Of a stretch of 57,742 nt of DNA, positions 1 to 57,742 are shown piece after piece. This DNA is from Ruminococcus sp. Its GTDB lineage: Bacteria; Bacillota; Clostridia; Oscillospirales; Ruminococcaceae. How positions within the stretch are numbered: position 1 is the first letter of the stretch; every line of letters starts with the position of its first letter. A model generated the notes under the pieces. That model saw only the letters and a list, made by a program, of their open reading frames with translations. It searched no databases and had not been told where the DNA came from. Location: assembly GCA_017397925.1 (NCBI GenBank), contig JAFQHO010000085.1, positions 1 through 57,742 of the forward strand, written 5' to 3'. The translations under genes and the position numbers were made by a program.

Positions 1-41
1 AAAATACAAGAGAAATTTAAAAAATAACGAGTTATAGAAAT

Positions 42-76
42 ATTCAAGGGTACCGTATGAAACGATACCCTTGAAT
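42..76 (-). terminator. Hairpin downstream of the MATE gene
   Basis: Imperfect inverted repeat with a 15-bp stem (one mismatch) and a short loop, lying 79 bp beyond the stop codon of the MATE gene. Its stem core AAGGGTAYCG recurs in the hairpins at 7257-7284 and 14836-14865. No long T-run follows on the minus strand, so the terminator role rests on position and stem strength. Confidence 0.6.
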
Positions 77-154
77 ACTGTATAATGGGGTTGGTAAATA
101 TTGCTTCTTCGCCGTATATCTTTTTGGGGCTGTAAGCAATAAGGTGGGCTTATA

Positions 155-1558
155 TTAAGCGTGATTGAGTTTGTGGGGCTTTTTGAAACAGTTATGGACT
201 GATGCAGTATCAAGAATATGCGACATATCTGATTTTTTCATATAACCGTGCAGGAATACTCCAAAAGCAACGGAATTGATGAGAAGTGCAGCAATCCAAG
301 CTGCAATTTCAGCGTATGATGTAGCTGCAAAGCCTACTTTATCAGCGTACATTACGATAACTGCAACACGCATTACCATTTCCATAATTCCCGAAATCAT
401 AGGGAATAAAGGTTTGCCCATACCCTGGCATCCGCTTCTTACGACGAAAAGGAAGTCAACACCAAATTTCATAATGCCGCTTCTTACAAGATATCCCATA
501 GCGAGTTCAATCTGCTGTTCACCGTTGAGCATCATAGAAGCGAGGAAACGTGGGAAGAATACCATTACAGAGCCGAAAACGATATAAGTAATAAGAGCTA
601 TTGTCATACAAACCTTTAAGCCTTCGAAAATTCTGTCATATTTCTTTGCACCGAAATTCTGGCTGGTAAATGATGACATTGTAATACCTGCCGTACAGGA
701 TGGCTGAATAAACAGGTTAATATATCTGCTGCAAGCGGAAAATGCCGATGTATAGGCAACACCCATACCGTTGACAAAATACTGTACTGTCATAGAGCCT
801 ATGGCTGTTATTGAGTTCATAATTGCCATAGGAATACCGTTTTTCAGCAGTTCGAGATATACCTTTACATTATCTCTGAAATGCTCCTTTGTGAGTCTGA
901 TATCTTCTATTTTACGCAGCTTTGCAAAGCAAATAGCAGCAGAGATAATCTGCGAGAGTATAGTAACAGCAGCAGGTCCCTCAACTCCCATATGGAGAAT
1001 GTAAATTGATACCCAGTTGAAAACTATATTGAATATAGTAGAGAAGATAATAGCTATAAATGGTGTTTTACTGTCACCCAATGCACGGAGTATGCTTGCA
1101 CAAAGGTTATAGGCGATAGTGCTGAAAAGTCCACCAAAAATGATATATCCATATAAAAGGCTGTCAGCCATTATGACCTCAGAGGTCTGGAGCATTATCA
1201 TTACAGGATGCAGGAAAATAACGCTTATTGCCGTTAGTAAAACAGTAATGATTGTTGAAAGAATTACAGATGATGCAACAGCTTTTTTCAGAGCATCTCC
1301 GTTCTTAGCACCGTATGCCTGAGCAATACTTACAGAGAAACCGTTTGTTAATCCAAGAGAAAAACCGATGATAAAGAAAGTGAGCGATGACATATTACCG
1401 ACTGCAGCAAGAGGATTATCGCCAAGGCCCTTGCCAACAATCATTGTATCGGCTATTGTGTAAATCTGCTGCAGCATATTTGTAAGCAGCATAGGAAAGA
1501 AAAATTTCAGAATAATGGGGGTAGTTTTTCCTTGTGTTAAATCGTATGTTTTAGCCAT
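155..1558 (-). CDS. MATE family multidrug/cation exporter
   Basis: A 467-residue integral membrane protein with about twelve hydrophobic segments, the usual MATE length. The start of the mature reading (MAKTYDLTQGKTTPII), followed by a segment rich in Leu, Thr and Asn (LLTNMLQQIYTIADTMIVGK), is typical of the clostridial DinF/NorM-like branch. MATE proteins export cationic drugs or metabolites using a Na+ or H+ gradient; the substrate here cannot be read from sequence. I start at the ATG at 1558 because AAAGGAGTG lies 8 nt upstream; six extra in-frame codons precede it. It is divergent from the AraC-type regulator at 1779 and shares a compact control region with it, so that regulator probably controls it. 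Family assignment is secure, substrate unknown. Confidence 0.93.
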   Translation of the reverse strand: MAKTYDLTQGKTTPIILKFFFPMLLTNMLQQIYTIADTMIVGKGLGDNPLAAVGNMSSLTFFIIGFSLGLTNGFSVSIAQAYGAKNGDALKKAVASSVILSTIITVLLTAISVIFLHPVMIMLQTSEVIMADSLLYGYIIFGGLFSTIAYNLCASILRALGDSKTPFIAIIFSTIFNIVFNWVSIYILHMGVEGPAAVTILSQIISAAICFAKLRKIEDIRLTKEHFRDNVKVYLELLKNGIPMAIMNSITAIGSMTVQYFVNGMGVAYTSAFSACSRYINLFIQPSCTAGITMSSFTSQNFGAKKYDRIFEGLKVCMTIALITYIVFGSVMVFFPRFLASMMLNGEQQIELAMGYLVRSGIMKFGVDFLFVVRSGCQGMGKPLFPMISGIMEMVMRVAVIVMYADKVGFAATSYAEIAAWIAALLINSVAFGVFLHGYMKKSDMSHILDTASVHNCFKKPHKLNHA

Positions 1559-1702
1559 ACAAATCACTCCTTTCAAAATTTCAGGGAATTATTTCAAGAT
1601 TTGCACCAGCCGCAGCCTCTGGCGGAAGGTTGGTTAACCAAAGGCTGAGGACTGACTGCATTTCTCCCTCTTGACATATATTATACAGAATATTTTTCTG
1701 AA

Positions 1703-1746
1703 ATTATATCAAAAGTATGGCTTTTTTTTCAAAACTATGGTATAAT
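1703..1746. promoter_or_regulatory. Divergent promoters with a 20-bp-phased direct repeat
   Basis: On the minus strand, TTGAAA (1732-1727) and TATAAT (1708-1703) with an 18-bp spacer drive the MATE gene. On the plus strand TATAAT at 1741-1746 serves the AraC-type gene, without a good -35. Two copies of TCAAAASTATGG (1709-1720 and 1729-1740, one difference) are exactly 20 bp apart. They cover the MATE promoter and abut the araC -10. Direct repeats about two helical turns apart are the usual binding arrangement for AraC-type activators, so I infer autoregulation plus control of the exporter. Confidence 0.6.
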
Positions 1747-1778
1747 AGAATTGGAGTATAAAGGAAGGAAGTGATACA

Positions 1779-2516
1779 GTGAATACAAACAGAGATTTGA
1801 ATTATCGTCTATATATCCAGCGTGAGGAACATTTTCAGCGCACTTCGTTTGATAGAGAGTTTAATCATTATCACGCAGTAAGTGCAGGAAATGTTGAGCA
1901 GGTAAAACGTAATTACAACGAGGTTATAAAGGTTAATTTCCAGAATGGAAAAGGTGTACTTTCAGATGATCCTTTGAGAAATGTACGCTATCATTTTGTA
2001 ATAGCCACAGCAATGACTTCGAGAATATGCATAATGGATGGTATGAATCACGATGTAGCATATACTTTAAGCGACATTTATATCCGCAAAGTCGATAAGT
2101 GTAACGATTGTAATGAAATAATAGAAATTCTCGGGGAGATGTTTCTGGATTTTGCAGAGCGAATGAGAGAAATGAAGAAAAGCAATGCAACATCAATCCA
2201 TATAAGGCGGTGCATAGACTATATTTACGAGCATCTTTCTGATAAAATCACCGTTGTTGACGCAGCGGAGCATCTTAAAATTGATCCTACCTACCTGTCA
2301 AAGCTTTTCATACGAGAAACGGGAACAAGCTTCCGAAAATATATTATAAATGCAAAGGTAAGCGTAGCAAAAAATATGATAATCAGCTCAGAGCTGACAT
2401 TTCTTGAAATATCACTTTCACTTGGATTTTCTTCACAAAGCGCCTTTATATCCACATTCAGAAAGATAACAGGGGAAACTCCGGGTGAATTCAAAAAGAA
2501 GCATCACGAGCTATAA
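1779..2516 (+). CDS. AraC/XylS family transcriptional regulator
   Basis: A 245-residue protein with a C-terminal double helix-turn-helix of the AraC type (about residues 145-243). The hallmark second-helix signature is visible: LSLGFSSQSAFISTFRKITGETP. The N-terminal ~140 residues are not the usual cupin and I do not recognise them; similar N-termini occur in regulators of the YSIRK/clostridial type. The start is GTG, with AAGGAAGGAAG 8-9 nt upstream. It is divergent from the MATE exporter and followed after 16 bp by the thioesterase gene, so it may head an operon running to 4786. Its ligand is unknown. Confidence 0.9.
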   Translation: MNTNRDLNYRLYIQREEHFQRTSFDREFNHYHAVSAGNVEQVKRNYNEVIKVNFQNGKGVLSDDPLRNVRYHFVIATAMTSRICIMDGMNHDVAYTLSDIYIRKVDKCNDCNEIIEILGEMFLDFAERMREMKKSNATSIHIRRCIDYIYEHLSDKITVVDAAEHLKIDPTYLSKLFIRETGTSFRKYIINAKVSVAKNMIISSELTFLEISLSLGFSSQSAFISTFRKITGETPGEFKKKHHEL

Positions 2517-2532
2517 TGAAAGGAAAAAAGAT

Positions 2533-2955
2533 ATGATAAAACCATACAGCAGACGAGTATACTACTATGAAACAGATAAAATGGGTATTATGCATCATTC
2601 AAATTACATAAGGATATTCGAGGAATGCCGCGTAGATTTCTTGCAGCAGGCGGGCTTTCCGTTTTCGGAAATGGAAGCAAGAGGACTTCTTATGCCTGTT
2701 CTTTCGGTGGAATGTTCCTATAAGCATCCGCTGAGGTTTGAGGACTTGTTCTCCGTTGACCTTACAATAACAAAATTCAACGGAGTATCTTTGTATGTAT
2801 CGTACGTCATAACAAAAACAGATACAGGGGAAATATGCGCAACAGGCAGCTCATCACACTGCTTTACAGACGGCGAGTTGAAGCCTGTCCGGACGAAAAA
2901 GGAACATCCCGATATATTCAAGGTTTTTGATGATTATATGAAAAGCAAAGCATAA
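2533..2955 (+). CDS. Hotdog-fold acyl-CoA thioesterase (YbgC/FadM type)
   Basis: 140 residues, the normal size for the 4-hydroxybenzoyl-CoA/YbgC thioesterase family. The N-terminus YYETDKMGIMHHSNYIRIFEE matches the family signature, with the presumed catalytic Asp in ETD and the downstream His-Asn-Tyr. These enzymes hydrolyse short or aromatic acyl-CoAs in the cytoplasm. I chose the ATG at 2533, which has AAAGG about 9 nt upstream; an earlier in-frame ATG (2485) lies inside the regulator gene and has no ribosome site. The next gene starts 22 bp later, so it is likely cotranscribed with the sugar kinase. The actual substrate is unknown. Confidence 0.88.
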   Translation: MIKPYSRRVYYYETDKMGIMHHSNYIRIFEECRVDFLQQAGFPFSEMEARGLLMPVLSVECSYKHPLRFEDLFSVDLTITKFNGVSLYVSYVITKTDTGEICATGSSSHCFTDGELKPVRTKKEHPDIFKVFDDYMKSKA

Positions 2956-2977
2956 TTTGCTGTGAAAGGATAGAAAT

Positions 2978-3883
2978 ATGATATATACAGTAACCCTTAA
3001 TCCTGCGGTGGATTATGTAGCAGACTGCGGAAAAATTGAACTGGGCGCAGTAAATCGCCTTTCTGGTGGAGAGATTTTCTTCGGTGGAAAGGGTATAAAC
3101 GTTTCGCTTGTTCTCCGCGAGCTTGACATACCCTCAAAAGCTCTGGGATTTATCGCAGGCTTCACAGGGGAGGCTATTGAAAAGGGCATCACCGAAAAAG
3201 GAATAGATACGGGTTTTGTTCATCTTGAAAGCGGATTTTCGCGTATAAATATAAAACTGCGCTGCGGACTTCCCACAGAAACAGAGCTAAACGGGCAGGG
3301 ACCGCATATCTCACAGGAGAAAACAGAGGAGCTTTTCAGCCGATTTGACAAATTAAAAGAGGGGGATACCCTTGTTCTTGCGGGGAGCATTCCAGCCTCT
3401 CTTTCGGCAGATATATACGAAAAAATCCTTGCTTACTTGCAAGAAAAAAACATCCGTGCAGTTGTGGATGCTTCCGGAAATCTGCTTATGAATGTACTGA
3501 AATACAGACCATTCCTTGTAAAGCCGAATAATATCGAGCTTGGCGAGATTTTCGGCTGTATTATAGATACCCCTGAAAAGGCGGCAGAATATGCCTTTAA
3601 AATAAAAGAAATGGGAGCTGTAAACGTCCTTGTATCAATGGCTGAGCAGGGCGCGGTACTTGTGGATGAAAGCGGAAAGGTGCACATAAGCAAGGCGTAC
3701 AGCGGCACAGTGAAGAACACTGTAGGAGCAGGAGATTCAATGGTTGCAGGCTTTATAGCAGGTTATGAAAAGGGCGGCTATGAATACGCGCTGAAACTTG
3801 GCACAGCCTGCGGAGGGGCAACAGCGTTCTCCGAGGGGCTTGCAACTGCTGCGGATATATATGCACTTTTAGGGGAGAATTAG
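2978..3883 (+). CDS. fruK: PfkB-family sugar kinase, probably 1-phosphofructokinase
   Basis: 301 residues with both PfkB signatures: a glycine-rich N-terminal motif (FFGGKGINVS, about residue 40) and the C-terminal catalytic TVGAGDSMVAGF, whose Asp is the base. The opening MIYTVTLNPAVDY is characteristic of the 1-phosphofructokinase/tagatose-6-phosphate kinase branch. The reaction would be fructose-1-phosphate to fructose-1,6-bisphosphate. No fructose PTS gene lies nearby, so tagatose-6-phosphate kinase remains possible. It sits between a thioesterase and a radical SAM gene (3 bp to the next start), suggesting one transcript. Confidence 0.85.
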   Translation: MIYTVTLNPAVDYVADCGKIELGAVNRLSGGEIFFGGKGINVSLVLRELDIPSKALGFIAGFTGEAIEKGITEKGIDTGFVHLESGFSRINIKLRCGLPTETELNGQGPHISQEKTEELFSRFDKLKEGDTLVLAGSIPASLSADIYEKILAYLQEKNIRAVVDASGNLLMNVLKYRPFLVKPNNIELGEIFGCIIDTPEKAAEYAFKIKEMGAVNVLVSMAEQGAVLVDESGKVHISKAYSGTVKNTVGAGDSMVAGFIAGYEKGGYEYALKLGTACGGATAFSEGLATAADIYALLGEN

Positions 3884-3886
3884 GCT

Positions 3887-4786
3887 ATGACAGCGGATTA
3901 CAATTCCTGCCGCCTTTGTCCGAGAAAGTGCGGTGTGAACAGATACGAAACCGTTGGTTTTTGCGGAATGGGAGCCGAAGTGAAGGCTGCAAAGGCGACA
4001 TTGCATCAATGGGAAGAACCGTGTATATCCTATAATAACGGAGCAGGTACGGTATTCTTTTCGGGATGCAGCCTGCGGTGTGTATATTGTCAAAACAGCG
4101 AAATAAGCAATAATGGCTTCGGAGAGGCTATAACAGCGGAAAAGCTTGGCGATATATTTCTTTCGTTGCAGGACAGGGGAGCAGATAATATTGAGCTTGT
4201 AACCCCTACTCATTTCATTCCCGATATTGTTACAGCACTTGACAGGGTGAAAAATCGCCTTGATATTCCCGTTGTGTACAACTGCGGCGGATACGAGTTG
4301 ACAGAGACTATTAAGCGACTTCAAGGTTATATTGACGTATATCTGCCCGATATAAAATACTATTCAGCCGATATTTCTTCAAAATATTCATCTGCTCCCG
4401 ATTATTTTCAGCGAGCCTCAGAGGCTGTCCTTGAAATGATAAATCAGACGGGAAAGCTGCGGTATAATGAAAAGGGTGGATTGGTAAAAGGTACGGTAAT
4501 ACGTCATCTCGTGCTGCCCGGCTGTCGTCACGACAGTATGAGGATTATGGATTGGATAGCAGAAAATACAGATTCAGACAGCCGACTTGTCAGCATAATG
4601 AGCCAGTATACCCCATTTGATTTTATATCGAGTGATTATCCCGAGTTGAAACGGCGCATAACAAAAATGGAGTACAATTCAGTTGTACGACACGCAGAAA
4701 ACCTTGGTATAAAGGGATTTACCCAGGATATTACCTCCGCAAGAGAGGAGTATCTGCCTGAATTTGATTTAGAGGGAATAATTTAA
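3887..4786 (+). CDS. Radical SAM protein, pyruvate formate-lyase-activase-like
   Basis: 299 residues. The radical SAM cluster motif CxxxCxxC is present as CSLRCVYC (about residue 60). Additional N-terminal cysteines (CRLCPRKCGVNR, about residues 7-18) resemble the extra Fe-S site of the PflA-like COG1313 family. LVTPTHFIPDI and LPDIKYYS are family-typical. The protein should cleave S-adenosylmethionine to make a 5'-deoxyadenosyl radical, but its target is not identifiable; no glycyl radical enzyme is adjacent. It starts 3 bp after the sugar kinase stop. It is the last gene before a large intergenic region with a hairpin at 4998-5022. Confidence 0.85.
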   Translation: MTADYNSCRLCPRKCGVNRYETVGFCGMGAEVKAAKATLHQWEEPCISYNNGAGTVFFSGCSLRCVYCQNSEISNNGFGEAITAEKLGDIFLSLQDRGADNIELVTPTHFIPDIVTALDRVKNRLDIPVVYNCGGYELTETIKRLQGYIDVYLPDIKYYSADISSKYSSAPDYFQRASEAVLEMINQTGKLRYNEKGGLVKGTVIRHLVLPGCRHDSMRIMDWIAENTDSDSRLVSIMSQYTPFDFISSDYPELKRRITKMEYNSVVRHAENLGIKGFTQDITSAREEYLPEFDLEGII

Positions 4787-4843
4787 AAAAACGCCGTAAT
4801 TTGGGATTGTCTATAAACAATGGTATCTCAAAACTGGGTTTCC

Positions 4844-4964
4844 AAAGGACATTGTCCTTTGGCGGAGTCCAGAGGCAGCGCCTCTGGCAGGGTATGGGAC
4901 AGAGTCCCATGCAGAGCAAAGCTCTGCGATGCGTTTAAGCGCTCTGCAAGAGAGAGCGTCCCCT
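4844..4964. repeat. Cluster of four short palindromes (dispersed element, copy 1)
   Basis: Four near-contiguous perfect hairpins, each with a 7-8 bp stem and a 3-nt loop: 4844-4860, 4869-4887, 4894-4910 and 4911-4927. A fifth, weaker inverted repeat lies at 4941-4957. The segment 4921-4950 matches 7881-7910 at 28 of 30 positions, and GAGAGCGTCCCCT (4952-4964) recurs at 8018-8030. No open reading frame of note overlaps it. I treat it as a non-coding repetitive element. Confidence 0.75.
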
Positions 4965-4997
4965 AAATCGGTTTATTATGATTTTTTTGTAATCTGG

Positions 4998-5022
4998 CAC
5001 CGTGATACAACAAATCACGGTG
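4998..5022 (+). terminator. Hairpin, candidate terminator of the 1779-4786 operon
   Basis: A perfect 9-bp stem (CACCGTGAT/ATCACGGTG) with a 7-nt loop, about 210 bp beyond the radical SAM stop. It lacks a convincing T-run (TAATTTATG follows), so it may be a structured element rather than an intrinsic terminator. Confidence 0.4.
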
Positions 5023-5030
5023 TAATTTAT

Positions 5031-5102
5031 GTTAAAAAATAAAAATATATCGAAAACATGTCCGTTTTTGTCTGTCGATTACGAATGTATTATATAGAGG
5101 GG
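5031..5102 (+). promoter_or_regulatory. Bipartite ~70-bp element, copy 1
   Basis: An A/T-rich tract (GTTAAAAAATAAAAATATAT) is followed by TGTCCGTTTTT (5059-5069), 13 nt, then GAATGTATTATATAGAGGG. The layout resembles an UP-element, -35 and -10 of a non-sigma-A promoter. A second copy starts 95 bp further on and a third lies inverted at 40471-40547. The promoter role is inferred; the repetition is seen directly. Confidence 0.55.
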
Positions 5103-5125
5103 CAAATAAAAAACATAGATTTAAT

Positions 5126-5195
5126 GTTAAAATAAAAAAATATATCATTTTGATGTCCGTTTTTGCCATCTCATTTGAATGTATATAGTAGAGGG
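5126..5195 (+). promoter_or_regulatory. Bipartite ~70-bp element, copy 2
   Basis: Same arrangement as the copy at 5031: A/T-rich tract, TGTCCGTTTTT at 5154-5164, 12 nt, then GAATGTATATAGTAGAGGG ending at 5195. It is closer in sequence to the copy at 40.5 kb than to its tandem neighbour. It lies 64 bp upstream of the sigma-A promoter of the mannanase gene and points toward that gene. Confidence 0.6.
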
Positions 5196-5258
5196 ATTGG
5201 TATAAAAAGAAACTGAACTTAAAAATGAAATTTTACTTTAATTTAATTGAATTTAATC

Positions 5259-5287
5259 TTGATTTTTTCTGAAAGATATGATATAAT
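5259..5287 (+). promoter_or_regulatory. Sigma-A promoter of the mannanase gene
   Basis: TTGATT (5259-5264) and TATAAT (5282-5287) with a 17-bp spacer. Transcription would start near 5294, giving a leader of about 77 nt that ends in the GGAGG site at 5358-5362. Confidence 0.8.
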
Positions 5288-5370
5288 GAGAAAAGAAACA
5301 AAAATATGCTGAAACTTTCAGCGAAACAGCGTGAAAATGTGAATTAATCAATTAAATGGAGGAATTAATT

Positions 5371-7251
5371 ATGATGAAAAAACATATTAAAAAATCCTTA
5401 ACCATTGTAATGGCAGCTCTGACAGCTGTATCACTTACAAGTGCGTTACCTGCCGTAACTGCCGCAGATACGGGAATTCAGAAATATGAATTTGAAGACG
5501 GAAAGACAAGCGGCGGAGCAATTTATATGGGGGTTGAGGATGTCCCAGCGGACAAAATGCCTGAAAACGCAGATTTTTCAGGATTTTCAGGGAAAGGCTT
5601 TACCTATCTTGACCAGAAAGGCACAACTCTCAGCGTTGAAGTTGATGTCCCCGAAGCAGGACTTTACGAGCTTTCAATCTGCTACTGCGAACCCAGCGAC
5701 CCTAATAAGAAGGTGCAGTATCTCAATGTTAACGGCGTTAATCAGGGAGAAGTAAGTTTCCCCTATAATACGTCATTTGAGGAAGCGTCAGGCGGCGTTG
5801 TAAACCTCAAAGAGGGCAAGAATACAATTGAACTGAAAGCATACTGGGGCTATACATATTACGATTATCTCACAATAAAGCCGGCTGATAAGAGCCTTAC
5901 AAGCCTTTCTCCCACAAGAACCCTGTCCAATCCCAATGCATCCGATTCAGCAAAAAGGCTGTATAACTTCCTCTGCGACACATACGGCAACCACATAATA
6001 GCAGGACAGCAGGAGTACTGCGGCTCTCACAACTACAATTCCTGGAATGACCCCGATACATATATAAAGGACAACGAGGCTGAATTCGACTATATCAAGG
6101 AGCAAACAGGGGAACTGCCTGCAATCCGCGGAATTGATTTCCTTGCCTATAATACCACATCTGACTGGCGCGACCAGGCTCCTGAAAGATGTATCGAATG
6201 GACAAATAAATATAAGGGTATTGCCACTGTAACCTGGCACTGGAACGTTCCCTGTGATGAAGGCAGCACTGAAACAGCATTTTACGTGGAATCCGCCAGT
6301 GCAACATATACCACATTCAGCATATCAAAGGCGCTGACTGAGGGTACCTGGGAAAATGAGGTACTTATGGCAGATATCGACCTTATAGCCAAGGAGCTTA
6401 CAAAGCTTAAAGAAGCCGATGTACCGATTTTATGGCGACCTCTCCACGAGGCAGAGGGTGCCTGGTTCTGGTGGGGTGCTGAGGGCCCCGAGCCTTGCAA
6501 GGAGCTTTACCGCCTGCTTTATGATAAGCTGACAAACGAATACGGACTGGATAACCTTATCTGGACCTGGACAAGCTATACATTCCCCACATCACCTGCA
6601 TGGTACCCCGGCGACGATGTTGTTGACCTTGTTGGCTATGACAAATACAACGTAGTTGACGGACTTCCGAATTTAAGCTCAATTTCATCTACATTCTATA
6701 GCCTTGTACAGAGTACAAACGGTCAGAAAATGGTAGCTATGACAGAGAATGACAGTATACCCTCCCTTGAAAATCTTGTAAACGACAAGGCAGCCTGGCT
6801 TTATTTCTGCCCTTGGTATATGAATTATCTTACAAGCGAGCAGAATAACCCTGTGGAAAATCTGGTTGAGATTTATCAGAGCGAGTACTGTATTACTCTT
6901 GACGAGCTTCCCGACCTTAAAACATATCCCATAACAGAGGGAGAAAAGCCTGTAGTGAAGCCTACAACGGCTCCTGCTGTGACTACAGCAAAGGCTACGG
7001 ATGCCCCTGTAACAACAACAGCTCCCGTAGGCGATATCCTCTACGGCGATGCAAACTGTGATGAAGTTGTCACAATGGCTGACGCAGCAGCTATATTCCA
7101 GTCTATCGGCAATCCTGACAAGTACGCACTTTCTGAAAAAGGTGCAGTTAATGGCGATTGTTATGCTCCCGGAAGCGGCATAACAGCAGCTGATGCTATA
7201 GCTGTTCAGAAGTATACTGCAAAGCAGATAGCGGAACTGCCCGAAACATAA
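5371..7251 (+). CDS. Secreted GH26 beta-mannanase with CBM35-like module and dockerin
   Basis: 626 residues. Order: signal peptide (1-32), beta-sandwich module beginning YEFEDGKTSGG that resembles CBM35 (about 38-171), GH26 catalytic domain (about 180-515), a Thr/Pro/Ala linker (about 530-552) and a C-terminal dockerin (about 558-622). The acid/base Glu is E360 in WRPLHE and the nucleophile is probably E459 in MTEND. Family knowledge: GH26 enzymes cleave beta-1,4-mannan and the dockerin attaches the enzyme to a cohesin scaffold at the cell surface. The first dockerin calcium loop (DANCDEVVTMAD) is intact; the second is irregular. The start at 5371 has GGAGG 8 nt upstream. It is a single-gene unit between 5031 elements and a strong terminator at 7257. 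No scaffoldin is in the window. Confidence 0.95.
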   Translation: MMKKHIKKSLTIVMAALTAVSLTSALPAVTAADTGIQKYEFEDGKTSGGAIYMGVEDVPADKMPENADFSGFSGKGFTYLDQKGTTLSVEVDVPEAGLYELSICYCEPSDPNKKVQYLNVNGVNQGEVSFPYNTSFEEASGGVVNLKEGKNTIELKAYWGYTYYDYLTIKPADKSLTSLSPTRTLSNPNASDSAKRLYNFLCDTYGNHIIAGQQEYCGSHNYNSWNDPDTYIKDNEAEFDYIKEQTGELPAIRGIDFLAYNTTSDWRDQAPERCIEWTNKYKGIATVTWHWNVPCDEGSTETAFYVESASATYTTFSISKALTEGTWENEVLMADIDLIAKELTKLKEADVPILWRPLHEAEGAWFWWGAEGPEPCKELYRLLYDKLTNEYGLDNLIWTWTSYTFPTSPAWYPGDDVVDLVGYDKYNVVDGLPNLSSISSTFYSLVQSTNGQKMVAMTENDSIPSLENLVNDKAAWLYFCPWYMNYLTSEQNNPVENLVEIYQSEYCITLDELPDLKTYPITEGEKPVVKPTTAPAVTTAKATDAPVTTTAPVGDILYGDANCDEVVTMADAAAIFQSIGNPDKYALSEKGAVNGDCYAPGSGITAADAIAVQKYTAKQIAELPET

Positions 7252-7256
7252 GAAAC

Positions 7257-7284
7257 AAGGGTATCGGTCACTTCCGATACCCTT
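7257..7284 (+). terminator. Terminator after the mannanase gene
   Basis: Perfect 11-bp stem AAGGGTATCGG/CCGATACCCTT, loop of 6 nt, then TGTTATTC. It begins 6 bp after the mannanase stop. The right part overlaps the last codons of the convergent bioY, whose C-terminal NKGYRK is encoded by the hairpin. Confidence 0.85.
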
Positions 7285-7810
7285 TGTTATTCAGTATTCT
7301 TTTGGCTATATACGCGGAAAAAACGCACAAAATTATATCCCAGGGCAGGGGCAGCAGACAGTAATAAATTACGGTCAGGGCATTTTCCTCTTTGAGATAA
7401 AGTGAGGTTATAAGGCAGTTATAAGCCGTACCAATGGTGAAAATCGGTACAAGTCCTGTAAGACAGCCTATTATAAACCGTTTGAAAACAGGCTTTCCGC
7501 CGTGGCATATCTTACCTGTGAGGTAAGTACCGATAACCATACCAATGAGAAAGCCGAAAGTAGGCTGAAATATGTAGCCGATACCTCCTCCGCCTGCGAA
7601 AACAGGAAATCCCACAAGTCCCAGGGATATGTACACAATAACGCTGACAGCTCCGTTTCTGCCCCCTGCAATGGCTCCTGCAAGGGTTGTAAACAGTACC
7701 TGCAAAGTAATGGGGCACAGGGGAGTGGGGATTTTTATAAAGGCTCCTACAGCGATAAGAGCCGAAAACAGGGATACTAATACAAGATTTCTTATTTTCA
7801 GCTCAATCAC
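7268..7810 (-). CDS. bioY: BioY family biotin transporter (ECF S component)
   Basis: 180 residues with six predicted membrane segments. PTPLCPITLQVLFTTLAGA and YISLGLVGFPVFAGGGGI are BioY signatures. BioY binds biotin and works with a shared energy-coupling module (EcfAA'T), none of which is encoded here. The start is uncertain. The GTG at 7810 overlaps its own GGGAG; a CTG four codons in has that site at an ideal 8 nt. The 3' end runs into the bidirectional hairpin of the mannanase gene. No biotin-repressor operator is evident upstream. Confidence 0.9.
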   Translation of the reverse strand: MIELKIRNLVLVSLFSALIAVGAFIKIPTPLCPITLQVLFTTLAGAIAGGRNGAVSVIVYISLGLVGFPVFAGGGGIGYIFQPTFGFLIGMVIGTYLTGKICHGGKPVFKRFIIGCLTGLVPIFTIGTAYNCLITSLYLKEENALTVIYYCLLPLPWDIILCVFSAYIAKRILNNKGYRK

Positions 7811-7880
7811 TCCCGTCGTAAAAATTAAGGGTATAAGATAGGGGTTTCAAAAGGGTAGTATCATTTTGCTGAGTCCAGAG

Positions 7881-8030
7881 GCTCTGTGATGCGTTTAAGC
7901 GTTCTGCAAGGGGGAATTTCAAAACAGTCCTGTGGGCTGTTTTGAAAGAGGGGACGCTCTGCAAGATAAGCAGCACACCAAATCTTTGATTTGGATTGTG
8001 ATGCTATATGCTGTGCTGAGAGCGTCCCCT
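7881..8030. repeat. Palindrome-cluster element (copy 2)
   Basis: Starts with the 30-nt block shared with 4921-4950. It then carries a long hairpin with a 3-nt loop (7918-7946) and a 12-bp perfect inverted repeat AGGGGACGCTCT/AGAGCGTCCCCT (7949-7960 with 8019-8030). That repeat encloses two nested stems (7971-7977 with 8012-8018, and 7978-7994 with 7-bp stem and 3-nt loop). Non-coding, between bioY and nadE. Confidence 0.75.
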
Positions 8031-8087
8031 TAACTTACATATTATTTTGATTTTTTGGCAATCTCAAATATATTAGATTTTAAATCA

Positions 8088-8837
8088 TTATATTTCAAAC
8101 TCAAATTTAGGCATTAACTGCAATTTATGCAGATTATTTCTGTGCATACGGTCAATTATCTCTTTCAGTTCGGGTTTATGGCTTAAATCCGTAAGACCGC
8201 GGATATAAGTGTCAAGCTCCGCATAGGTAAAGCCGAGGTTTTCCTCGTCAGTCTTGCCGCAAAGTCCATCAATAGGTACTTTGTGAACAAGGCTTTCAGG
8301 AAGTCCGAGATAATCGCCGATTTGCAGGATTTCTGTAACCGTCAGCATTGACAGAGGAGAGAAATCACCTGCTGCATCGCCGTGCTTTGTGGAATAGCCA
8401 ACCCAGTCCTCGGAAAGGTTGCAGGTATTTACTACTCTGCCGTTAAGACAGGCAGCTGCTGCGTAAAGGGTAGCCATTCTGATACGGGGAGGAGTATTTA
8501 TAACCGCCTGTGAATTCATAGGCATATGGCTTTCAAACTCCTTTGTAAATGCGTCTACAGTGCTGCCGATGTTTATTGTATGATACTGTATACCAAGAGT
8601 ATCAACAAGAAGCTGACTGCAATCAATATCGTGCTGAATACCATTTGGCATAAGGATGCCTACAACCCTGTCCTTGCCGAGAGCTTTTACGCATACAGCT
8701 GCGGCTACAGAGCTGTCCTTGCCCCCTGATATGCCGATTACAGCCTTGGTATCGGGAGAGGCGGTTGTGTCAAAATAGTCCTTAACCCATTTGATAAGGT
8801 CGGCAGTTGTCTTTTCAACGTTAAAATTATAGCTCAT
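8088..8837 (-). CDS. nadE: Ammonia-dependent NAD+ synthetase
   Basis: 249 residues, lacking the glutaminase domain, so it is the ammonia-using form. The ATP-pyrophosphatase P-loop GISGGKDSS (about residue 37) is intact, as are YSTKHGDAAGDFSP and KVPIDGLCGKTDEE. It converts nicotinic acid adenine dinucleotide to NAD+ in the cytoplasm. I start at the ATG at 8837 (AAGGTG six nt upstream) rather than the GTG three codons earlier. It is the last gene of a greA-lysS-membrane protein-nadE operon, 11 bp after the preceding stop. Confidence 0.95.
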   Translation of the reverse strand: MSYNFNVEKTTADLIKWVKDYFDTTASPDTKAVIGISGGKDSSVAAAVCVKALGKDRVVGILMPNGIQHDIDCSQLLVDTLGIQYHTINIGSTVDAFTKEFESHMPMNSQAVINTPPRIRMATLYAAAACLNGRVVNTCNLSEDWVGYSTKHGDAAGDFSPLSMLTVTEILQIGDYLGLPESLVHKVPIDGLCGKTDEENLGFTYAELDTYIRGLTDLSHKPELKEIIDRMHRNNLHKLQLMPKFEFEI

Positions 8838-8848
8838 AATTTTCACCT

Positions 8849-9757
8849 TTACTCCGAAATATCCTTTACAATAGCGTCAAATACAGGATAATCCTTTTCA
8901 TAAAGTTCCTGCATTCTCTTTTCGCTGGTGTGCATAAGCTTATGAGGCTCACGGATAGCAATAAACCATTCATCTGTTATAACGCTTTCATCTACCCCGA
9001 TTTTTTCAGCTAAAGCAGAGTCTTTAAGCATAAGCTTATCGCCTTTAATAAGTTCATTGTCGGGATAAATGGCGGATATATCCACAAAAACGCCGTCGCT
9101 GAGCATTTCTGCTGCAAGCTTGTTTCCGATTACAATTGCGCCATTATCGCTTTGAAGTTCAGCGGAAAGCATACTTGTTGCACTGCTTGCATAGTCTCTT
9201 TTGTCATCACCCGTATATGGGATATAGTGCACAGAGGCTTCAATTTTGCCGTTTCCGTTGATATCCTCAATAAGGCTTTCTATGTATTCTTCCAGCTGGC
9301 TTTCCTGCGACAATTTGTAATTCTCGCCGATAACAAGCAATATAACATCGGGATTGGGACGTGAAAGAAAGCTGTGAAGCAGAATACACGCTATTGTACC
9401 GAATATTACTGCAATTGTAAGCCACCATTTATTGAGGTAGAAGAAACTGACGATTTTCTGCCATACGGTCATTTTGACTTCTTCTTCAGTTTCTTCTTTT
9501 ATAGTATCGCTTTCCTCGATAATTCCCTGTTTAAGACGGATAAGCTCCAGTCTTTCTTCTTCAAGGCGTTTTGCTCTTGCTTCTTCGGCTTTTTTTCTCC
9601 GTTCAGCAAGCTTTTGTTCAAGTTCCGCCTGTTTTTTTAATTCCTCTGCGGCTTCTTTCTTCTTGTTTTCACGCCTTGTCTCAAATATATTCTGAGATAT
9701 ATGGAGCTTTTCGTCACTTTCGGGAGTGCTTGTATTATTCTCGTTATTCTTCTTCAT
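8849..9757 (-). CDS. Single-pass membrane protein with long N-terminal coiled coil, function unknown
   Basis: 302 residues, not recognised. Residues 25-95 are almost entirely Lys/Glu/Arg/Ala and should form a cytoplasmic coiled coil (RRENKKKEAAEELKKQAEL region). A single transmembrane segment follows at about 110-133. The C-terminal ~165 residues, including DVILLVIGENYKLS, should lie outside the membrane. No catalytic motif is visible. The gene overlaps the lysS end by 14 bp and is followed 11 bp later by nadE, so it is expressed with housekeeping genes. It might be a remote solute-binding-like or envelope-anchoring protein, but that is a guess. Confidence 0.85.
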   Translation of the reverse strand: MKKNNENNTSTPESDEKLHISQNIFETRRENKKKEAAEELKKQAELEQKLAERRKKAEEARAKRLEEERLELIRLKQGIIEESDTIKEETEEEVKMTVWQKIVSFFYLNKWWLTIAVIFGTIACILLHSFLSRPNPDVILLVIGENYKLSQESQLEEYIESLIEDINGNGKIEASVHYIPYTGDDKRDYASSATSMLSAELQSDNGAIVIGNKLAAEMLSDGVFVDISAIYPDNELIKGDKLMLKDSALAEKIGVDESVITDEWFIAIREPHKLMHTSEKRMQELYEKDYPVFDAIVKDISE

Positions 9758-11366
9758 TTTCTTCCTTGGCAGCTCTTCCGCTGTTTGCAGGGATTGGCTT
9801 CATTGTGGGGAAAAGGAGTACATCACGGATAGATGCACTGTCTGTAAGGAGCATAACAAGTCTGTCAAGTCCAAGTCCGAGACCGCCCGTAGGAGGTAAG
9901 CCGTATTCGAGAGCTGTTACGAAATCTTCGTCAACCTCTCCTGTTGTATCGCCAAGAGCACGTCTTGCCTCAACCTGCTTTATGAAACGTTCCTTCTGGT
10001 CGATAGGGTCGTTAAGCTCAGAGAATGCATTACCCATTTCGCGGCAGTAGATGAAGTACTCGAAACGCTCTGTAAATGCAGGGTCAGAGGGCTTTCTCTT
10101 TGCAAGAGGTGAATTCTCAACAGGGTAATCATAGATAATTGTAGGCTGTACAAGCTTATCCTCAACAAATGCATCAAAGAAGGCAATGAGAACGTGTCCC
10201 TTTGTAGCGTGGTCACCCTCCTCAACCTCAACGTTGTGAGCCTTAGCGCAAGCTCTTGCGTCCTCGTCAGTTGCCCAGTCGTTGTAATCAACGCCTGCGT
10301 ACTTCTTGACGGATTCAATCATTGTAAGACGCTGCCAGGGCTTTCCAAGCTCAATATCTACACCCTGATAGGAGATTGTATCGCTTCCGCAGATTTTGAA
10401 TGCCAGAGTTCTGTACATATTCTCAATAAGGTCCATCATACCGATATAGTCAGTATATGCCTGATACATTTCAATAGTAGTAAACTCAGGGTTGTGTGAA
10501 GTGTCCATACCCTCGTTACGGAAGATACGTCCAACCTCATAAACCTTGTCAAATCCGCCTACGATGAGCTTTTTAAGGTTAAGCTCTGTTTCGATACGCA
10601 TAAACATATCCATATCAAGTGTGTTGTGGTGGGTTACAAAAGGTCTTGCAGCTGCGGCAATCTGAATGGGGAGAAGTACAGGGGTTTCAACCTCTGTATA
10701 TCCCAGATTGTCGAGATAATTTCTGATTTCCTTGAGAATAAGGCTTCTCTTTACAAATGTATTCTTAACCTCGGGATTAACGATAAGGTCAAGGTAACGC
10801 TGACGATATCTTGCATCCTGGTCTTTTAAGCCGTGCCATTTTTCAGGGAGGGGGAGAAGTGACTTGGAAAGAAGCTCGATTTTGTGAGCGTGAATTGAAA
10901 TTTCGCCCTTTCTTGTTCTGAATACAAAGCCCTCAACACCGATAATATCGCCGATATCCCACTTTTTCTTGAACTCCTTGAACTGGTCTGCGCCAATATC
11001 ATTGGAGCGGATATATACCTGAATACGGTCTGTGTTGTCGCGTACATCGATAAAATTAGCCTTGCCCATATCACGCCAGGACATTATTCTTCCTGCAATG
11101 CGGATAATGTTGCCGTTGAGTGCTTCGAGGCCTGCTTTTACTGCTTCTTCATCACCGTTTGCTGCAGCGATAATCGCTGCCTCTTTAGCTTCATATTCAG
11201 CCTTTAAATCAGCTGCTTTGCCTGTAACGTCGTACTTTGTAGTCTGGAAGGGATCAAAACCGCCCTCACGGAGAGATGCAAGCTTATCAAGACGATCCTT
11301 CTTTAATATATTTATATCCTGTTCTTCTTCAGCCTGAACGGGGATATTGTTCTGATTTTCGCTCAT
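9744..11366 (-). CDS. lysS: Lysyl-tRNA synthetase, class II
   Basis: 540 residues: an N-terminal OB-fold anticodon-binding domain (about 70-190) and a class II catalytic core. Motif 2 (FRNEGMDTSHNPEFTTIEMY) and motif 3 (GLGLGLDRLVML) are intact. It charges tRNA-Lys. Of two in-frame ATGs I take 11366, which has AAAGG 9 nt upstream; the one at 11375 almost touches that site. It follows greA directly, an arrangement known from other Firmicutes, and overlaps the next gene by 14 bp. An acidic Glu-rich tail (EENEEE) closes the protein. Confidence 0.97.
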   Translation of the reverse strand: MSENQNNIPVQAEEEQDINILKKDRLDKLASLREGGFDPFQTTKYDVTGKAADLKAEYEAKEAAIIAAANGDEEAVKAGLEALNGNIIRIAGRIMSWRDMGKANFIDVRDNTDRIQVYIRSNDIGADQFKEFKKKWDIGDIIGVEGFVFRTRKGEISIHAHKIELLSKSLLPLPEKWHGLKDQDARYRQRYLDLIVNPEVKNTFVKRSLILKEIRNYLDNLGYTEVETPVLLPIQIAAAARPFVTHHNTLDMDMFMRIETELNLKKLIVGGFDKVYEVGRIFRNEGMDTSHNPEFTTIEMYQAYTDYIGMMDLIENMYRTLAFKICGSDTISYQGVDIELGKPWQRLTMIESVKKYAGVDYNDWATDEDARACAKAHNVEVEEGDHATKGHVLIAFFDAFVEDKLVQPTIIYDYPVENSPLAKRKPSDPAFTERFEYFIYCREMGNAFSELNDPIDQKERFIKQVEARRALGDTTGEVDEDFVTALEYGLPPTGGLGLGLDRLVMLLTDSASIRDVLLFPTMKPIPANSGRAAKEENEEE

Positions 11367-11378
11367 TTGACTCATCCT

Positions 11379-11846
11379 TTACTTAGAAATTTCAATTACC
11401 TCAAAACGAAGCTCGCCCACAGGAGCCTCAACGATGAAAATATCGCCTACCTTTTTCTTCATAGCTGCCTTGCCGATAGGGGATTCATCGGAGATTTTGC
11501 CGTTCTTTATATCAACGTGGTTTGTTCCGACAATGTTGAAGGTTTCAACCTTATCTGTGCCAACGCGCTTTATCTTGATAATTGAACCCATACCGATTTC
11601 ATCAACGGAAATGTTGGATTCTTCAATAATCTCAGCGTTGTCAACGGTATATTGAAGCTCTGCAATCTGTGCTTCCAGGATAGCCTGTTCGTTTTTAGCC
11701 TCATCGTACTCGGCATTTTCGGAAAGGTCACCGTAGGAACGTGCTACTTTAAGTCTTTCAGCAACTTCCTTACGTTTATTAATTTTAAGGTCATCAAGCT
11801 CCAGAACGAGCTTTTCGTAGTTTGATCTTGACATCTGCTTGCCCAT
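11379..11846 (-). CDS. greA: Transcription elongation factor GreA
   Basis: 155 residues: an N-terminal antiparallel coiled coil with the conserved acidic tip (SENAEYDEAKNEQA) and a C-terminal FKBP-like domain ending in SPIGKAAMKKKVGD. GreA enters the RNA polymerase secondary channel and stimulates cleavage of backtracked transcripts. The ATG at 11846 has AAGGAG 8 nt upstream; an in-frame GTG three codons earlier overlaps that site. First gene of the greA-lysS-nadE operon, with a promoter at 11930-11958. Confidence 0.97.
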   Translation of the reverse strand: MGKQMSRSNYEKLVLELDDLKINKRKEVAERLKVARSYGDLSENAEYDEAKNEQAILEAQIAELQYTVDNAEIIEESNISVDEIGMGSIIKIKRVGTDKVETFNIVGTNHVDIKNGKISDESPIGKAAMKKKVGDIFIVEAPVGELRFEVIEISK

Positions 11847-11929
11847 AAAAAACACTCCTTAATTGTGCATACTATTTTGTGTGGGAGATGCGGTCTTACT
11901 GACGCACTTCTTCACAATACATACATTTA

Positions 11930-11958
11930 ATTATACCTCATTTTGAACGTTTTGTCAA
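11930..11958 (-). promoter_or_regulatory. Sigma-A promoter of the greA operon
   Basis: On the minus strand, TTGACA (11958-11953) and TATAAT (11935-11930) with a 17-bp spacer. The leader to greA is about 75 nt. The rest of the 11847-12288 gap holds the zinc promoter and a small hairpin (12019-12041 region, 7-bp stem ATTCTAC/GTAGAAT). Confidence 0.85.
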
Positions 11959-12204
11959 TAGCGGAATTTGTGATTTTCAGAGAATTTCAGGGAGAAGTTT
12001 TCTGAAAACATCGTATATTTATATTCTACTATTATTGTAGAATAAAAATGTGTGTTTGTCAATAGGTTTTTGAAAGTTTTTTTGAAATTATTTGAAGTTT
12101 GTAGGATTGCACAAAACGAGCTTGCTTGTATTGTACAAACTGACCATTTGAAGGCTGCTGACTTTCAACTTTATAATGGCTCAAAGGATTTTTCAGGCTG
12201 ACTA

Positions 12205-12262
12205 TTGACAAGCAGGACAAAATGTGGTATAATCTAAAAATGAAAATGATTATCAATTTTGA
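12205..12262 (+). promoter_or_regulatory. znu promoter with Zur-like operator over the start site
   Basis: TTGACA (12205-12210) and TATAAT (12228-12233) with a 17-bp spacer. An imperfect inverted repeat with core ATGATTATCA (about 12241-12262, AAAATGATTATCAATTTT) covers the expected transcription start near 12240. It resembles Fur/Zur-family boxes. Given the zinc importer downstream I infer Zur repression; Fur or another metal regulator cannot be excluded. Confidence 0.7.
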
Positions 12263-12288
12263 GTTTCTCTTTTGTTATGGAGTTGAAT

Positions 12289-13269
12289 ATGTTTAAAAAA
12301 ATCGTTTCAGCGGCATCTGCCGCTGTTTTATCCCTTTCCGCTTTTGCTTCCTGCAGCGGACAGAATACAGCTGACGACGGCAGATTGAGCGTTGTATGCA
12401 CTGTTTTTCCCTGCTATGATTGGACAAGGCAGATAGTTGGAGATACAGAAAATGTGGATATAACCTATCTTCTTGACGACGGTTCTGACCTCCACAGCTT
12501 TCAGCCTACTGCCGATGATATGATTAAAATATCCGACTGCGATGTTTTTGTCTATATCGGCGGCGAATCTGATGAATGGGTTGAAAAAGCCCTTGAAAAT
12601 GCCCGTAATAAGGATATGAAGGTAGTCAAGCTTATGGACAGCCTTTCGGAGTTTCTCACTGAGGAGGAGCATAAGGAGGGTATGGAGGAAGGTCACGACC
12701 ACGAGGGGGAGGAGCATCACCACGAGGATAACGCTTATGATGAGCATATATGGCTTTCCCTTAACAATGCTCAGTTCTGTGTTGCGGATATATCAGCTGC
12801 ACTTTCTCAGGCGGACGGCGTTAATTCTCAGGTGTATTCCGATAATTCCAACGCTTATAATACCGAATTGCAGCTCCTTGACAGAAGTCTTCATATGATG
12901 TTCGACGGTCAGCCGCAGACGTTGATTTTTGGCGACCAATTCCCTTTCCTCTACTTTACAAAGGATTATGGACTTGACTATTATGCCGCATTTTCGGGCT
13001 GTTCTGCTGATATCGAGGCAAGCTTTGAAACTATAACTTTTCTCTCTGAAAAGGTGGATGAGCTTGATGCTGATACAATTTTTGCAATAGAAAACTCCGA
13101 CTGCACTATTGCTGAGGCGGTTGTTGCCAATACTGCGGAAAAATCGCAGAATATAGCCGTTCTTGATTCAATACAGTCGGTTTCACAGAAACAGATTGAC
13201 GGGGGGTATACATATCTTTCGGCAATGCAGGAAAACTACAACGTACTGAAAGAGGTCTATAATTCGTGA
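12289..13269 (+). CDS. znuA: Zinc ABC transporter, substrate-binding lipoprotein
   Basis: 326 residues. A lipoprotein signal ends at Cys22 (lipobox AFASC). The cluster A-1 metal-binding fold is indicated by VFPCYDWTRQIVG and by DLHSFQPTADD, with a metal-ligand His. A His/Glu/Asp-rich loop (EEGHDHEGEEHHHED, about residues 134-148) is typical of zinc rather than manganese binders. The protein captures Zn2+ outside the membrane. I choose the ATG at 12289 with GGAG 6 nt upstream. First gene of a three-gene operon; its stop overlaps the start of znuC by 4 bp. Confidence 0.93.
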   Translation: MFKKIVSAASAAVLSLSAFASCSGQNTADDGRLSVVCTVFPCYDWTRQIVGDTENVDITYLLDDGSDLHSFQPTADDMIKISDCDVFVYIGGESDEWVEKALENARNKDMKVVKLMDSLSEFLTEEEHKEGMEEGHDHEGEEHHHEDNAYDEHIWLSLNNAQFCVADISAALSQADGVNSQVYSDNSNAYNTELQLLDRSLHMMFDGQPQTLIFGDQFPFLYFTKDYGLDYYAAFSGCSADIEASFETITFLSEKVDELDADTIFAIENSDCTIAEAVVANTAEKSQNIAVLDSIQSVSQKQIDGGYTYLSAMQENYNVLKEVYNS

Positions 13270-13982
13270 GTGAACAGATTATATGCTCCAATGCGGCTCT
13301 CGGCTACGAGGACGGTATTGTTACTGAGGGGCTTGATTTCACAGTAAGCAGCGGCGATTATCTTTGTATACTGGGCGAAAACGGTTCGGGTAAAAGTACG
13401 CTGATTAAGGCTCTTTTAGGGCTGAAACCGCAGATAAGCGGCGATATTCGCTTCTGCGGCGATTTTTCAGCTAAGGATATTGGATATCTTCCTCAGCAAA
13501 CACCTGTACAGCGTGATTTCCCTGCATCTGTTGAGGAAATTGTGCTTTCGGGCTGCCTTTCTAAAATGGGATTTTTGCCCTTTTATCGCTCGGCTGAAAA
13601 AAAAATTGCGGCTGAAAATATGAAACAGCTTGGCATTGAGGACATAAAAAAACGCTGTTATCGCGACCTTTCGGGTGGACAACAGCAGAGGGTACTTCTT
13701 GCACGTGCTTTATGTGCGGCAAGCAAAATGCTCCTCCTTGACGAGCCTGTAACGGGACTTGACCCCATTGCTCAGACGGAGCTTTATGAAATGATTGCTA
13801 AGCTGAATAAAAAGGGGATTACAATAATTATGGTATCCCACGATATATCGTCAGCTGTAAAATATGCGTCACATATCCTGCACATATCGAAAAAACAACT
13901 TTTCTTCGGTACAAAGGCAGACTACGTGAAAAGCTCCGTAGGACGCAGATTCCTTGAAAGCGAGGTGGGCGGCGATGAATGA
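13266..13982 (+). CDS. znuC: Zinc ABC transporter, ATP-binding protein
   Basis: 238 residues. Walker A GENGSGKST (about residue 38), ABC signature LSGGQQQR, Walker B MLLLDEP and the H-loop MVSHD are all intact, so it should hydrolyse ATP to drive zinc import. GTG start overlapping the znuA stop (GTGA), which implies translational coupling. It overlaps the permease gene by 8 bp. Confidence 0.94.
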   Translation: MSEQIICSNAALGYEDGIVTEGLDFTVSSGDYLCILGENGSGKSTLIKALLGLKPQISGDIRFCGDFSAKDIGYLPQQTPVQRDFPASVEEIVLSGCLSKMGFLPFYRSAEKKIAAENMKQLGIEDIKKRCYRDLSGGQQQRVLLARALCAASKMLLLDEPVTGLDPIAQTELYEMIAKLNKKGITIIMVSHDISSAVKYASHILHISKKQLFFGTKADYVKSSVGRRFLESEVGGDE

Positions 13983-14832
13983 TATCTTCTCCACATTGCA
14001 GTATTATTTCTCACATCCCTTTGTGGTTTATGCCCTTATTGTAGGGCTTCTTATTGCCCTGTGCTCCTCACTTCTTGGAGTTTCTCTCGTACTGAAACGC
14101 TTTTCCTTTATCGGGGACGGTTTATCTCACGTTGCTTTCGGTGCAATGGCTGTTGCCGCTGTTACGGGCGTAACAAACAGAATGATAATTATACTGCCTC
14201 TGACGGTGCTTTCAGCTGTATTGATACTCCGCACCGGACGTAATACGAAGATACGCGGTGACGCTTCTGTTGCGATGATATCGGTGGGTGCGCTGGCTAT
14301 CGGCTATATGCTGATGAACATATTCCCTGTATCGTCGAATATCTCCGCTGATGTGTGCGGTTCCCTTTTCGGTTCAACTTCAATCCTCACGCTGAAACAA
14401 AGCGATGTCTGGCTTTGTCTTGCTATGTCGGTTGTTGTGCTTGTTTTCTTCGTTTTGTTCTATAACAGAATTTTCAGCGTTACCTTTGACGAGAGTTTTT
14501 CAAAGGCAACGGGTATAAATTCCGACGGCTATAATCTTATGATAGCCATAATAACAGCCATTATCATTGTTATTGCGATGAATCTTGTTGGCTCGCTGCT
14601 TATTTCGGCGCTTATAATTTTTCCTGCGCTGTCGGCTATGAGAGTATTCAAAAGCTTCAAGAGTGTGACAATATGCTCCGCTGTTATTTCAGTTGTATGC
14701 GCAGGTACGGGAATAATCCTTTCCATTCTTTGCTCAACACCTGTGGGCGCGACTATTGTTACAGCTGATTTAGGGGCATTTCTTATATTTTCGATTATTG
14801 GCACTGTTATGTCTAAAAAACGCGTGAAATAA
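13975..14832 (+). CDS. znuB: Zinc ABC transporter, permease
   Basis: 285 residues, eight or so hydrophobic segments, family ABC-3 metal permeases. FSFIGDGLSHVAFGAMA near residue 45 and the long C-terminal SLLISALIIFPALSAMRV segment are signatures of ZnuB/MntB. I start at the ATG at 13975, preceded by GAGGTGGG, instead of a TTG seven codons upstream. The gene ends 4 bp before a strong bidirectional terminator shared with the convergent methyltransferase gene. Confidence 0.93.
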   Translation: MNDIFSTLQYYFSHPFVVYALIVGLLIALCSSLLGVSLVLKRFSFIGDGLSHVAFGAMAVAAVTGVTNRMIIILPLTVLSAVLILRTGRNTKIRGDASVAMISVGALAIGYMLMNIFPVSSNISADVCGSLFGSTSILTLKQSDVWLCLAMSVVVLVFFVLFYNRIFSVTFDESFSKATGINSDGYNLMIAIITAIIIVIAMNLVGSLLISALIIFPALSAMRVFKSFKSVTICSAVISVVCAGTGIILSILCSTPVGATIVTADLGAFLIFSIIGTVMSKKRVK

Positions 14833-14835
14833 TTC

Positions 14836-14865
14836 AAGGGTATCGGTGGAAAATCCGATACCCTT
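14836..14865. terminator. Bidirectional terminator between znuB and the trmH-like gene
   Basis: Perfect 11-bp stem AAGGGTATCGG/CCGATACCCTT with an 8-nt loop, then TATTTC. The stem is identical to that at 7257-7284. It lies in the 36-bp gap between two convergent genes. Confidence 0.85.
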
Positions 14866-14868
14866 ATT

Positions 14869-15678
14869 TCATCTTGTAATTTCCCAGAATGCTACTGCAC
14901 TTGCTGCGGCTACGTTGAGGGAGTCAACGCCCTCTGCCATAGGGATTTTTACAGTATAATCGCAGGCTTCAATAGTGCTGTCTTTCAGTCCTTCGCCCTC
15001 GGTACCGAGGATTATGGCGATTTTTTCAGAATTTTTCAGTTCGGGATTGTCAATATCCGCTGTGTTGCTGTGGAGCGCCATTGCTGCTGTTGTAAATCCC
15101 ATTCCTTTTAGTTTTGCCACATATTCGGGGGAATTTCCGCTTATGTACGTCCAGGGCATACCGAATACAGTTCCCATACTTACGCGGATAGCACGGCGAT
15201 AGAGAGGGTCACTGCTTGGCTCGGTGAGCAGTACTGCGTCAATACCTAAAGCAGCAGCGGAACGTATAACAGCGCCGATATTTGTTTGATTCATAACGTC
15301 CTCTAAAACGGCTATACGGTGTGCATTTCGGCATATTTCCTCCGCTGTTGGAAGCGGCTTTCTTCTCATTGCACAGAGAAGTCCCTGGGTAAGCTTAAAG
15401 CCTGTCAGTTCCGTAAGAATAGCGCTGTCTGCCGTATAAACAGGAATATCTGCGCATTTGTCGATTATATCCTTGCCTTGCCCCTCAATGTATTTACGCT
15501 CTGCAAGGAGAGAAATCGGCTCGTAGCCGTGTTTCAGCGCAAGGCGGATAACCTTTGGGCTTTCGGCTATAAATATGCCTAAATCAGGCTCAAAATAGCG
15601 TTTAAGCTGGATTTCATTGCTTGATACGTAGGGGATAAGCTCCTCGGCTGTCAAATCATTTATTTCAATAATTGGCAT
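14869..15678 (-). CDS. TrmH/SpoU family RNA 2'-O-methyltransferase
   Basis: 269 residues. The N-terminal ~110 residues resemble the SpoU substrate-binding region; the C-terminal SPOUT domain carries motif 1 (NIGAVIRSAAALG), motif 2 (ILGTEGEGLKD) and motif 3 (IPMAEGVDSLNVAAA). Such enzymes methylate ribose in rRNA or tRNA with S-adenosylmethionine. The exact target cannot be read. The gene has its own unit between two terminators. Confidence 0.92.
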   Translation of the reverse strand: MPIIEINDLTAEELIPYVSSNEIQLKRYFEPDLGIFIAESPKVIRLALKHGYEPISLLAERKYIEGQGKDIIDKCADIPVYTADSAILTELTGFKLTQGLLCAMRRKPLPTAEEICRNAHRIAVLEDVMNQTNIGAVIRSAAALGIDAVLLTEPSSDPLYRRAIRVSMGTVFGMPWTYISGNSPEYVAKLKGMGFTTAAMALHSNTADIDNPELKNSEKIAIILGTEGEGLKDSTIEACDYTVKIPMAEGVDSLNVAAASAVAFWEITR

Positions 15679-15708
15679 AATTAAACCTCGCTTAAAATTA
15701 TAAATGTA

Positions 15709-15732
15709 TACCCCACAAAATATTGTGGGGTA
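15709..15732. terminator. Hairpin downstream of copA
   Basis: 9-bp stem TACCCCACA/TGTGGGGTA with a short A/T loop, 7 bp after the copA stop. A T-run follows on the plus strand; on the minus strand the following sequence is only A/T-rich. Confidence 0.65.
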
Positions 15733-15738
15733 AATTTT

Positions 15739-15945
15739 TTATTCAATACCCTTGACAACGAAATCAGCATCAGTGATTGTTTTAATGAGCAGTTCCTCGG
15801 AAACATCGCCTGTTATTTCGAGATAAGCGCACTTGTTTTCCAGTGAAACCTCCGCAGATACTCCCTCAATTGCGTTGAGAAGCTTTGTAACCATACCTGT
15901 GCAGTGATTGCACATCATACCATCAATATACATTGTCTTTTTCAT
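15739..15945 (-). CDS. copZ: Possible internally initiated CopZ copper chaperone
   Basis: The last 68 codons of copA, from an internal ATG at 15945, encode a complete CopZ-sized heavy-metal domain with MMCNHC. A perfect GGAGG stands 8 nt before this ATG, stronger than the site of most genes here. I infer that ribosomes may start internally and make a free chaperone that delivers Cu+ to the pump. The alternative is a recent fusion of copA and copZ with the old ribosome site left behind. The product is predicted, not shown. Confidence 0.6.
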   Translation of the reverse strand: MKKTMYIDGMMCNHCTGMVTKLLNAIEGVSAEVSLENKCAYLEITGDVSEELLIKTITDADFVVKGIE

Positions 15946-18249
15946 AGTAGTAACCTCCGTTTTTGTGGATATATCATTGTTTTCAGGGATTTCACCCTTG
16001 CTTTTTACGGTTTTGAAAAGATTCAGCCGCAGGGCATTTGTCACAACGCAGACAGAGCTGAGGGACATAGCTGCCGCCCCAAACATAGGGTTGAGCTGCC
16101 AGTGAAAAATAGGATAGAAAAGGCCTGCTGCAAGGGGAATTCCAAGGCTGTTGTATATCAGCGCCCAGAACAGATTCTGCTTTATATTCCGCATTGTAGC
16201 GCGGCTTAGACGTATAGCTTCCGCAGCATCACGTAAATCATTGTTCATAAGGACGATATCTGCAGATTCTATAGCGATATCCTGTCCGCCGCCTACGGCT
16301 ATTCCTACATCAGCCGCTGCAAGTGCAGGAGCGTCGTTTATACCGTCACCCACCATTGCAACACATTGTCCCGATTGCTGTAAGTTGCGTATTACAGCGG
16401 TTTTATCAGCGGGTAGCAACTCGGCGTGAAACCCATCAATTCCAAGCTCACGGCATATAGCCTTTGCTGTCCTTGAATTGTCACCCGTGAGCATTACTGT
16501 TTTTATGCCGAGATTTCTGAACATTTCTACTGCCTCTTTGGAGGTGGATTTCACAGGATCTGCGGCAGTTATAATGCCGACAGCCTTGCCGTCAGCGGCA
16601 ATAAACAGCGGTATACTGCCATTTTCAGCGGATTTCTCAGCCTTTTCGGCAAGTGCGGAAATATCTGTATTATGCTGCTCCATAAGCCGCTTGTTGCCTA
16701 TGAGTATTTTTTTATTGTTCACAATACCCGACAATCCGCCGCCTTCTGTTTCTATATAGTCATTACAAGGAAGAATGTCAATGTTATTCTCCTTGCAATA
16801 GCTTATAATCGACTTTGCAAGAGGATGTGACGAATTTGCTTCAAGAGAGCCGGCATATATCATAAGCTCATTTTGCGTAATACCCATTGAATATATTTCG
16901 CGTACTTTCGGCTTTCCCACAGTGCAGGTGCCTGTTTTATCAAGGACAACAGCTGTGATTTTATGTGCAGTTTCAAGGCTTTCTGCCGACTTGATGAGAA
17001 TACCTTGTTTTGCTCCCATTCCTGTGCCTACCATAATTGCCGTTGGAGTGGCAAGTCCAAGAGAACAAGGACAAGAAATAACAAGTACAGAAATTGCAGC
17101 TTTCAGAGATGCTGCTGTATCGCCTGTGAAGATTAGCCATATAATCGCCGAAATAATGGCAATTGTAATAACCACGGGAACAAAAACACCACTGATTTTA
17201 TCTGCAAGCCTTGCAATAGGAGCTTTTGAAGCAGCAGCCTCCTCAACAAGGGAAATAATTTTAGAAAGAGTGGAGTCCTTTTCCGCGCGGTCACATCGGC
17301 ATTTTACAAATCCACCTGTTGAAACGGATGCGCTCATAAGGGTATCATCGATATTTTTTACAACAGGTATGCTTTCACCGGTGAGAGCAGACTGGTCAAC
17401 GGAGCAACTGCCCTCAATAACAGTGCAGTCACAGGGAATTGCCGCACCGGCCTTGATTAGAATTATATCACCTACAACAATGTCAGCGGCAGGTATTTCT
17501 GTTTCTTTTCCCTCGCGGACAACGAGAGCAGTTTTCGGTGCAAGGTTGATTAACGCAGTAACAGCGTCGGATGTACGGCCTTTGCTTTTGGCTTCAAGGT
17601 ACTTTCCAACGGTAATCAGGGTTAAAATCATTCCGCAGGATTCATAATACAGGTTCATCATAAATCCGTGAGCCGTAGTTAAATCGCCGTGTCCCATATG
17701 ATAAGCAACCATATATGTTCCATATAAACTGTAGACAAAAGCCGCAGTTGCTCCAAGAGCAATAAGGCTATCCATATTAGGAGAACGGTGAAACAGGTTT
17801 TTAAAGCCGTTTCGGAAAAAGTGAAAATTCAGTGCAATAATCGGCAAAGTCAATAGCAGCTGCGTCAGACAGAAAAGCATCATATTTTCTTGTCCGTCAA
17901 GTATATTAGGTACGGGCAGCCCGAACATATGTCCCATACATAGATAAAACAAGGGAAGCATAAAGCACAAAGAGAGCATAAGTCTTGTTTTCATTGCCTT
18001 TGAATCAGCGTGAGTGGCAGATTTTTCGGCTTTCTTGCCGACTTCTGCTGCACCGTAGCCTGCTTTCTCAACGGCGGATATAATTTCTGTTGAATTGGTT
18101 GAATTTTCATCGTATTCAACCTGCATATAATTCCTCAGAAGGTTTACATTGACGGCAGAAATGCCGTCAAGAGATTTTACAGCCTTTTCAACGTGAGCCT
18201 GACAAGCGGAACAGGTCATACCCGTAACATCAAATTTAGTTTTTTTCAT
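15739..18249 (-). CDS. copA: Copper-transporting P1B-type ATPase with C-terminal CopZ domain
   Basis: 836 residues. N-terminal heavy-metal domain with GMTCSAC (Cys13, Cys16), eight membrane segments, the Cu+ translocation motif CPC (393-395), phosphorylation motif DKTGT (Asp437), the HP motif SSHPLA and the hinge GDGIND. It exports Cu+ using ATP. After the last membrane segment a ~25-residue linker leads into a complete second heavy-metal domain (769-836, MMCNHC). C-terminal metal domains are unusual in this family, where they are normally N-terminal. I start at the ATG at 18249, with GAGG 6 nt upstream. Promoter at 18331-18359. Confidence 0.95.
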   Translation of the reverse strand: MKKTKFDVTGMTCSACQAHVEKAVKSLDGISAVNVNLLRNYMQVEYDENSTNSTEIISAVEKAGYGAAEVGKKAEKSATHADSKAMKTRLMLSLCFMLPLFYLCMGHMFGLPVPNILDGQENMMLFCLTQLLLTLPIIALNFHFFRNGFKNLFHRSPNMDSLIALGATAAFVYSLYGTYMVAYHMGHGDLTTAHGFMMNLYYESCGMILTLITVGKYLEAKSKGRTSDAVTALINLAPKTALVVREGKETEIPAADIVVGDIILIKAGAAIPCDCTVIEGSCSVDQSALTGESIPVVKNIDDTLMSASVSTGGFVKCRCDRAEKDSTLSKIISLVEEAAASKAPIARLADKISGVFVPVVITIAIISAIIWLIFTGDTAASLKAAISVLVISCPCSLGLATPTAIMVGTGMGAKQGILIKSAESLETAHKITAVVLDKTGTCTVGKPKVREIYSMGITQNELMIYAGSLEANSSHPLAKSIISYCKENNIDILPCNDYIETEGGGLSGIVNNKKILIGNKRLMEQHNTDISALAEKAEKSAENGSIPLFIAADGKAVGIITAADPVKSTSKEAVEMFRNLGIKTVMLTGDNSRTAKAICRELGIDGFHAELLPADKTAVIRNLQQSGQCVAMVGDGINDAPALAAADVGIAVGGGQDIAIESADIVLMNNDLRDAAEAIRLSRATMRNIKQNLFWALIYNSLGIPLAAGLFYPIFHWQLNPMFGAAAMSLSSVCVVTNALRLNLFKTVKSKGEIPENNDISTKTEVTTMKKTMYIDGMMCNHCTGMVTKLLNAIEGVSAEVSLENKCAYLEITGDVSEELLIKTITDADFVVKGIE

Positions 18250-18291
18250 ATCAGACCTCATTTCAATTTGCTATTTGCCGATCCGCACGGA

Positions 18292-18359
18292 GCAAACTTT
18301 AGTTTGCGGATGTGCGAGGCACTTTATATAATTATACATCAAAGAAAAATGTTTGTCAA
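18292..18359 (-). promoter_or_regulatory. copA promoter and leader hairpin
   Basis: Minus-strand TTGACA (18359-18354) and TATAAT (18336-18331) with a 17-bp spacer. The normal spacing argues against a CueR/MerR activator, which uses 19-20 bp. The leader contains a perfect 7-bp palindrome (GCAAACT/AGTTTGC, 18292-18307) flanked by further pairing bases. I see no CopY-type box. Confidence 0.8.
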
Positions 18360-18389
18360 GTATAACAATTTGGTTTTGTCTGTATATCG

Positions 18390-18617
18390 TTATTTATTCA
18401 TCATTTTTTTCAATTCGCCGAAAAGCTCAACATCGTTTTCATTGACTTTTATATTCGTTCTCATTTTGTAGCCCTCAGCGTTCATAACAGTTATTTCAAC
18501 AATGCTGTCCTTGCTTACTTCGCCTGCTGCTGCAGATAGGAACATCAGCAGCTTGGGGTGGTCCTGTGTGAAACGCTCAAAAAGTGGCTTGATTTTTAAA
18601 AATCCCATTGGATTCAT
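18390..18617 (-). CDS. Small conserved-looking cytoplasmic protein, unknown function
   Basis: 75 residues, soluble, no cysteine. Sequence begins MNPMGFLKIKPLFERF and ends ELFGELKKMMNK. I do not recognise a family. I choose the ATG at 18617 because AAAGGA lies about 9 nt upstream; ATGs at 18626 and 18635 are too close to that site. The gene is downstream of and translationally close to the NusG-II protein gene, so the two are likely cotranscribed. Confidence 0.75.
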   Translation of the reverse strand: MNPMGFLKIKPLFERFTQDHPKLLMFLSAAAGEVSKDSIVEITVMNAEGYKMRTNIKVNENDVELFGELKKMMNK

Positions 18618-18631
18618 ATTTTTCATTCCTT

Positions 18632-18979
18632 TCATTCTTCGTCAAATCGCAGTATAAGGTGGTGAGGCAGGCATACAACGGGCATTTCCTCGGATTTGAG
18701 TGTGCCTGTCTTAACGCAGGTATTGTCGGGGCAGTCAGCCTCGGAAATACGTATTTCACCGTTTTTTATCTCGATTATATTATAGCCGCCGTCCTCGTAG
18801 TCTATTCTGATTTTTTCGTCCTTTGCAGTTGATAAATCAAAGCGGTAAAGCTCCCTGTTATCGCGGATAACCGAAACATTTTTACTGTCAGCAGGTCGAA
18901 GAAAAAACAGCGATAACACGGCAGATACCGCAAAAACGACTATAACGCAGATAAGAATAATTTTTACACCCTTTGTCAT
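18632..18979 (-). CDS. NusG domain II-containing membrane-anchored protein
   Basis: 115 residues: an N-terminal hydrophobic segment (IILICVIVVFAVSAVLSLFF) followed by a small beta-rich domain with the two cysteines of the NusG_II family (ADCPDNTCVKTG and VVCLPHHLIL). In other Firmicutes such proteins stand beside transporters or FMN-linked redox genes, but their role is unclear. The ATG at 18979 follows GGTGAGG; an upstream ATG (18991) lacks a site. The gene overlaps the frame of the next gene's early ATGs. Confidence 0.82.
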   Translation of the reverse strand: MTKGVKIILICVIVVFAVSAVLSLFFLRPADSKNVSVIRDNRELYRFDLSTAKDEKIRIDYEDGGYNIIEIKNGEIRISEADCPDNTCVKTGTLKSEEMPVVCLPHHLILRFDEE

Positions 18980-18996
18980 ATACCTCACCATTTAAT

Positions 18997-19022
18997 AAGA
19001 GGCTGATTTTGGTCAGCCTCTT
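18997..19022. terminator. Hairpin between gpmI and the NusG-II gene
   Basis: 10-bp stem AAGAGGCTGA/TCAGCCTCTT with a 6-nt loop. T-rich sequence follows on the plus strand, not on the minus strand in which both flanking genes are read, so its efficiency for gpmI is uncertain. Confidence 0.55.
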
Positions 19023-19094
19023 AATTTTTTATAGGATAGTGTTATGTCTTTGTCAAAAGCTATAGGCTAATAGCTAAAGGCCAAAGGCTCAGCT

Positions 19095-20612
19095 TTACTT
19101 AATAAGAAGTGACTTACCTGTCATTTCAGCAGGCTGTGGAACTCCCATAATATCGAGCATTGTAGGTGCAAGGTCAGCAAGAACACCGCCGTCAGCAAGC
19201 TTGCCATCAACGCCTACAGCAATAAGGGGAACAGGATTTGTTGTGTGAGCTGTGAAAGGACTTCCGTCAGGCTCGTACATCTTATCTGCGTTACCGTGGT
19301 CAGCAGTAATAAGAGCAGCACCGCCCTTTGCAAGAATAGCGTCAACCATTCTTCCTACGCACTCGTCAACAGCCTCAACAGCCTTTACAGCTGCATCGAA
19401 AATGCCTGTATGTCCAACCATATCGCAGTTAGCGTAGTTGAGGATAATAACATCGTACTTGTCAGCCTCGATAGCCTCAACAACAGCATCGCAAACCTCG
19501 TAAGCGCTCATTTCGGGCTTCATATCGAAAGTTGCAACATCGGGGGACTTGATAAGGATTCTGTCCTCACCCTCGAACTGCTTTTCCTCACCGCCGTTGA
19601 AGAAGAATGTAACGTGAGCATACTTCTGTGTTTCAGCAATACGGAGCTGAGTTTTTCCGATTTTAGAGAGGTATTCACCCATTGTCATTGTAAGCTGCTC
19701 AGGGGGATATGCAACTGATACATTTGGCATAGTTGCGTCATACTGAGCCATACATACGAAATTAAGTGGGAAGAAGCCGTTCTTTCTTGTGAAGCCTGCA
19801 AAATCGGGATCAACGAATGCTCTTGTAATCTGTCTTGCACGGTCAGGACGGAAGTTGAAGAAAATAACGCTGTCGTCAGCCTTGATTGCAGCGCCGCCCT
19901 CAATAACTGTGGGGAGCATAAATTCGTCTGTAGCGTCGTTAACATAGGAATTCTTGATGGCCTGAACGGGGTCAGTTTCCTTAACACCCTCGCCGTAAAC
20001 CATAGCGGCATAAGCCTTTTCAACTCTGTCCCAAGCGTTATCTCTGTCCATTGCATAGAAACGACCGCTGATTGTAGCGATTTTTCCAAGACCGATTTTG
20101 TCAAGCTCAGCAACAGCTTCTGCCATATATTCAGCAGCAGATGAAGGGGGAACGTCACGTCCGCCAAGGAAAGCGTGGATGTAAACCTTGTCAAGACTGT
20201 TCTTCTTAGCCATTTCTACAATGCCGTAGAGATGTTCCATATGGCTGTGAACGCCGCCGGGGGAGAGAAGTCCCATAAGGTGAAGTGCGGAATTTTTCTC
20301 CTTGCAGTTGTTCATAGCGTCAAGGATAGCCTTGTTGTTGAAGAATGTGCCGTCCTTGATGTCCTTGGAAATCTTAACGAGCATCTGATAAACGATACGT
20401 CCTGCACCGATATTTGTGTGACCAACCTCAGAGTTGCCCATCTGACCGTCAGGAAGTCCAACGTCAAGACCGCTTGCACCGATAAGGGTGTTTGGTCCCT
20501 GCATATATTTGTCAATATTAGGTGTGTTTGCGGCTGCGATTGCGTTGCCGTAATCCTCGGCATTGTAGCCGAAACCGTCCATAATAATAAGAGCTACGGG
20601 TTTTTTAGACAT
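19095..20612 (-). CDS. gpmI: Phosphoglycerate mutase, 2,3-bisphosphoglycerate-independent
   Basis: 505 residues, the standard iPGM length. The catalytic Ser61 lies in MGNSEVGHTNIGAGR. The Mn2+ ligands are in MDGFGYN at the N-terminus and ITADHGNADKM near the C-terminus. The enzyme interconverts 3- and 2-phosphoglycerate in glycolysis. pgk and tpiA are encoded within 8 kb on the same strand, but three unrelated genes separate them. A short run of AAGCT/AAGGC-type repeats (19055-19097) adjoins the stop. Confidence 0.97.
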   Translation of the reverse strand: MSKKPVALIIMDGFGYNAEDYGNAIAAANTPNIDKYMQGPNTLIGASGLDVGLPDGQMGNSEVGHTNIGAGRIVYQMLVKISKDIKDGTFFNNKAILDAMNNCKEKNSALHLMGLLSPGGVHSHMEHLYGIVEMAKKNSLDKVYIHAFLGGRDVPPSSAAEYMAEAVAELDKIGLGKIATISGRFYAMDRDNAWDRVEKAYAAMVYGEGVKETDPVQAIKNSYVNDATDEFMLPTVIEGGAAIKADDSVIFFNFRPDRARQITRAFVDPDFAGFTRKNGFFPLNFVCMAQYDATMPNVSVAYPPEQLTMTMGEYLSKIGKTQLRIAETQKYAHVTFFFNGGEEKQFEGEDRILIKSPDVATFDMKPEMSAYEVCDAVVEAIEADKYDVIILNYANCDMVGHTGIFDAAVKAVEAVDECVGRMVDAILAKGGAALITADHGNADKMYEPDGSPFTAHTTNPVPLIAVGVDGKLADGGVLADLAPTMLDIMGVPQPAEMTGKSLLIK

Positions 20613-20672
20613 AATAGTCCTCCTAAATAAAATTTATTAGATTTGTCATTTCTTAAATGTCATATATCGGGC

Positions 20673-21470
20673 TTATGCCCAGAATATTACAAGTCCGCTT
20701 TCGTAGTCAAGCAGGCAGCCTGACGTAAAGCCAAGTCTGCTTCTGAAATTGTATACGATAGCGTTACGGCTTAAATTAAAAAGTTTTTCTTCTTCCGTAA
20801 AATTAACAATATACTGAGGAACGCCTTTTTCTTTGATATATGTTTTTGTAAGCCAACGGGAATCCATTTCTGAAATTTCAGAAAGATTGATTTGCTTTTC
20901 AATCATTATATCTTCAAAGGTTTTATCGCTGTTTGCCTTTTCATAGCCTTTTCCTGCAAATTCCCTTTCGTACTTTTCAATTGTTTCTTCGTCTGTATAG
21001 AAAGAAACTGAGGCGAAAGTATCGGGGGCTTCGGGGAAAGGTGCATGAGGCTTGATTATGAAATAGTAGTCCTCACATTCCTTTGGCAGAAAGTCGGGAA
21101 ATTCCCTTGTACGCAATTCAGATATATTGCTAAGTCCGCAGGAATATACCGCTTGTTTAAGATGATAAAATGGCTTTGTGCGGTTGAAAAACAATATCAT
21201 CGTGGGTGAACCGAATATAATAAGCGTAAGTGTGACAGCTATTACACGGCAGATAATTACGTGTTTCTTATAGTAATAATTCCGCTTGTATTTCTTGTAA
21301 TATTCACGCAAAATTACATTTGCAAGGAAAAATGGAATCGTTAGAGCAAAAGCAATCTTATTAAAGGATAACAGATTAATAAATCCTGTTAATGCAAGGA
21401 CGAAAAACATTACTATATTTATCAAAGTAAATGGGGAAGTGACGGGAGTTTCTCTTGTTTTATCTTCCAT
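20673..21470 (-). CDS. Membrane protein of a three-member tandem paralog family (member 3)
   Basis: 265 residues; I do not recognise a family. Three to four hydrophobic segments occupy about residues 15-100. A soluble C-terminal domain follows and contains SCGLSNIS, FTDEE-like stretches and the terminal motif SGCLLDYESGLVIFWA, which recurs in the two genes upstream. It lies 11 bp after the stop of member 2 and has GAGGTG before its ATG. The shared ending and the gene order show tandem duplication with divergence. Confidence 0.85.
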   Translation of the reverse strand: MEDKTRETPVTSPFTLINIVMFFVLALTGFINLLSFNKIAFALTIPFFLANVILREYYKKYKRNYYYKKHVIICRVIAVTLTLIIFGSPTMILFFNRTKPFYHLKQAVYSCGLSNISELRTREFPDFLPKECEDYYFIIKPHAPFPEAPDTFASVSFYTDEETIEKYEREFAGKGYEKANSDKTFEDIMIEKQINLSEISEMDSRWLTKTYIKEKGVPQYIVNFTEEEKLFNLSRNAIVYNFRSRLGFTSGCLLDYESGLVIFWA

Positions 21471-21481
21471 AACATCACCTC

Positions 21482-22255
21482 TTACGCCCAGAAAATAACA
21501 ATTCCGTTGGTGTAGTCAAGCATACAGCCTGCGTGAAATCCCAGTTTTTCGCTGAAATCATACACGGTAAAATCACGGTTGAATTCTCCTGCAATATTGT
21601 CATCGATTTTCTCAAGAACGAAACAGGGAACGCCCTTTTTATACAGATAATCATAGTGAATTGAGCTTGGATTATCTAAGTACACAGTAATGTCATCTTC
21701 GGTTAATTCATACTCACGTACAAAGCTTGCAAAGGTTACATCAGGTTTCACCGGTTTATAGCCATTTTCTATGATCTCCGCTTCATATGCCGCCAAAGTA
21801 TCATTGTCGGTGGAAAATTTAACAACTGCACTTGCTGCACTAGTGTTCTTTTTTTTGAGTCCATGACTTAATTTGAAACAATAATTATCACAGTTTTGGG
21901 GAAGATTTTTCGGCAGAGCCTTTGCACGGTTTTGCTTGATATTCGCCTCACCGCAGGAAAATACAAAAAGTTTCAGACCGTAACAGTCTTTGTTGTTGAA
22001 TCCCATGCACACAACCATAGGAAATATGATAGCAGCGGCAGTTATAATTGAAATAACACGGCTGATTAATACGTGTTTTTTGTAACGGGTGTCCTCTGCG
22101 GATTTTTTAAGAAATATGCCGAATGAAATAGTTGCTGCAAGGAGAAGTGCGAACAATGCCATACAGAGCAAAATGTTTATAAAAAATACAAACATTGCTG
22201 AGAATAAAAGCACCAAAGCCATAAATATGTTTATCAGAGTGAAGATAGCTTTCAA
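21482..22255 (-). CDS. Membrane protein of the tandem paralog family (member 2)
   Basis: 257 residues starting at a TTG that overlaps the preceding stop (TTGA), with a G-rich ribosome site 9 nt upstream. Longer upstream reading would run inside member 1. Predicted membrane segments lie in the first ~100 residues. The C-terminal domain carries FSCGEANI and ends HAGCMLDYTNGIVIFWA, matching member 3 (20673-21470) most closely. Function unknown; expression is probably coupled to member 1. Confidence 0.82.
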   Translation of the reverse strand: MKAIFTLINIFMALVLLFSAMFVFFINILLCMALFALLLAATISFGIFLKKSAEDTRYKKHVLISRVISIITAAAIIFPMVVCMGFNNKDCYGLKLFVFSCGEANIKQNRAKALPKNLPQNCDNYCFKLSHGLKKKNTSAASAVVKFSTDNDTLAAYEAEIIENGYKPVKPDVTFASFVREYELTEDDITVYLDNPSSIHYDYLYKKGVPCFVLEKIDDNIAGEFNRDFTVYDFSEKLGFHAGCMLDYTNGIVIFWA

Positions 22256-23091
22256 ACATCTACGCCCCCTTCCCAGATGATAACAAGTCCGCTGTCGTAA
22301 TTGAAAGCGCATCCGTGGGGAACTTTGCCTTCGCAGGTGTAAAGTACGGTATTTCCCAGTATTTCCGCCTGTATTTCCTCATCAAGATATTTAAATGTAT
22401 CGTATGAGAGTCCCTGTTTAATATAAAATTCCTGTTTCAGATAAGATATCATTTCCTTATCGTCTAAATATTTTATATTTTCTTTTTCCTTATCCACATA
22501 TCTCTCAAATTCCTTGTTCAAATTCGTGGATTTATAGCCATTTTTCTTACATTCAGCTTCGAACTGCTCAATTGCAGTCTTATCTGTGCGGAATGAAAGA
22601 AACGCCATATCCACATAATCGGGAGCAATTTTATTTATGTCGGTATGAAAGAAATAGTCCTCAATATTTTCGGGGAGCTGTTCGGGAAAACGCTCTAAGG
22701 TTGTTTCTCTGCCGCCCTCATACCTTACGCCGTTTGTAAAAATCTGCCTTTTAACGGAATACATTTCCTTATTGTCGGTGAATTTTATAAGAATTGCAGT
22801 GGGTATAAGTGAAACGGCTATTGTCAAAACAGTTACCACGCGGAGAATATTCAGGGGAAGTTTTAATTTACCGCTTTCTCTGTAAATGAGATAGAATATC
22901 ACAATTAAGAGATTTTCAAAAAATATTACAGAGTAAAAGGGAGCGACAATATTTGATGTTCCATATGTAAGAACTGTGTAAATTGGAACGCCGAAGAATA
23001 AACATACAGCATTGATAATCAAAAGTGCTGTATGTCTTATTTTTCTTTTGGAAGCCTCAGCTGCGTCGATTTCTGTGATTTGCTTAGTCAT
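22252..23091 (-). CDS. Membrane protein of the tandem paralog family (member 1)
   Basis: 279 residues, the most divergent member. About four membrane segments in the first 110 residues, then a charged C-terminal domain ending PHGCAFNYDSGLVIIWEGG. I take the ATG at 23091, which has GAGGTGG just upstream. It heads the operon. Its transcript starts near 23305, so the leader of over 200 nt contains the whole 164-bp palindromic element at 23110-23273. Confidence 0.85.
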   Translation of the reverse strand: MTKQITEIDAAEASKRKIRHTALLIINAVCLFFGVPIYTVLTYGTSNIVAPFYSVIFFENLLIVIFYLIYRESGKLKLPLNILRVVTVLTIAVSLIPTAILIKFTDNKEMYSVKRQIFTNGVRYEGGRETTLERFPEQLPENIEDYFFHTDINKIAPDYVDMAFLSFRTDKTAIEQFEAECKKNGYKSTNLNKEFERYVDKEKENIKYLDDKEMISYLKQEFYIKQGLSYDTFKYLDEEIQAEILGNTVLYTCEGKVPHGCAFNYDSGLVIIWEGGVDV

Positions 23092-23109
23092 AGTAACCAC
23101 CTCGTAAAA

Positions 23110-23273
23110 GGGAACCTCTAAAAACCTCCCTCACGGTTGAATTTCTATGACAAACATCATTTACTGCGTTGCCAAACCTTGCAATACACAAAGTATTACT
23201 GCGGTTTGTCGCCTTGTAACTGATATTTGTCATGTACGAAATTCCTCTCGTGTTCCGGTTTTTAGAGAACCCC
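23110..23273. repeat. Long imperfect palindrome, element C
   Basis: 164 bp whose halves are about 70% complementary. Paired blocks include CTCTAAAAACC, GAATTTC, ATGACAAA and CAAACC. The centre is a hairpin AATAC-ACAAA-GTATT (23183-23197). The central 28 bp match 23 of 28 positions in element A (32038-32201). It lies in the leader of the paralog operon and would form a long RNA hairpin. Confidence 0.8.
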
Positions 23274-23311
23274 AAAAATAGTGAGTACAGGAAAATCCTG
23301 CCTATGACTAT

Positions 23312-23340
23312 AGTATACCACATAAAATATTATTTGTCAA
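23312..23340 (-). promoter_or_regulatory. Sigma-A promoter of the paralog operon
   Basis: Minus-strand TTGACA (23340-23335) and TATACT (23317-23312) with a 17-bp spacer, placing the start near 23305. Confidence 0.8.
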
Positions 23341-23400
23341 TAGAAAATTATTGTTTTTCAATAATATTTTTCTGTTTTTCAAAATTGGTGCGTTTGCAAA

Positions 23401-23425
23401 TGTAGGGGCGGATATTATCCGCCCG
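23401..23425. repeat. Short palindromic repeat TAGGGGCGGAT..., copy 1
   Basis: TGTAGGGGCGGATATTATCC then GCCCGC: an 8-bp stem GGGCGGAT/ATCCGCCC with a 3-nt loop. Other copies are at 25722, 29603 and 44148. It lies just beyond the tpiA stop. Confidence 0.7.
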
Positions 23426-23440
23426 CTGAATCAAATAAAA

Positions 23441-24217
23441 TTAACCGTTTACAGCAGCCTGAACGATTGTGTTGAAGTCCTCAGCCTTGAGTGAAGCACC
23501 GCCGATAAGACCGCCGTCGATGTTGGGCTTAGCAAGAAGCTCAGCAGCGTTAGCAGCGTTCATAGAACCGCCGTACTGGATTGTTACAGCGTCAGCTGTT
23601 GCCTGATCGTAGAGCTTAGCAAGCTGTGCACGGATAAATCCGCAAACTTCCTCAGCCTGATCGGGAGTAGCTGTAAGACCTGTGCCGATAGCCCATACAG
23701 GCTCATAAGCGATAACAACATTCTTAACCTGCTCAGCTGTTACGCTCCAGAGGTCAAGCTTAATCTGACGAGCGATAACTTCCTCAGTGATGTTGCACTC
23801 ACGCTCCCACTTTAACTCACCAACGCAAACGATAGGCTTAATGCCAGCCTTGAGAGCAGCAAGAGTTCTCTTGTTAACTGTTTCGTCTGTTTCGCCGAAG
23901 TACTGTCTTCTCTCGGAGTGACCGATTACAACGTACTCAACGCCAAGCTCAACGAGCATAGGAGCAGAGATTTCGCCTGTGAAAGCACCCTTTTCCTCAA
24001 AGTGTACGTTCTCAGCACCGATTTTTACGTTAGAACCTGCTGTTACGTTCATAGCTGTTTCGAGGTTTGTGAAAGGTACGCAAGCGATAACCTCTACGTT
24101 ACCCTCTGCGTTAGCAACGAGGGGCTTGATAGCTTCGAGGAGAGCCTTAGCCTCTACTCTTGTGTTGTTCATTTTCCAGTTTCCGGCAATAATAGCCTTT
24201 CTTGTTGACTTGTTCAT
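23441..24217 (-). CDS. tpiA: Triosephosphate isomerase
   Basis: 258 residues, a typical bacterial length. AGNWKMN carries the substrate Lys, VIGHSERR the catalytic His, and AYEPVWAIGTG the catalytic Glu; the phosphate-binding GGSMN is present. It interconverts dihydroxyacetone phosphate and glyceraldehyde-3-phosphate. It follows a TPR-like gene by 19 bp and is probably the last gene of a pgk-to-tpiA transcript. Confidence 0.97.
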   Translation of the reverse strand: MNKSTRKAIIAGNWKMNNTRVEAKALLEAIKPLVANAEGNVEVIACVPFTNLETAMNVTAGSNVKIGAENVHFEEKGAFTGEISAPMLVELGVEYVVIGHSERRQYFGETDETVNKRTLAALKAGIKPIVCVGELKWERECNITEEVIARQIKLDLWSVTAEQVKNVVIAYEPVWAIGTGLTATPDQAEEVCGFIRAQLAKLYDQATADAVTIQYGGSMNAANAAELLAKPNIDGGLIGGASLKAEDFNTIVQAAVNG

Positions 24218-24236
24218 TTTAATTTACTCCTTAATT

Positions 24237-24893
24237 TTAGTTTAATGCTTTGTCAAGCATTTTAAGAAATGAATTTTTTTGCCATGGCATATCTAATCCA
24301 TTATAGTTGTTAATGTAATTTCTTGCAGTTTCTGCTTCGTTCTGAGCAGCTTCTTCGTTTCCTACAAGCTTTAAAAGACGTACATTTGTAATCATGGGAT
24401 AAATACCTGTCTTGTCATACTTTACAGCCCACTGTTTTTCAAGTTCATAATAGCGTGAAGCGTCATCGTGATAACCATTCATAGCAAGTACGACAGCTGC
24501 AGAATCGTAGAAAGCACCACCCATTCTCTGATATGCAGGAGCTGAATAAAAAATATTCAGGAACTTTCCGTGCTTTTCAAGAATTGCAAGAGCATCTGCG
24601 GCACGATTCTGCCCGATATAAAGATTTATAAGCACAAGAAAATAAGTACCTTTAGTAATATCGTCAGCAGTAATTCCTACATTTACACTTTCCAGCAAAG
24701 CCTCAGCTTCATCAAATTTTTCAAGAGAAACAAGAGCATCTGCAAGAGTAAGCTTATCCATTACTTTCATTTTTGGGTGACCATTTTTATAAGCCTCCAC
24801 CCATTCGTTGCAATGACCTTTTTGCTTGTATATTGTTTCGATTTCCTCATTTGTACCCATCAGTTTATATAGTATCTTTTCTTTCAGTCCCAT
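24237..24893 (-). CDS. TPR-like helical repeat protein, function unknown
   Basis: 218 residues, soluble and strongly helical, with TPR-like spacing of small and aromatic residues (LADALVSLEKFDEAEALLES, then LINLYIGQNRAADALAILEK). No signal peptide or membrane segment. TPR proteins usually mediate protein contacts. It sits between a DUF3592-like gene (15 bp) and tpiA (19 bp). Exact family not recognised. Confidence 0.8.
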   Translation of the reverse strand: MGLKEKILYKLMGTNEEIETIYKQKGHCNEWVEAYKNGHPKMKVMDKLTLADALVSLEKFDEAEALLESVNVGITADDITKGTYFLVLINLYIGQNRAADALAILEKHGKFLNIFYSAPAYQRMGGAFYDSAAVVLAMNGYHDDASRYYELEKQWAVKYDKTGIYPMITNVRLLKLVGNEEAAQNEAETARNYINNYNGLDMPWQKNSFLKMLDKALN

Positions 24894-24908
24894 TTTAAAA
24901 ATGCTCCT

Positions 24909-25412
24909 TTAAGTATTTGAAATAAAGACCAATTCCATAAATATCATACACCCTGCAAGAAACAGCGATGAAACTGCCGCTGTAGCGGACATAGGATAAT
25001 GCGGAATATAAGTTTTGATAATTTCGGGATTGTCCCTGCGGCAGTACACTTTCATACCGCTGTCGTATCTCATAGTTTTTGTCACATAAGTCTGTCCGTC
25101 ATATTCATATTTCAGCTTACAGTATCTCGCTGTATGCTGTGGTGTTGTTTTGTACCTCATTCCCGTCATATGATATTGAAGGTCATTATACATATTGGCG
25201 GATTCGGCTTCACCTGCAAGCTCAATTCTTCTTTCGTTTACAGGTTCAACTTTGACTTTTTCCCATTCGTTTTTGTTCGGTGGAAAATTCAGATTTTTCT
25301 TCATAAGACTTCTGATACCCAAAAACAGAAATCTTATAATTACTATGTTATAGAGAATTGCGAAAACTAAAAGTGCTGTATTTCCTGAAATATCAATAGC
25401 TATACTACTCAT
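24909..25412 (-). CDS. DUF3592-like membrane protein
   Basis: 167 residues with a membrane segment near each end and a central soluble domain (YCKLKYEYDGQTYVTKTM, then YCRRDNPEIIKTY) that resembles DUF3592. I start at the ATG at 25412, one base after the stop of the Cys-rich gene; longer upstream reading overlaps that gene's repeat region and is an artefact. A second DUF3592-like protein is encoded at 29155-29571. Function unknown. Confidence 0.75.
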   Translation of the reverse strand: MSSIAIDISGNTALLVFAILYNIVIIRFLFLGIRSLMKKNLNFPPNKNEWEKVKVEPVNERRIELAGEAESANMYNDLQYHMTGMRYKTTPQHTARYCKLKYEYDGQTYVTKTMRYDSGMKVYCRRDNPEIIKTYIPHYPMSATAAVSSLFLAGCMIFMELVFISNT

Positions 25413-25413
25413 A

Positions 25414-25710
25414 TCAGAATTTAACTTCATCCTCAGTAGCTCCGAAGTTATCGTAGCAGTTTTCGTCGTCGCAATTGCAGTCACAATCGCAATCACAGTC
25501 ACAATCACCGCCGCAGCTGCATTTATCCTTTGCAGTACCGTTGTTGCAGCCGTTATGACTTGCAATGGCTGTGTTTATAGCAAGGCCTTTCTTAACAGGG
25601 GAAATAATAATTCCCAGTGCAAGTCCGAACAGGAAGCCTGTAACAGTAAGAAGTCCCATAACAAGCTTATCCTGCTGTGCCTTTTCGATTAAGTTGTTCA
25701 TATTTTTCAA
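25414..25710 (-). CDS. Small membrane-anchored protein with Asp-Cys repeat tail
   Basis: 98 residues: a short N-terminal helix, one hydrophobic segment (MGLLTVTGFLFGLALGIIIS), then a tail rich in cysteine with six near-consecutive Asp/Asn-Cys pairs (GGDCDCDCDCDCNCDD). The organisation recalls YtxH-like envelope proteins with a metal- or redox-active extension, but I know no family match. AAAGGAG precedes the ATG. It is 86 bp downstream of pgk. Confidence 0.8.
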   Translation of the reverse strand: MKNMNNLIEKAQQDKLVMGLLTVTGFLFGLALGIIISPVKKGLAINTAIASHNGCNNGTAKDKCSCGGDCDCDCDCDCNCDDENCYDNFGATEDEVKF

Positions 25711-25721
25711 CTCCTTTTAAA

Positions 25722-25752
25722 TAAGGGCGAATATTTCTATCCGCCCCTATAG
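25722..25752. repeat. Short palindromic repeat, variant copy (inverted)
   Basis: Read on the minus strand this is TAGGGGCGGAT followed by a changed loop and ATTCGCCCTTA. It is a diverged member of the TAGGGGCGGAT family, located between pgk and the Cys-rich gene. Confidence 0.55.
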
Positions 25753-25796
25753 TTGTTTCATTTTTAGTCGTCAGTTAACGGCTAAAAGCTAATGGC

Positions 25797-27017
25797 TTAC
25801 TTCTCAGCGATAGCAGCTACACCGGGGAGAACCTTACCCTCGAGGTATTCGAGAGAAGCACCGCCGCCTGTGGAGATGTGGCTCATCTTGTCAGCAAAAC
25901 CAAGCTGCATAACAGCTGCTGCGGAGTCACCGCCGCCGATGATTGTTGTAGCATCTGTTTCAGCAAGAGCCTTAGCTACAGCAATTGTACCCTTAGCAAG
26001 TGTGGGGTTCTCAAATACGCCCATAGGTCCGTTCCAAACAACAGTCTTAGCGGACTTAACAGCCTCTGCGAAGAGTTCCTGTGTCTTTGTGCCAATATCA
26101 AGACCCATCTTGTCAGCAGGAATTGCGTTGGAGTCAACAACCTCTACTGCGATTTCAGCGTCAATAGGATTGGGGAATTCACCTGCAATTGTTGTATCAA
26201 CAGGGAGGAGTATCTTCTTGCCGAGGCTCTCAGCCTTAGCGAGCATTTCCTTACAGTAATCAAGCTTCTCATCGTCAACGAGAGATGTACCGATAGAACC
26301 GCCCTGTGCCTTGATGAAAGTATAAGCCATACCGCCGCCGATGATAAGTGTATCGCACTTTTCGAGGAGGTTAGAGATTACGTTGAGCTTATCAGCAACC
26401 TTAGCACCGCCGAGAATAGCAACGAAAGGTCTTTCGGGAACTTCTACAGCATTTCCAAGGTACTTGATTTCCTTCTGCATAAGGTAGCCTACAGCTGTTT
26501 CCTTAACGAAGTTTGTAACGCCTGCTGTTGAAGCGTGAGCACGGTGAGCAGAACCGAAAGCGTCCATAACGAAAGCCTCTCCGTCAACGAGAGCAGCAAG
26601 CTCCTTGGAGAAATCTTCGCCGTTCTTTGTTTCCTCTGCACCACGGAAACGTGTGTTTTCGAGAACAACGATTTCGCCGTCGTTCATTTCAGCAACTGCC
26701 TTCTTAGCATTGTCGCCAACAACTGTATCATCAGCTGCGAAAACAACCTTTGTGTTTACCAGCTCTGCAAGTCTTGCAGCAGCGGGAGCGAGGGAGAACT
26801 TAGCCTCAGGGCCGTTCTTGGGCTTGCCGAGGTGTGAACAAAGAACAACCTTTGCACCATTCACAACGAGCTTGTTGATTGTGGGGAGAGCAGCCTGGAT
26901 ACGGTTATCGTTTGTGATAACGCCATCCTTGAGCGGCACGTTGAAGTCTACTCTTACGAGTACCTTTTTGCCCTTAACGTTAATGTCCTCTACAGTAACT
27001 TTGTTTAATCCTGCCAT
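25797..27017 (-). CDS. pgk: Phosphoglycerate kinase
   Basis: 406 residues. The N-terminal substrate signature [11 protein letters not shown] and SHLGKPK, the hinge and the nucleotide-binding GGGDSAAAV are all present. It transfers phosphate from 1,3-bisphosphoglycerate to ADP. It appears to head a transcript that continues through three small unknown genes to tpiA. No GAPDH gene lies next to it, unlike many Firmicutes. Next to the stop is a run of AACGGCTAAAAGCTAATGGC resembling that after gpmI. Confidence 0.97.
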
Positions 27018-27210
27018 TGGTATGACATCCTTTCATATAAAAATAACTTATAAAATGACGTTGTTAATTAAATAACAACCCTGTATTATATTGTACACTA
27101 TTTCGGAAAAAATTTCAAGTCTTTTTGCAATATTTTCAAAAATTATTTTTTGGTGATAATTGCTAATAGCTCCCAATTGTAACAGTTATGATTTTTTTCT
27201 TCAAAACCCC

Positions 27211-27240
27211 TTGACAAATCCCACCTTCCCGTGATATAAT
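27211..27240 (+). promoter_or_regulatory. Sigma-A promoter of the trpB T-box transcript
   Basis: TTGACA (27211-27216) and TATAAT (27235-27240), 18-bp spacer; start near 27247. Confidence 0.85.
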
Positions 27241-27246
27241 ACACAT

Positions 27247-27630
27247 ATAAACCGTTGACGTGGAGATAAAGCTGGGTATGCTCACACAGAGAGTCCGGGG
27301 CGCTGAGAGCCGGATTGAAAACAGTTCAGCAAATGGACCACCGAGGGTGCGGTCAAAGGGTTGGATGCTTCAAGGGTGCGTATCTGTCGGAGTTGTTCTG
27401 AGGGGCGTTGTATCTTTCGGAGATATTCTGAGAGGCGTTGTGTTTTTGTAGTGTTCCGTAACAATCTGAGTATTCCGCAACGTAAGGACGTGCGTTAAAC
27501 GTCAGGGATATGATAGTATCCTGAAAGTGCATAGGTTATACCTATGAATCAAGGTGGTACCGCGGATAATGTTTATTCGTCCTTGGCAGAAATTACGGAT
27601 ATTTCTGTCAGGGCTATTTTTATTTTATCC
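27247..27630 (+). ncRNA. T-box leader controlling trpB
   Basis: The T-box sequence AAGGTGGTACCGCGG is at 27550-27564. Upstream lies a stem I-like region (27255-27360) containing AGAGAG and GCTGAGAGCCGG. Downstream a long stem (about 27581-27615, with CAGAAAT/ATTTCTG at its tip) followed by TATTTTTATTTT is the intrinsic terminator. Uncharged tRNA pairing would favour the antiterminator and read-through. The specifier is expected to be TGG for Trp; a TGG at 27334-27336 is a candidate, but I cannot place it with certainty. Confidence 0.9.
27381..27440 (+). repeat. 30-nt tandem duplication inside the T-box leader
   Basis: 27381-27410 and 27411-27440 match at 26 of 30 positions. The duplication sits between stem I and the antiterminator, where linker or stem II/III elements normally lie. 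Confidence 0.8.
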
Positions 27631-27676
27631 CTGCAGAAGTATACGGATTATACATCTGATTATGGAGGTAAACGGT

Positions 27677-27697
27677 ATGCTTATTAAACGATGGTGA
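27677..27697 (+). CDS. Possible Trp leader peptide MLIKRW
   Basis: A six-codon frame, ATG to TGG-TGA, with a perfect GGAGG 8 nt upstream. It lies after the T-box terminator and 63 nt before the trpB start. A single Trp codon just before the stop suggests a sensor of Trp-tRNA or tryptophan, as in leader peptides such as TnaC. This is inference from layout; chance occurrence is possible. Confidence 0.45.
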   Translation: MLIKRW

Positions 27698-27760
27698 CTC
27701 TCGGAACAAATTTTATCACGCATTAATAACCTATAAATAATCTTTTTGGAGGAAACTACT

Positions 27761-28981
27761 ATGATTTTTAATGATGTTAATTTTGACACTTATTTAAAAA
27801 ACTATCCCACAGAGGACGGCTTTTTCGGAAAATACGGCGGCTCATACATCTCACCTGAGCTGCAGACAGCTATGCAGGAAATTTCTCACGCTTACAATAC
27901 TATCTGCAAATCCAGAAAGTTCATTGATGAGCTTCGCCGAATCCGCAGAGAATTCCAGGGCAGACCTACTCCCATTTCACATCTTCAGCGACTTTCCGAC
28001 AGCATCGGAACAGGTGTACAGCTTTATGCTAAGCGTGAGGACCTGAACCACACAGGTGCACACAAGCTCAATCACTGTATGGGTGAAGCACTCCTTGCAA
28101 AGTATATGGGTAAGAAAAAGGTTATCGCTGAAACAGGTGCCGGACAGCACGGTGTTGCTCTTGCAACCGCTGCCGCATATTTCGGACTTGAATGTGATAT
28201 CTATATGGGTAAGGTGGACATTGAAAAACAGGCTCCAAACGTTGCGCGTATGAAGATACTCGGTGCAAGAGTTGTTGAGGTTACTGACGGACTTCAGACT
28301 CTCAAAGAAGCCGTTGATGCTGCATTTGCCGCATATGCAAGAGAGTATAAGGACGCTATTTACTGTATCGGCTCCGTTCTCGGCCCACATCCTTTCCCCT
28401 TAATGGTAAGAGATTTCCAGAGCGTTGTTGGTATTGAAGCAAGAGAGCAGTTTATTGATATGACAGGCGAGCTTCCTGACGCTGTTGTAGCCTGCGTAGG
28501 CGGCGGTTCAAATGCTATGGGTACATTTGCAGGATTCTTAAACGACCCTGTTGATATTTACGGTGTTGAGCCTCTTGGCAGAGGTACAGCTCTCGGTGAC
28601 CACGCAGCAAGCCTTAAATACGGCACAGAGGGCATTATGCACGGCTTTAACAGCATTATGCTGAAAGATGAAAACGGAGAGCCTGCACCTGTTTACTCTG
28701 TAGCAAGCGGTCTTGACTATCCCTCATCCGGCCCTGAACACGCATTTTTACACGATCTGGGCAGAGTAAAATACGATGTTATCAACGATGAAGAAACAAT
28801 TGACGCTTTCTTTACTCTTTCAAGACTTGAGGGTATTATCCCTGCTATTGAAAGCTCACACGCTATAGCATATGGAATGAAGCTTGCTAAAACGATGAAA
28901 AAAGGTTCTGTTCTTATTACTCTCTCGGGCAGAGGTGATAAGGATATGGACTATGTAATCGAAAAGTACGGAATTCGTTGA
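27761..28981 (+). CDS. trpB: Tryptophan synthase beta chain
   Basis: 406 residues, TrpB1 type. The PLP lysine is in [10 protein letters not shown], the catalytic Glu in [11 protein letters not shown], and the phosphate-binding loop is GGGSNAMG. It condenses indole with serine to give tryptophan. The ATG at 27761 has GGAGG 8 nt upstream. No trpA or other trp gene is adjacent; the downstream genes are a DUF3592 protein, aroC and DAHP synthase. It may work as a stand-alone indole-salvage enzyme or pair with a TrpA encoded elsewhere. Controlled by the T-box. Confidence 0.95.
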
Positions 28982-29040
28982 TTTATCTTTGAATATGAAC
29001 TCATATTTTCCTTATTGATAATAGTAATATAGAGCAATAC

Positions 29041-29073
29041 AAGTCGCTTTTGATTAAATGTTGAAAGCGGCTT
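29041..29073 (+). terminator. Terminator after trpB
   Basis: Stem AAGTCGCTTT/AAAGCGGCTT (10 bp, one G-U pair), 60 bp beyond the trpB stop, with a modest T-rich tail. Confidence 0.6.
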
Positions 29074-29089
29074 TGTGTTACTTGTGACA

Positions 29090-29118
29090 TTGACTTTATT
29101 TGTAAATTTTGTTATAAT
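29090..29118 (+). promoter_or_regulatory. Sigma-A promoter of the 29155 gene
   Basis: TTGACT (29090-29095) and TATAAT (29113-29118) with a 17-bp spacer. Confidence 0.75.
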
Positions 29119-29154
29119 TAACTTAATGAAAAATCGAAAGTGAGACGATAAAAT

Positions 29155-29571
29155 ATGGAGGGCATATTTTGGATGGGCATATTAGCCATTGCGTTCTTGA
29201 TACTTGATATATTTTGTATTATTAAAACCATAGAGTATTTTAAGATAAAAAAGAATGGGATATGCTGTTATGCAAAAGTCATCAGACTTGATAAGAACTT
29301 TACGAGGGCGGGATATGCGTATACACCATGGTTTGAATACAAAACAAATTCAGGAGATTGGATTACTGTAAGATGTGAAAGCTCAACATCTTTTAAGAAT
29401 GCGTTTCATGTTGGCAAGAAAATTAAAATTTATTATGACAGTGATAATCCACATAAATATATCATGGACAAAAATTCACTATATGTTCAAATTGGCTTGC
29501 TGTTTATAACTAATATAATGCTTTTTTGTACTGGCGGTTTATTTATTTATTTGCTTAATCCGTACAATTAA
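29155..29571 (+). CDS. DUF3592-like membrane protein
   Basis: 138 residues: an N-terminal hydrophobic segment, a central beta-rich domain (YTPWFEYKTNSGDWITVRCE and KIKIYYDSDNPHKY) and a C-terminal membrane segment. This is the DUF3592 arrangement, function unknown. A second ATG six codons in (29173) has GGAGG 11 nt upstream and may be the real start. The gene has its own promoter and terminator, so it is an independent unit between trpB and aroC. Confidence 0.8.
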   Translation: MEGIFWMGILAIAFLILDIFCIIKTIEYFKIKKNGICCYAKVIRLDKNFTRAGYAYTPWFEYKTNSGDWITVRCESSTSFKNAFHVGKKIKIYYDSDNPHKYIMDKNSLYVQIGLLFITNIMLFCTGGLFIYLLNPYN

Positions 29572-29602
29572 CTATAAATAGCAAGGATAAATTTCAGTTC
29601 TG

Positions 29603-29625
29603 TGTAGGGGCGGATATTATCCCCC
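29603..29625. repeat. Short palindromic repeat, truncated copy
   Basis: TGTAGGGGCGGATATTATCC followed by CCCAGC: the left arm matches the copies at 23401 and 44148 and the right arm is degraded. Confidence 0.55.
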
Positions 29626-29666
29626 AGCAATTTCGGAACGAAATTCATATTTTTTTGACAATCTCG

Positions 29667-29702
29667 CCCGTGAAAAATCAACTTCACGGGTTATATTTTT
29701 TA
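29667..29702 (+). terminator. Terminator of the 29155 gene
   Basis: 7-bp stem CCCGTGA/TCACGGG (29667-29690), then TTATATTTTTT. Confidence 0.75.
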
Positions 29703-29754
29703 CCGCTATCTAAATCATGGTGGTGAGGAGTTTTGGCATAACACAATTTTTTTC

Positions 29755-29783
29755 TTGACAACAGCGTGATATTGATGTATAAT
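29755..29783 (+). promoter_or_regulatory. Sigma-A promoter of aroC-aroF
   Basis: TTGACA (29755-29760) and TATAAT (29778-29783), 17-bp spacer. The leader is short (about 33 nt), leaving no room for an attenuator. Confidence 0.85.
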
Positions 29784-29822
29784 TATTTGGAACACCTATT
29801 ATTTTAAAGGAGTTGAAACATA

Positions 29823-30920
29823 TTGAAAAACACATTCGGCTCGGAAATAGCCGTGACTATATTTGGCGAAAGCCACGGTACGGCTATCGGTGCAGTTCTC
29901 GACGGTATGCCTGCGGGTATTGCTGTTGATGAGGAATTTATTGCCCGACAGATGAGCTTGAGAAAATCCGTGGGAGCTATTTCAACTCCCCGAAAGGAAG
30001 CGGACGAGGTTAAAATCGTCAGCGGAGTTTTTAACGGCAGAACTACGGGTACACCTATAACCTTTTTAATAGAAAATCAGGACACAAGAAGCCGCGATTA
30101 CGGCGAGCTTGCCTATAAAGCGCGTCCCGGACACGCTGATTATACCGCTGATGTGAAATACGGCGGATTTCAGGATTTTCGCGGCGGCGGACACTTCTCA
30201 GGACGTATTACCGCCGGTATTGTTGCGGCAGGTGCAGTTGCTATATCCGCTCTTAAAGAAAAGGGTATAACAATTGGTACTCATATTCTCTCCTGTGGCG
30301 GAGTTTTTGACCGTAGTTTCGAGAATATCAGCGAGGATATTGCTTATCTTGACGGCAGAGAATTCGCTGTGCTTAATCCCGATGCTGAGGAACCTATGAA
30401 AGCGGCTATAATGGCGGCTAAATCCGAGGGTGACAGCGTTGGCGGACGGCTTGAAACGGCTGTTTACGGTATGCCTGCCGGTGTTGGCGAGCCTTGGTTT
30501 GATACAGTGGAAAGTCTCCTTTCCCACGCGCTTTTCAGCGTTCCTGCGGTTAAGGGCGTTGAATTCGGTGCAGGCTTTAATTATGCCGATATGAGGGGAA
30601 GTCAGTCTAATGACCCATTTGTGAATGAAAATGGCGATATACGGACTTCTACCAACAACTGCGGCGGCATTCTTGGCGGTATAACAAACGGTATGCCGAT
30701 ATTGTTCCGCTGTGCTGTGAAGCCTACTCCTTCTATTTATAAGGAGCAGCAGACAATTGATATGCGAAATGGCGAAAATACGACGCTTCAGATACAGGGA
30801 CGGCACGACCCTGCTATTGTTCACCGTGCAAGAGTTGTTGTGGACAGCATTACAGCATTAACGCTTATTGACCTGCTTTGTCAGAAATACGGAGCAGATA
30901 AATTAATAGAAAAGGAATGA
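29823..30920 (+). CDS. aroC: Chorismate synthase
   Basis: 365 residues. The signature GESHGTAIGAVLDGMPAG opens the protein. RPGHADYTADVKYG and the C-terminal GRHDPAIVHRA complete the FMN-dependent active site. It converts EPSP to chorismate, the last shikimate step. TTG start with AAAGGAG 10 nt upstream. The DAHP synthase gene follows after 6 bp, so first and last shikimate enzymes are expressed together. Confidence 0.97.
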   Translation: MKNTFGSEIAVTIFGESHGTAIGAVLDGMPAGIAVDEEFIARQMSLRKSVGAISTPRKEADEVKIVSGVFNGRTTGTPITFLIENQDTRSRDYGELAYKARPGHADYTADVKYGGFQDFRGGGHFSGRITAGIVAAGAVAISALKEKGITIGTHILSCGGVFDRSFENISEDIAYLDGREFAVLNPDAEEPMKAAIMAAKSEGDSVGGRLETAVYGMPAGVGEPWFDTVESLLSHALFSVPAVKGVEFGAGFNYADMRGSQSNDPFVNENGDIRTSTNNCGGILGGITNGMPILFRCAVKPTPSIYKEQQTIDMRNGENTTLQIQGRHDPAIVHRARVVVDSITALTLIDLLCQKYGADKLIEKE

Positions 30921-30926
30921 TTAAAT

Positions 30927-31955
30927 ATGTCAATGACTTTTATCAGAGAGCTTCCAAAGCCCTCAGCAATCAAGAATGAACATCCCGTATCTCCAGAGCT
31001 TGCTGCAATAAAGGCTCAGCGCGATGAGGAAATAAAGGCTGTATTCCGTGGTGAATCCGATAAGTTTCTTCTCATCATAGGCCCTTGTTCCGCTGATTCT
31101 GAGGAGCCTGTAATCGATTATATCACAAGACTTCGTGAATTACAGGAAAAGGTTAAGGATAAAATTCTCATTATCCCCAGAATTTACACAGGTAAGCCCC
31201 GTACAACGGGCGACGGTTATAAGGGTATGCTTCACCAGCCTAACCCGACAGCTATGCCTGACCTTGCAAGCGGTATTGTTGCTGTAAGAAATCTCCATAT
31301 CAAGGCACTTGCAGAAACTGGCTTCACAGCGGCTGATGAGATGCTCTATCCCGAGAATTACAGCTATCTTGACGATATTCTTGCGTATGTTGCAATTGGC
31401 GCACGTTCCGTTGAAAATCAGCAGCACAGACTTGTTTCAAGCGGCGTTTCAATCCCTGTTGGTATGAAAAATCCTACAGGCGGCGATATTTCCGTAATGA
31501 TGAACGCTATTACTGCGGCTCAGCATTCTCACGCATTTATGTATCGCGGTCACGAGGCTAAGAGTGACGGAAATCCCTATGCTCACGCTATTCTCCGTGG
31601 TTATGTCAACGATAGAGGGCAGTCATATCCCAACTATCACTTTGAGGATTTATATCGCCTTGCTCAGACATATGCTGAAAGAGATTTGAAAAATCCTGCT
31701 GTTATTGTTGATACAAATCACGCTAATTCGGGTAAGCAGTACCTTGAACAGGTGCGTATAGCTAAGGAAATTCTCCACAGTATGCGCCACTGCGAAGATA
31801 TTAACAAGCTTGTCAAGGGACTTATGATTGAAAGCTACATCGAGGACGGCTGTCAGAAAATCGGTGAGGACATCTACGGCAAGTCCATTACGGATCCCTG
31901 CCTCGGCTGGGAAAAGTCTGAAAGACTTGTGCTTGATATTGCTGATATTTTATAA
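30927..31955 (+). CDS. aroF: 3-deoxy-7-phosphoheptulonate (DAHP) synthase, class I
   Basis: 342 residues, the AroF/G/H length. IGPCSADS, YTGKPRTTGDGYKGM, RSVENQQHR and VDTNHANSGK are the class I-alpha motifs for PEP, erythrose-4-phosphate and metal binding. It commits carbon to aromatic biosynthesis and is usually feedback inhibited; which amino acid does so cannot be told. Second gene of the aroC operon. Confidence 0.93.
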   Translation: MSMTFIRELPKPSAIKNEHPVSPELAAIKAQRDEEIKAVFRGESDKFLLIIGPCSADSEEPVIDYITRLRELQEKVKDKILIIPRIYTGKPRTTGDGYKGMLHQPNPTAMPDLASGIVAVRNLHIKALAETGFTAADEMLYPENYSYLDDILAYVAIGARSVENQQHRLVSSGVSIPVGMKNPTGGDISVMMNAITAAQHSHAFMYRGHEAKSDGNPYAHAILRGYVNDRGQSYPNYHFEDLYRLAQTYAERDLKNPAVIVDTNHANSGKQYLEQVRIAKEILHSMRHCEDINKLVKGLMIESYIEDGCQKIGEDIYGKSITDPCLGWEKSERLVLDIADIL

Positions 31956-32037
31956 GCTGAAATCTGTTCATAATAACATACCCCCTCACTATAGGGCAAA
32001 AATGTGCCTTTTTTCAACCAAAAATGGTTGATTGCTG

Positions 32038-32201
32038 AGGACAGCAACACACAAAGCCTGCACGAAATCTGCTTGCATATTTTCCGTCAGCTTGCCCAGA
32101 ACTTCCTTGCCATACATCAAGTATGCCTGCGGAATTTCTGAACAACCTGACGAAAAATGTGACTTCGCATCTTCCGCACAAACTCTGTGCGTTGCTGTCC
32201 T
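32038..32201. repeat. Long imperfect palindrome, element A
   Basis: 164 bp, ends AGGACAGCAAC/GTTGCTGTCCT perfectly paired, arms about 70% complementary throughout. The centre is CATAC-ATCAA-GTATG (32111-32125). Same length as element C at 23110 and with a related core, but with different arms. It lies between the aroF stop and the promoter at 32531. No coding frame uses it. Confidence 0.8.
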
Positions 32202-32530
32202 GAAAAATAATTTTCATTTTCTCCTTTCTAACTAATTATCAACAGACTAAATTGTGAACAAAACACAAATTTTACTGTTAAATATTTCAGAGTTTTTCGT
32301 AAAATTCTATTATCAATATACCTGTCAAACAATGTTGAAAATCAGGATTGCGGATCGCCCAAGGCGGCCCTTACACAGTGTAATAACAAGATATTTCAGT
32401 GTGTGTGGTGGTATCATCTATCTATTATATTCCAAAGTAAAATCAGACCGCATTTACTGTGCGGTCTGTTGTGTATTATGGGATAATATTATAATTCAAA
32501 AATAAATTATTGTTTTACGATAAAAAGGTA
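32202..32530. other. Intergenic stretch with hairpin and degenerate repeat
   Basis: Holds a 9-bp hairpin CAGACCGCA/TGCGGTCTG (32443-32467) that may end the aroF transcript. A weak, inverted relative of the TAGGGGCGG repeat is at about 32350-32375. A frame of 83 codons here starts at a GTG without a ribosome site and looks random. Confidence 0.5.
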
Positions 32531-32559
32531 TTGACAAATGGTAAATTGTGTGTTATACT
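32531..32559 (+). promoter_or_regulatory. Sigma-A promoter of the DUF2975 operon
   Basis: TTGACA (32531-32536) and TATACT (32554-32559), 17-bp spacer. Confidence 0.85.
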
Positions 32560-32589
32560 ATATTCAGAAACATAAAGGAGCTCTATTTT

Positions 32590-33048
32590 ATGTGGACTAA
32601 AACTAAATCTCTGTTACTGTCAAGAATACTCACCGTTATTGTTGCGATGGTATTCGTTCTGGTCGCTTTTGTTCTGCCGCTTATAGTGGAATTTTACGAC
32701 TACATTTCTGAACCCCTTGGCATTATAAAGGGAGAAATCTTCATTCCCTTTTGTATCGGGCTTTATCTGGCGATTGCCCTTGCCCTTGTTGCGCTGTTTT
32801 TCCTGCATAAACTGCTGGATAACATCAGTAAGGAAATCGTTTTCGACAGCTCTAACACAAAATGCCTCCGCATTATTTCCTGGTGTTGTATTTTAGCTGC
32901 TGTGATTTTCTTGATTCTCTGCCTGTGGCGGTATATCTTCGCTATGCCTGCTGTTATAGCTCTTATGCTGGGGCTTATAATGCGCGTTCTCAAAAACGTA
33001 TTTGAGAAGGCTGTGGAGATAAAGACAGAAAACGATTTTACAATATGA
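32590..33048 (+). CDS. DUF2975 membrane protein
   Basis: 152 residues with four predicted membrane segments; FCIGLYLAIALALVALFFLHKLL and the following NISKEIVFDSSNTKCLRIIS fit DUF2975. Members of this family are usually encoded next to a small Cro-type regulator, exactly as here (next start 13 bp on). Function unknown. The ATG at 32590 has AAAGGAG upstream. Confidence 0.85.
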   Translation: MWTKTKSLLLSRILTVIVAMVFVLVAFVLPLIVEFYDYISEPLGIIKGEIFIPFCIGLYLAIALALVALFFLHKLLDNISKEIVFDSSNTKCLRIISWCCILAAVIFLILCLWRYIFAMPAVIALMLGLIMRVLKNVFEKAVEIKTENDFTI

Positions 33049-33061
33049 GGAGGTATAGGTA

Positions 33062-33277
33062 ATGCCGATTATTGTGAATCTTGATGTTATGATGGCAAAG
33101 CGTAAAATGTCATCGCAGGATCTTGCGGAAAAAGTGGGTATAACTACCGCTAATCTTTCCATTCTGAAAACGGGAAAGGCTAAGGCTGTACGTTTCTCTA
33201 CACTGGAAAAAATCTGCGAAATCCTTGAATGTCAGCCTGGTGATATACTGGAATTCAGAAAGCCTGAGGTGCAGTAA
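33062..33277 (+). CDS. Cro/C1-type helix-turn-helix regulator
   Basis: 71 residues, a single HTH domain of the YozG type: QDLAEKVGITTANLSILKTG contains the helix-turn-helix. The partner DUF2975 gene is immediately upstream. Preceded by GAGGAGG. It probably binds DNA as a dimer and may regulate its own operon. Confidence 0.92.
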   Translation: MPIIVNLDVMMAKRKMSSQDLAEKVGITTANLSILKTGKAKAVRFSTLEKICEILECQPGDILEFRKPEVQ

Positions 33278-33301
33278 CAGAACACGATAGGAGTGTTCTT
33301 T

Positions 33302-34870
33302 ATGACCGAGTCAGCAGTTATCAATTCAAATGAAGAAGTTATTAACAGTGTTATTTCAGAGGAAATTGCGGAGAAAAGAAGTTTCAGCAAATCCGAAAAG
33401 ATTTTCGCTTTTGTCATTGCTGTTCTTGCTTTTCTCTGGGTGCAGTTTCAGATTTTCAACCCTGCAGGATTTATTACAACAGCTGTAAATATAGCCATAA
33501 TAACAGCTTCAATCGTATTCCTCAAAAAGCAGGGTTGCCGATTTACAGCTATAAACAGAGTTATTGCGGCTGTATTGTATCTCTTTTCCTGCGTTTTTTC
33601 AATCACAGACAACGGATTTATTAAATTTCTTGTTGGCGTATTCCTCTTTATTGCAGGGGCATATCTGGTATACTCTGCGGCAGAGGGGAAAAAGGAAATT
33701 GAGAAGTATCTCCCTGTTGCACTTATAAAGGCGATATTTGAGTTTCCCTTTTTAGATTACGGTGCACAGGCTCTTGCTGCTAAATCTGTTGTTGGGGATT
33801 CAAAATCCGCTGGAAACATAAAATATGTTCTTCTTGGACTTCTTATGACTGTTCCGGTGACATTTATTGTTGCAATGCTTCTGATATCAGCTGACAAGGG
33901 TATGGAAGAATTTATGAGCAGTATTTTTACAAATACCTTTTCTGAAAAGGGATTTGAGCTGTTTCTTCGCTTTATTGTGTCCATTCCCTGCGGTCTGTAT
34001 CTCTATGGTATGCTTTACACCAACTGCAAGCGTGATACTCTCAATGTGCTTGACGCAGGCTTGTGTGAGTTCCATATTGGAAATGCCAAGGTTATTCCAA
34101 ATATGGTGCTGTATACCGCTGTTACGCCAATTCTTCTGCTTTATGTGATATTCTTCTTTACTCAGGGAAGCTATTTCCTCTCAGCTTTTTCGGGAACTCT
34201 CCCCGAAGGCTACAGCTACTCAGAATACGCAAGACGCGGATTCTTTGAGCTTTGCGGTGTAACAATCATTAACTTGGCTATAATTACATTCATCAGCTTT
34301 TTATCCCAGAAAAGCGGCAAAAATAAGCCTGCCGCCCTTAAATTCTACACTCTTACACTGAGTTTTTCCACAATTATTCTCATTGCTGTTGCAATCAGCA
34401 AAATGGTGATGTATATCTCAGAATACGGACTTACTCGCCTAAGATTTTATACAATGTGGTTTATGCTTCTCTGCGCATTGATGTTTGTGCTGATTATTGT
34501 TAAGCAGTTTAAGTTCGAGATGAAATTTTCAGCCTGGTTTGCGGGTATTTTTACTGTTATGTTCGCTATCCTTTGCTTCTGCAGTCCCGATTATATCATT
34601 GCAAAGTACAATATTGAGATGTATAGGGCTGGGTATCTGGATGAGCTTGATACCGATGAAATTTATGATATGTCAGCTGACGCAATTCTTTATGGTGTGC
34701 GTTCAGGGGAGTTAGATGTGAGAAAAGCTTATTATGTGTCTGTGAATTTTGACGATGAATTGCTTGAATACCTTAATATTCCGTCGTTCATTCTCCGTGA
34801 GGAATTAGGCGAAATTGAGCTTACAGAGGATGAAGAAGCTCGTTATCACAGATTAAGACATTTTTTCTGA
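33302..34870 (+). CDS. Large polytopic membrane protein (DUF4173-like)
   Basis: 522 residues with about ten to twelve hydrophobic segments and a soluble C-terminal tail of ~80 residues rich in Asp, Glu and Tyr. I assign it tentatively to the DUF4153/DUF4173 group from its layout and the YSEYARRGFFELCGV motif. The ATG at 33302 has AGGAG 9 nt upstream. It is 24 bp after the HTH gene, so it is probably cotranscribed with the DUF2975/HTH pair. Function unknown. Confidence 0.8.
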   Translation: MTESAVINSNEEVINSVISEEIAEKRSFSKSEKIFAFVIAVLAFLWVQFQIFNPAGFITTAVNIAIITASIVFLKKQGCRFTAINRVIAAVLYLFSCVFSITDNGFIKFLVGVFLFIAGAYLVYSAAEGKKEIEKYLPVALIKAIFEFPFLDYGAQALAAKSVVGDSKSAGNIKYVLLGLLMTVPVTFIVAMLLISADKGMEEFMSSIFTNTFSEKGFELFLRFIVSIPCGLYLYGMLYTNCKRDTLNVLDAGLCEFHIGNAKVIPNMVLYTAVTPILLLYVIFFFTQGSYFLSAFSGTLPEGYSYSEYARRGFFELCGVTIINLAIITFISFLSQKSGKNKPAALKFYTLTLSFSTIILIAVAISKMVMYISEYGLTRLRFYTMWFMLLCALMFVLIIVKQFKFEMKFSAWFAGIFTVMFAILCFCSPDYIIAKYNIEMYRAGYLDELDTDEIYDMSADAILYGVRSGELDVRKAYYVSVNFDDELLEYLNIPSFILREELGEIELTEDEEARYHRLRHFF

Positions 34871-34880
34871 TAGATAAGTA

Positions 34881-34908
34881 AAAGGACGCTTGTTTTGAAG
34901 CGTCCTTT
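34881..34908. terminator. Bidirectional terminator
   Basis: 11-bp perfect stem AAAGGACGCTT/AAGCGTCCTTT with a 6-nt loop between convergent genes ending at 34870 and 34915. Confidence 0.88.
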
Positions 34909-34914
34909 TGAGTT

Positions 34915-35370
34915 TTACAGCGGATTTTCCGCTATATATTTATCAAGAATTTCTGCCGCTGTTTCCACAAAACGAATACAGGGGCGTGCTTTGTAGTATT
35001 CCTCAGTCCGCTTTTCAGGGACGGGGCTTTTATTTACGCTCAGGTCTTTCAGCAGCTCTCCGCAGTTTATTGTGCCGTATACTGCTTTGAATTCTTCCGC
35101 AAGCTGCTGTATTCTGCGGTAATGCTCTGCTTTTTCCTTGTCGTTATCTGCGGAGCTGTAGCCATAAAGCACTCCGGCTACCATAAACATTCCCGAAACA
35201 GCGCCGCAGACCTCTCTCATACGTCCCATACCGCCTCCGAATGAGGAGGACAGACGAAGTGAAAGTTCCTCGTCAATGCCTGTAATATCGGAAAATGCAG
35301 CGAATACAGCTTGTGAACAGTTTCTGCCTTCAGCAAAAAGCTGGCAGGCTTTTTCAGCGTGATTGTTCAT
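34915..35370 (-). CDS. C-GCAxxG-C-C family protein
   Basis: 151 residues. The redox-type family signature is visible: NCSQAVFAAF, then FGGGMGRMREVCGAVSG, then a later TINCGELL and PCIRFVETAAEI. These small proteins are probably metal- or redox-active; their role is unknown. The start overlaps the comF end by 17 bp, implying coexpression. Confidence 0.88.
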   Translation of the reverse strand: MNNHAEKACQLFAEGRNCSQAVFAAFSDITGIDEELSLRLSSSFGGGMGRMREVCGAVSGMFMVAGVLYGYSSADNDKEKAEHYRRIQQLAEEFKAVYGTINCGELLKDLSVNKSPVPEKRTEEYYKARPCIRFVETAAEILDKYIAENPL

Positions 35371-36043
35371 TTATATCAACTTCTTTCTTTATATCGGGAG
35401 TTTTGCAGCAGACAGCACAATGTACCTCAGCTGCCCCGTTTTGTCGGAGAATTCCCGTAATTTCCGTTAATGTGCTTCCTGTGGTGCATACGTCGTCAAT
35501 GAGGAGTATGCGTTTTCCTTTGATTTTATCGGGCATAGCCGCTTCAAATGCGTCTTTGAGATTGACTCTACGTTCTTTTTTTGTCAGAGTTTTTTGGGGA
35601 TTTGTTTTGCGTATTTTTTCAACAATATCTGTTGATACGTCAATTTTCAATATCCGCCCGATTTCTTTTGCAATAAGCTCAGCCTGGTTGAAACCCCTTT
35701 TCCTTTTATCGGATTTGTAAAGGGGGACAGGGATTAATATATCAATTTTCTGCGATATATCGCGATTATTAAGGACAGCAGCAAGTGCCTTTCCAAAAGC
35801 GTAAGCGGCATTTCCTTTAATTCCCCTTTTAAGCAGTATTATTGCAGGGGAGATTTTTTCGTTATATTCAAATGCAGCAGTGAAGCTTTCTGCGCCTTTT
35901 ATGCTGTGGTTTCCGCAGTATACCGTCAGTGAACAGCGGCATTCTGCGCAGAATTCCTCCTCAGGGAATATCACCTTGCTGCATACGGGGCAGCGGGTGG
36001 GGAAAATCAGCGCAATCAGGCGCTTTTTCAGCATATAATTCAT
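35354..36043 (-). CDS. comF: ComF family phosphoribosyltransferase-like protein
   Basis: 229 residues. An N-terminal zinc finger (RCPVCSKVIF...FCAEC) precedes a phosphoribosyltransferase fold with the PRPP motif ILLIDDVCTTGSTL. ComF-type proteins take part in DNA uptake in competent bacteria but are also widespread elsewhere. The ATG overlaps the stop of the upstream methyltransferase (TGATG), a coupling arrangement. Confidence 0.93.
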   Translation of the reverse strand: MNYMLKKRLIALIFPTRCPVCSKVIFPEEEFCAECRCSLTVYCGNHSIKGAESFTAAFEYNEKISPAIILLKRGIKGNAAYAFGKALAAVLNNRDISQKIDILIPVPLYKSDKRKRGFNQAELIAKEIGRILKIDVSTDIVEKIRKTNPQKTLTKKERRVNLKDAFEAAMPDKIKGKRILLIDDVCTTGSTLTEITGILRQNGAAEVHCAVCCKTPDIKKEVDINEQSR

Positions 36044-37158
36044 CAGAAGTACATATAAAGCTGGCACTTAATCATTCCGTTGTACAGCTTGCGGCGCTTT
36101 CTTGCTTCAGCTCCGAAGAACTGCTCAAACTGCTCGTGAGGGGAGATTATGTAGCTCTGGCGGTTTCCGCCTTTGCCTAAAACCTGTCCCATTTTACGGT
36201 AGATATCCTCAGCCTCACGAAGTTCAAGAAGTCTTTCGCCATATGGAGGGTTGCAGATAACTATTGAATCCTCAGGCTGGACGAATTTTGATATATCCGC
36301 CTGTTCGATTTTAAGTCGTGATTTTATACCTGCTTTGTGGGCATTATCAAGGGTTAGGGCTACTGCAGCATCGTCAATATCAAAGCCTATGCCGTGGAAT
36401 GTGGCGGAACGGTCAACGCCGTCTATGGCGCGTTTGCGCTCCTCCTGCCATATCTTACTGTCTACTGACGCCCATTTTTCGGCGGCAAATCGTCTGTTTA
36501 TGCCTACGGGAATTTTAAGTGCCTTCAATGCTGATTCAATGAGAAGTGTGCCACTTCCACAGAATGGGTCGCATACAATGGAGTCGGGACGGACACGCGC
36601 AAGGTCGATAATTCCGGCCGCAAGGGTTTCCTTGATAGGTGCGGCATTGGAGTTTCTTCTGTAGCCGCGTTTGTGAAGCCCCATTCCGCTTGTGTCAAGA
36701 TATATTGTTACAATATCCTTTAATATACTGAACTGTATTTGTACGGGCGGCTCTGTTTCATTGAACCAGTTTACGCCGTACTTGGATTTAAGTCGCTCTA
36801 CAGCGGCTTTTTTTACAATTTTCTGACAGTCAGGAACGCTGTGGAGTGTGGAATTCAGAGAATATCCCTTGACGGGAAATGCGTTGTCAACGCCAATATA
36901 TCGCTCTAATTCAATGGAACGTACTCCCTGGAATAAATCCTCAAAGCTTTCGGCACGGAATTCTATAAGCTCTATAAGCACGCGTTCTGCTGTGGAAAGA
37001 CAGAGATTTGCTCTTGCCATAATGTTTAAATCGCCTGTGAAGCTGATTTTTCCATCGCTTACCTTCAAATCAGTTCCGCCGATTTTTGTTATTTCATATT
37101 TAAGTACGCTTTCCAGTCCGAAATGACAGGGACAGCAAAGTCTTATTTTTTCACTCAT
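36043..37158 (-). CDS. rlmL: THUMP-domain 23S rRNA guanine-N2 methyltransferase (RlmL-like)
   Basis: 371 residues: an N-terminal THUMP RNA-binding domain (about 50-160) and a Rossmann methyltransferase with DPFCGSGTLLIE (SAM site) and the catalytic NPPYGERL. It lacks the RlmK half found in E. coli RlmKL. The ATG at 37158 has AAGGTG upstream. First gene of a three-gene unit with comF, after a bidirectional terminator. Confidence 0.92.
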   Translation of the reverse strand: MSEKIRLCCPCHFGLESVLKYEITKIGGTDLKVSDGKISFTGDLNIMARANLCLSTAERVLIELIEFRAESFEDLFQGVRSIELERYIGVDNAFPVKGYSLNSTLHSVPDCQKIVKKAAVERLKSKYGVNWFNETEPPVQIQFSILKDIVTIYLDTSGMGLHKRGYRRNSNAAPIKETLAAGIIDLARVRPDSIVCDPFCGSGTLLIESALKALKIPVGINRRFAAEKWASVDSKIWQEERKRAIDGVDRSATFHGIGFDIDDAAVALTLDNAHKAGIKSRLKIEQADISKFVQPEDSIVICNPPYGERLLELREAEDIYRKMGQVLGKGGNRQSYIISPHEQFEQFFGAEARKRRKLYNGMIKCQLYMYF

Positions 37159-37178
37159 ATTTATCACCTTATTATTAT

Positions 37179-37211
37179 AAAAGCCTGCCCGTTCCTGTAG
37201 GGCAGGCTTTT
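37179..37211. terminator. Bidirectional terminator after the PBP gene
   Basis: 12-bp stem AAAAGCCTGCCC/GGGCAGGCTTTT with a 9-nt loop, T-runs on both sides. Confidence 0.88.
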
Positions 37212-37236
37212 TTATTTTGTGTTCTGCGGTTTTATT

Positions 37237-39834
37237 TTACCAGGTTTCGCCGCCTGTACCTGCGTCACCACCGCCTGTACCTGTGTCACCGCCGCCGGTT
37301 CCGGGATCTACCCAGCCTGTATCGCCGCCGCCAGTACCTGGATCAACAGTGCCGCCGCCGGTTCCGGGATCTACCCAACCTGTATCACCGCCGCCAGTAC
37401 CAGGGTCAACGGTTCCACCGCCGGTGCCTGTACCTGTGTCGCCAGTGCCGTATTCGGGCTGCTGTTGCTGCTGCTGTGGTGCTGTATTCTGACCTACAAG
37501 AAGACCACCGTGGCTGCCGTCGCAGTATGGGGCATAGGAGGATTTCCAATAACCTGTGCTGCCTTTTGGACAGTAGGAATTTGCAATCATACCTGTAGAT
37601 GCACACATCTGTGCTGTAATTACAGTGTCAACGGGGTCGAAGTCAACGCCTGTATCAGGGAACATTGTATTTGCATATTCACCGATAATTCTGCTCCATA
37701 TAGCCGCTGATTGAATACCTGATGAAAGAGTAAGTGAAGGATGATTCTGCTTGTAACCGATAGTAACGGCACTTGCAAAATCTCTTGTCATACCGACAAA
37801 TGCAAGGTCGTACCAGTTTTCGGTTGTACCTGTCTTACCGATAACTGTCTTGTTCCAGAGTTTAGCAGCCGTACCGGTACCGTTATCAACAACGTTTTTA
37901 CAAAGTCTGTTCATAACCCACGCTGTTTCAGCTGAAACTGCCTGTCTTGTATTTCTTCCCTTTGTGTTATCAATGAGAACCTGACCTGTTGCGTCTTCCA
38001 CTTTTGAAATGATATGAGCCTCGTTATAAACGCCCTGTGCACCGTAGGGGAGATATGCGTTTACAAGGTTTTCAAGGGTTATACCGTATGTGAGAGCTCC
38101 CAGAGCAAGAGGTGAATGAGCCTCATCCTTTTCATCAAGATCCATACCGAGGTTTTCGGTACAGAATTTGTATACCGTTGAAACTCCCATATTATCAACA
38201 AGCTGTGCGGGAACGGTATTAAATGATTTCTGGAGATAGTAGAATACGAAGTTAGCTGAACCGTCACCTGCTGCACGTCCGTAGTTGAATGGCCAAGCGT
38301 GGCCGTCTACCTGGATATGCTGGAGAGGAGAGTTGCGGAATACGCTTCCCCAGTGGATATAGTCGCTTTCAATACCGCAGCCATAAGTTGCAATAGGCTT
38401 TACTGTTGAACCAATCTGTCGTTTGTCACGGCAGGCGTAGTTTGTGATAAGTGAGCCCATTTCTTCCTTGACGCCCCAGTTGCCTACTGAACACATAACA
38501 GAACCGTCATAGCGGAGTGCGGTAAATGCTATATGGGGGAGAGCCTCGTCTTCCTCTAAAGTTCCGTCTTCATCGAGGTCAATCCATTTTCTTACAGTAC
38601 CTTCGCTTATGATATTGTTGATATCACTGAATTTATCTTCAACATATGTCTGCATTTGCGGGTCAATGGTTGAATAAATTCTGTAACCGCCTGTAAGCAG
38701 ACGTTTAGCTGCCTGTTCCTGGTCAATATTGTAAAGCTCCATAAGATAATCTCTTGCTTCAAAATACAAAGCGTCTTCTTCCCAGGAGTATGTCTTTTCC
38801 TTATTTTCAAGCTCCTGGAGGTCGAGTTCGGGGTGAAGCTTTCTGTATTCTTCTGAGTCGGTGTAAAGCAGCTCTGTTGCGAGATATTCCTGATACTCGT
38901 CGTAGGTTATGCCGCCGTTTTTATACATCTGCCAAAGAACGTATTCCTTACGTGTTTTATTGTTTGCTTTACCGTCAACAGTGAGGTTTCCTGCGTCATC
39001 GTAGTATTCAACAAAAGGTCCGTAAAACTCGGGGCTTTTTGGGATAGCCGCAAGAACAGCTGCCTCTGGGATTGTAAGCTCCTCAACGCTTTTACCAAAG
39101 TAGTGGAGAGAAGCAACCTGTATGCCGTTTCTCGGACCGCCAAAGCCGATATAGTTCAGATATTCTTCAAGTATTTCGTCTTTAGAGTAGTTCTTTTCAA
39201 GCTGCATAGCGGCGAAAATCTCACGTATCTTACGCTGTGGAGTTTTCTCGTCATCACCTGTCAGGTTCTTGATAAGCTGCTGTGTGATAGTTGAACCACC
39301 CTGTTCGGAATCGTAGAAGTGGATGAACATATTGAGGAAAGCGGATAATGTACGCTTGTAGTCGACACCGTCGTGGAGGTAGAAACGCTCATCCTCGGTG
39401 TAAACAAAGGCATTACGTACGTGCTGGGGTACCTTCTCGATATCCACAGGGATACGCTGTATACCATCAGGCGGTTTAAGTTCAAACAATTTTGTTTCTT
39501 CATATTGGCCTGTTTCTTCATTGAGCTTTTTTCCGTAGAAATAAGTAGTACTTCCAGCTTCAAGCTCTGCAAGAGTAATAGATGTGGACTCGTCCATAAA
39601 GTCCATAACGTAGACTGTCAGTGCTGTTGCAACTACAGTACCCGTTATAATGATAATCAGAAAAAGTGAGAGAAGCGTTGTTGTTATACAAGCAAACAGT
39701 TTTTTCAGAATAAAGAGGAATATATTCCTTTTTTTCATTTTCTTCTTTTTCATTTTCGGAGCTTGTCTGACAGGCATATCATCGGAGTATGCCCGCTGTC
39801 TTAAAGGCTCGTCATCACGCATATATTTAGCCAT
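37237..39834 (-). CDS. Class A penicillin-binding protein
   Basis: 865 residues. A basic cytoplasmic head (KMKKKKMKKR), one membrane anchor (about 48-78), a glycosyltransferase domain with the catalytic Glu147 in EDERFY and GGSTITQQLIKN, and a transpeptidase with Ser476 in STVK, SFN (537-539) and KTGT (667-670). It polymerises and cross-links peptidoglycan. A Gly/Thr/Asp-rich tail from about residue 790 is built on 21-residue repeats. The start codon lacks a site at normal distance; AGGAG lies beyond a hairpin (39844-39862). Confidence 0.95.
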   Translation of the reverse strand: MAKYMRDDEPLRQRAYSDDMPVRQAPKMKKKKMKKRNIFLFILKKLFACITTTLLSLFLIIIITGTVVATALTVYVMDFMDESTSITLAELEAGSTTYFYGKKLNEETGQYEETKLFELKPPDGIQRIPVDIEKVPQHVRNAFVYTEDERFYLHDGVDYKRTLSAFLNMFIHFYDSEQGGSTITQQLIKNLTGDDEKTPQRKIREIFAAMQLEKNYSKDEILEEYLNYIGFGGPRNGIQVASLHYFGKSVEELTIPEAAVLAAIPKSPEFYGPFVEYYDDAGNLTVDGKANNKTRKEYVLWQMYKNGGITYDEYQEYLATELLYTDSEEYRKLHPELDLQELENKEKTYSWEEDALYFEARDYLMELYNIDQEQAAKRLLTGGYRIYSTIDPQMQTYVEDKFSDINNIISEGTVRKWIDLDEDGTLEEDEALPHIAFTALRYDGSVMCSVGNWGVKEEMGSLITNYACRDKRQIGSTVKPIATYGCGIESDYIHWGSVFRNSPLQHIQVDGHAWPFNYGRAAGDGSANFVFYYLQKSFNTVPAQLVDNMGVSTVYKFCTENLGMDLDEKDEAHSPLALGALTYGITLENLVNAYLPYGAQGVYNEAHIISKVEDATGQVLIDNTKGRNTRQAVSAETAWVMNRLCKNVVDNGTGTAAKLWNKTVIGKTGTTENWYDLAFVGMTRDFASAVTIGYKQNHPSLTLSSGIQSAAIWSRIIGEYANTMFPDTGVDFDPVDTVITAQMCASTGMIANSYCPKGSTGYWKSSYAPYCDGSHGGLLVGQNTAPQQQQQQPEYGTGDTGTGTGGGTVDPGTGGGDTGWVDPGTGGGTVDPGTGGGDTGWVDPGTGGGDTGTGGGDAGTGGETW
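37258..37445. repeat. 63-bp coding repeats in the PBP tail
   Basis: A 63-bp (21-codon) unit, for example beginning near 37297 and 37360, repeats with few changes, plus partial units on each side. The encoded unit is VDPGTGGGDTGWVDPGTGGG-like. Copy number could vary between strains. Confidence 0.8.
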
Positions 39835-39843
39835 TTTGTCATT

Positions 39844-39862
39844 CGGTACATTTTATGTACCG
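39844..39862 (-). promoter_or_regulatory. Hairpin between ribosome site and PBP start
   Basis: Perfect 7-bp stem CGGTACA/TGTACCG with a 5-nt loop. AAAGGAG is directly upstream in the transcript and the ATG (39834) 9 nt downstream. Folding would bring the two closer together. Confidence 0.55.
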
Positions 39863-39953
39863 TTCTCCTTTCGTTGTATTGTCGTATTCTTACATTGCTT
39901 TCCAAGCTTTATATAATTCTTCAAGAGTTAGTTGGTGTAGCAATTCATCTTAT

Positions 39954-39982
39954 ATTATACCACAAAAAATCCCGTTTGTTAA
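39954..39982 (-). promoter_or_regulatory. Sigma-A promoter of the PBP gene
   Basis: Minus-strand TTAACA (39982-39977) and TATAAT (39959-39954), 17-bp spacer, leader about 113 nt. Confidence 0.8.
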
Positions 39983-40072
39983 TACCATAAAGAAACTTTT
40001 TTGAATTTTTGTATATTTTAGCAAAAATCGGGCAAATTAATAGTGGAAATTCGGCAAAGGAGCGATTATTTT

Positions 40073-40408
40073 ATGAGTTCGACTGACAAGAAAATTTATC
40101 TCATTATTATGACTGCTATTACGGTATCGGGTTTTATTATAATCTGCACTCTCGGACAGTCAATGCACAGGCAGCGTATGGCGGCAAAGCTTTCGGATAT
40201 ATCCGCAGCAGAGCCTGTTACTATCAGCATAATTGCGGAGTATAACGGCAGAATAGGCGTGTTCAGAGAGCATAGCTCAAAGCCTTACCGCGTTATAGAT
40301 TATGATTTTTCACTGCTTTCCGATTATGATAAGGAACAGCTTACAGAGGGAGTTGTTATTGAATCTGACCGCGAATTGCAGCAGTTCATTGAGGATATTG
40401 CAACATAA
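40073..40408 (+). CDS. Small membrane-anchored protein, possibly BofC-like
   Basis: 111 residues: an N-terminal membrane segment (IYLIIMTAITVSGFIIICTL) and a small external domain with YNGRIGVFREHSSKPYRVI and SLLSDYDKEQL. This recalls the C-terminal domain of BofC and related clostridial proteins; the match is from memory and tentative. The ATG at 40073 has AAGGAG 10 nt upstream. It stands alone between the PBP promoter and the inverted 70-bp element. Confidence 0.75.
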   Translation: MSSTDKKIYLIIMTAITVSGFIIICTLGQSMHRQRMAAKLSDISAAEPVTISIIAEYNGRIGVFREHSSKPYRVIDYDFSLLSDYDKEQLTEGVVIESDRELQQFIEDIAT

Positions 40409-40470
40409 CCAGCTGTGTTGCAATAAGTTTCGTTCCGTAATTTCGGGAGAGGCATTCGCTCCTGTTTTAC

Positions 40471-40547
40471 CCCTCTATATATACATTCAAACGAGATGGA
40501 AAAAACGGACACGAAAATTATATATTTTTTTATTTTAATCAATGTAA
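40471..40547 (-). promoter_or_regulatory. Bipartite ~70-bp element, copy 3 (inverted)
   Basis: On the minus strand: A/T-rich tract, TGTCCGTTTTT (starting at 40511), 12 nt, then GAATGTATATATAGAGGGG ending at 40471. It closely matches 5126-5195. It sits between two convergent gene ends and points into the 3' end of the 40073 gene, so any transcript would be antisense to it. Confidence 0.6.
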
Positions 40548-40557
40548 CTTCTAAAAT

Positions 40558-41145
40558 TTATTTTTTAACGGGCGGTTTTCTTTTCTTTTTTTTCCTCACA
40601 GAATAGCCAAAATCACCTAATTTGCGTCCTAAGGAAAAATATTCTCCGTGGGCATAGGCTGCAAGACCGCATTGCTGCAAATTCAGTTTGCCCTTGCTGT
40701 CAATATACTTCTCATCAACGTCAATTCCAACTATTTCCGCCAAAAACATTGTATGGCTGCCCAGCAGCTTGTTCTCTGTAACCTTGCATTCAAGGCTTAC
40801 GGGGCATTCCTCAATAATTGGGGCGGATACCTTTTGCGCAGGGGACGGTGTAAAGCCGCATACTGCGAATTTGTCCGTATCCTTACCGCTTTTTACGCCG
40901 CAGAAGTCAACTTCTTTCACCATAGCGGAAGTGGTCAGATTTATTACAAATTCCCCTGAATTCTTTATTATATCGTGGGAATATCTCTCGGGACGGACGG
41001 ATATATATGTCATAGGCGGCCTTGTGCATACTATCCCTGTCCAGCCTATTGTCAGTACATTGGGCTTTTCGGTGGTACCGCAGGTTACAAGGGCGGCAGG
41101 GACAGGGGCAAGCAGTGCGCTGCCTTTCCAGAATTGTTTCGCCAT
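40558..41145 (-). CDS. Flavin reductase-like (FMN-binding split barrel) protein
   Basis: 195 residues. VPAALVTCGTTEKPNVLTIGW and the following PPMTYISVRPERYSHDII belong to the flavin reductase-like domain that binds FMN. It may be an NAD(P)H:flavin reductase or a flavoprotein of similar fold. An odd basic tail (KKKKRKPPVKK) ends it. AAGGAG precedes the ATG. Confidence 0.92.
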   Translation of the reverse strand: MAKQFWKGSALLAPVPAALVTCGTTEKPNVLTIGWTGIVCTRPPMTYISVRPERYSHDIIKNSGEFVINLTTSAMVKEVDFCGVKSGKDTDKFAVCGFTPSPAQKVSAPIIEECPVSLECKVTENKLLGSHTMFLAEIVGIDVDEKYIDSKGKLNLQQCGLAAYAHGEYFSLGRKLGDFGYSVRKKKKRKPPVKK

Positions 41146-41177
41146 AGTAAAAATCTCCTTTTTATGATTATATCAGT

Positions 41178-41206
41178 ATTATAACATATTTTAAGCTTTT
41201 TTTCAA
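41178..41206 (-). promoter_or_regulatory. Sigma-A promoter of the flavin reductase gene
   Basis: Minus-strand TTGAAA (41206-41201) and TATAAT (41183-41178), 17-bp spacer. Confidence 0.8.
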
Positions 41207-41240
41207 CATATATCAAGAAAAAACAATAATTCATTACGAC

Positions 41241-41268
41241 AGGATTTTTACATTGTCCGTGATATAAT
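41241..41268 (+). promoter_or_regulatory. Candidate promoter of the spoIIA operon
   Basis: AGGATTTTT at 41241-41249 fits a sigma-H -35 (AGGAWWT). The downstream GTGATATAAT (41259-41268) is only a partial fit to a sigma-H -10. No sigma-A pair with normal spacing is seen. In Bacillus the operon is sigma-H dependent. Confidence 0.4.
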
Positions 41269-41298
41269 AATGTCAAAAGAAAAAAAGGAGACAAACAA

Positions 41299-41604
41299 AT
41301 GAAAATCAACATAACCTCTGAAAATGGTACGGCTATTGCTGTTCTGTGCGGGGAGATTGACCACCACTCAGCACGGACTCTCCGTTCCGAAATTGACCGT
41401 TTTGTAATCACTATGCAGCCGGAACGGCTTGCTATGGATTTTTCGGGCATTACCTTTATGGACAGCTCGGGAATTGGGCTTATAATCGGCAGGTACAAGC
41501 TTATGAAGGAGTGGGGCGGTCAGCTTGAAATCCGTGGAACTCAGCCGTATATACGCCGTGTTCTGAAACTGTCGGGAATTGAAAGGATTGTAAAAATTGT
41601 GTGA
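41299..41604 (+). CDS. spoIIAA: Anti-sigma F factor antagonist SpoIIAA
   Basis: 101 residues, STAS domain. The phosphorylatable serine lies in FMDSSGIGLIIGRY (Ser56/57). In sporulation the dephosphorylated form releases sigma F from SpoIIAB in the forespore. AAAAGGAG precedes the ATG. First of three genes in the classical order. Confidence 0.96.
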   Translation: MKINITSENGTAIAVLCGEIDHHSARTLRSEIDRFVITMQPERLAMDFSGITFMDSSGIGLIIGRYKLMKEWGGQLEIRGTQPYIRRVLKLSGIERIVKIV

Positions 41605-41613
41605 GGTGTTACT

Positions 41614-42054
41614 ATGAAAATTTTAAATGAAATGAAAATAATTCTTCCCTCAAATTCAGTGAATGAGGGGGCTGCAAGAGCTGCTGTATCGTCCTTTCTG
41701 ATACAGGCTGACCCTACTGTTGAGGAGCTTTCGGATATCCGTACAGCCGTTTCTGAGGCTGTTACAAACGCCATTGTTCACGGATATCGCGGAACTAAGG
41801 GCAATATCGAAATAATTGTGCGTCTGTTGTCCGAAAGGGAGATATACATAAGAATCAAGGACAGGGGATGTGGTATATCTGACGTAAAACAGGCTATGGA
41901 GCCGCTTTTTACCACAGCTCCCGAGGAAGAACGCTCAGGACTGGGATTTTCGGTTATGGAAAGCTTTACGGACAAGCTGAGAGTAAGCAGCAAAACAGGC
42001 AAGGGCACAACCGTGACTATGAGAAAAAGGCTGGGATGCAATGGGAACTGTTAA
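41614..42054 (+). CDS. spoIIAB: Anti-sigma F factor / serine kinase SpoIIAB
   Basis: 146 residues, GHKL ATPase: N-box EAVTNAIVHGYRG, G1 box DRGCGISD and G2 box RSGLGFSV are intact. It binds sigma F and phosphorylates SpoIIAA. It starts 9 bp after spoIIAA with GAGGTG upstream and overlaps sigF by 14 bp. Confidence 0.96.
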   Translation: MKILNEMKIILPSNSVNEGAARAAVSSFLIQADPTVEELSDIRTAVSEAVTNAIVHGYRGTKGNIEIIVRLLSEREIYIRIKDRGCGISDVKQAMEPLFTTAPEEERSGLGFSVMESFTDKLRVSSKTGKGTTVTMRKRLGCNGNC

Positions 42055-42688
42055 AGCTGAGGAAAATCTCGGACTTGTTCATCTCTGTGCCAATCGCTTC
42101 CGCGGACGGGGTATCGAGTATGATGACCTGTATTCAGCGGGCTGTCTGGGACTTCTCAAAGCCGTAAAGGCTTTCGACAGTGACAGGGGAGTGAAGTTCT
42201 CCACCTATGCGGTGCCTGTCATTCTCGGGGAAATCAAGCGACTTTTCCGTGACGGCGGCACGGTAAAAGTCAGCCGCAGTCTGAAAGAGCTTTCTATGAA
42301 GCTGCAGCGGATTTGTCAGGATTTTATGCTCAGTGAGGGCAGAGAGCCTGCAATCAGCGAATTATCAGAGATAATGGGTGTTCCCGAGGCTGATATTGCG
42401 GAGGCTTTATGCGCCTCTCAGCCCCTCGTATCCCTTACTTCGGGGGATGATGAGGGCGGTCAGACGGATATTCCCGTTGAGGCTCACGATGAGCAGATTT
42501 TAGATTTGCTCGCTCTGCGGCAGATTATGAAAGCCCTCCCCGAAAATGACCGTATATTGCTGGAATTGCGTTATTTTAAGAATATGACGCAATCAGCGGC
42601 GGCGAAAATTCTCGGAATGACGCAGGTTCAGGTGTCAAGGCGTGAAAAAAAGCTCCTTACGGAGATGCGTAAAGAGCTTTTGTCCTAA
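42041..42688 (+). CDS. sigF: RNA polymerase sigma-F factor
   Basis: 215 residues with sigma-70 regions 2 (YSAGCLGLLKAVKAFD and KFSTYAVPVILGEIKR), 3 and 4 (QSAAAKILGMTQVQVSRREK). It directs the first forespore-specific transcription. The 3' end overlaps the convergent hemW by 4 bp with no room for a terminator between. Confidence 0.95.
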   Translation: MGTVKAEENLGLVHLCANRFRGRGIEYDDLYSAGCLGLLKAVKAFDSDRGVKFSTYAVPVILGEIKRLFRDGGTVKVSRSLKELSMKLQRICQDFMLSEGREPAISELSEIMGVPEADIAEALCASQPLVSLTSGDDEGGQTDIPVEAHDEQILDLLALRQIMKALPENDRILLELRYFKNMTQSAAAKILGMTQVQVSRREKKLLTEMRKELLS

Positions 42689-43776
42689 AAAATAAGATAT
42701 TCTATAACGGAATTTGACATAAGAAATCCGCTTTCCGTCAGGGCGATTTTTTCGCCGTTGTATGTGATATATCCTGCCTTTAAAAGGGGCGGGATTTTTT
42801 TTATTAAATCGTTTTTATGCTGCGGAAAGTCGTTTAAATCATACCCCTCAGCCAATCTCAGCCTAAGCATTGCGTATTCCTCAAAGCCGCAGGGGGAACT
42901 GTCAGTTATTTCCGTTATCTGTATAGGGGAGTTGATAAATCTCTGTAAATCGCCTGAAACTGCAAATCTTGCACCCTTGTAGCAGGAATGTGCCGACGGA
43001 CCTATGCCGATATAGTCAAGGCATTTCCAGTAGCGGCTGTTATGGCGGCTTTCAAAGCCCTTTTTGGCGAAATTTGACACCTCATATTGAAAAAATCCCT
43101 TTTCACGAAGCCGTTTCACCATAGCCGTGTACAATTCCGCAGATGTGTCCTCGTCGGGGATTTTCTCACGGATTTCCATACTGTCAAATGGCGTTCCCTC
43201 CTCAATTTTGAGGATATAGGCGGAAATATGCTGAATTGGCAGTTCAGACATAGCGTCAATTGAGCGAATGAGCATTTCCTCTGTCTGATTGGGCAGGGCA
43301 GCCATTAAATCGCAGGAGATATTGTTAAAACCTACTGATTTTGCGTCATATACGGCTTTTACCGCACGTTCAGCGGTATGAGCTCTGCCGAGAATTTTCA
43401 ATTCCTCGTCATTCATTGACTGAATACCCATAGAAAGCCTGTTTATTCCCGATATACGGAGCTTTTCAAGCTTTTCGGCAGTAAGTGTATTGGGGTTGGC
43501 TTCAAGAGTTATTTCAGCAGAATTTTCCACATTGAAATTGTCCTTTATTTCCCTTAAAATTGCGGAAATCTGCTCTGCTGACAGCAGAGAGGGAGTGCCT
43601 CCGCCGAAATATATCGTATCCGTAACCGTTGATTTATCCGAATAATGGCGGATATTCCGCAGTACAGCCTCAACGTAGGCTGAAACCTGCTCTTTTCTGT
43701 AGGGGAGAGAATAAAAATCGCAGTATCGGCATTTTTTGCCACAGAATGGAATGTGGATATATAGTCCTAAGCTCAT
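42685..43776 (-). CDS. hemW: Radical SAM heme chaperone HemW
   Basis: 363 residues. The cluster motif is CGKKCRYC (Cys12, Cys16, Cys19), followed by FYS and a GGGTPS motif, characteristic of HemW/HemN-like proteins. HemW lacks true coproporphyrinogen oxidase activity and inserts heme into proteins. It ends the lepA operon, overlapping the preceding gene by 4 bp. The lepA-hemW order is common in Firmicutes. Confidence 0.93.
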   Translation of the reverse strand: MSLGLYIHIPFCGKKCRYCDFYSLPYRKEQVSAYVEAVLRNIRHYSDKSTVTDTIYFGGGTPSLLSAEQISAILREIKDNFNVENSAEITLEANPNTLTAEKLEKLRISGINRLSMGIQSMNDEELKILGRAHTAERAVKAVYDAKSVGFNNISCDLMAALPNQTEEMLIRSIDAMSELPIQHISAYILKIEEGTPFDSMEIREKIPDEDTSAELYTAMVKRLREKGFFQYEVSNFAKKGFESRHNSRYWKCLDYIGIGPSAHSCYKGARFAVSGDLQRFINSPIQITEITDSSPCGFEEYAMLRLRLAEGYDLNDFPQHKNDLIKKIPPLLKAGYITYNGEKIALTESGFLMSNSVIEYLIF

Positions 43777-44129
43777 TTTACAGCGTCAATTCTGATTGTA
43801 GGTGAAAGCTTGAAACAAAATGCGTTGACAATTTTCGGCACAATAAAGGTCAGCAGGATTATTCCGGCGGATATGGGCATTTCATAGAAGTATACCCAGT
43901 GGTACTCTGTGCCGATTAAACGGGGCGAAAAGAGGTAAATCACAACGATAAGTGCAAAGCTGAGAATGCAGTATATGGCGTTGAAAATGGTTGCTCCCTT
44001 GCCGTTTACGCACTTCTGTCCGCACTCCACACATACCTTTCCTGGGGAGTTGAGCTGGCCTGCAAAGGCTTTTTTCCACGGTGTGAAGCTCTTTTTGCCG
44101 CAATGAGGACAATTGTATATACTGTTCAT
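43773..44129 (-). CDS. Zinc-ribbon membrane protein, unknown function
   Basis: 118 residues. A four-cysteine zinc ribbon (CPHCGKKSF...CVECGQKC, residues 8-39) precedes two or three membrane segments. I do not recognise the family. AAAGGA precedes the ATG. It lies between the 114-residue gene and hemW in the lepA operon. Confidence 0.8.
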   Translation of the reverse strand: MNSIYNCPHCGKKSFTPWKKAFAGQLNSPGKVCVECGQKCVNGKGATIFNAIYCILSFALIVVIYLFSPRLIGTEYHWVYFYEMPISAGIILLTFIVPKIVNAFCFKLSPTIRIDAVK

Positions 44130-44147
44130 ATTTTTTCCTTTCTGTAA

Positions 44148-44171
44148 GTAGGGGCGGATATTATCCGCCCG
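44148..44171. repeat. Short palindromic repeat TAGGGGCGGAT..., copy
   Basis: GTAGGGGCGGATATTATCCG followed by CCCG: identical in 8-bp stem and 3-nt loop to the copy at 23401. Lies in the 46-bp gap between two small genes of the lepA operon. Confidence 0.7.
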
Positions 44172-44175
44172 TTGA

Positions 44176-44520
44176 TTATTTCTTTATTTTAGTCAGCGGA
44201 ACAAGCTTTTTACGCTTTTTCGCCTTTGCTATACCGAATATGCGGAAATGCTCCAGAATTATCAGTCCTGTGAGGAATATTCCAAGGGAAATCCCAAGCC
44301 ACAGCCAGTTTGTTTCATTGGATTTTGCTGCGATATATACCGCAAGTCCAACGATAACTACCGTCCAGAAAAGTGTGACTTCTCTCAGGGATATTCTTAT
44401 TCTGCGGAAGAAATTGCGTATTTTAGCCCTTTCTGACGGATTATTCTCCGTTATAACCGATATTATGCAAAGTATAAGCCATACTGCCGACAGGGAAAAT
44501 AAAATATAGTAAAATAACAT
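44176..44520 (-). CDS. Small membrane protein, unknown function
   Basis: 114 residues with three predicted membrane segments and a basic C-terminal tail (KAKKRKKLVPLTKIKK). The second segment (EVTLFWTVVIVGLAVYIAA) is followed by a third around WLGISLGIFLTGLIIL. No family recognised. GAGGA precedes the ATG, 10 bp after the lepA stop. Confidence 0.78.
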   Translation of the reverse strand: MLFYYILFSLSAVWLILCIISVITENNPSERAKIRNFFRRIRISLREVTLFWTVVIVGLAVYIAAKSNETNWLWLGISLGIFLTGLIILEHFRIFGIAKAKKRKKLVPLTKIKK

Positions 44521-44530
44521 AGCTTTTTCC

Positions 44531-46333
44531 TCAGGTATCCAGCTTCAGAACGCTCATAAATGCCTCCTGCGGCACTTCTACTGTTCCGAGCTGACGCATA
44601 CGCTTCTTACCCTCTTTCTGCTTCTCCAGCAGCTTCTTCTTACGTGTGATATCACCGCCGTAGCACTTGGCAAGTACGTCCTTACGCATTGCCTTGACTG
44701 TTTCACGGGCGATGATTTTGCCGCCGATTGCTGCCTGTATAGGTACTTCAAAGAGCTGTCTTGGGATGTTCTCCTTGAGCTTCTCAGCGATTTTACGCGC
44801 TCTGCCGTATGCCTTGTCTGTATGGATAATGAACGAAAGAGCGTCCACAATATCGCCGTTGAGGAGGATATCAAGTTTTACAAGCTTAGAAGGAACATAG
44901 CCAAGCATTTCATAGTCAAAGCTTGCATAGCCCTTTGTACGGGATTTAAGCACGTCGAAGAAGTCGTAAACTATCTCGTTGAGGGGCAGCTCGTAGTGAA
45001 GCTCAACACGGGTATCATCAAGATATTTCATATCCTTGAATACGCCTCGTCTGTCCTGGCAAAGCTCCATAATATTTCCCACATAATCAGAGGGGGAGAG
45101 GATATTTGCCTTGACCATAGGCTCCTCAGCCGTCTGGATGAGTGCAGGGTCGGGGTAGTTTGTGGGGTTGTCGATGTATACCACCTCGCCGCTTGTCATT
45201 GTTACCTTGTAGATAACAGAAGGGGCTGTAGTGATAAGGTCAAGGTTATATTCACGCTCTAAACGCTCCTGTATGATTTCCATATGGAGAAGTCCCAGGA
45301 AGCCACAGCGGAAGCCGAATCCAAGGGCAATTGATGTTTCAGGCTCAAATGAAAGTGAAGCGTCGTTGAGCTGGAGCTTTTCCAGAGCCTCACGCAAATC
45401 GCCGTATTTTGCGCCGTCAGCAGGGTAAATACCTGAGAATACCATCGGATTTACCTTTCTGTAGCCCGGGAGCGCTTCATCGCAAGGATTGTCGTTATTT
45501 GTAACGGTATCGCCTACCTGTGTATCGCCGATACTTTTTATAGAAGCCGAAATATAGCCAACTTCGCCTGCTTCAAGATAGCCGTTATTCACAAGGTTTG
45601 TAGCGTCCATATAGCCTGCCTCGACAACGGTGAAAACTGCTCCTGTAGCCATAAGGCGGATGTTATCGCCCACTTTTACGCGTCCTTCTTTGATGCGGAC
45701 GTAGATGATAACGCCCTTGTAGGAGTCGTAGTAGCTGTCGAAAATAAGTGCTTTCAGTGGCTTTTCTGTATCTCCTACAGGTGCAGGAATATCTGTAACG
45801 ATACGCTCCAGTACTTCCTCAATATTTGTACCCATTTTAGCGGAAATTCTCGGTGCGTCCATAGCAGGGATGCCGATAACGTTTTCCACCTCGTTGCAGA
45901 CTCTTTCGGGGTCAGCGGAGGGAAGGTCGATTTTGTTTACTATTGGCACAACTTCAAGGTCGTGTTCTATTGCAAGGTAAGTATTGGCAAGGGTCTGTGC
46001 TTCTATACCCTGTGAAGCGTCAACAACAAGGATAGCGCCCTCACAGGCTGCAAGAGAACGTGAAACTTCATAGTTGAAGTCAACGTGTCCGGGGGTGTCG
46101 ATGAGGTTGAAAATGTAGTCCTCACCGTTCTGTGCCTTATATTTCATACGTACTGCACGGGCTTTAATGGTAATTCCACGCTCACGCTCGATATCCATAT
46201 TATCAAGGAGCTGCTCCTCCATATCACGGATAGCAACGGTTTCCGTCTTTTCAAGAATACGGTCAGCCAGTGTGGATTTGCCGTGGTCAATATGAGCCAC
46301 TATACAGAAATTTCTGATTTTATCGTTAGCCAA
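44531..46333 (-). CDS. lepA: Elongation factor 4 (LepA)
   Basis: 600 residues, the standard length. G1 [10 protein letters not shown]3 DTPGH and G4 NKID mark the GTPase domain; the C-terminal [16 protein letters not shown] region is LepA-specific. It acts on the ribosome as a GTPase that helps initiation or back-translocation. First gene of the operon to hemW. Confidence 0.97.
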
Positions 46334-46371
46334 TGGTTATTCCTCCGTTTTAGCATATTTATCTATTTTAT

Positions 46372-46400
46372 ATTATAGCAGATTTTTAATGGTTTGTAAA
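46372..46400 (-). promoter_or_regulatory. Sigma-A promoter of the lepA operon
   Basis: Minus-strand TTTACA (46400-46395) and TATAAT (46377-46372), 17-bp spacer. Confidence 0.8.
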
Positions 46401-46431
46401 GAGGTTTCAAAAATAATTCAGTGTAATAAAG

Positions 46432-46490
46432 CGAGAATCCAAGAATCCAAGATTTCACAGGCAAAGATTCTTGGATTTTTGGATTCTTCG
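46432..46490 (+). repeat. Hairpin with TCACAG loop, copy 1
   Basis: Inner 9-bp stem CCAAGAATC/GATTCTTGG and an outer pair GAATCC/GGATTC enclose the 18-nt loop containing ATTTCACAGGCAAA. It lies downstream of the patatin gene. A covarying inverted copy is at 47551-47597. Confidence 0.7.
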
Positions 46491-46573
46491 TGCATATTTG
46501 ATAAATGTAAACAGGAGATGTTGTGCATAATAATGTACAAAAAAGGGCGATATATAACCGCCCTTAAAATAAA

Positions 46574-47422
46574 CTATTCTCCCATAAATTCAAGAATACG
46601 GTCGAGATTTTCCATTGCTGCTTTTCTGCCTGTACGGTATACTTCAAGGAGTTTATCGGGATTATGCTCAACGTGGTGTATATCCAGCTTTTTTGGGGGA
46701 GCTATAACAAAAGCCTTGCCCTCGGATTCGGAATTACGGATATGTTCAAGTTGTTTATTGTACATATCGGGGCGCTCTGAATAAGCTTTTATCAGCTTAG
46801 GATATTTTTTGTAAACTGATTTAATAAGAGAAATACTCTTATTGGGCTTCTTGATATAATCTCTGGGTTGTGTGAGAATGACGATATTACGCTCGTATCC
46901 GTGTCTTTCCATAAAGCTGAGAGGAATGGAATCGGAAATACCACCGTCAAGGAGCTTTCTTCCGTCAACCTCAACTATACGGGAAGCAAGAGGCATTGAA
47001 GCCGATGCACGTATCCACTCCAGACCGTTATAATCGGCTGTATTGATCTTTTTATACACGGGTCTGCCTGTTTCTACATCAGTGCAGACTACAAAAAATG
47101 TCATAGGATTGCTGTTATATTCGTCATAATCGAAGATATCAAGCTCATCGGGCATTGTGTGGTAGCAGAACTTAGCACCGAACATATCACCTGTAGTAAT
47201 AAGGGAGTAAAGGCTGCAATATCGCTTATCTTTGCAGAAACGGAGATTATAGCGGATAGCTCTGCCATTCTGCCTTGATTTATAGTTGCAGCCAAAGCAG
47301 GCACCTGCGGAAACTCCTACAGCACCCTCAAATTCAATTCCGTTTTCCATAAGTACATCAGTTACACCAGCAGTAAAAAGACCGCGCATTGCACCGCCTT
47401 CCATAACAAGTCCGTATTTCAT
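46574..47422 (-). CDS. Patatin-like phospholipase
   Basis: 282 residues. The nucleophile elbow GVSAG, the oxyanion GGAMRG, and the catalytic Asp in LLDGGISDSIP are intact. Members hydrolyse acyl esters of phospholipids, or act as esterases; no signal peptide is present. It is a single-gene unit. Hairpins of one family lie on both sides (46432 and 47551). Confidence 0.93.
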   Translation of the reverse strand: MKYGLVMEGGAMRGLFTAGVTDVLMENGIEFEGAVGVSAGACFGCNYKSRQNGRAIRYNLRFCKDKRYCSLYSLITTGDMFGAKFCYHTMPDELDIFDYDEYNSNPMTFFVVCTDVETGRPVYKKINTADYNGLEWIRASASMPLASRIVEVDGRKLLDGGISDSIPLSFMERHGYERNIVILTQPRDYIKKPNKSISLIKSVYKKYPKLIKAYSERPDMYNKQLEHIRNSESEGKAFVIAPPKKLDIHHVEHNPDKLLEVYRTGRKAAMENLDRILEFMGE

Positions 47423-47454
47423 ATGAATTAATCCTTTCGTACAGATATATGTTC

Positions 47455-47483
47455 ATTATAATACTTTTCTTTGCAAAAGTCAA
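47455..47483 (-). promoter_or_regulatory. Sigma-A promoter of the patatin gene
   Basis: Minus-strand TTGACT (47483-47478) and TATAAT (47460-47455), 17-bp spacer. Confidence 0.82.
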
Positions 47484-47550
47484 GATAGTGGAATAAACTG
47501 TTGTGCGATTTTAATAAGTATGATAGAGTGGTTTTGTCTATAATGCGCGT

Positions 47551-47597
47551 AAAATTCAAGAATCTGTGTCTGTGAAATCTTAAATTCTTGAATTTCG
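47551..47597 (-). repeat. Hairpin with TCACAG loop, copy 2 (inverted)
   Basis: Stem ATTCAAGAAT/ATTCTTGAAT (47554-47563 with 47584-47593). Read on the minus strand the loop contains AAGATTTCACAGACA, matching copy 1, while the stem bases differ in a compensating way. Confidence 0.7.
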
Positions 47598-47601
47598 CTT
47601 T

Positions 47602-47633
47602 AGTTGATTAAATCACAGACAATAATATCAACT
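47602..47633 (+). repeat. Hairpin with TCACAG loop, copy 3
   Basis: 7-bp stem AGTTGAT/ATCAACT with an 18-nt loop containing AAATCACAGACAA. Adjacent to copy 2 and upstream of the sugar ABC operon. Confidence 0.6.
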
Positions 47634-47686
47634 CCTGTAAAAAATAACCCTGTTTGGCAATAAATCTATTTATTCATACAATATAC

Positions 47687-47715
47687 TTGATTTTACTGAA
47701 ATAATCGGTTATAAT
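47687..47715 (+). promoter_or_regulatory. Sigma-A promoter of the sugar ABC operon
   Basis: TTGATT (47687-47692) and TATAAT (47710-47715), 17-bp spacer. Confidence 0.8.
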
Positions 47716-47746
47716 TAAAGTATCATTATATTTAAGGATTGAGAGT

Positions 47747-49054
47747 ATGAAAAAATTAATTTTAATAACAGCGGCATTGGGCTGTCTTAGCTCTCTATCG
47801 TCCTGCAACGGCAGGAAATCACAGGTAACGGCTCCCGACGGTAAGCTTGATAAGTGTACACTCCGTTTCTCCTGGTGGGGGGGCGATGACCGCCATGAAG
47901 CAACTCTTGAAGCTATAGAGCTGTGGAATGAGCAGCATCCCGATATCACCATAGTCCCCGAATACGGTGGCTGGGACGGCTGGACGGAAAAAGTAACGGC
48001 ACAGCTCAGCGGTGGCACAGAGCCTGATATTATGCAGATAAACTATGACTGGCTCATATCATTTTCCCCCGACGGAAAGGGTTTCTATGACCTCAGTCAG
48101 CTTTCCGACAGAATAGACCTTACTCAATTTGACAATGAAGTTCTGCAGTTCGGAAAGGTTGACGGCATCCTCAACGGTATTACTGTTTCCGTCAGCGGCA
48201 GAGGACTGTTTTACAATTCAGATACATATAAGCGTCTTGGCGCGGAATATCCCGAAACGTGGACGGAGCTTACAGCTCTTGGGGAGAAATTCAGTGCTGA
48301 GGGGCTTTATCCTCTTGACCTTGACGCTCAATCGGGAGGAACAGCCTGGTATCTCGCCCTTGTCTATGTACAGCAGCAGACAGGCAGGCAGTTCATCACT
48401 CTTGACGGTCAGCTTGGATTTACAGAGGCTGATATAAAAACGGCTCTGGATTTTTACAAGACCTTAGAGGATAAGCAGGTAATCCGCACTGTAGACATAC
48501 GCACTGATGAGGACGGCACCGCAGCACTTTATCAGTCTCCCGAATTCATCAGCGGACGCATCGGCGGAGTTCTGGAATGGGGCAGCTCCGTGGGGAAATA
48601 CGAAATGTCCCTTTCTGAGGGAGTATTAGAGGCTGGCCCTATGCTCTCCGATGAAAATGGCAACAACAGCGGCTGGATGATTAAACCCTCTCTGCTTTAC
48701 ACAATATCGGCAAATACACAATATCCCGATGAAGCGGCAGAATTTCTTGATTTCATACTCAACGACGGGGAAGCGGCAAAGGTGCTTGGGACTTCAAGAG
48801 GCATCCCTGCATCACATTCTGCAGAAAAAAGCCTTGAAGAAAACGGACTTCTTACAGGGCTGGCAAAGGAGAATGACGAGCTTCTTGAAGAACTTGATAC
48901 CGTGACAATAAGCCCGTATATGGAGCTTGCACAGATGAAAACGTTTTACAACAACGCCATTGAGCAGGTTTCCTTCAACGCGGTAAGTACGGAAGAAGCC
49001 GCCCGTGAAATGTATGTATCAATCAACGAATATCTGGAGAGAATTAAAAAATGA
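47747..49054 (+). CDS. Sugar ABC transporter, substrate-binding lipoprotein
   Basis: 435 residues. Lipoprotein signal ending at Cys20 (LSSC). The family 1 extracellular solute-binding fold is indicated by LRFSWWGGDDRHEATLEAI and PDIMQINYDWL. It captures an oligosaccharide at the cell surface. The GH105 gene at the end of this operon points to unsaturated rhamnogalacturonan oligosaccharides as the ligand; this is inferred from context. The permease gene overlaps its stop by 4 bp. Confidence 0.92.
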   Translation: MKKLILITAALGCLSSLSSCNGRKSQVTAPDGKLDKCTLRFSWWGGDDRHEATLEAIELWNEQHPDITIVPEYGGWDGWTEKVTAQLSGGTEPDIMQINYDWLISFSPDGKGFYDLSQLSDRIDLTQFDNEVLQFGKVDGILNGITVSVSGRGLFYNSDTYKRLGAEYPETWTELTALGEKFSAEGLYPLDLDAQSGGTAWYLALVYVQQQTGRQFITLDGQLGFTEADIKTALDFYKTLEDKQVIRTVDIRTDEDGTAALYQSPEFISGRIGGVLEWGSSVGKYEMSLSEGVLEAGPMLSDENGNNSGWMIKPSLLYTISANTQYPDEAAEFLDFILNDGEAAKVLGTSRGIPASHSAEKSLEENGLLTGLAKENDELLEELDTVTISPYMELAQMKTFYNNAIEQVSFNAVSTEEAAREMYVSINEYLERIKK

Positions 49055-49938
49055 AGAAAAAGTACCGCAATCCAATCGGAGTGAAAAACTATACGGGATT
49101 ACTGCTTATAATGCCCTTTATAGCAGGCTTTATGCTGTTTACAGCATATCCCTTTATATCCTCCTTTCTCCTTGGTTTGACGGACTATAACGGCATACGC
49201 ACAGCTGATTTCATCGGATTTGACAATTACAGGCGTATGTTCACAGACAGCGGCTTTCTCAATGCCGCAGGGGTAACGCTGAAATACACGGCGATACTTG
49301 TACCTCTGAAGCTGATTTTCTCTCTTATTATCGCCCTTGTGCTTAATATGCAGATAAAGGGAATGGGAGTATACCGCACGGTGTTTTATATACCGTCAAT
49401 TCTCGGTTCAAATCTTGCCGTGGTGATTATGTGGCAGTTTCTGTTCACATCGGACGGACTGGCAAATCAGCTTCTTGATATGGTGGGACTTGCCCCTGTA
49501 AGCTGGTACGGTGACACATCGGCGGCTATGGGAATAATAATTCTGCTGAGATTATGGGAATTCGGCTCAACTATGATAATATTCCTCAACGCACTGAGGG
49601 ATATACCAAGGGAATACTACGAAGCGGCAAAGGTTGATGGCTGCGGTAAGATACGGGGATTTTTCGCAATTACCCTGCCATTGTTGAAAAACGTCATATT
49701 CCTCAATCTTGTATTGCAGGTTATCGCCGCAATGCAGGAGTTTAACGCACCTTATATGATAACAGGAGGCGGGCCGCTGAAAAGCACATACACTCTCGGT
49801 ATGCTCATATACGACGAAATGTTCAGCTATCACGATATGGGCTACGCAAACGCTGTTTCCTGGGTTATGTTCGTGCTTATTGCTCTTATTGTGGGAATTA
49901 TGACGAAGCTGACAGGCAGAGGGAGGGCAGACCTATGA
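49051..49938 (+). CDS. Sugar ABC transporter, permease 1
   Basis: 295 residues, six membrane segments. The EAA loop is YYEAAKVDGCGKIRGFFAITLP. MalF/UgpA-type. It pairs with the next gene to form the channel. Start and stop overlap neighbours by 4 bp (ATGA), showing tight coupling. Confidence 0.93.
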   Translation: MKKKYRNPIGVKNYTGLLLIMPFIAGFMLFTAYPFISSFLLGLTDYNGIRTADFIGFDNYRRMFTDSGFLNAAGVTLKYTAILVPLKLIFSLIIALVLNMQIKGMGVYRTVFYIPSILGSNLAVVIMWQFLFTSDGLANQLLDMVGLAPVSWYGDTSAAMGIIILLRLWEFGSTMIIFLNALRDIPREYYEAAKVDGCGKIRGFFAITLPLLKNVIFLNLVLQVIAAMQEFNAPYMITGGGPLKSTYTLGMLIYDEMFSYHDMGYANAVSWVMFVLIALIVGIMTKLTGRGRADL

Positions 49939-50762
49939 AAAAAACGGCTGTATATATCCTCCTCACTCTGTGCGGACTTGTTATGATTTATCCACTCCTG
50001 TGGCTTGTGGGAGCAAGCTTCAAATCAAACGATGAAATATTCTCAACGGTGTGGTTTATCCCGAAAAGCCTTGATTTCTCCGTGTATAAGAGAGCCTGGC
50101 AGACGGTTACGGACTACACAATGGGACATTACTTTTTCAACACCTTTGCAATAATAATACCGAAAACTTTTTTTGCAGTTATATCAACAGTATTGACAGC
50201 ATACGGCTTTGCTCGGTTCGACTTTCCGCTGAAAAGGCTGTTTTACGCCCTTTTTATGGGTACTATGTTTATGCCTGCCATTGTGACAATAATGCCGATG
50301 TATCTCATGTGGAGCAGGCTTGGCGTACTTGATACGTATATTCCTCTGACCATACCTGCCTTATTTGCGGCAGAGGGCAGCTTTGTATTTATGATGATAC
50401 AATTTTTCAAGGGAGTGCCTAAGGAATTCGACGAAGCGGCAAGAATAGATGGCTGTAACTCAATGCAGATACTTGTTCATATTCTTGTACCCTGTTTAAG
50501 ACCTGTAATTGTATCGGTGTGTGTGTTTAGCTTTTTATGGACGATGAATGATTTTCTTACACCATTGATTATGATAAGCTCTGTGGAAAAATATCCCCTT
50601 TCGCTGATACTGCGGTTATCTGCCGACAGTACAGGAAATGGCTATGAGCAGTGCAAGATTTTAGCAATGTCGGTAATCGGACTTATACCGTCAATTGCGG
50701 TATTCGGACTTGCACAGAAAAAATTTTTAAGCGGCATTACCGCAGGAGGTTTGTCGGGATGA
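49935..50762 (+). CDS. Sugar ABC transporter, permease 2
   Basis: 275 residues, six membrane segments, EAA loop EFDEAARIDGCNSMQILVHI. MalG/UgpE-type. No ATPase gene is present in this operon. Firmicutes often use a shared MsiK-like ATPase encoded elsewhere. ATGA overlaps on both sides. Confidence 0.93.
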   Translation: MKKTAVYILLTLCGLVMIYPLLWLVGASFKSNDEIFSTVWFIPKSLDFSVYKRAWQTVTDYTMGHYFFNTFAIIIPKTFFAVISTVLTAYGFARFDFPLKRLFYALFMGTMFMPAIVTIMPMYLMWSRLGVLDTYIPLTIPALFAAEGSFVFMMIQFFKGVPKEFDEAARIDGCNSMQILVHILVPCLRPVIVSVCVFSFLWTMNDFLTPLIMISSVEKYPLSLILRLSADSTGNGYEQCKILAMSVIGLIPSIAVFGLAQKKFLSGITAGGLSG

Positions 50763-51877
50763 CGGACAAAACCCTGATTGAGCTGACTGCCCGTGAATAT
50801 ATAGAAAAGCTTGTGCTGACATCAAAGCCAATGCGCCCTAAGTGGAACAGGGAAAATTATATATTCCGCAAGCAGTCCAGATGGAATTATATGGACAGTT
50901 GTATCATACGCTCCCTTTTGATGTTCGGCAAAGAGGAGTATATTGACTACGCTGTAAAATTTACTGACAGCTATGTTGACGAATGCGGAAAAATCCCCAC
51001 AATGAACGTCAAAGACTACAATCTTGATAATATATGCGGTGGAGTAAATCTCATAAAGCTCTATGAGTTGACGGGGGAGGAGAGATACCGCCTTGCATAT
51101 GAGTGGCTGTACAATGAGCAGCTGAAAAATCACCCCCGCCTTAAATGCGGCAGCTTCTGGCATAAAGCCATATATCCAAATCAGATGTGGCTTGACGGAG
51201 CATATATGGTATTACCCTTTATGGCGATGTACGGAAAAATTAAGAATGACAGCAGTATAATAAACGATGTTTTATCACAATCGTTTAATATCCGTGATTT
51301 AATGTGTGACAGAGAAACAGGACTTTACTATCACGGCTACAACGAAACAAAGGATATGCTGTGGGCGGATAAAGAAACCGGACTTTCCTCACAATTCTGG
51401 CTCAGGTCAAATGGCTGGCTGTGTGCAGGTCTGGCGGATTTATATGAAATCACGGAAAATAAGGCTGTGGGGGATATGCTGAGAGAGCATATAAACGCCC
51501 TCAGCGGATATATCACTGATGAGGGAATGCTTTTACAGCTTCCCACAAGGGCAGAGCTTACAGGCAACTATCCCGAAACAAGCGGAACTCTCTTGTATGC
51601 CTATGGTGCAATGAAAGGATATCGTTTGGGTACTGTTGATAAATCAGCCGCAGAAGCAGGTGAAAGAGCGTTGTATGCGGTAACTGAGAAGTACATCGAC
51701 CGCAGTGGAGAAATTCCTGTGCTAAGGAATATATGCCTTATGGGCGGACTTGGCGGAGCGAATAACCGCGACGGCTCTGCTGAATACTACCTCAGTGAAA
51801 GAATTGTTGAAAACGAAGCAAAGGGCATAGCACCTTATCTTATGGCAACAGCAGTTTTAATGGGTAATTCATTATAA
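50759..51877 (+). CDS. GH105 unsaturated glucuronyl/rhamnogalacturonyl hydrolase
   Basis: 372 residues, an (alpha/alpha)6-barrel enzyme without a signal peptide, so it acts in the cytoplasm. MWLDGAYMVLPFMAMYGK with the catalytic-region Asp, and SQFWLRSNGWLCAGLADL, are GH105 (YteR/YesR-like) signatures. It removes the unsaturated uronic acid from oligosaccharides produced by pectin lyases. The start at 50759 has GGAGG upstream and overlaps the permease stop (ATGA). Last gene before a strong terminator. Confidence 0.92.
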   Translation: MTDKTLIELTAREYIEKLVLTSKPMRPKWNRENYIFRKQSRWNYMDSCIIRSLLMFGKEEYIDYAVKFTDSYVDECGKIPTMNVKDYNLDNICGGVNLIKLYELTGEERYRLAYEWLYNEQLKNHPRLKCGSFWHKAIYPNQMWLDGAYMVLPFMAMYGKIKNDSSIINDVLSQSFNIRDLMCDRETGLYYHGYNETKDMLWADKETGLSSQFWLRSNGWLCAGLADLYEITENKAVGDMLREHINALSGYITDEGMLLQLPTRAELTGNYPETSGTLLYAYGAMKGYRLGTVDKSAAEAGERALYAVTEKYIDRSGEIPVLRNICLMGGLGGANNRDGSAEYYLSERIVENEAKGIAPYLMATAVLMGNSL

Positions 51878-51880
51878 AAC

Positions 51881-51907
51881 AAAACCGAGGCTTTACACCT
51901 CGGTTTT
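51881..51907. terminator. Bidirectional terminator
   Basis: 10-bp stem AAAACCGAGG/CCTCGGTTTT, 7-nt loop, between convergent GH105 and SPFH genes. Confidence 0.88.
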
Positions 51908-51926
51908 TGAGTTTGTAGGGATAAAT

Positions 51927-52904
51927 TTACTGTTTAGGTGAATCGTTGTCTACGATACCCTTAAGACCTGCTGCAAGACCTGCAAGTCCCTGAATTTCGC
52001 TTGGAATGATAATCTTTGTGGATTTACCGTCAGCTGCCTTAGCAAAGGCTTCAAGGGACTTAAGCTGAATAACCTTTTCAGATGGATTAGCGTTTGAAAG
52101 CTTTACAAGGCTGTCTGCAAGAGCCTGCTGAACAAGCTCAATAGCCTGAGCCTCACCGGTAGCTTCAAGGACTTTCTGCTCACGTACAGCGTCTGCGCGG
52201 AGAATCATAGCCTGCTTTTCAGCCTCGGCTTCAAGAATCTGTGATTCTTTCTTTGCCTGTGCACGGAGAATCTGAGATTCCTTTTCACCTTCTGCAACGA
52301 GAATCTGTGACTTCTTGTCACCCTCAGCCTGGAGGATTTTCTCACGTCTTTCACGCTCAGCCTTCATCTGCTTTTCCATAGCGTCCTGAATTTCACGTGG
52401 AGGAAGAATATTTTTCAGCTCTACACGGTTTACCTTGATACCCCAGCGGTCAGTAGCCTGGTCAAGGATAGCTGTGATTTTTGTGTTGATAACATCACGG
52501 GAAGTAAGTGTAGCATCAAGCTCCATTTCACCGATGATGTTACGGAGTGTTGTAGCAGAAAGGTTTTCAATAGCTGCAAGAGGACGCTCAACACCGTAGA
52601 TGTACTGCTTTGCGTCAACAACCTGATAGAATACAACGGTATCAATCTGCATAGTTACGTTATCCTTAGTGATAACAGGCTGTGGCTTGAAGTCAACAAC
52701 CTTTTCCTTGAGGGAAACTTTGCCTGCAATTCTGTCAAAGAAAGGGATAAGGATATGAAGTCCAGTCTGCCATTCAGCCTTGAATGAACCAAGTCGCTCA
52801 ATTACAAAAACGTGAGCCTGGGGAACAATTCTAAAGCTTCTGATAATGATGATAACTACGAATGCAATAACTGCAAGAATAATAATCGGTCCTAATTTGT
52901 CCAT
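51927..52904 (-). CDS. SPFH/Band 7 membrane protein (QmcA/stomatin-like)
   Basis: 325 residues: one N-terminal membrane segment, a Band 7 domain (QAHVFVIERLGSFKAEWQ to about 190), then an alanine/glutamate-rich coiled coil of repeated KESQILRAQAKK-type units. Such proteins form oligomeric assemblies in membrane microdomains. The NfeD partner gene is directly upstream (19 bp), the usual pairing. Confidence 0.94.
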   Translation of the reverse strand: MDKLGPIIILAVIAFVVIIIIRSFRIVPQAHVFVIERLGSFKAEWQTGLHILIPFFDRIAGKVSLKEKVVDFKPQPVITKDNVTMQIDTVVFYQVVDAKQYIYGVERPLAAIENLSATTLRNIIGEMELDATLTSRDVINTKITAILDQATDRWGIKVNRVELKNILPPREIQDAMEKQMKAERERREKILQAEGDKKSQILVAEGEKESQILRAQAKKESQILEAEAEKQAMILRADAVREQKVLEATGEAQAIELVQQALADSLVKLSNANPSEKVIQLKSLEAFAKAADGKSTKIIIPSEIQGLAGLAAGLKGIVDNDSPKQ

Positions 52905-52923
52905 AATAATAATCTCCTATACA

Positions 52924-53352
52924 TTACAATTTTACAATAAGCTTTGTGCCTTTTATTTCGCTGACTGTTACAACGCTGTCTGTCGGAATAACGCTTCCGT
53001 CAGCAGTAATTGCACTCCAGTCAACGCCGTTAAGGGTGACACGTCCCATACCCTTGTCGGAGTTGATTTCCTCAATAACAAGGGCTTTTTTGCCTATTTC
53101 CAACTCTGAATTGGTGGCGATATGCTCTTTGTTGAGCCTTTTTCGGATAAGCGGCAATGTGATAATAACAAGAACTGCGGAGGTCAGAACAAAAATAGCT
53201 GCCTGACCGAGCAAAGAAAGTTTGTCAAAGCAGAGTGTGCATATCAGTGTAATCAGAGATGCAACAGCAAACCAGATTGACACAAGCTGCAACGTGCAGA
53301 ATTCCACAATGACGAATACCACAATTAAAGCTGCCCATAGGATTATATCCAT
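52924..53352 (-). CDS. NfeD family membrane protein
   Basis: 142 residues with three membrane segments and a C-terminal OB-fold (IGKKALVIEEINSDKGMGRV, then VNGVDWSAI). This is the short NfeD1b type that lacks the protease domain and works with SPFH proteins. I use the ATG at 53352, preceded by GGGGG; the longer reading has no site. Confidence 0.92.
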   Translation of the reverse strand: MDIILWAALIVVFVIVEFCTLQLVSIWFAVASLITLICTLCFDKLSLLGQAAIFVLTSAVLVIITLPLIRKRLNKEHIATNSELEIGKKALVIEEINSDKGMGRVTLNGVDWSAITADGSVIPTDSVVTVSEIKGTKLIVKL

Positions 53353-53424
53353 AGTATACCCCCTTTGAGTGTTTTTGCACACGACATTTTATGCGTATGC
53401 GTTTAATAAAATCCCTACAAGTAA

Positions 53425-53453
53425 ATTGTATCACAAATCGACAAAAAATGCAA
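53425..53453 (-). promoter_or_regulatory. Sigma-A promoter of nfeD-SPFH
   Basis: Minus-strand TTGCAT (53453-53448) and TACAAT (53430-53425), 17-bp spacer. Confidence 0.7.
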
Positions 53454-53484
53454 TAGGTTGAACGTTAAATTTTTGTAAAAAAAT

Positions 53485-53510
53485 TTTCCCCGAAGTATTT
53501 TTCGGGGAAA
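53485..53510 (-). terminator. Terminator of ychF
   Basis: 10-bp stem TTTCCCCGAA/TTCGGGGAAA, 6-nt loop, T-rich sequence on the minus strand (AATTTTTTTAC). 7 bp beyond the ychF stop. Confidence 0.85.
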
Positions 53511-53516
53511 TATTTA

Positions 53517-54611
53517 TTATACGTTGAATCTGAAAAGTACAATATCTCCATCATTCATAACATATTCCTTACCTTCAAGGCGTACAAGACCTTTTTCCTT
53601 TGCAGCAGCCATTGTACCGCATTCCATAAGGTCGTCGAAAGCGATAACCTCTGCACGGATAAAGCCCTTTTCAAAGTCGGTATGGATTTTTCCTGCTGCC
53701 TGCGGAGCCTTTGTACCCTTTTTGATAGTCCACGCACGTACCTCAGGTTTACCTGCGGTAAGGTAGGAAATAAGTCCGAGTAAAGCGTAACCCTCTTTGA
53801 TGATACGATTAAGTCCCGATACTTCAAGACCAAGCTCAGCAAGGAACATAGCCTTGTCTTCCTCATCCATTTCAGCAATTTCAGCCTCTGTCTGAGCACA
53901 GATAGGAAGAACAGCAGAGTTTTCTTCCTCAGCAAGCTTGCGTACCTTGCAGTAGTTCTCGTTATTCTCGATATTTCCTGCAAAATCAGCCTCACAGAGG
54001 TTAGCCGCATAAATTACAGGCTTTGCAGAGAGCAGGGGAGTAGACTTGATAAGCTCACGCTCATCATCGGTGAAATCAAAGCCTCTTGCGGATTTTCCAC
54101 TTTCAAGATGCTCTTTAAGTCTTTCAAGGAAATCGATTTCAGCAAGATACTTCTTATCTCCCTTAGCAGCCTTTTTAGCACGGTCGATACGGCGGTCAAC
54201 CATTTCGATATCTGAGAATATAAGCTCTAAATTGATAGTTTCAATGTCGCGGAGAGGATTTATATTACCGTCAACGTGAACGATGTTGTCATCCTCAAAG
54301 CAGCGTACAACGTGAACAATAGCGTCTACCTCGCGGATATCGGCAAGGAATTTGTTACCAAGACCTTCGCCCTTTGAAGCACCCTTTACAAGACCTGCAA
54401 TATCCACAAATTCAAGAGTTGCAGGAGTAAATTTATCAGGCTCATACATTTCTGCCAGCTTATCAAGTCTTTCATCGGGAACAGAAACGATACCGATATT
54501 TTTCTCAATAGTGCAGAAAGGATAGTTTGCAGATTCTGCACCGGCATTTGTAAGAGCGTTAAAAAGTGTACTTTTGCCTACGTTAGGCAGACCAACCATA
54601 CCAAGTTTCAT
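53517..54611 (-). CDS. ychF: Redox-regulated ATPase YchF (OLA1 family)
   Basis: 364 residues. G1 GLPNVGKST, G3 DIAGLVKGA and a modified G4 (NLCEAD, the basis of ATP preference) are seen, followed by a coiled coil and a C-terminal TGS domain. It is associated with ribosomes and stress response. Expressed from its own transcript or with the EAL gene upstream (34 bp away). Confidence 0.96.
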   Translation of the reverse strand: MKLGMVGLPNVGKSTLFNALTNAGAESANYPFCTIEKNIGIVSVPDERLDKLAEMYEPDKFTPATLEFVDIAGLVKGASKGEGLGNKFLADIREVDAIVHVVRCFEDDNIVHVDGNINPLRDIETINLELIFSDIEMVDRRIDRAKKAAKGDKKYLAEIDFLERLKEHLESGKSARGFDFTDDERELIKSTPLLSAKPVIYAANLCEADFAGNIENNENYCKVRKLAEEENSAVLPICAQTEAEIAEMDEEDKAMFLAELGLEVSGLNRIIKEGYALLGLISYLTAGKPEVRAWTIKKGTKAPQAAGKIHTDFEKGFIRAEVIAFDDLMECGTMAAAKEKGLVRLEGKEYVMNDGDIVLFRFNV

Positions 54612-54645
54612 ATTTCATAATACCTTTCTTTTCGTGAATTGCGTA

Positions 54646-57381
54646 TCAATTGCTATTATGCTCAATACGCTTATTATTTACAAGTGAATTTATAGTTGAA
54701 TTCTGTATCTGAACATCGCCATTTGCAGAGCAGATATCACTTGGATTTCCGCAAGCCATTTTCAGATTTATTGAAGAATCCATAATAAATACATTGCCGC
54801 TGCCCTCAGCGTCACCGATGCCTACAGCATAGTCACCCTCAGAGTCGATGAAGATTTCAGCGTTCATAATTTTAGTATTAACACTGCCGCCTATAGCGCC
54901 GATACAAGCTTGTTTTGCGGCGTTCATCTTAGCAGATATTTTACCCTTGCGGATGAGGATACTGCCCTCACCGTCCTCTATAACGCCGATACCGACAGCC
55001 TCAGCGCTGCTGCAGGAGAGAGTAATATCAGCGGAAGTGCCTATTGTAGAGATTCCGCGCAGACTTCCGATTCCTGCAATACGCTTGCCTGCAAGTGCAA
55101 GATCAAGCTGACAGTTTTCAGAAATTTCAATGTTAGCGTCACCATTGAAGCTTCCTACACCAATTCCATTATGGGTATGCATATCAACTTTGATTTTACC
55201 GGAAATAAGCTTGATATCTGAGTCATCGTCATTAAATCCGCCGCCAATGGCAACAGTTTCAGTGCCGTTGCAGATAATTTCAAGATTTCCGCCCATATCA
55301 ATGGTGATATCACCGTAGCTGTGGTCATAATCGTTACCGATTCCGATACCATAGGTTGCATAGCAGTCAAGAATAAGGGAGCCCTTGCCTTTAAGCTCAA
55401 ACTGAGAGCCCATAGGCACGTAAATACCTGCATAGGCAAGCTTGTTTGTCTTTGATACATTAAGTACAAGGCGTGCATATTCACCTACAGAAATAGTAGG
55501 TCTGCTGTTTCCGCTGACTATATTTACATTTTTCAGTGTAAGCTCACAGCTGTGGTTATCCATAATTGTGATATTCATTTTAACCGTCTTATCGGGGTCG
55601 CCTACAATTGTCAGCTTACTCTGATATACATGAATATCGGTATATTTTTCAAGTGCAAGCTTCAGCAGGTCAATTTCTGCATCATTCTGTGCCGCATAAA
55701 CCTTTTTGGAGCCGTTTGGACGGGTTTCAAGATTTGTCTTTATAATTTCGTCCTTTATATCCTTTGCAATGCTGTCAAGGAATACAGGCTTAGGCTTTGA
55801 TGTGTAATAGCCCTGAATAAGGTCAACACCAAGGCGGATAACCGTTTTCATTTCCTGAACTGTTTCAACGCCCTCAGCAAGGGTCTGCAGCTGATTATCG
55901 CGGCAGAAGTCGATTATCTGTGTAACAAGCTGCTGCTTCTTCATATCGTTGTGGATATCAGAAATAAGAGAGCGGTCTATTTTAACATAATCGGGGCGAT
56001 ATTTCAGCAGATTTGTACTGTTGGAATAGCCAGTGCCGTAATCATCAATAGCAAGCTGCGCATGAGCGAATGCAAGACGTTTTTTGATTTGTTCAATAGA
56101 CTCAGGGGTTACAGTGCTGTCCTCCACGATTTCAATAACGCACTTTTCAAGAAGTTCACCGTATGTAAGGTAAAGTTCGTTAAAATCTTCATCATTGAGG
56201 CTGTATTCGCACATTGAGTTGATAAACAGCTTTTTATTTTCAAATACGCTCTGATTTTCGCTGAGAAGCTTGAGAGTATTGTAGAAAGTAAGCTTTTCAA
56301 TGGCATATAGCGCATTTTGACTTGATGCAATGGAGAGTATCTGCTTAGGCTCCATTTTTATATCTCCCGTACTGCGCATAAGAGCCTCATAAGCCACGAT
56401 ATTTCCGGTAGTTGTTTCAACAATGGGCTGTACGTGGTATGTCAGGAGATTTTCGGTTATCATTCTGTTGAAAAGCTGCGCATTTTTATAGGCGTCCTTT
56501 TCTCGGCTGTAGTTGTTTTCGGAAAACCAGTTGATAACGTGTCTGCGGTCTGTACGAGCCTCATAGAGGGCGAATTCGGAGTAATTCACCAACATATTGA
56601 AATCAGTTGCCTCATTTGGGTATGAGGAACAACCTATATAAAGGCTCAGCTTACTTTTGTCCGAAATATCAATGATTTCACCGAAATCGTCAGTGAGTAT
56701 ACAGTTCTGGACGGCTTCATCCATACTGTTGAGGATGTTGTATATGAACATTCTGTCGCAGTCTTTGAAGAAAGCAAGCATTTCATAGCCTGATTTTGTA
56801 CCGATAAGCACATTTTCGCTGGCAAAGCTGTTGAGAATTTCCGCAACAGAGGCAATACAGCTGTTTGTAGTGTCTACTGTAAGGAATGAGCAAAGCTTTT
56901 CAATTCCGTTGATATACAGAGTTGCAAGACAGCAATTCTGCACATCAGGGAGAATTTTCTTAATCTGCTGTGAGAAATATGGGTAAGAGGGCAGTTTTGT
57001 TACAGGGTCATATTCCACGAAATCGTTTTCGCGGGTACTTGAAATCTGACGGGTATAATCCTGTACAAAGCCAAGCCATTCATCGCTTGACTCATATATA
57101 TTCATTTTAATGAATTTAGTTGTGTTGTTATTGGTGAAATGGTAAATGTGTTTCTGACCTTCTACAGGTTTTTTCGATATTTTTTCAAGAAGGTTAAAGA
57201 ATTCGAACTCGTTGAGCTTATTTCCTGAGCAGGAGAGCATACGGCAGGCAACATCATCCAGATAAGCTGTTTTGCTTTTGGCAATATATGTAAATGCGCC
57301 GATATTTCCCATAAACTGCTGAAATACATTCCAGTCGTGACTTAGCTCCGGAGGCTCTTTAGAAAGATTGAATATACTCAT
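54646..57381 (-). CDS. EAL phosphodiesterase with degenerate GGDEF and C-terminal beta-solenoid
   Basis: 911 residues, no signal peptide or membrane segment. Order: N-terminal PAS-like region (about 15-110), GGDEF domain with the active motif decayed to SGYEM (197-201), EAL domain (about 300-540), then ~300 residues of Gly-rich beta-solenoid repeats (about 600-900). EAL residues look intact: Glu332 (EALMR), Asn388, Glu420, Asp446-Asp447, Lys467, Glu503 and Gln523. So it should hydrolyse cyclic di-GMP, with the GGDEF domain perhaps sensing GTP. The solenoid repeats contain motifs such as GIGVG and GIGSL. The ATG at 57381 has AGGAG upstream. Promoter at 57497. Confidence 0.9.
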   Translation of the reverse strand: MSIFNLSKEPPELSHDWNVFQQFMGNIGAFTYIAKSKTAYLDDVACRMLSCSGNKLNEFEFFNLLEKISKKPVEGQKHIYHFTNNNTTKFIKMNIYESSDEWLGFVQDYTRQISSTRENDFVEYDPVTKLPSYPYFSQQIKKILPDVQNCCLATLYINGIEKLCSFLTVDTTNSCIASVAEILNSFASENVLIGTKSGYEMLAFFKDCDRMFIYNILNSMDEAVQNCILTDDFGEIIDISDKSKLSLYIGCSSYPNEATDFNMLVNYSEFALYEARTDRRHVINWFSENNYSREKDAYKNAQLFNRMITENLLTYHVQPIVETTTGNIVAYEALMRSTGDIKMEPKQILSIASSQNALYAIEKLTFYNTLKLLSENQSVFENKKLFINSMCEYSLNDEDFNELYLTYGELLEKCVIEIVEDSTVTPESIEQIKKRLAFAHAQLAIDDYGTGYSNSTNLLKYRPDYVKIDRSLISDIHNDMKKQQLVTQIIDFCRDNQLQTLAEGVETVQEMKTVIRLGVDLIQGYYTSKPKPVFLDSIAKDIKDEIIKTNLETRPNGSKKVYAAQNDAEIDLLKLALEKYTDIHVYQSKLTIVGDPDKTVKMNITIMDNHSCELTLKNVNIVSGNSRPTISVGEYARLVLNVSKTNKLAYAGIYVPMGSQFELKGKGSLILDCYATYGIGIGNDYDHSYGDITIDMGGNLEIICNGTETVAIGGGFNDDDSDIKLISGKIKVDMHTHNGIGVGSFNGDANIEISENCQLDLALAGKRIAGIGSLRGISTIGTSADITLSCSSAEAVGIGVIEDGEGSILIRKGKISAKMNAAKQACIGAIGGSVNTKIMNAEIFIDSEGDYAVGIGDAEGSGNVFIMDSSINLKMACGNPSDICSANGDVQIQNSTINSLVNNKRIEHNSN

Positions 57382-57496
57382 AGCAACTCCTGTATTCCGC
57401 GGTTGAACTGCCGACAGATTATTCACCTGCCTTTTCGGGGCGTTCATTTGCAGTGCCGAACTTAATGGCGTCAGCTTACCATAATATATCACTTTA

Positions 57497-57525
57497 ATTA
57501 TACAATATATCTGAAATAAAGTCAA
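57497..57525 (-). promoter_or_regulatory. Sigma-A promoter of the EAL gene
   Basis: Minus-strand TTGACT (57525-57520) and TATAAT (57502-57497), 17-bp spacer; leader about 110 nt. Confidence 0.82.
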
Positions 57526-57609
57526 TATATTAATTGTTATTAAATTAGAAAATATTATAAATTACAGTAGATTTAGCAATTGGATTTTCATACCAATCCC
57601 CAAAATGTT

Positions 57610-57729
57610 AGTAGACAAAGATGATGAGCAGAAATGATGTATGTCAAGGCGGACGACGAAAGCATACTGCCGTATGGTGAGGATGTCCAACGATGACATA
57701 CGGCATTTATGCCATTAGATTTGTCTACT
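57610..57729. repeat. Long imperfect palindrome, element B
   Basis: 120 bp, ends AGTAGACAAA/TTTGTCTACT perfectly paired, arms roughly 60-65% complementary. The centre is CATAC-TGCC-GTATG (57663-57676), at the exact midpoint. Related by its core to elements A (32038) and C (23110). It lies upstream of the EAL promoter and no coding frame is evident. Confidence 0.75.
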
Positions 57730-57742
57730 GTTGTTTCAGGGA

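Follow-up and report, generated by a model that had tools for sequence, protein, structure and literature searches.

A predicted internal ribosome site in a fused copA gene of Ruminococcus sp. as a candidate route to a copper pump and a free CopZ-like chaperone

Introduction

Does a copper-pump gene that runs without a stop into a chaperone-like domain make one protein or two? The question is raised by copA in a 57,742-nucleotide stretch of DNA from Ruminococcus sp., the whole of which is referred to here as the window. In E. coli, CopA and CopZ reportedly arise from one gene by programmed frameshifting, in work of 2017 attributed to Meydan and to Drees, the title of the latter being said to mention differential transcripts. 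The E. coli frameshift product is the N-terminal domain, and the slippery heptamer is CCCAAAG. This heptamer is absent from the window's copA, and its only match in the window lies in the next gene (positions 15553 to 15559). As far as the E. coli case is cited in excerpts of PMC10187127 and PMC7558416, the likeness is that one copper-pump gene gives both pump and chaperone, there by frameshifting. The window's copA would differ in using its C-terminal domain, made from an internal start, where E. coli draws on the N-terminal domain and a frameshift.

We propose, with a probability of about 0.86, that the window's copA encodes both a pump and a free CopZ-like chaperone by way of a retained internal ribosome site. 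A copA gene and the copZ downstream of it would have become one reading frame, with copZ retaining a ribosome-binding site and a start codon of its own. A single mRNA would then give the entire pump, with the chaperone domain tethered at its C terminus, and ribosomes using the internal AUG (15945) would produce a free 68-residue CopZ-like chaperone. Both products would accumulate, and the free chaperone would collect Cu(I) and pass it to the pump.

Results

The preliminary description had the copper ATPase continuing in frame into a complete 68-residue heavy-metal (HMA) domain with the motif MMCNHC, and this holds: a single frame, stop-free throughout, runs from CopA into the C-terminal domain (Table 1), and the 68 residues alone score 36.2 bits with PF00403 (cut-off 24.8), one of two stretches of the gene that match this family. 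The translation scores 581 bits with TIGR01511 (copper-translocating ATPase; cut-off 397) and contains SCPCSLG and DKTGT, which we take to be the CPC and DKTG motifs of P1B-1 Cu(I) ATPases. The GGAGG was also found where it had been placed, 8 nt before an in-frame ATG. Numbering that ATG as codon 769 is right when counting begins at the second ATG of copA; from the start of the 840-residue frame it is codon 773.

Table 1. Features of the copA gene and its internal site; positions are those of the window.
Feature	Position	Strand	Remark
copA, 840 aa: P1B-type Cu(I) ATPase, one HMA domain at the N terminus and a CopZ-like one fused at the C terminus	15739..18261	(-)	
Alternative copA start (MKKTKFDV), second ATG	18249	(-)	Inferred from sequence; may be the true start
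N-terminal HMA domain, MTCSAC	18055..18234	(-)	64.5 bits
Linker, 27 residues, from the NALR motif (end of membrane part) to the C-terminal domain; stop-free	15946..16026	(-)	Read from sequence
Internal Shine-Dalgarno (SD) GGAGG	15954..15958	(-)	8 nt before the ATG at 15945; conserved in homologues
CopZ-like domain (68 aa plus stop) and candidate free chaperone, MxCxHC type (MMCNHC)	15739..15945	(-)	
Predicted N-terminal peptide of the internal-start product	15945		MKKTMYIDGMMC
Promoter-like TTGACA-17-TATAAT, 5' of copA	18331..18359	(-)	12/12 matches; consensus match only

The promoter scan of the copA region returned 8 sites against 7.0 expected by chance, and this weak consensus scan predicted no other promoter-like site inside copA on the same strand. 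No Rfam family matched the window at gathering scores, and RNA folding at the window's own internal site is unremarkable (z -0.31). The NCBIfam CopZ models fall below their cut-offs on the 68 residues (NF047957, 46.7 of 85; TIGR00003, 34.4 of 62), and we therefore call the domain CopZ-like rather than filing it under those models. An HMA search of the genome that holds the window (2.7 Mb, 90% complete) gave three matches, two in copA and one in another frame of 757 residues, and found no free copZ.

We then asked how far the internal site is shared. We defined a C-11 start as a start codon placed 11 residues ahead of the first Cys in the C-terminal domain, and scored it at 158 loci of the genus and family, including that of the window (L102 was dropped). 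It is present at 95 of these (91 ATG, 4 GTG), and all 95 reach an anti-SD energy of -6 kcal/mol or lower (median, -9.8), with a GGAGG or AGGAG core at 79. Among the 63 loci that lack it, 14 reach -6, 4 have the core and the median is -2.8; 3 of the 14 carry an ATG one codon off and 2 a start two codons off. As a control we took the 3035 remaining in-frame ATGs of these genes; 435 reach -6 kcal/mol and 37 have a GGAGG or AGGAG core. The SD and start at the C-terminal domain are not there by chance.

The pattern extends well beyond the family. Start and SD are present at 50/50 order loci at -6.2 or lower, in a sample of the 30 best-scoring loci plus 20 spread over families that includes the window's own locus and several genomes sampled earlier. 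Across class and phylum, all 64 loci with a start at C-11 have an SD energy of -7 or below; 9 of the 10 remaining fused loci have a shifted start and SD, and one (L347) has a start further out. Of 80 named relatives, 59 are fused by our first rule: 49 have the C-11 start, each with an SD, 6 have a shifted start with SD and 4 lack it. Pooling gave 346 fused copies, 334 of them distinct, with start and SD in 271, where the best start and SD between C-8 and C-15 were chosen for each gene. In this tally three loci have no second domain nearby, and L262, at a contig end, has no CopA body yet counts among the order's 50; further HMA-search matches in or near CopA genes (L001 to L003, L163 to L192) and stand-alone HMA frames (L193 to L212) stand outside it.

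Outside the window's genus, 235 of the 245 distinct fused copA genes examined carry an in-frame start with SD at the C-terminal domain and 10 do not. Among the coded genomes examined, the window's included, the site occurs in 47/47 families and 129/134 genera. By named record it is found in Clostridia (34/37), Tissierellia (3/3), Negativicutes (7/7), Coriobacteriia (8/9), Actinomycetes (1/1, Bifidobacteriaceae), Mollicutes (1/1) and Bacillota of no named class (2/2); it is absent from the single Erysipelotrichia named record. The gene of Bifidobacterium phasiani (L431), which lies outside Bacillota, is fused with a shifted internal start and SD and is possibly a horizontal transfer. Another fused gene (L261) carries a tandem pair of C-terminal HMA domains, with start and SD only before the first.

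Within the genus the picture divides. Start and SD are present at 36 of 89 fused loci (one genome, G065, contributes two of the 89) and missing at 53, and all 53 also lack the C-11 start. Two of the 36 (L092 and L119) have no C-11 start and look like chance, which sets a rough background for our rule of 2/55 genus loci without that start. One of the 34 genus loci with a C-11 start (L079) is probably a chance ATG, because it is sister to a start-less gene on the CopA tree. The preliminary description had held loss of the GGAGG in close relatives that keep the fusion to count against internal initiation. Such loss does occur, at the 53 loci; the C-11 start is missing there too, and start-less loci tend to be accompanied by stand-alone copZ-like genes. 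In the CopA clade to which the window's gene belongs, 22/22 rows keep both start and SD.

A tree of 158 CopA bodies shows 10 changes of the start, which occurs in both deep clades. Four contrasts between start and SD are independent on starred, well-supported branches (10 on all branches); in these the SD changes with the start in 3.7 of 4 on average, and in none in the opposite direction (p 0.125; because the sequences are related, p values overstate).

The fusion itself is widespread. A 134-residue CopA tail is matched in 113/125 genomes of the genus and 261/297 of the family, the best matches listed being mostly one frame of about 820 to 900 residues through the C-terminal domain. A 25-row profile, built from SD-positive genes, matches 373/394 genomes of the order, 368/391 of the class and 390/398 of the phylum; the order and class matches listed are mostly fused frames, and many of the phylum matches listed have stops inside the match or short frames. 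Loci were picked among the best 150 or so matches listed per genome search. The alternative of a recent copA-copZ fusion, which the preliminary description had allowed for, is rejected, since fused genes occur in the genus, the family, the order, the class and more widely.

Split relatives show the arrangement from which such genes could come. Of 20 candidates chosen for stops inside the match, 19 are split and 1 is fused; across 32 split loci a separate copZ frame begins 13 to 138 nt behind the copA stop (one at 358). An SD precedes copZ in 18 of the 19 operons scored, the 19th having been scored in the wrong frame. These operons encode the same two proteins, with copZ close behind copA, and they differ from the window's copA in the stop between the two genes, where the window's frame is open through the linker. 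On a 288-row CopA tree, built like the 158-row domain tree from a random subset, fused and split forms change 9 times, at least 7 of these forced by starred branches, and the start with SD changes 14 times among the fused rows. In the comparison of homologues put forward at the outset as a check, a stop stands before copZ in the split loci, start and SD are kept in most fused genes, and they are missing at 53 of the 89 genus loci.

By motif and tree the C-terminal domain groups as CopZ-like. MxCxHC occurs in 317/345 C-terminal domains and 25/31 split CopZ proteins, and in none of the 232 N-terminal domains found. In the domain tree, which has 63 columns and is poorly resolved, one supported side (95*) is made up of the N-terminal domains, and on the other side C-terminal domains are intermixed with split CopZ. 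On motif and tree we reject an origin as a duplicate of the N-terminal HMA domain. Of the solved sequences, small chaperones (best, 1yg0, "COP associated protein," E 4e-7) come nearest, along with ATPase domains, and an excerpt of PMC7558416 describes MxCxHC for a CopZ2-like subgroup.

The linker could have acquired an SD simply through its composition: it is rich in K and E, which predisposes to SD-like sequence, and synonymous shuffles already average -6.6 in anti-SD binding. The native linkers nevertheless bind better than the mean of their shuffles in 193/201 genes (-10.6 versus -6.6), although gene by gene only 21% beat their own shuffles at p of 0.05 or less; start-less genes show no excess in the same test (22/60). 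Dipeptides of K, R, E or T followed by E are coded xxG-GAG in 103/152 cases at the site versus 342/1689 elsewhere, and GGAG occupies two codon frames (59 and 20 genes). Where the start site codes for Val, the codon is GTG in 6/6 genes, and GTC or GTT in 3/3 start-less ones. On the shuffles, dipeptide codon counts and start-less genes we reject a chance SD. Along the linker the SD energy is level apart from a single sharp peak roughly 15 nt ahead of the start; how high this peak stands is partly a product of picking the positive set by SD energy. The site is less paired (0.67) than in start-less genes (0.51) or at control sites (0.42). The nucleotide-level tests, spacing included, ignore kinship.

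Where the internal start is missing within the genus, a separate gene tends to be present. A stand-alone copZ-like gene (counted as frames up to 196 residues) accompanies 45/55 genus loci without the C-11 start and 2/34 with it, among the matches listed; in genomes at least 90% complete the figures are 32/33 and 2/22, again among the matches listed. Two loci, L079 (genome G050) and L101 (G088), combine the start with a copZ, among the matches listed. The copZ query is distant and does not match even the window's own fused domain, so that copies resembling that domain may be missed; we added an HMA-profile control, in which start-less genomes had a short HMA frame in 20/28 (14 of the 16 fetched being CopZ-like, GMMCxxC) and genomes with the start in 4/20, none CopZ-like (all DCANC). 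These four frames (G049, G055, G081 and G119) adjoin an ArsR-like frame, named by eye, and were rejected as stand-alone CopZ; L193 and L194, from start-less genomes, were set aside on the same grounds. Three contrasts between start and copZ lie on starred branches, of which 1.5 run as expected, 1.5 show no difference and none runs against, so the apparent replacement by copZ within the genus rests on few independent changes. Many of the stand-alone copZ-like proteins L195 to L208 have a tail, e.g., EPYEKKGFSLF, that is not in the fused domains of the profile alignment. In genome G118 a 766-residue copA is followed by two separate small HMA frames (L102), and the same genome has a fused, start-less copA (L083).

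These results bear on whether the site might be a relic, with SD and ATG left over from a split copA-copZ operon after loss of the stop and no longer initiating. The same SD and start do occur in split operons, and stop loss would account for the origin of the fusion. A relic would nonetheless have to be kept in 235/245 fused genes outside the genus though linker length varies (22 to 49 residues, 5th to 95th percentile), would leave the codon choice biased to GGAG, and would have SD and start absent together, with a separate copZ-like gene then usual in the genus. We regard it as improbable. Slightly less probable again is that the gene makes the fused pump and no free protein, its C-terminal HMA acting as a regulatory metal-binding domain as in CopA of Archaeoglobus fulgidus. 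That protein has HMA domains at both ends, and we know of no report of an internal start in it. Many members of the genus do retain the fused domain with no internal start, and a C-terminal metal-binding domain is in print for A. fulgidus CopA, as cited in an excerpt of PMC7558416, a likeness to the window's CopA; the SD, the start, the codon bias and the link to a missing separate copZ are left unexplained by it.

The least probable reading, to which we give very little weight, is that an SD-like stretch aids insertion, by slowing ribosomes past the last membrane helix, and initiates nothing: the start does lie a median of about 31 codons from the end of the membrane part, but SD distance is tight to the start (standard deviation, 1.6 nt in a 16-position search range, a regularity partly by construction, since the best start between C-8 and C-15 was chosen and the SD sought within 25 nt of it) and loose to the membrane segment (31.8 nt), and genes without a start there are mostly without an SD-like stretch. 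In 22 genes with the start at another offset, the SD lies 3 to 12 nt before that start, a result that is partly by construction, since a positive call required an SD before the start.

Discussion

The comparison argues strongly for the internal initiation proposed by the preliminary description, as a separate route to pump and chaperone. We think it likely that the window's copA belongs to a widespread copper system of one gene and two proteins, found in Clostridia, Negativicutes, Coriobacteriia and others, which would combine a tethered with a free chaperone, interchange repeatedly between fused and split forms and represent a second independent solution relative to E. coli.

In-frame internal starts that release a C-terminal part as a second protein are described for the short isoform of SpaO/SctQ (in an excerpt of PMC13059759) and for Cas11b (in an excerpt of PMC11899642). 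What SpaO/SctQ, and Cas11 from cas8 or cas10, share with the window's copA is, in these excerpts, the in-frame start and ribosome site before a C-terminal domain. They belong to other families and both of their products sit in one complex, whereas the products of the window's copA would be a mobile metal carrier and a pump. A literature search on CopZ/CopA internal initiation or a C-terminal HMA found no description of such a design, most subscription journals lying outside it.

If the proposal is right, a copper chaperone goes unannotated in many gut and anaerobic bacteria, and some genomes apparently without copZ do have one. The design would be a second one-gene, two-protein solution for copper, convergent with that of E. 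coli and located at the other end of the gene. Loci that have lost start and SD together and have a separate copZ instead would amount to a natural experiment on keeping both a tethered and a free chaperone, and the same test, for a domain-boundary start and an SD in more than one codon frame that go missing together, could reveal other hidden internal genes.

Beside copA, three genes at 12259 to 14832 (+) encode, by their translations, a His-rich lipoprotein, an ATPase and a permease, presumably a Zn/Mn ABC uptake operon with a ZnuA-like lipoprotein. The 81-residue frame directly upstream of copA (18390 to 18635, -) has no Pfam or NCBIfam match at E 0.001 and is preceded by a frame with a NusG_II domain (18632 to 18991).
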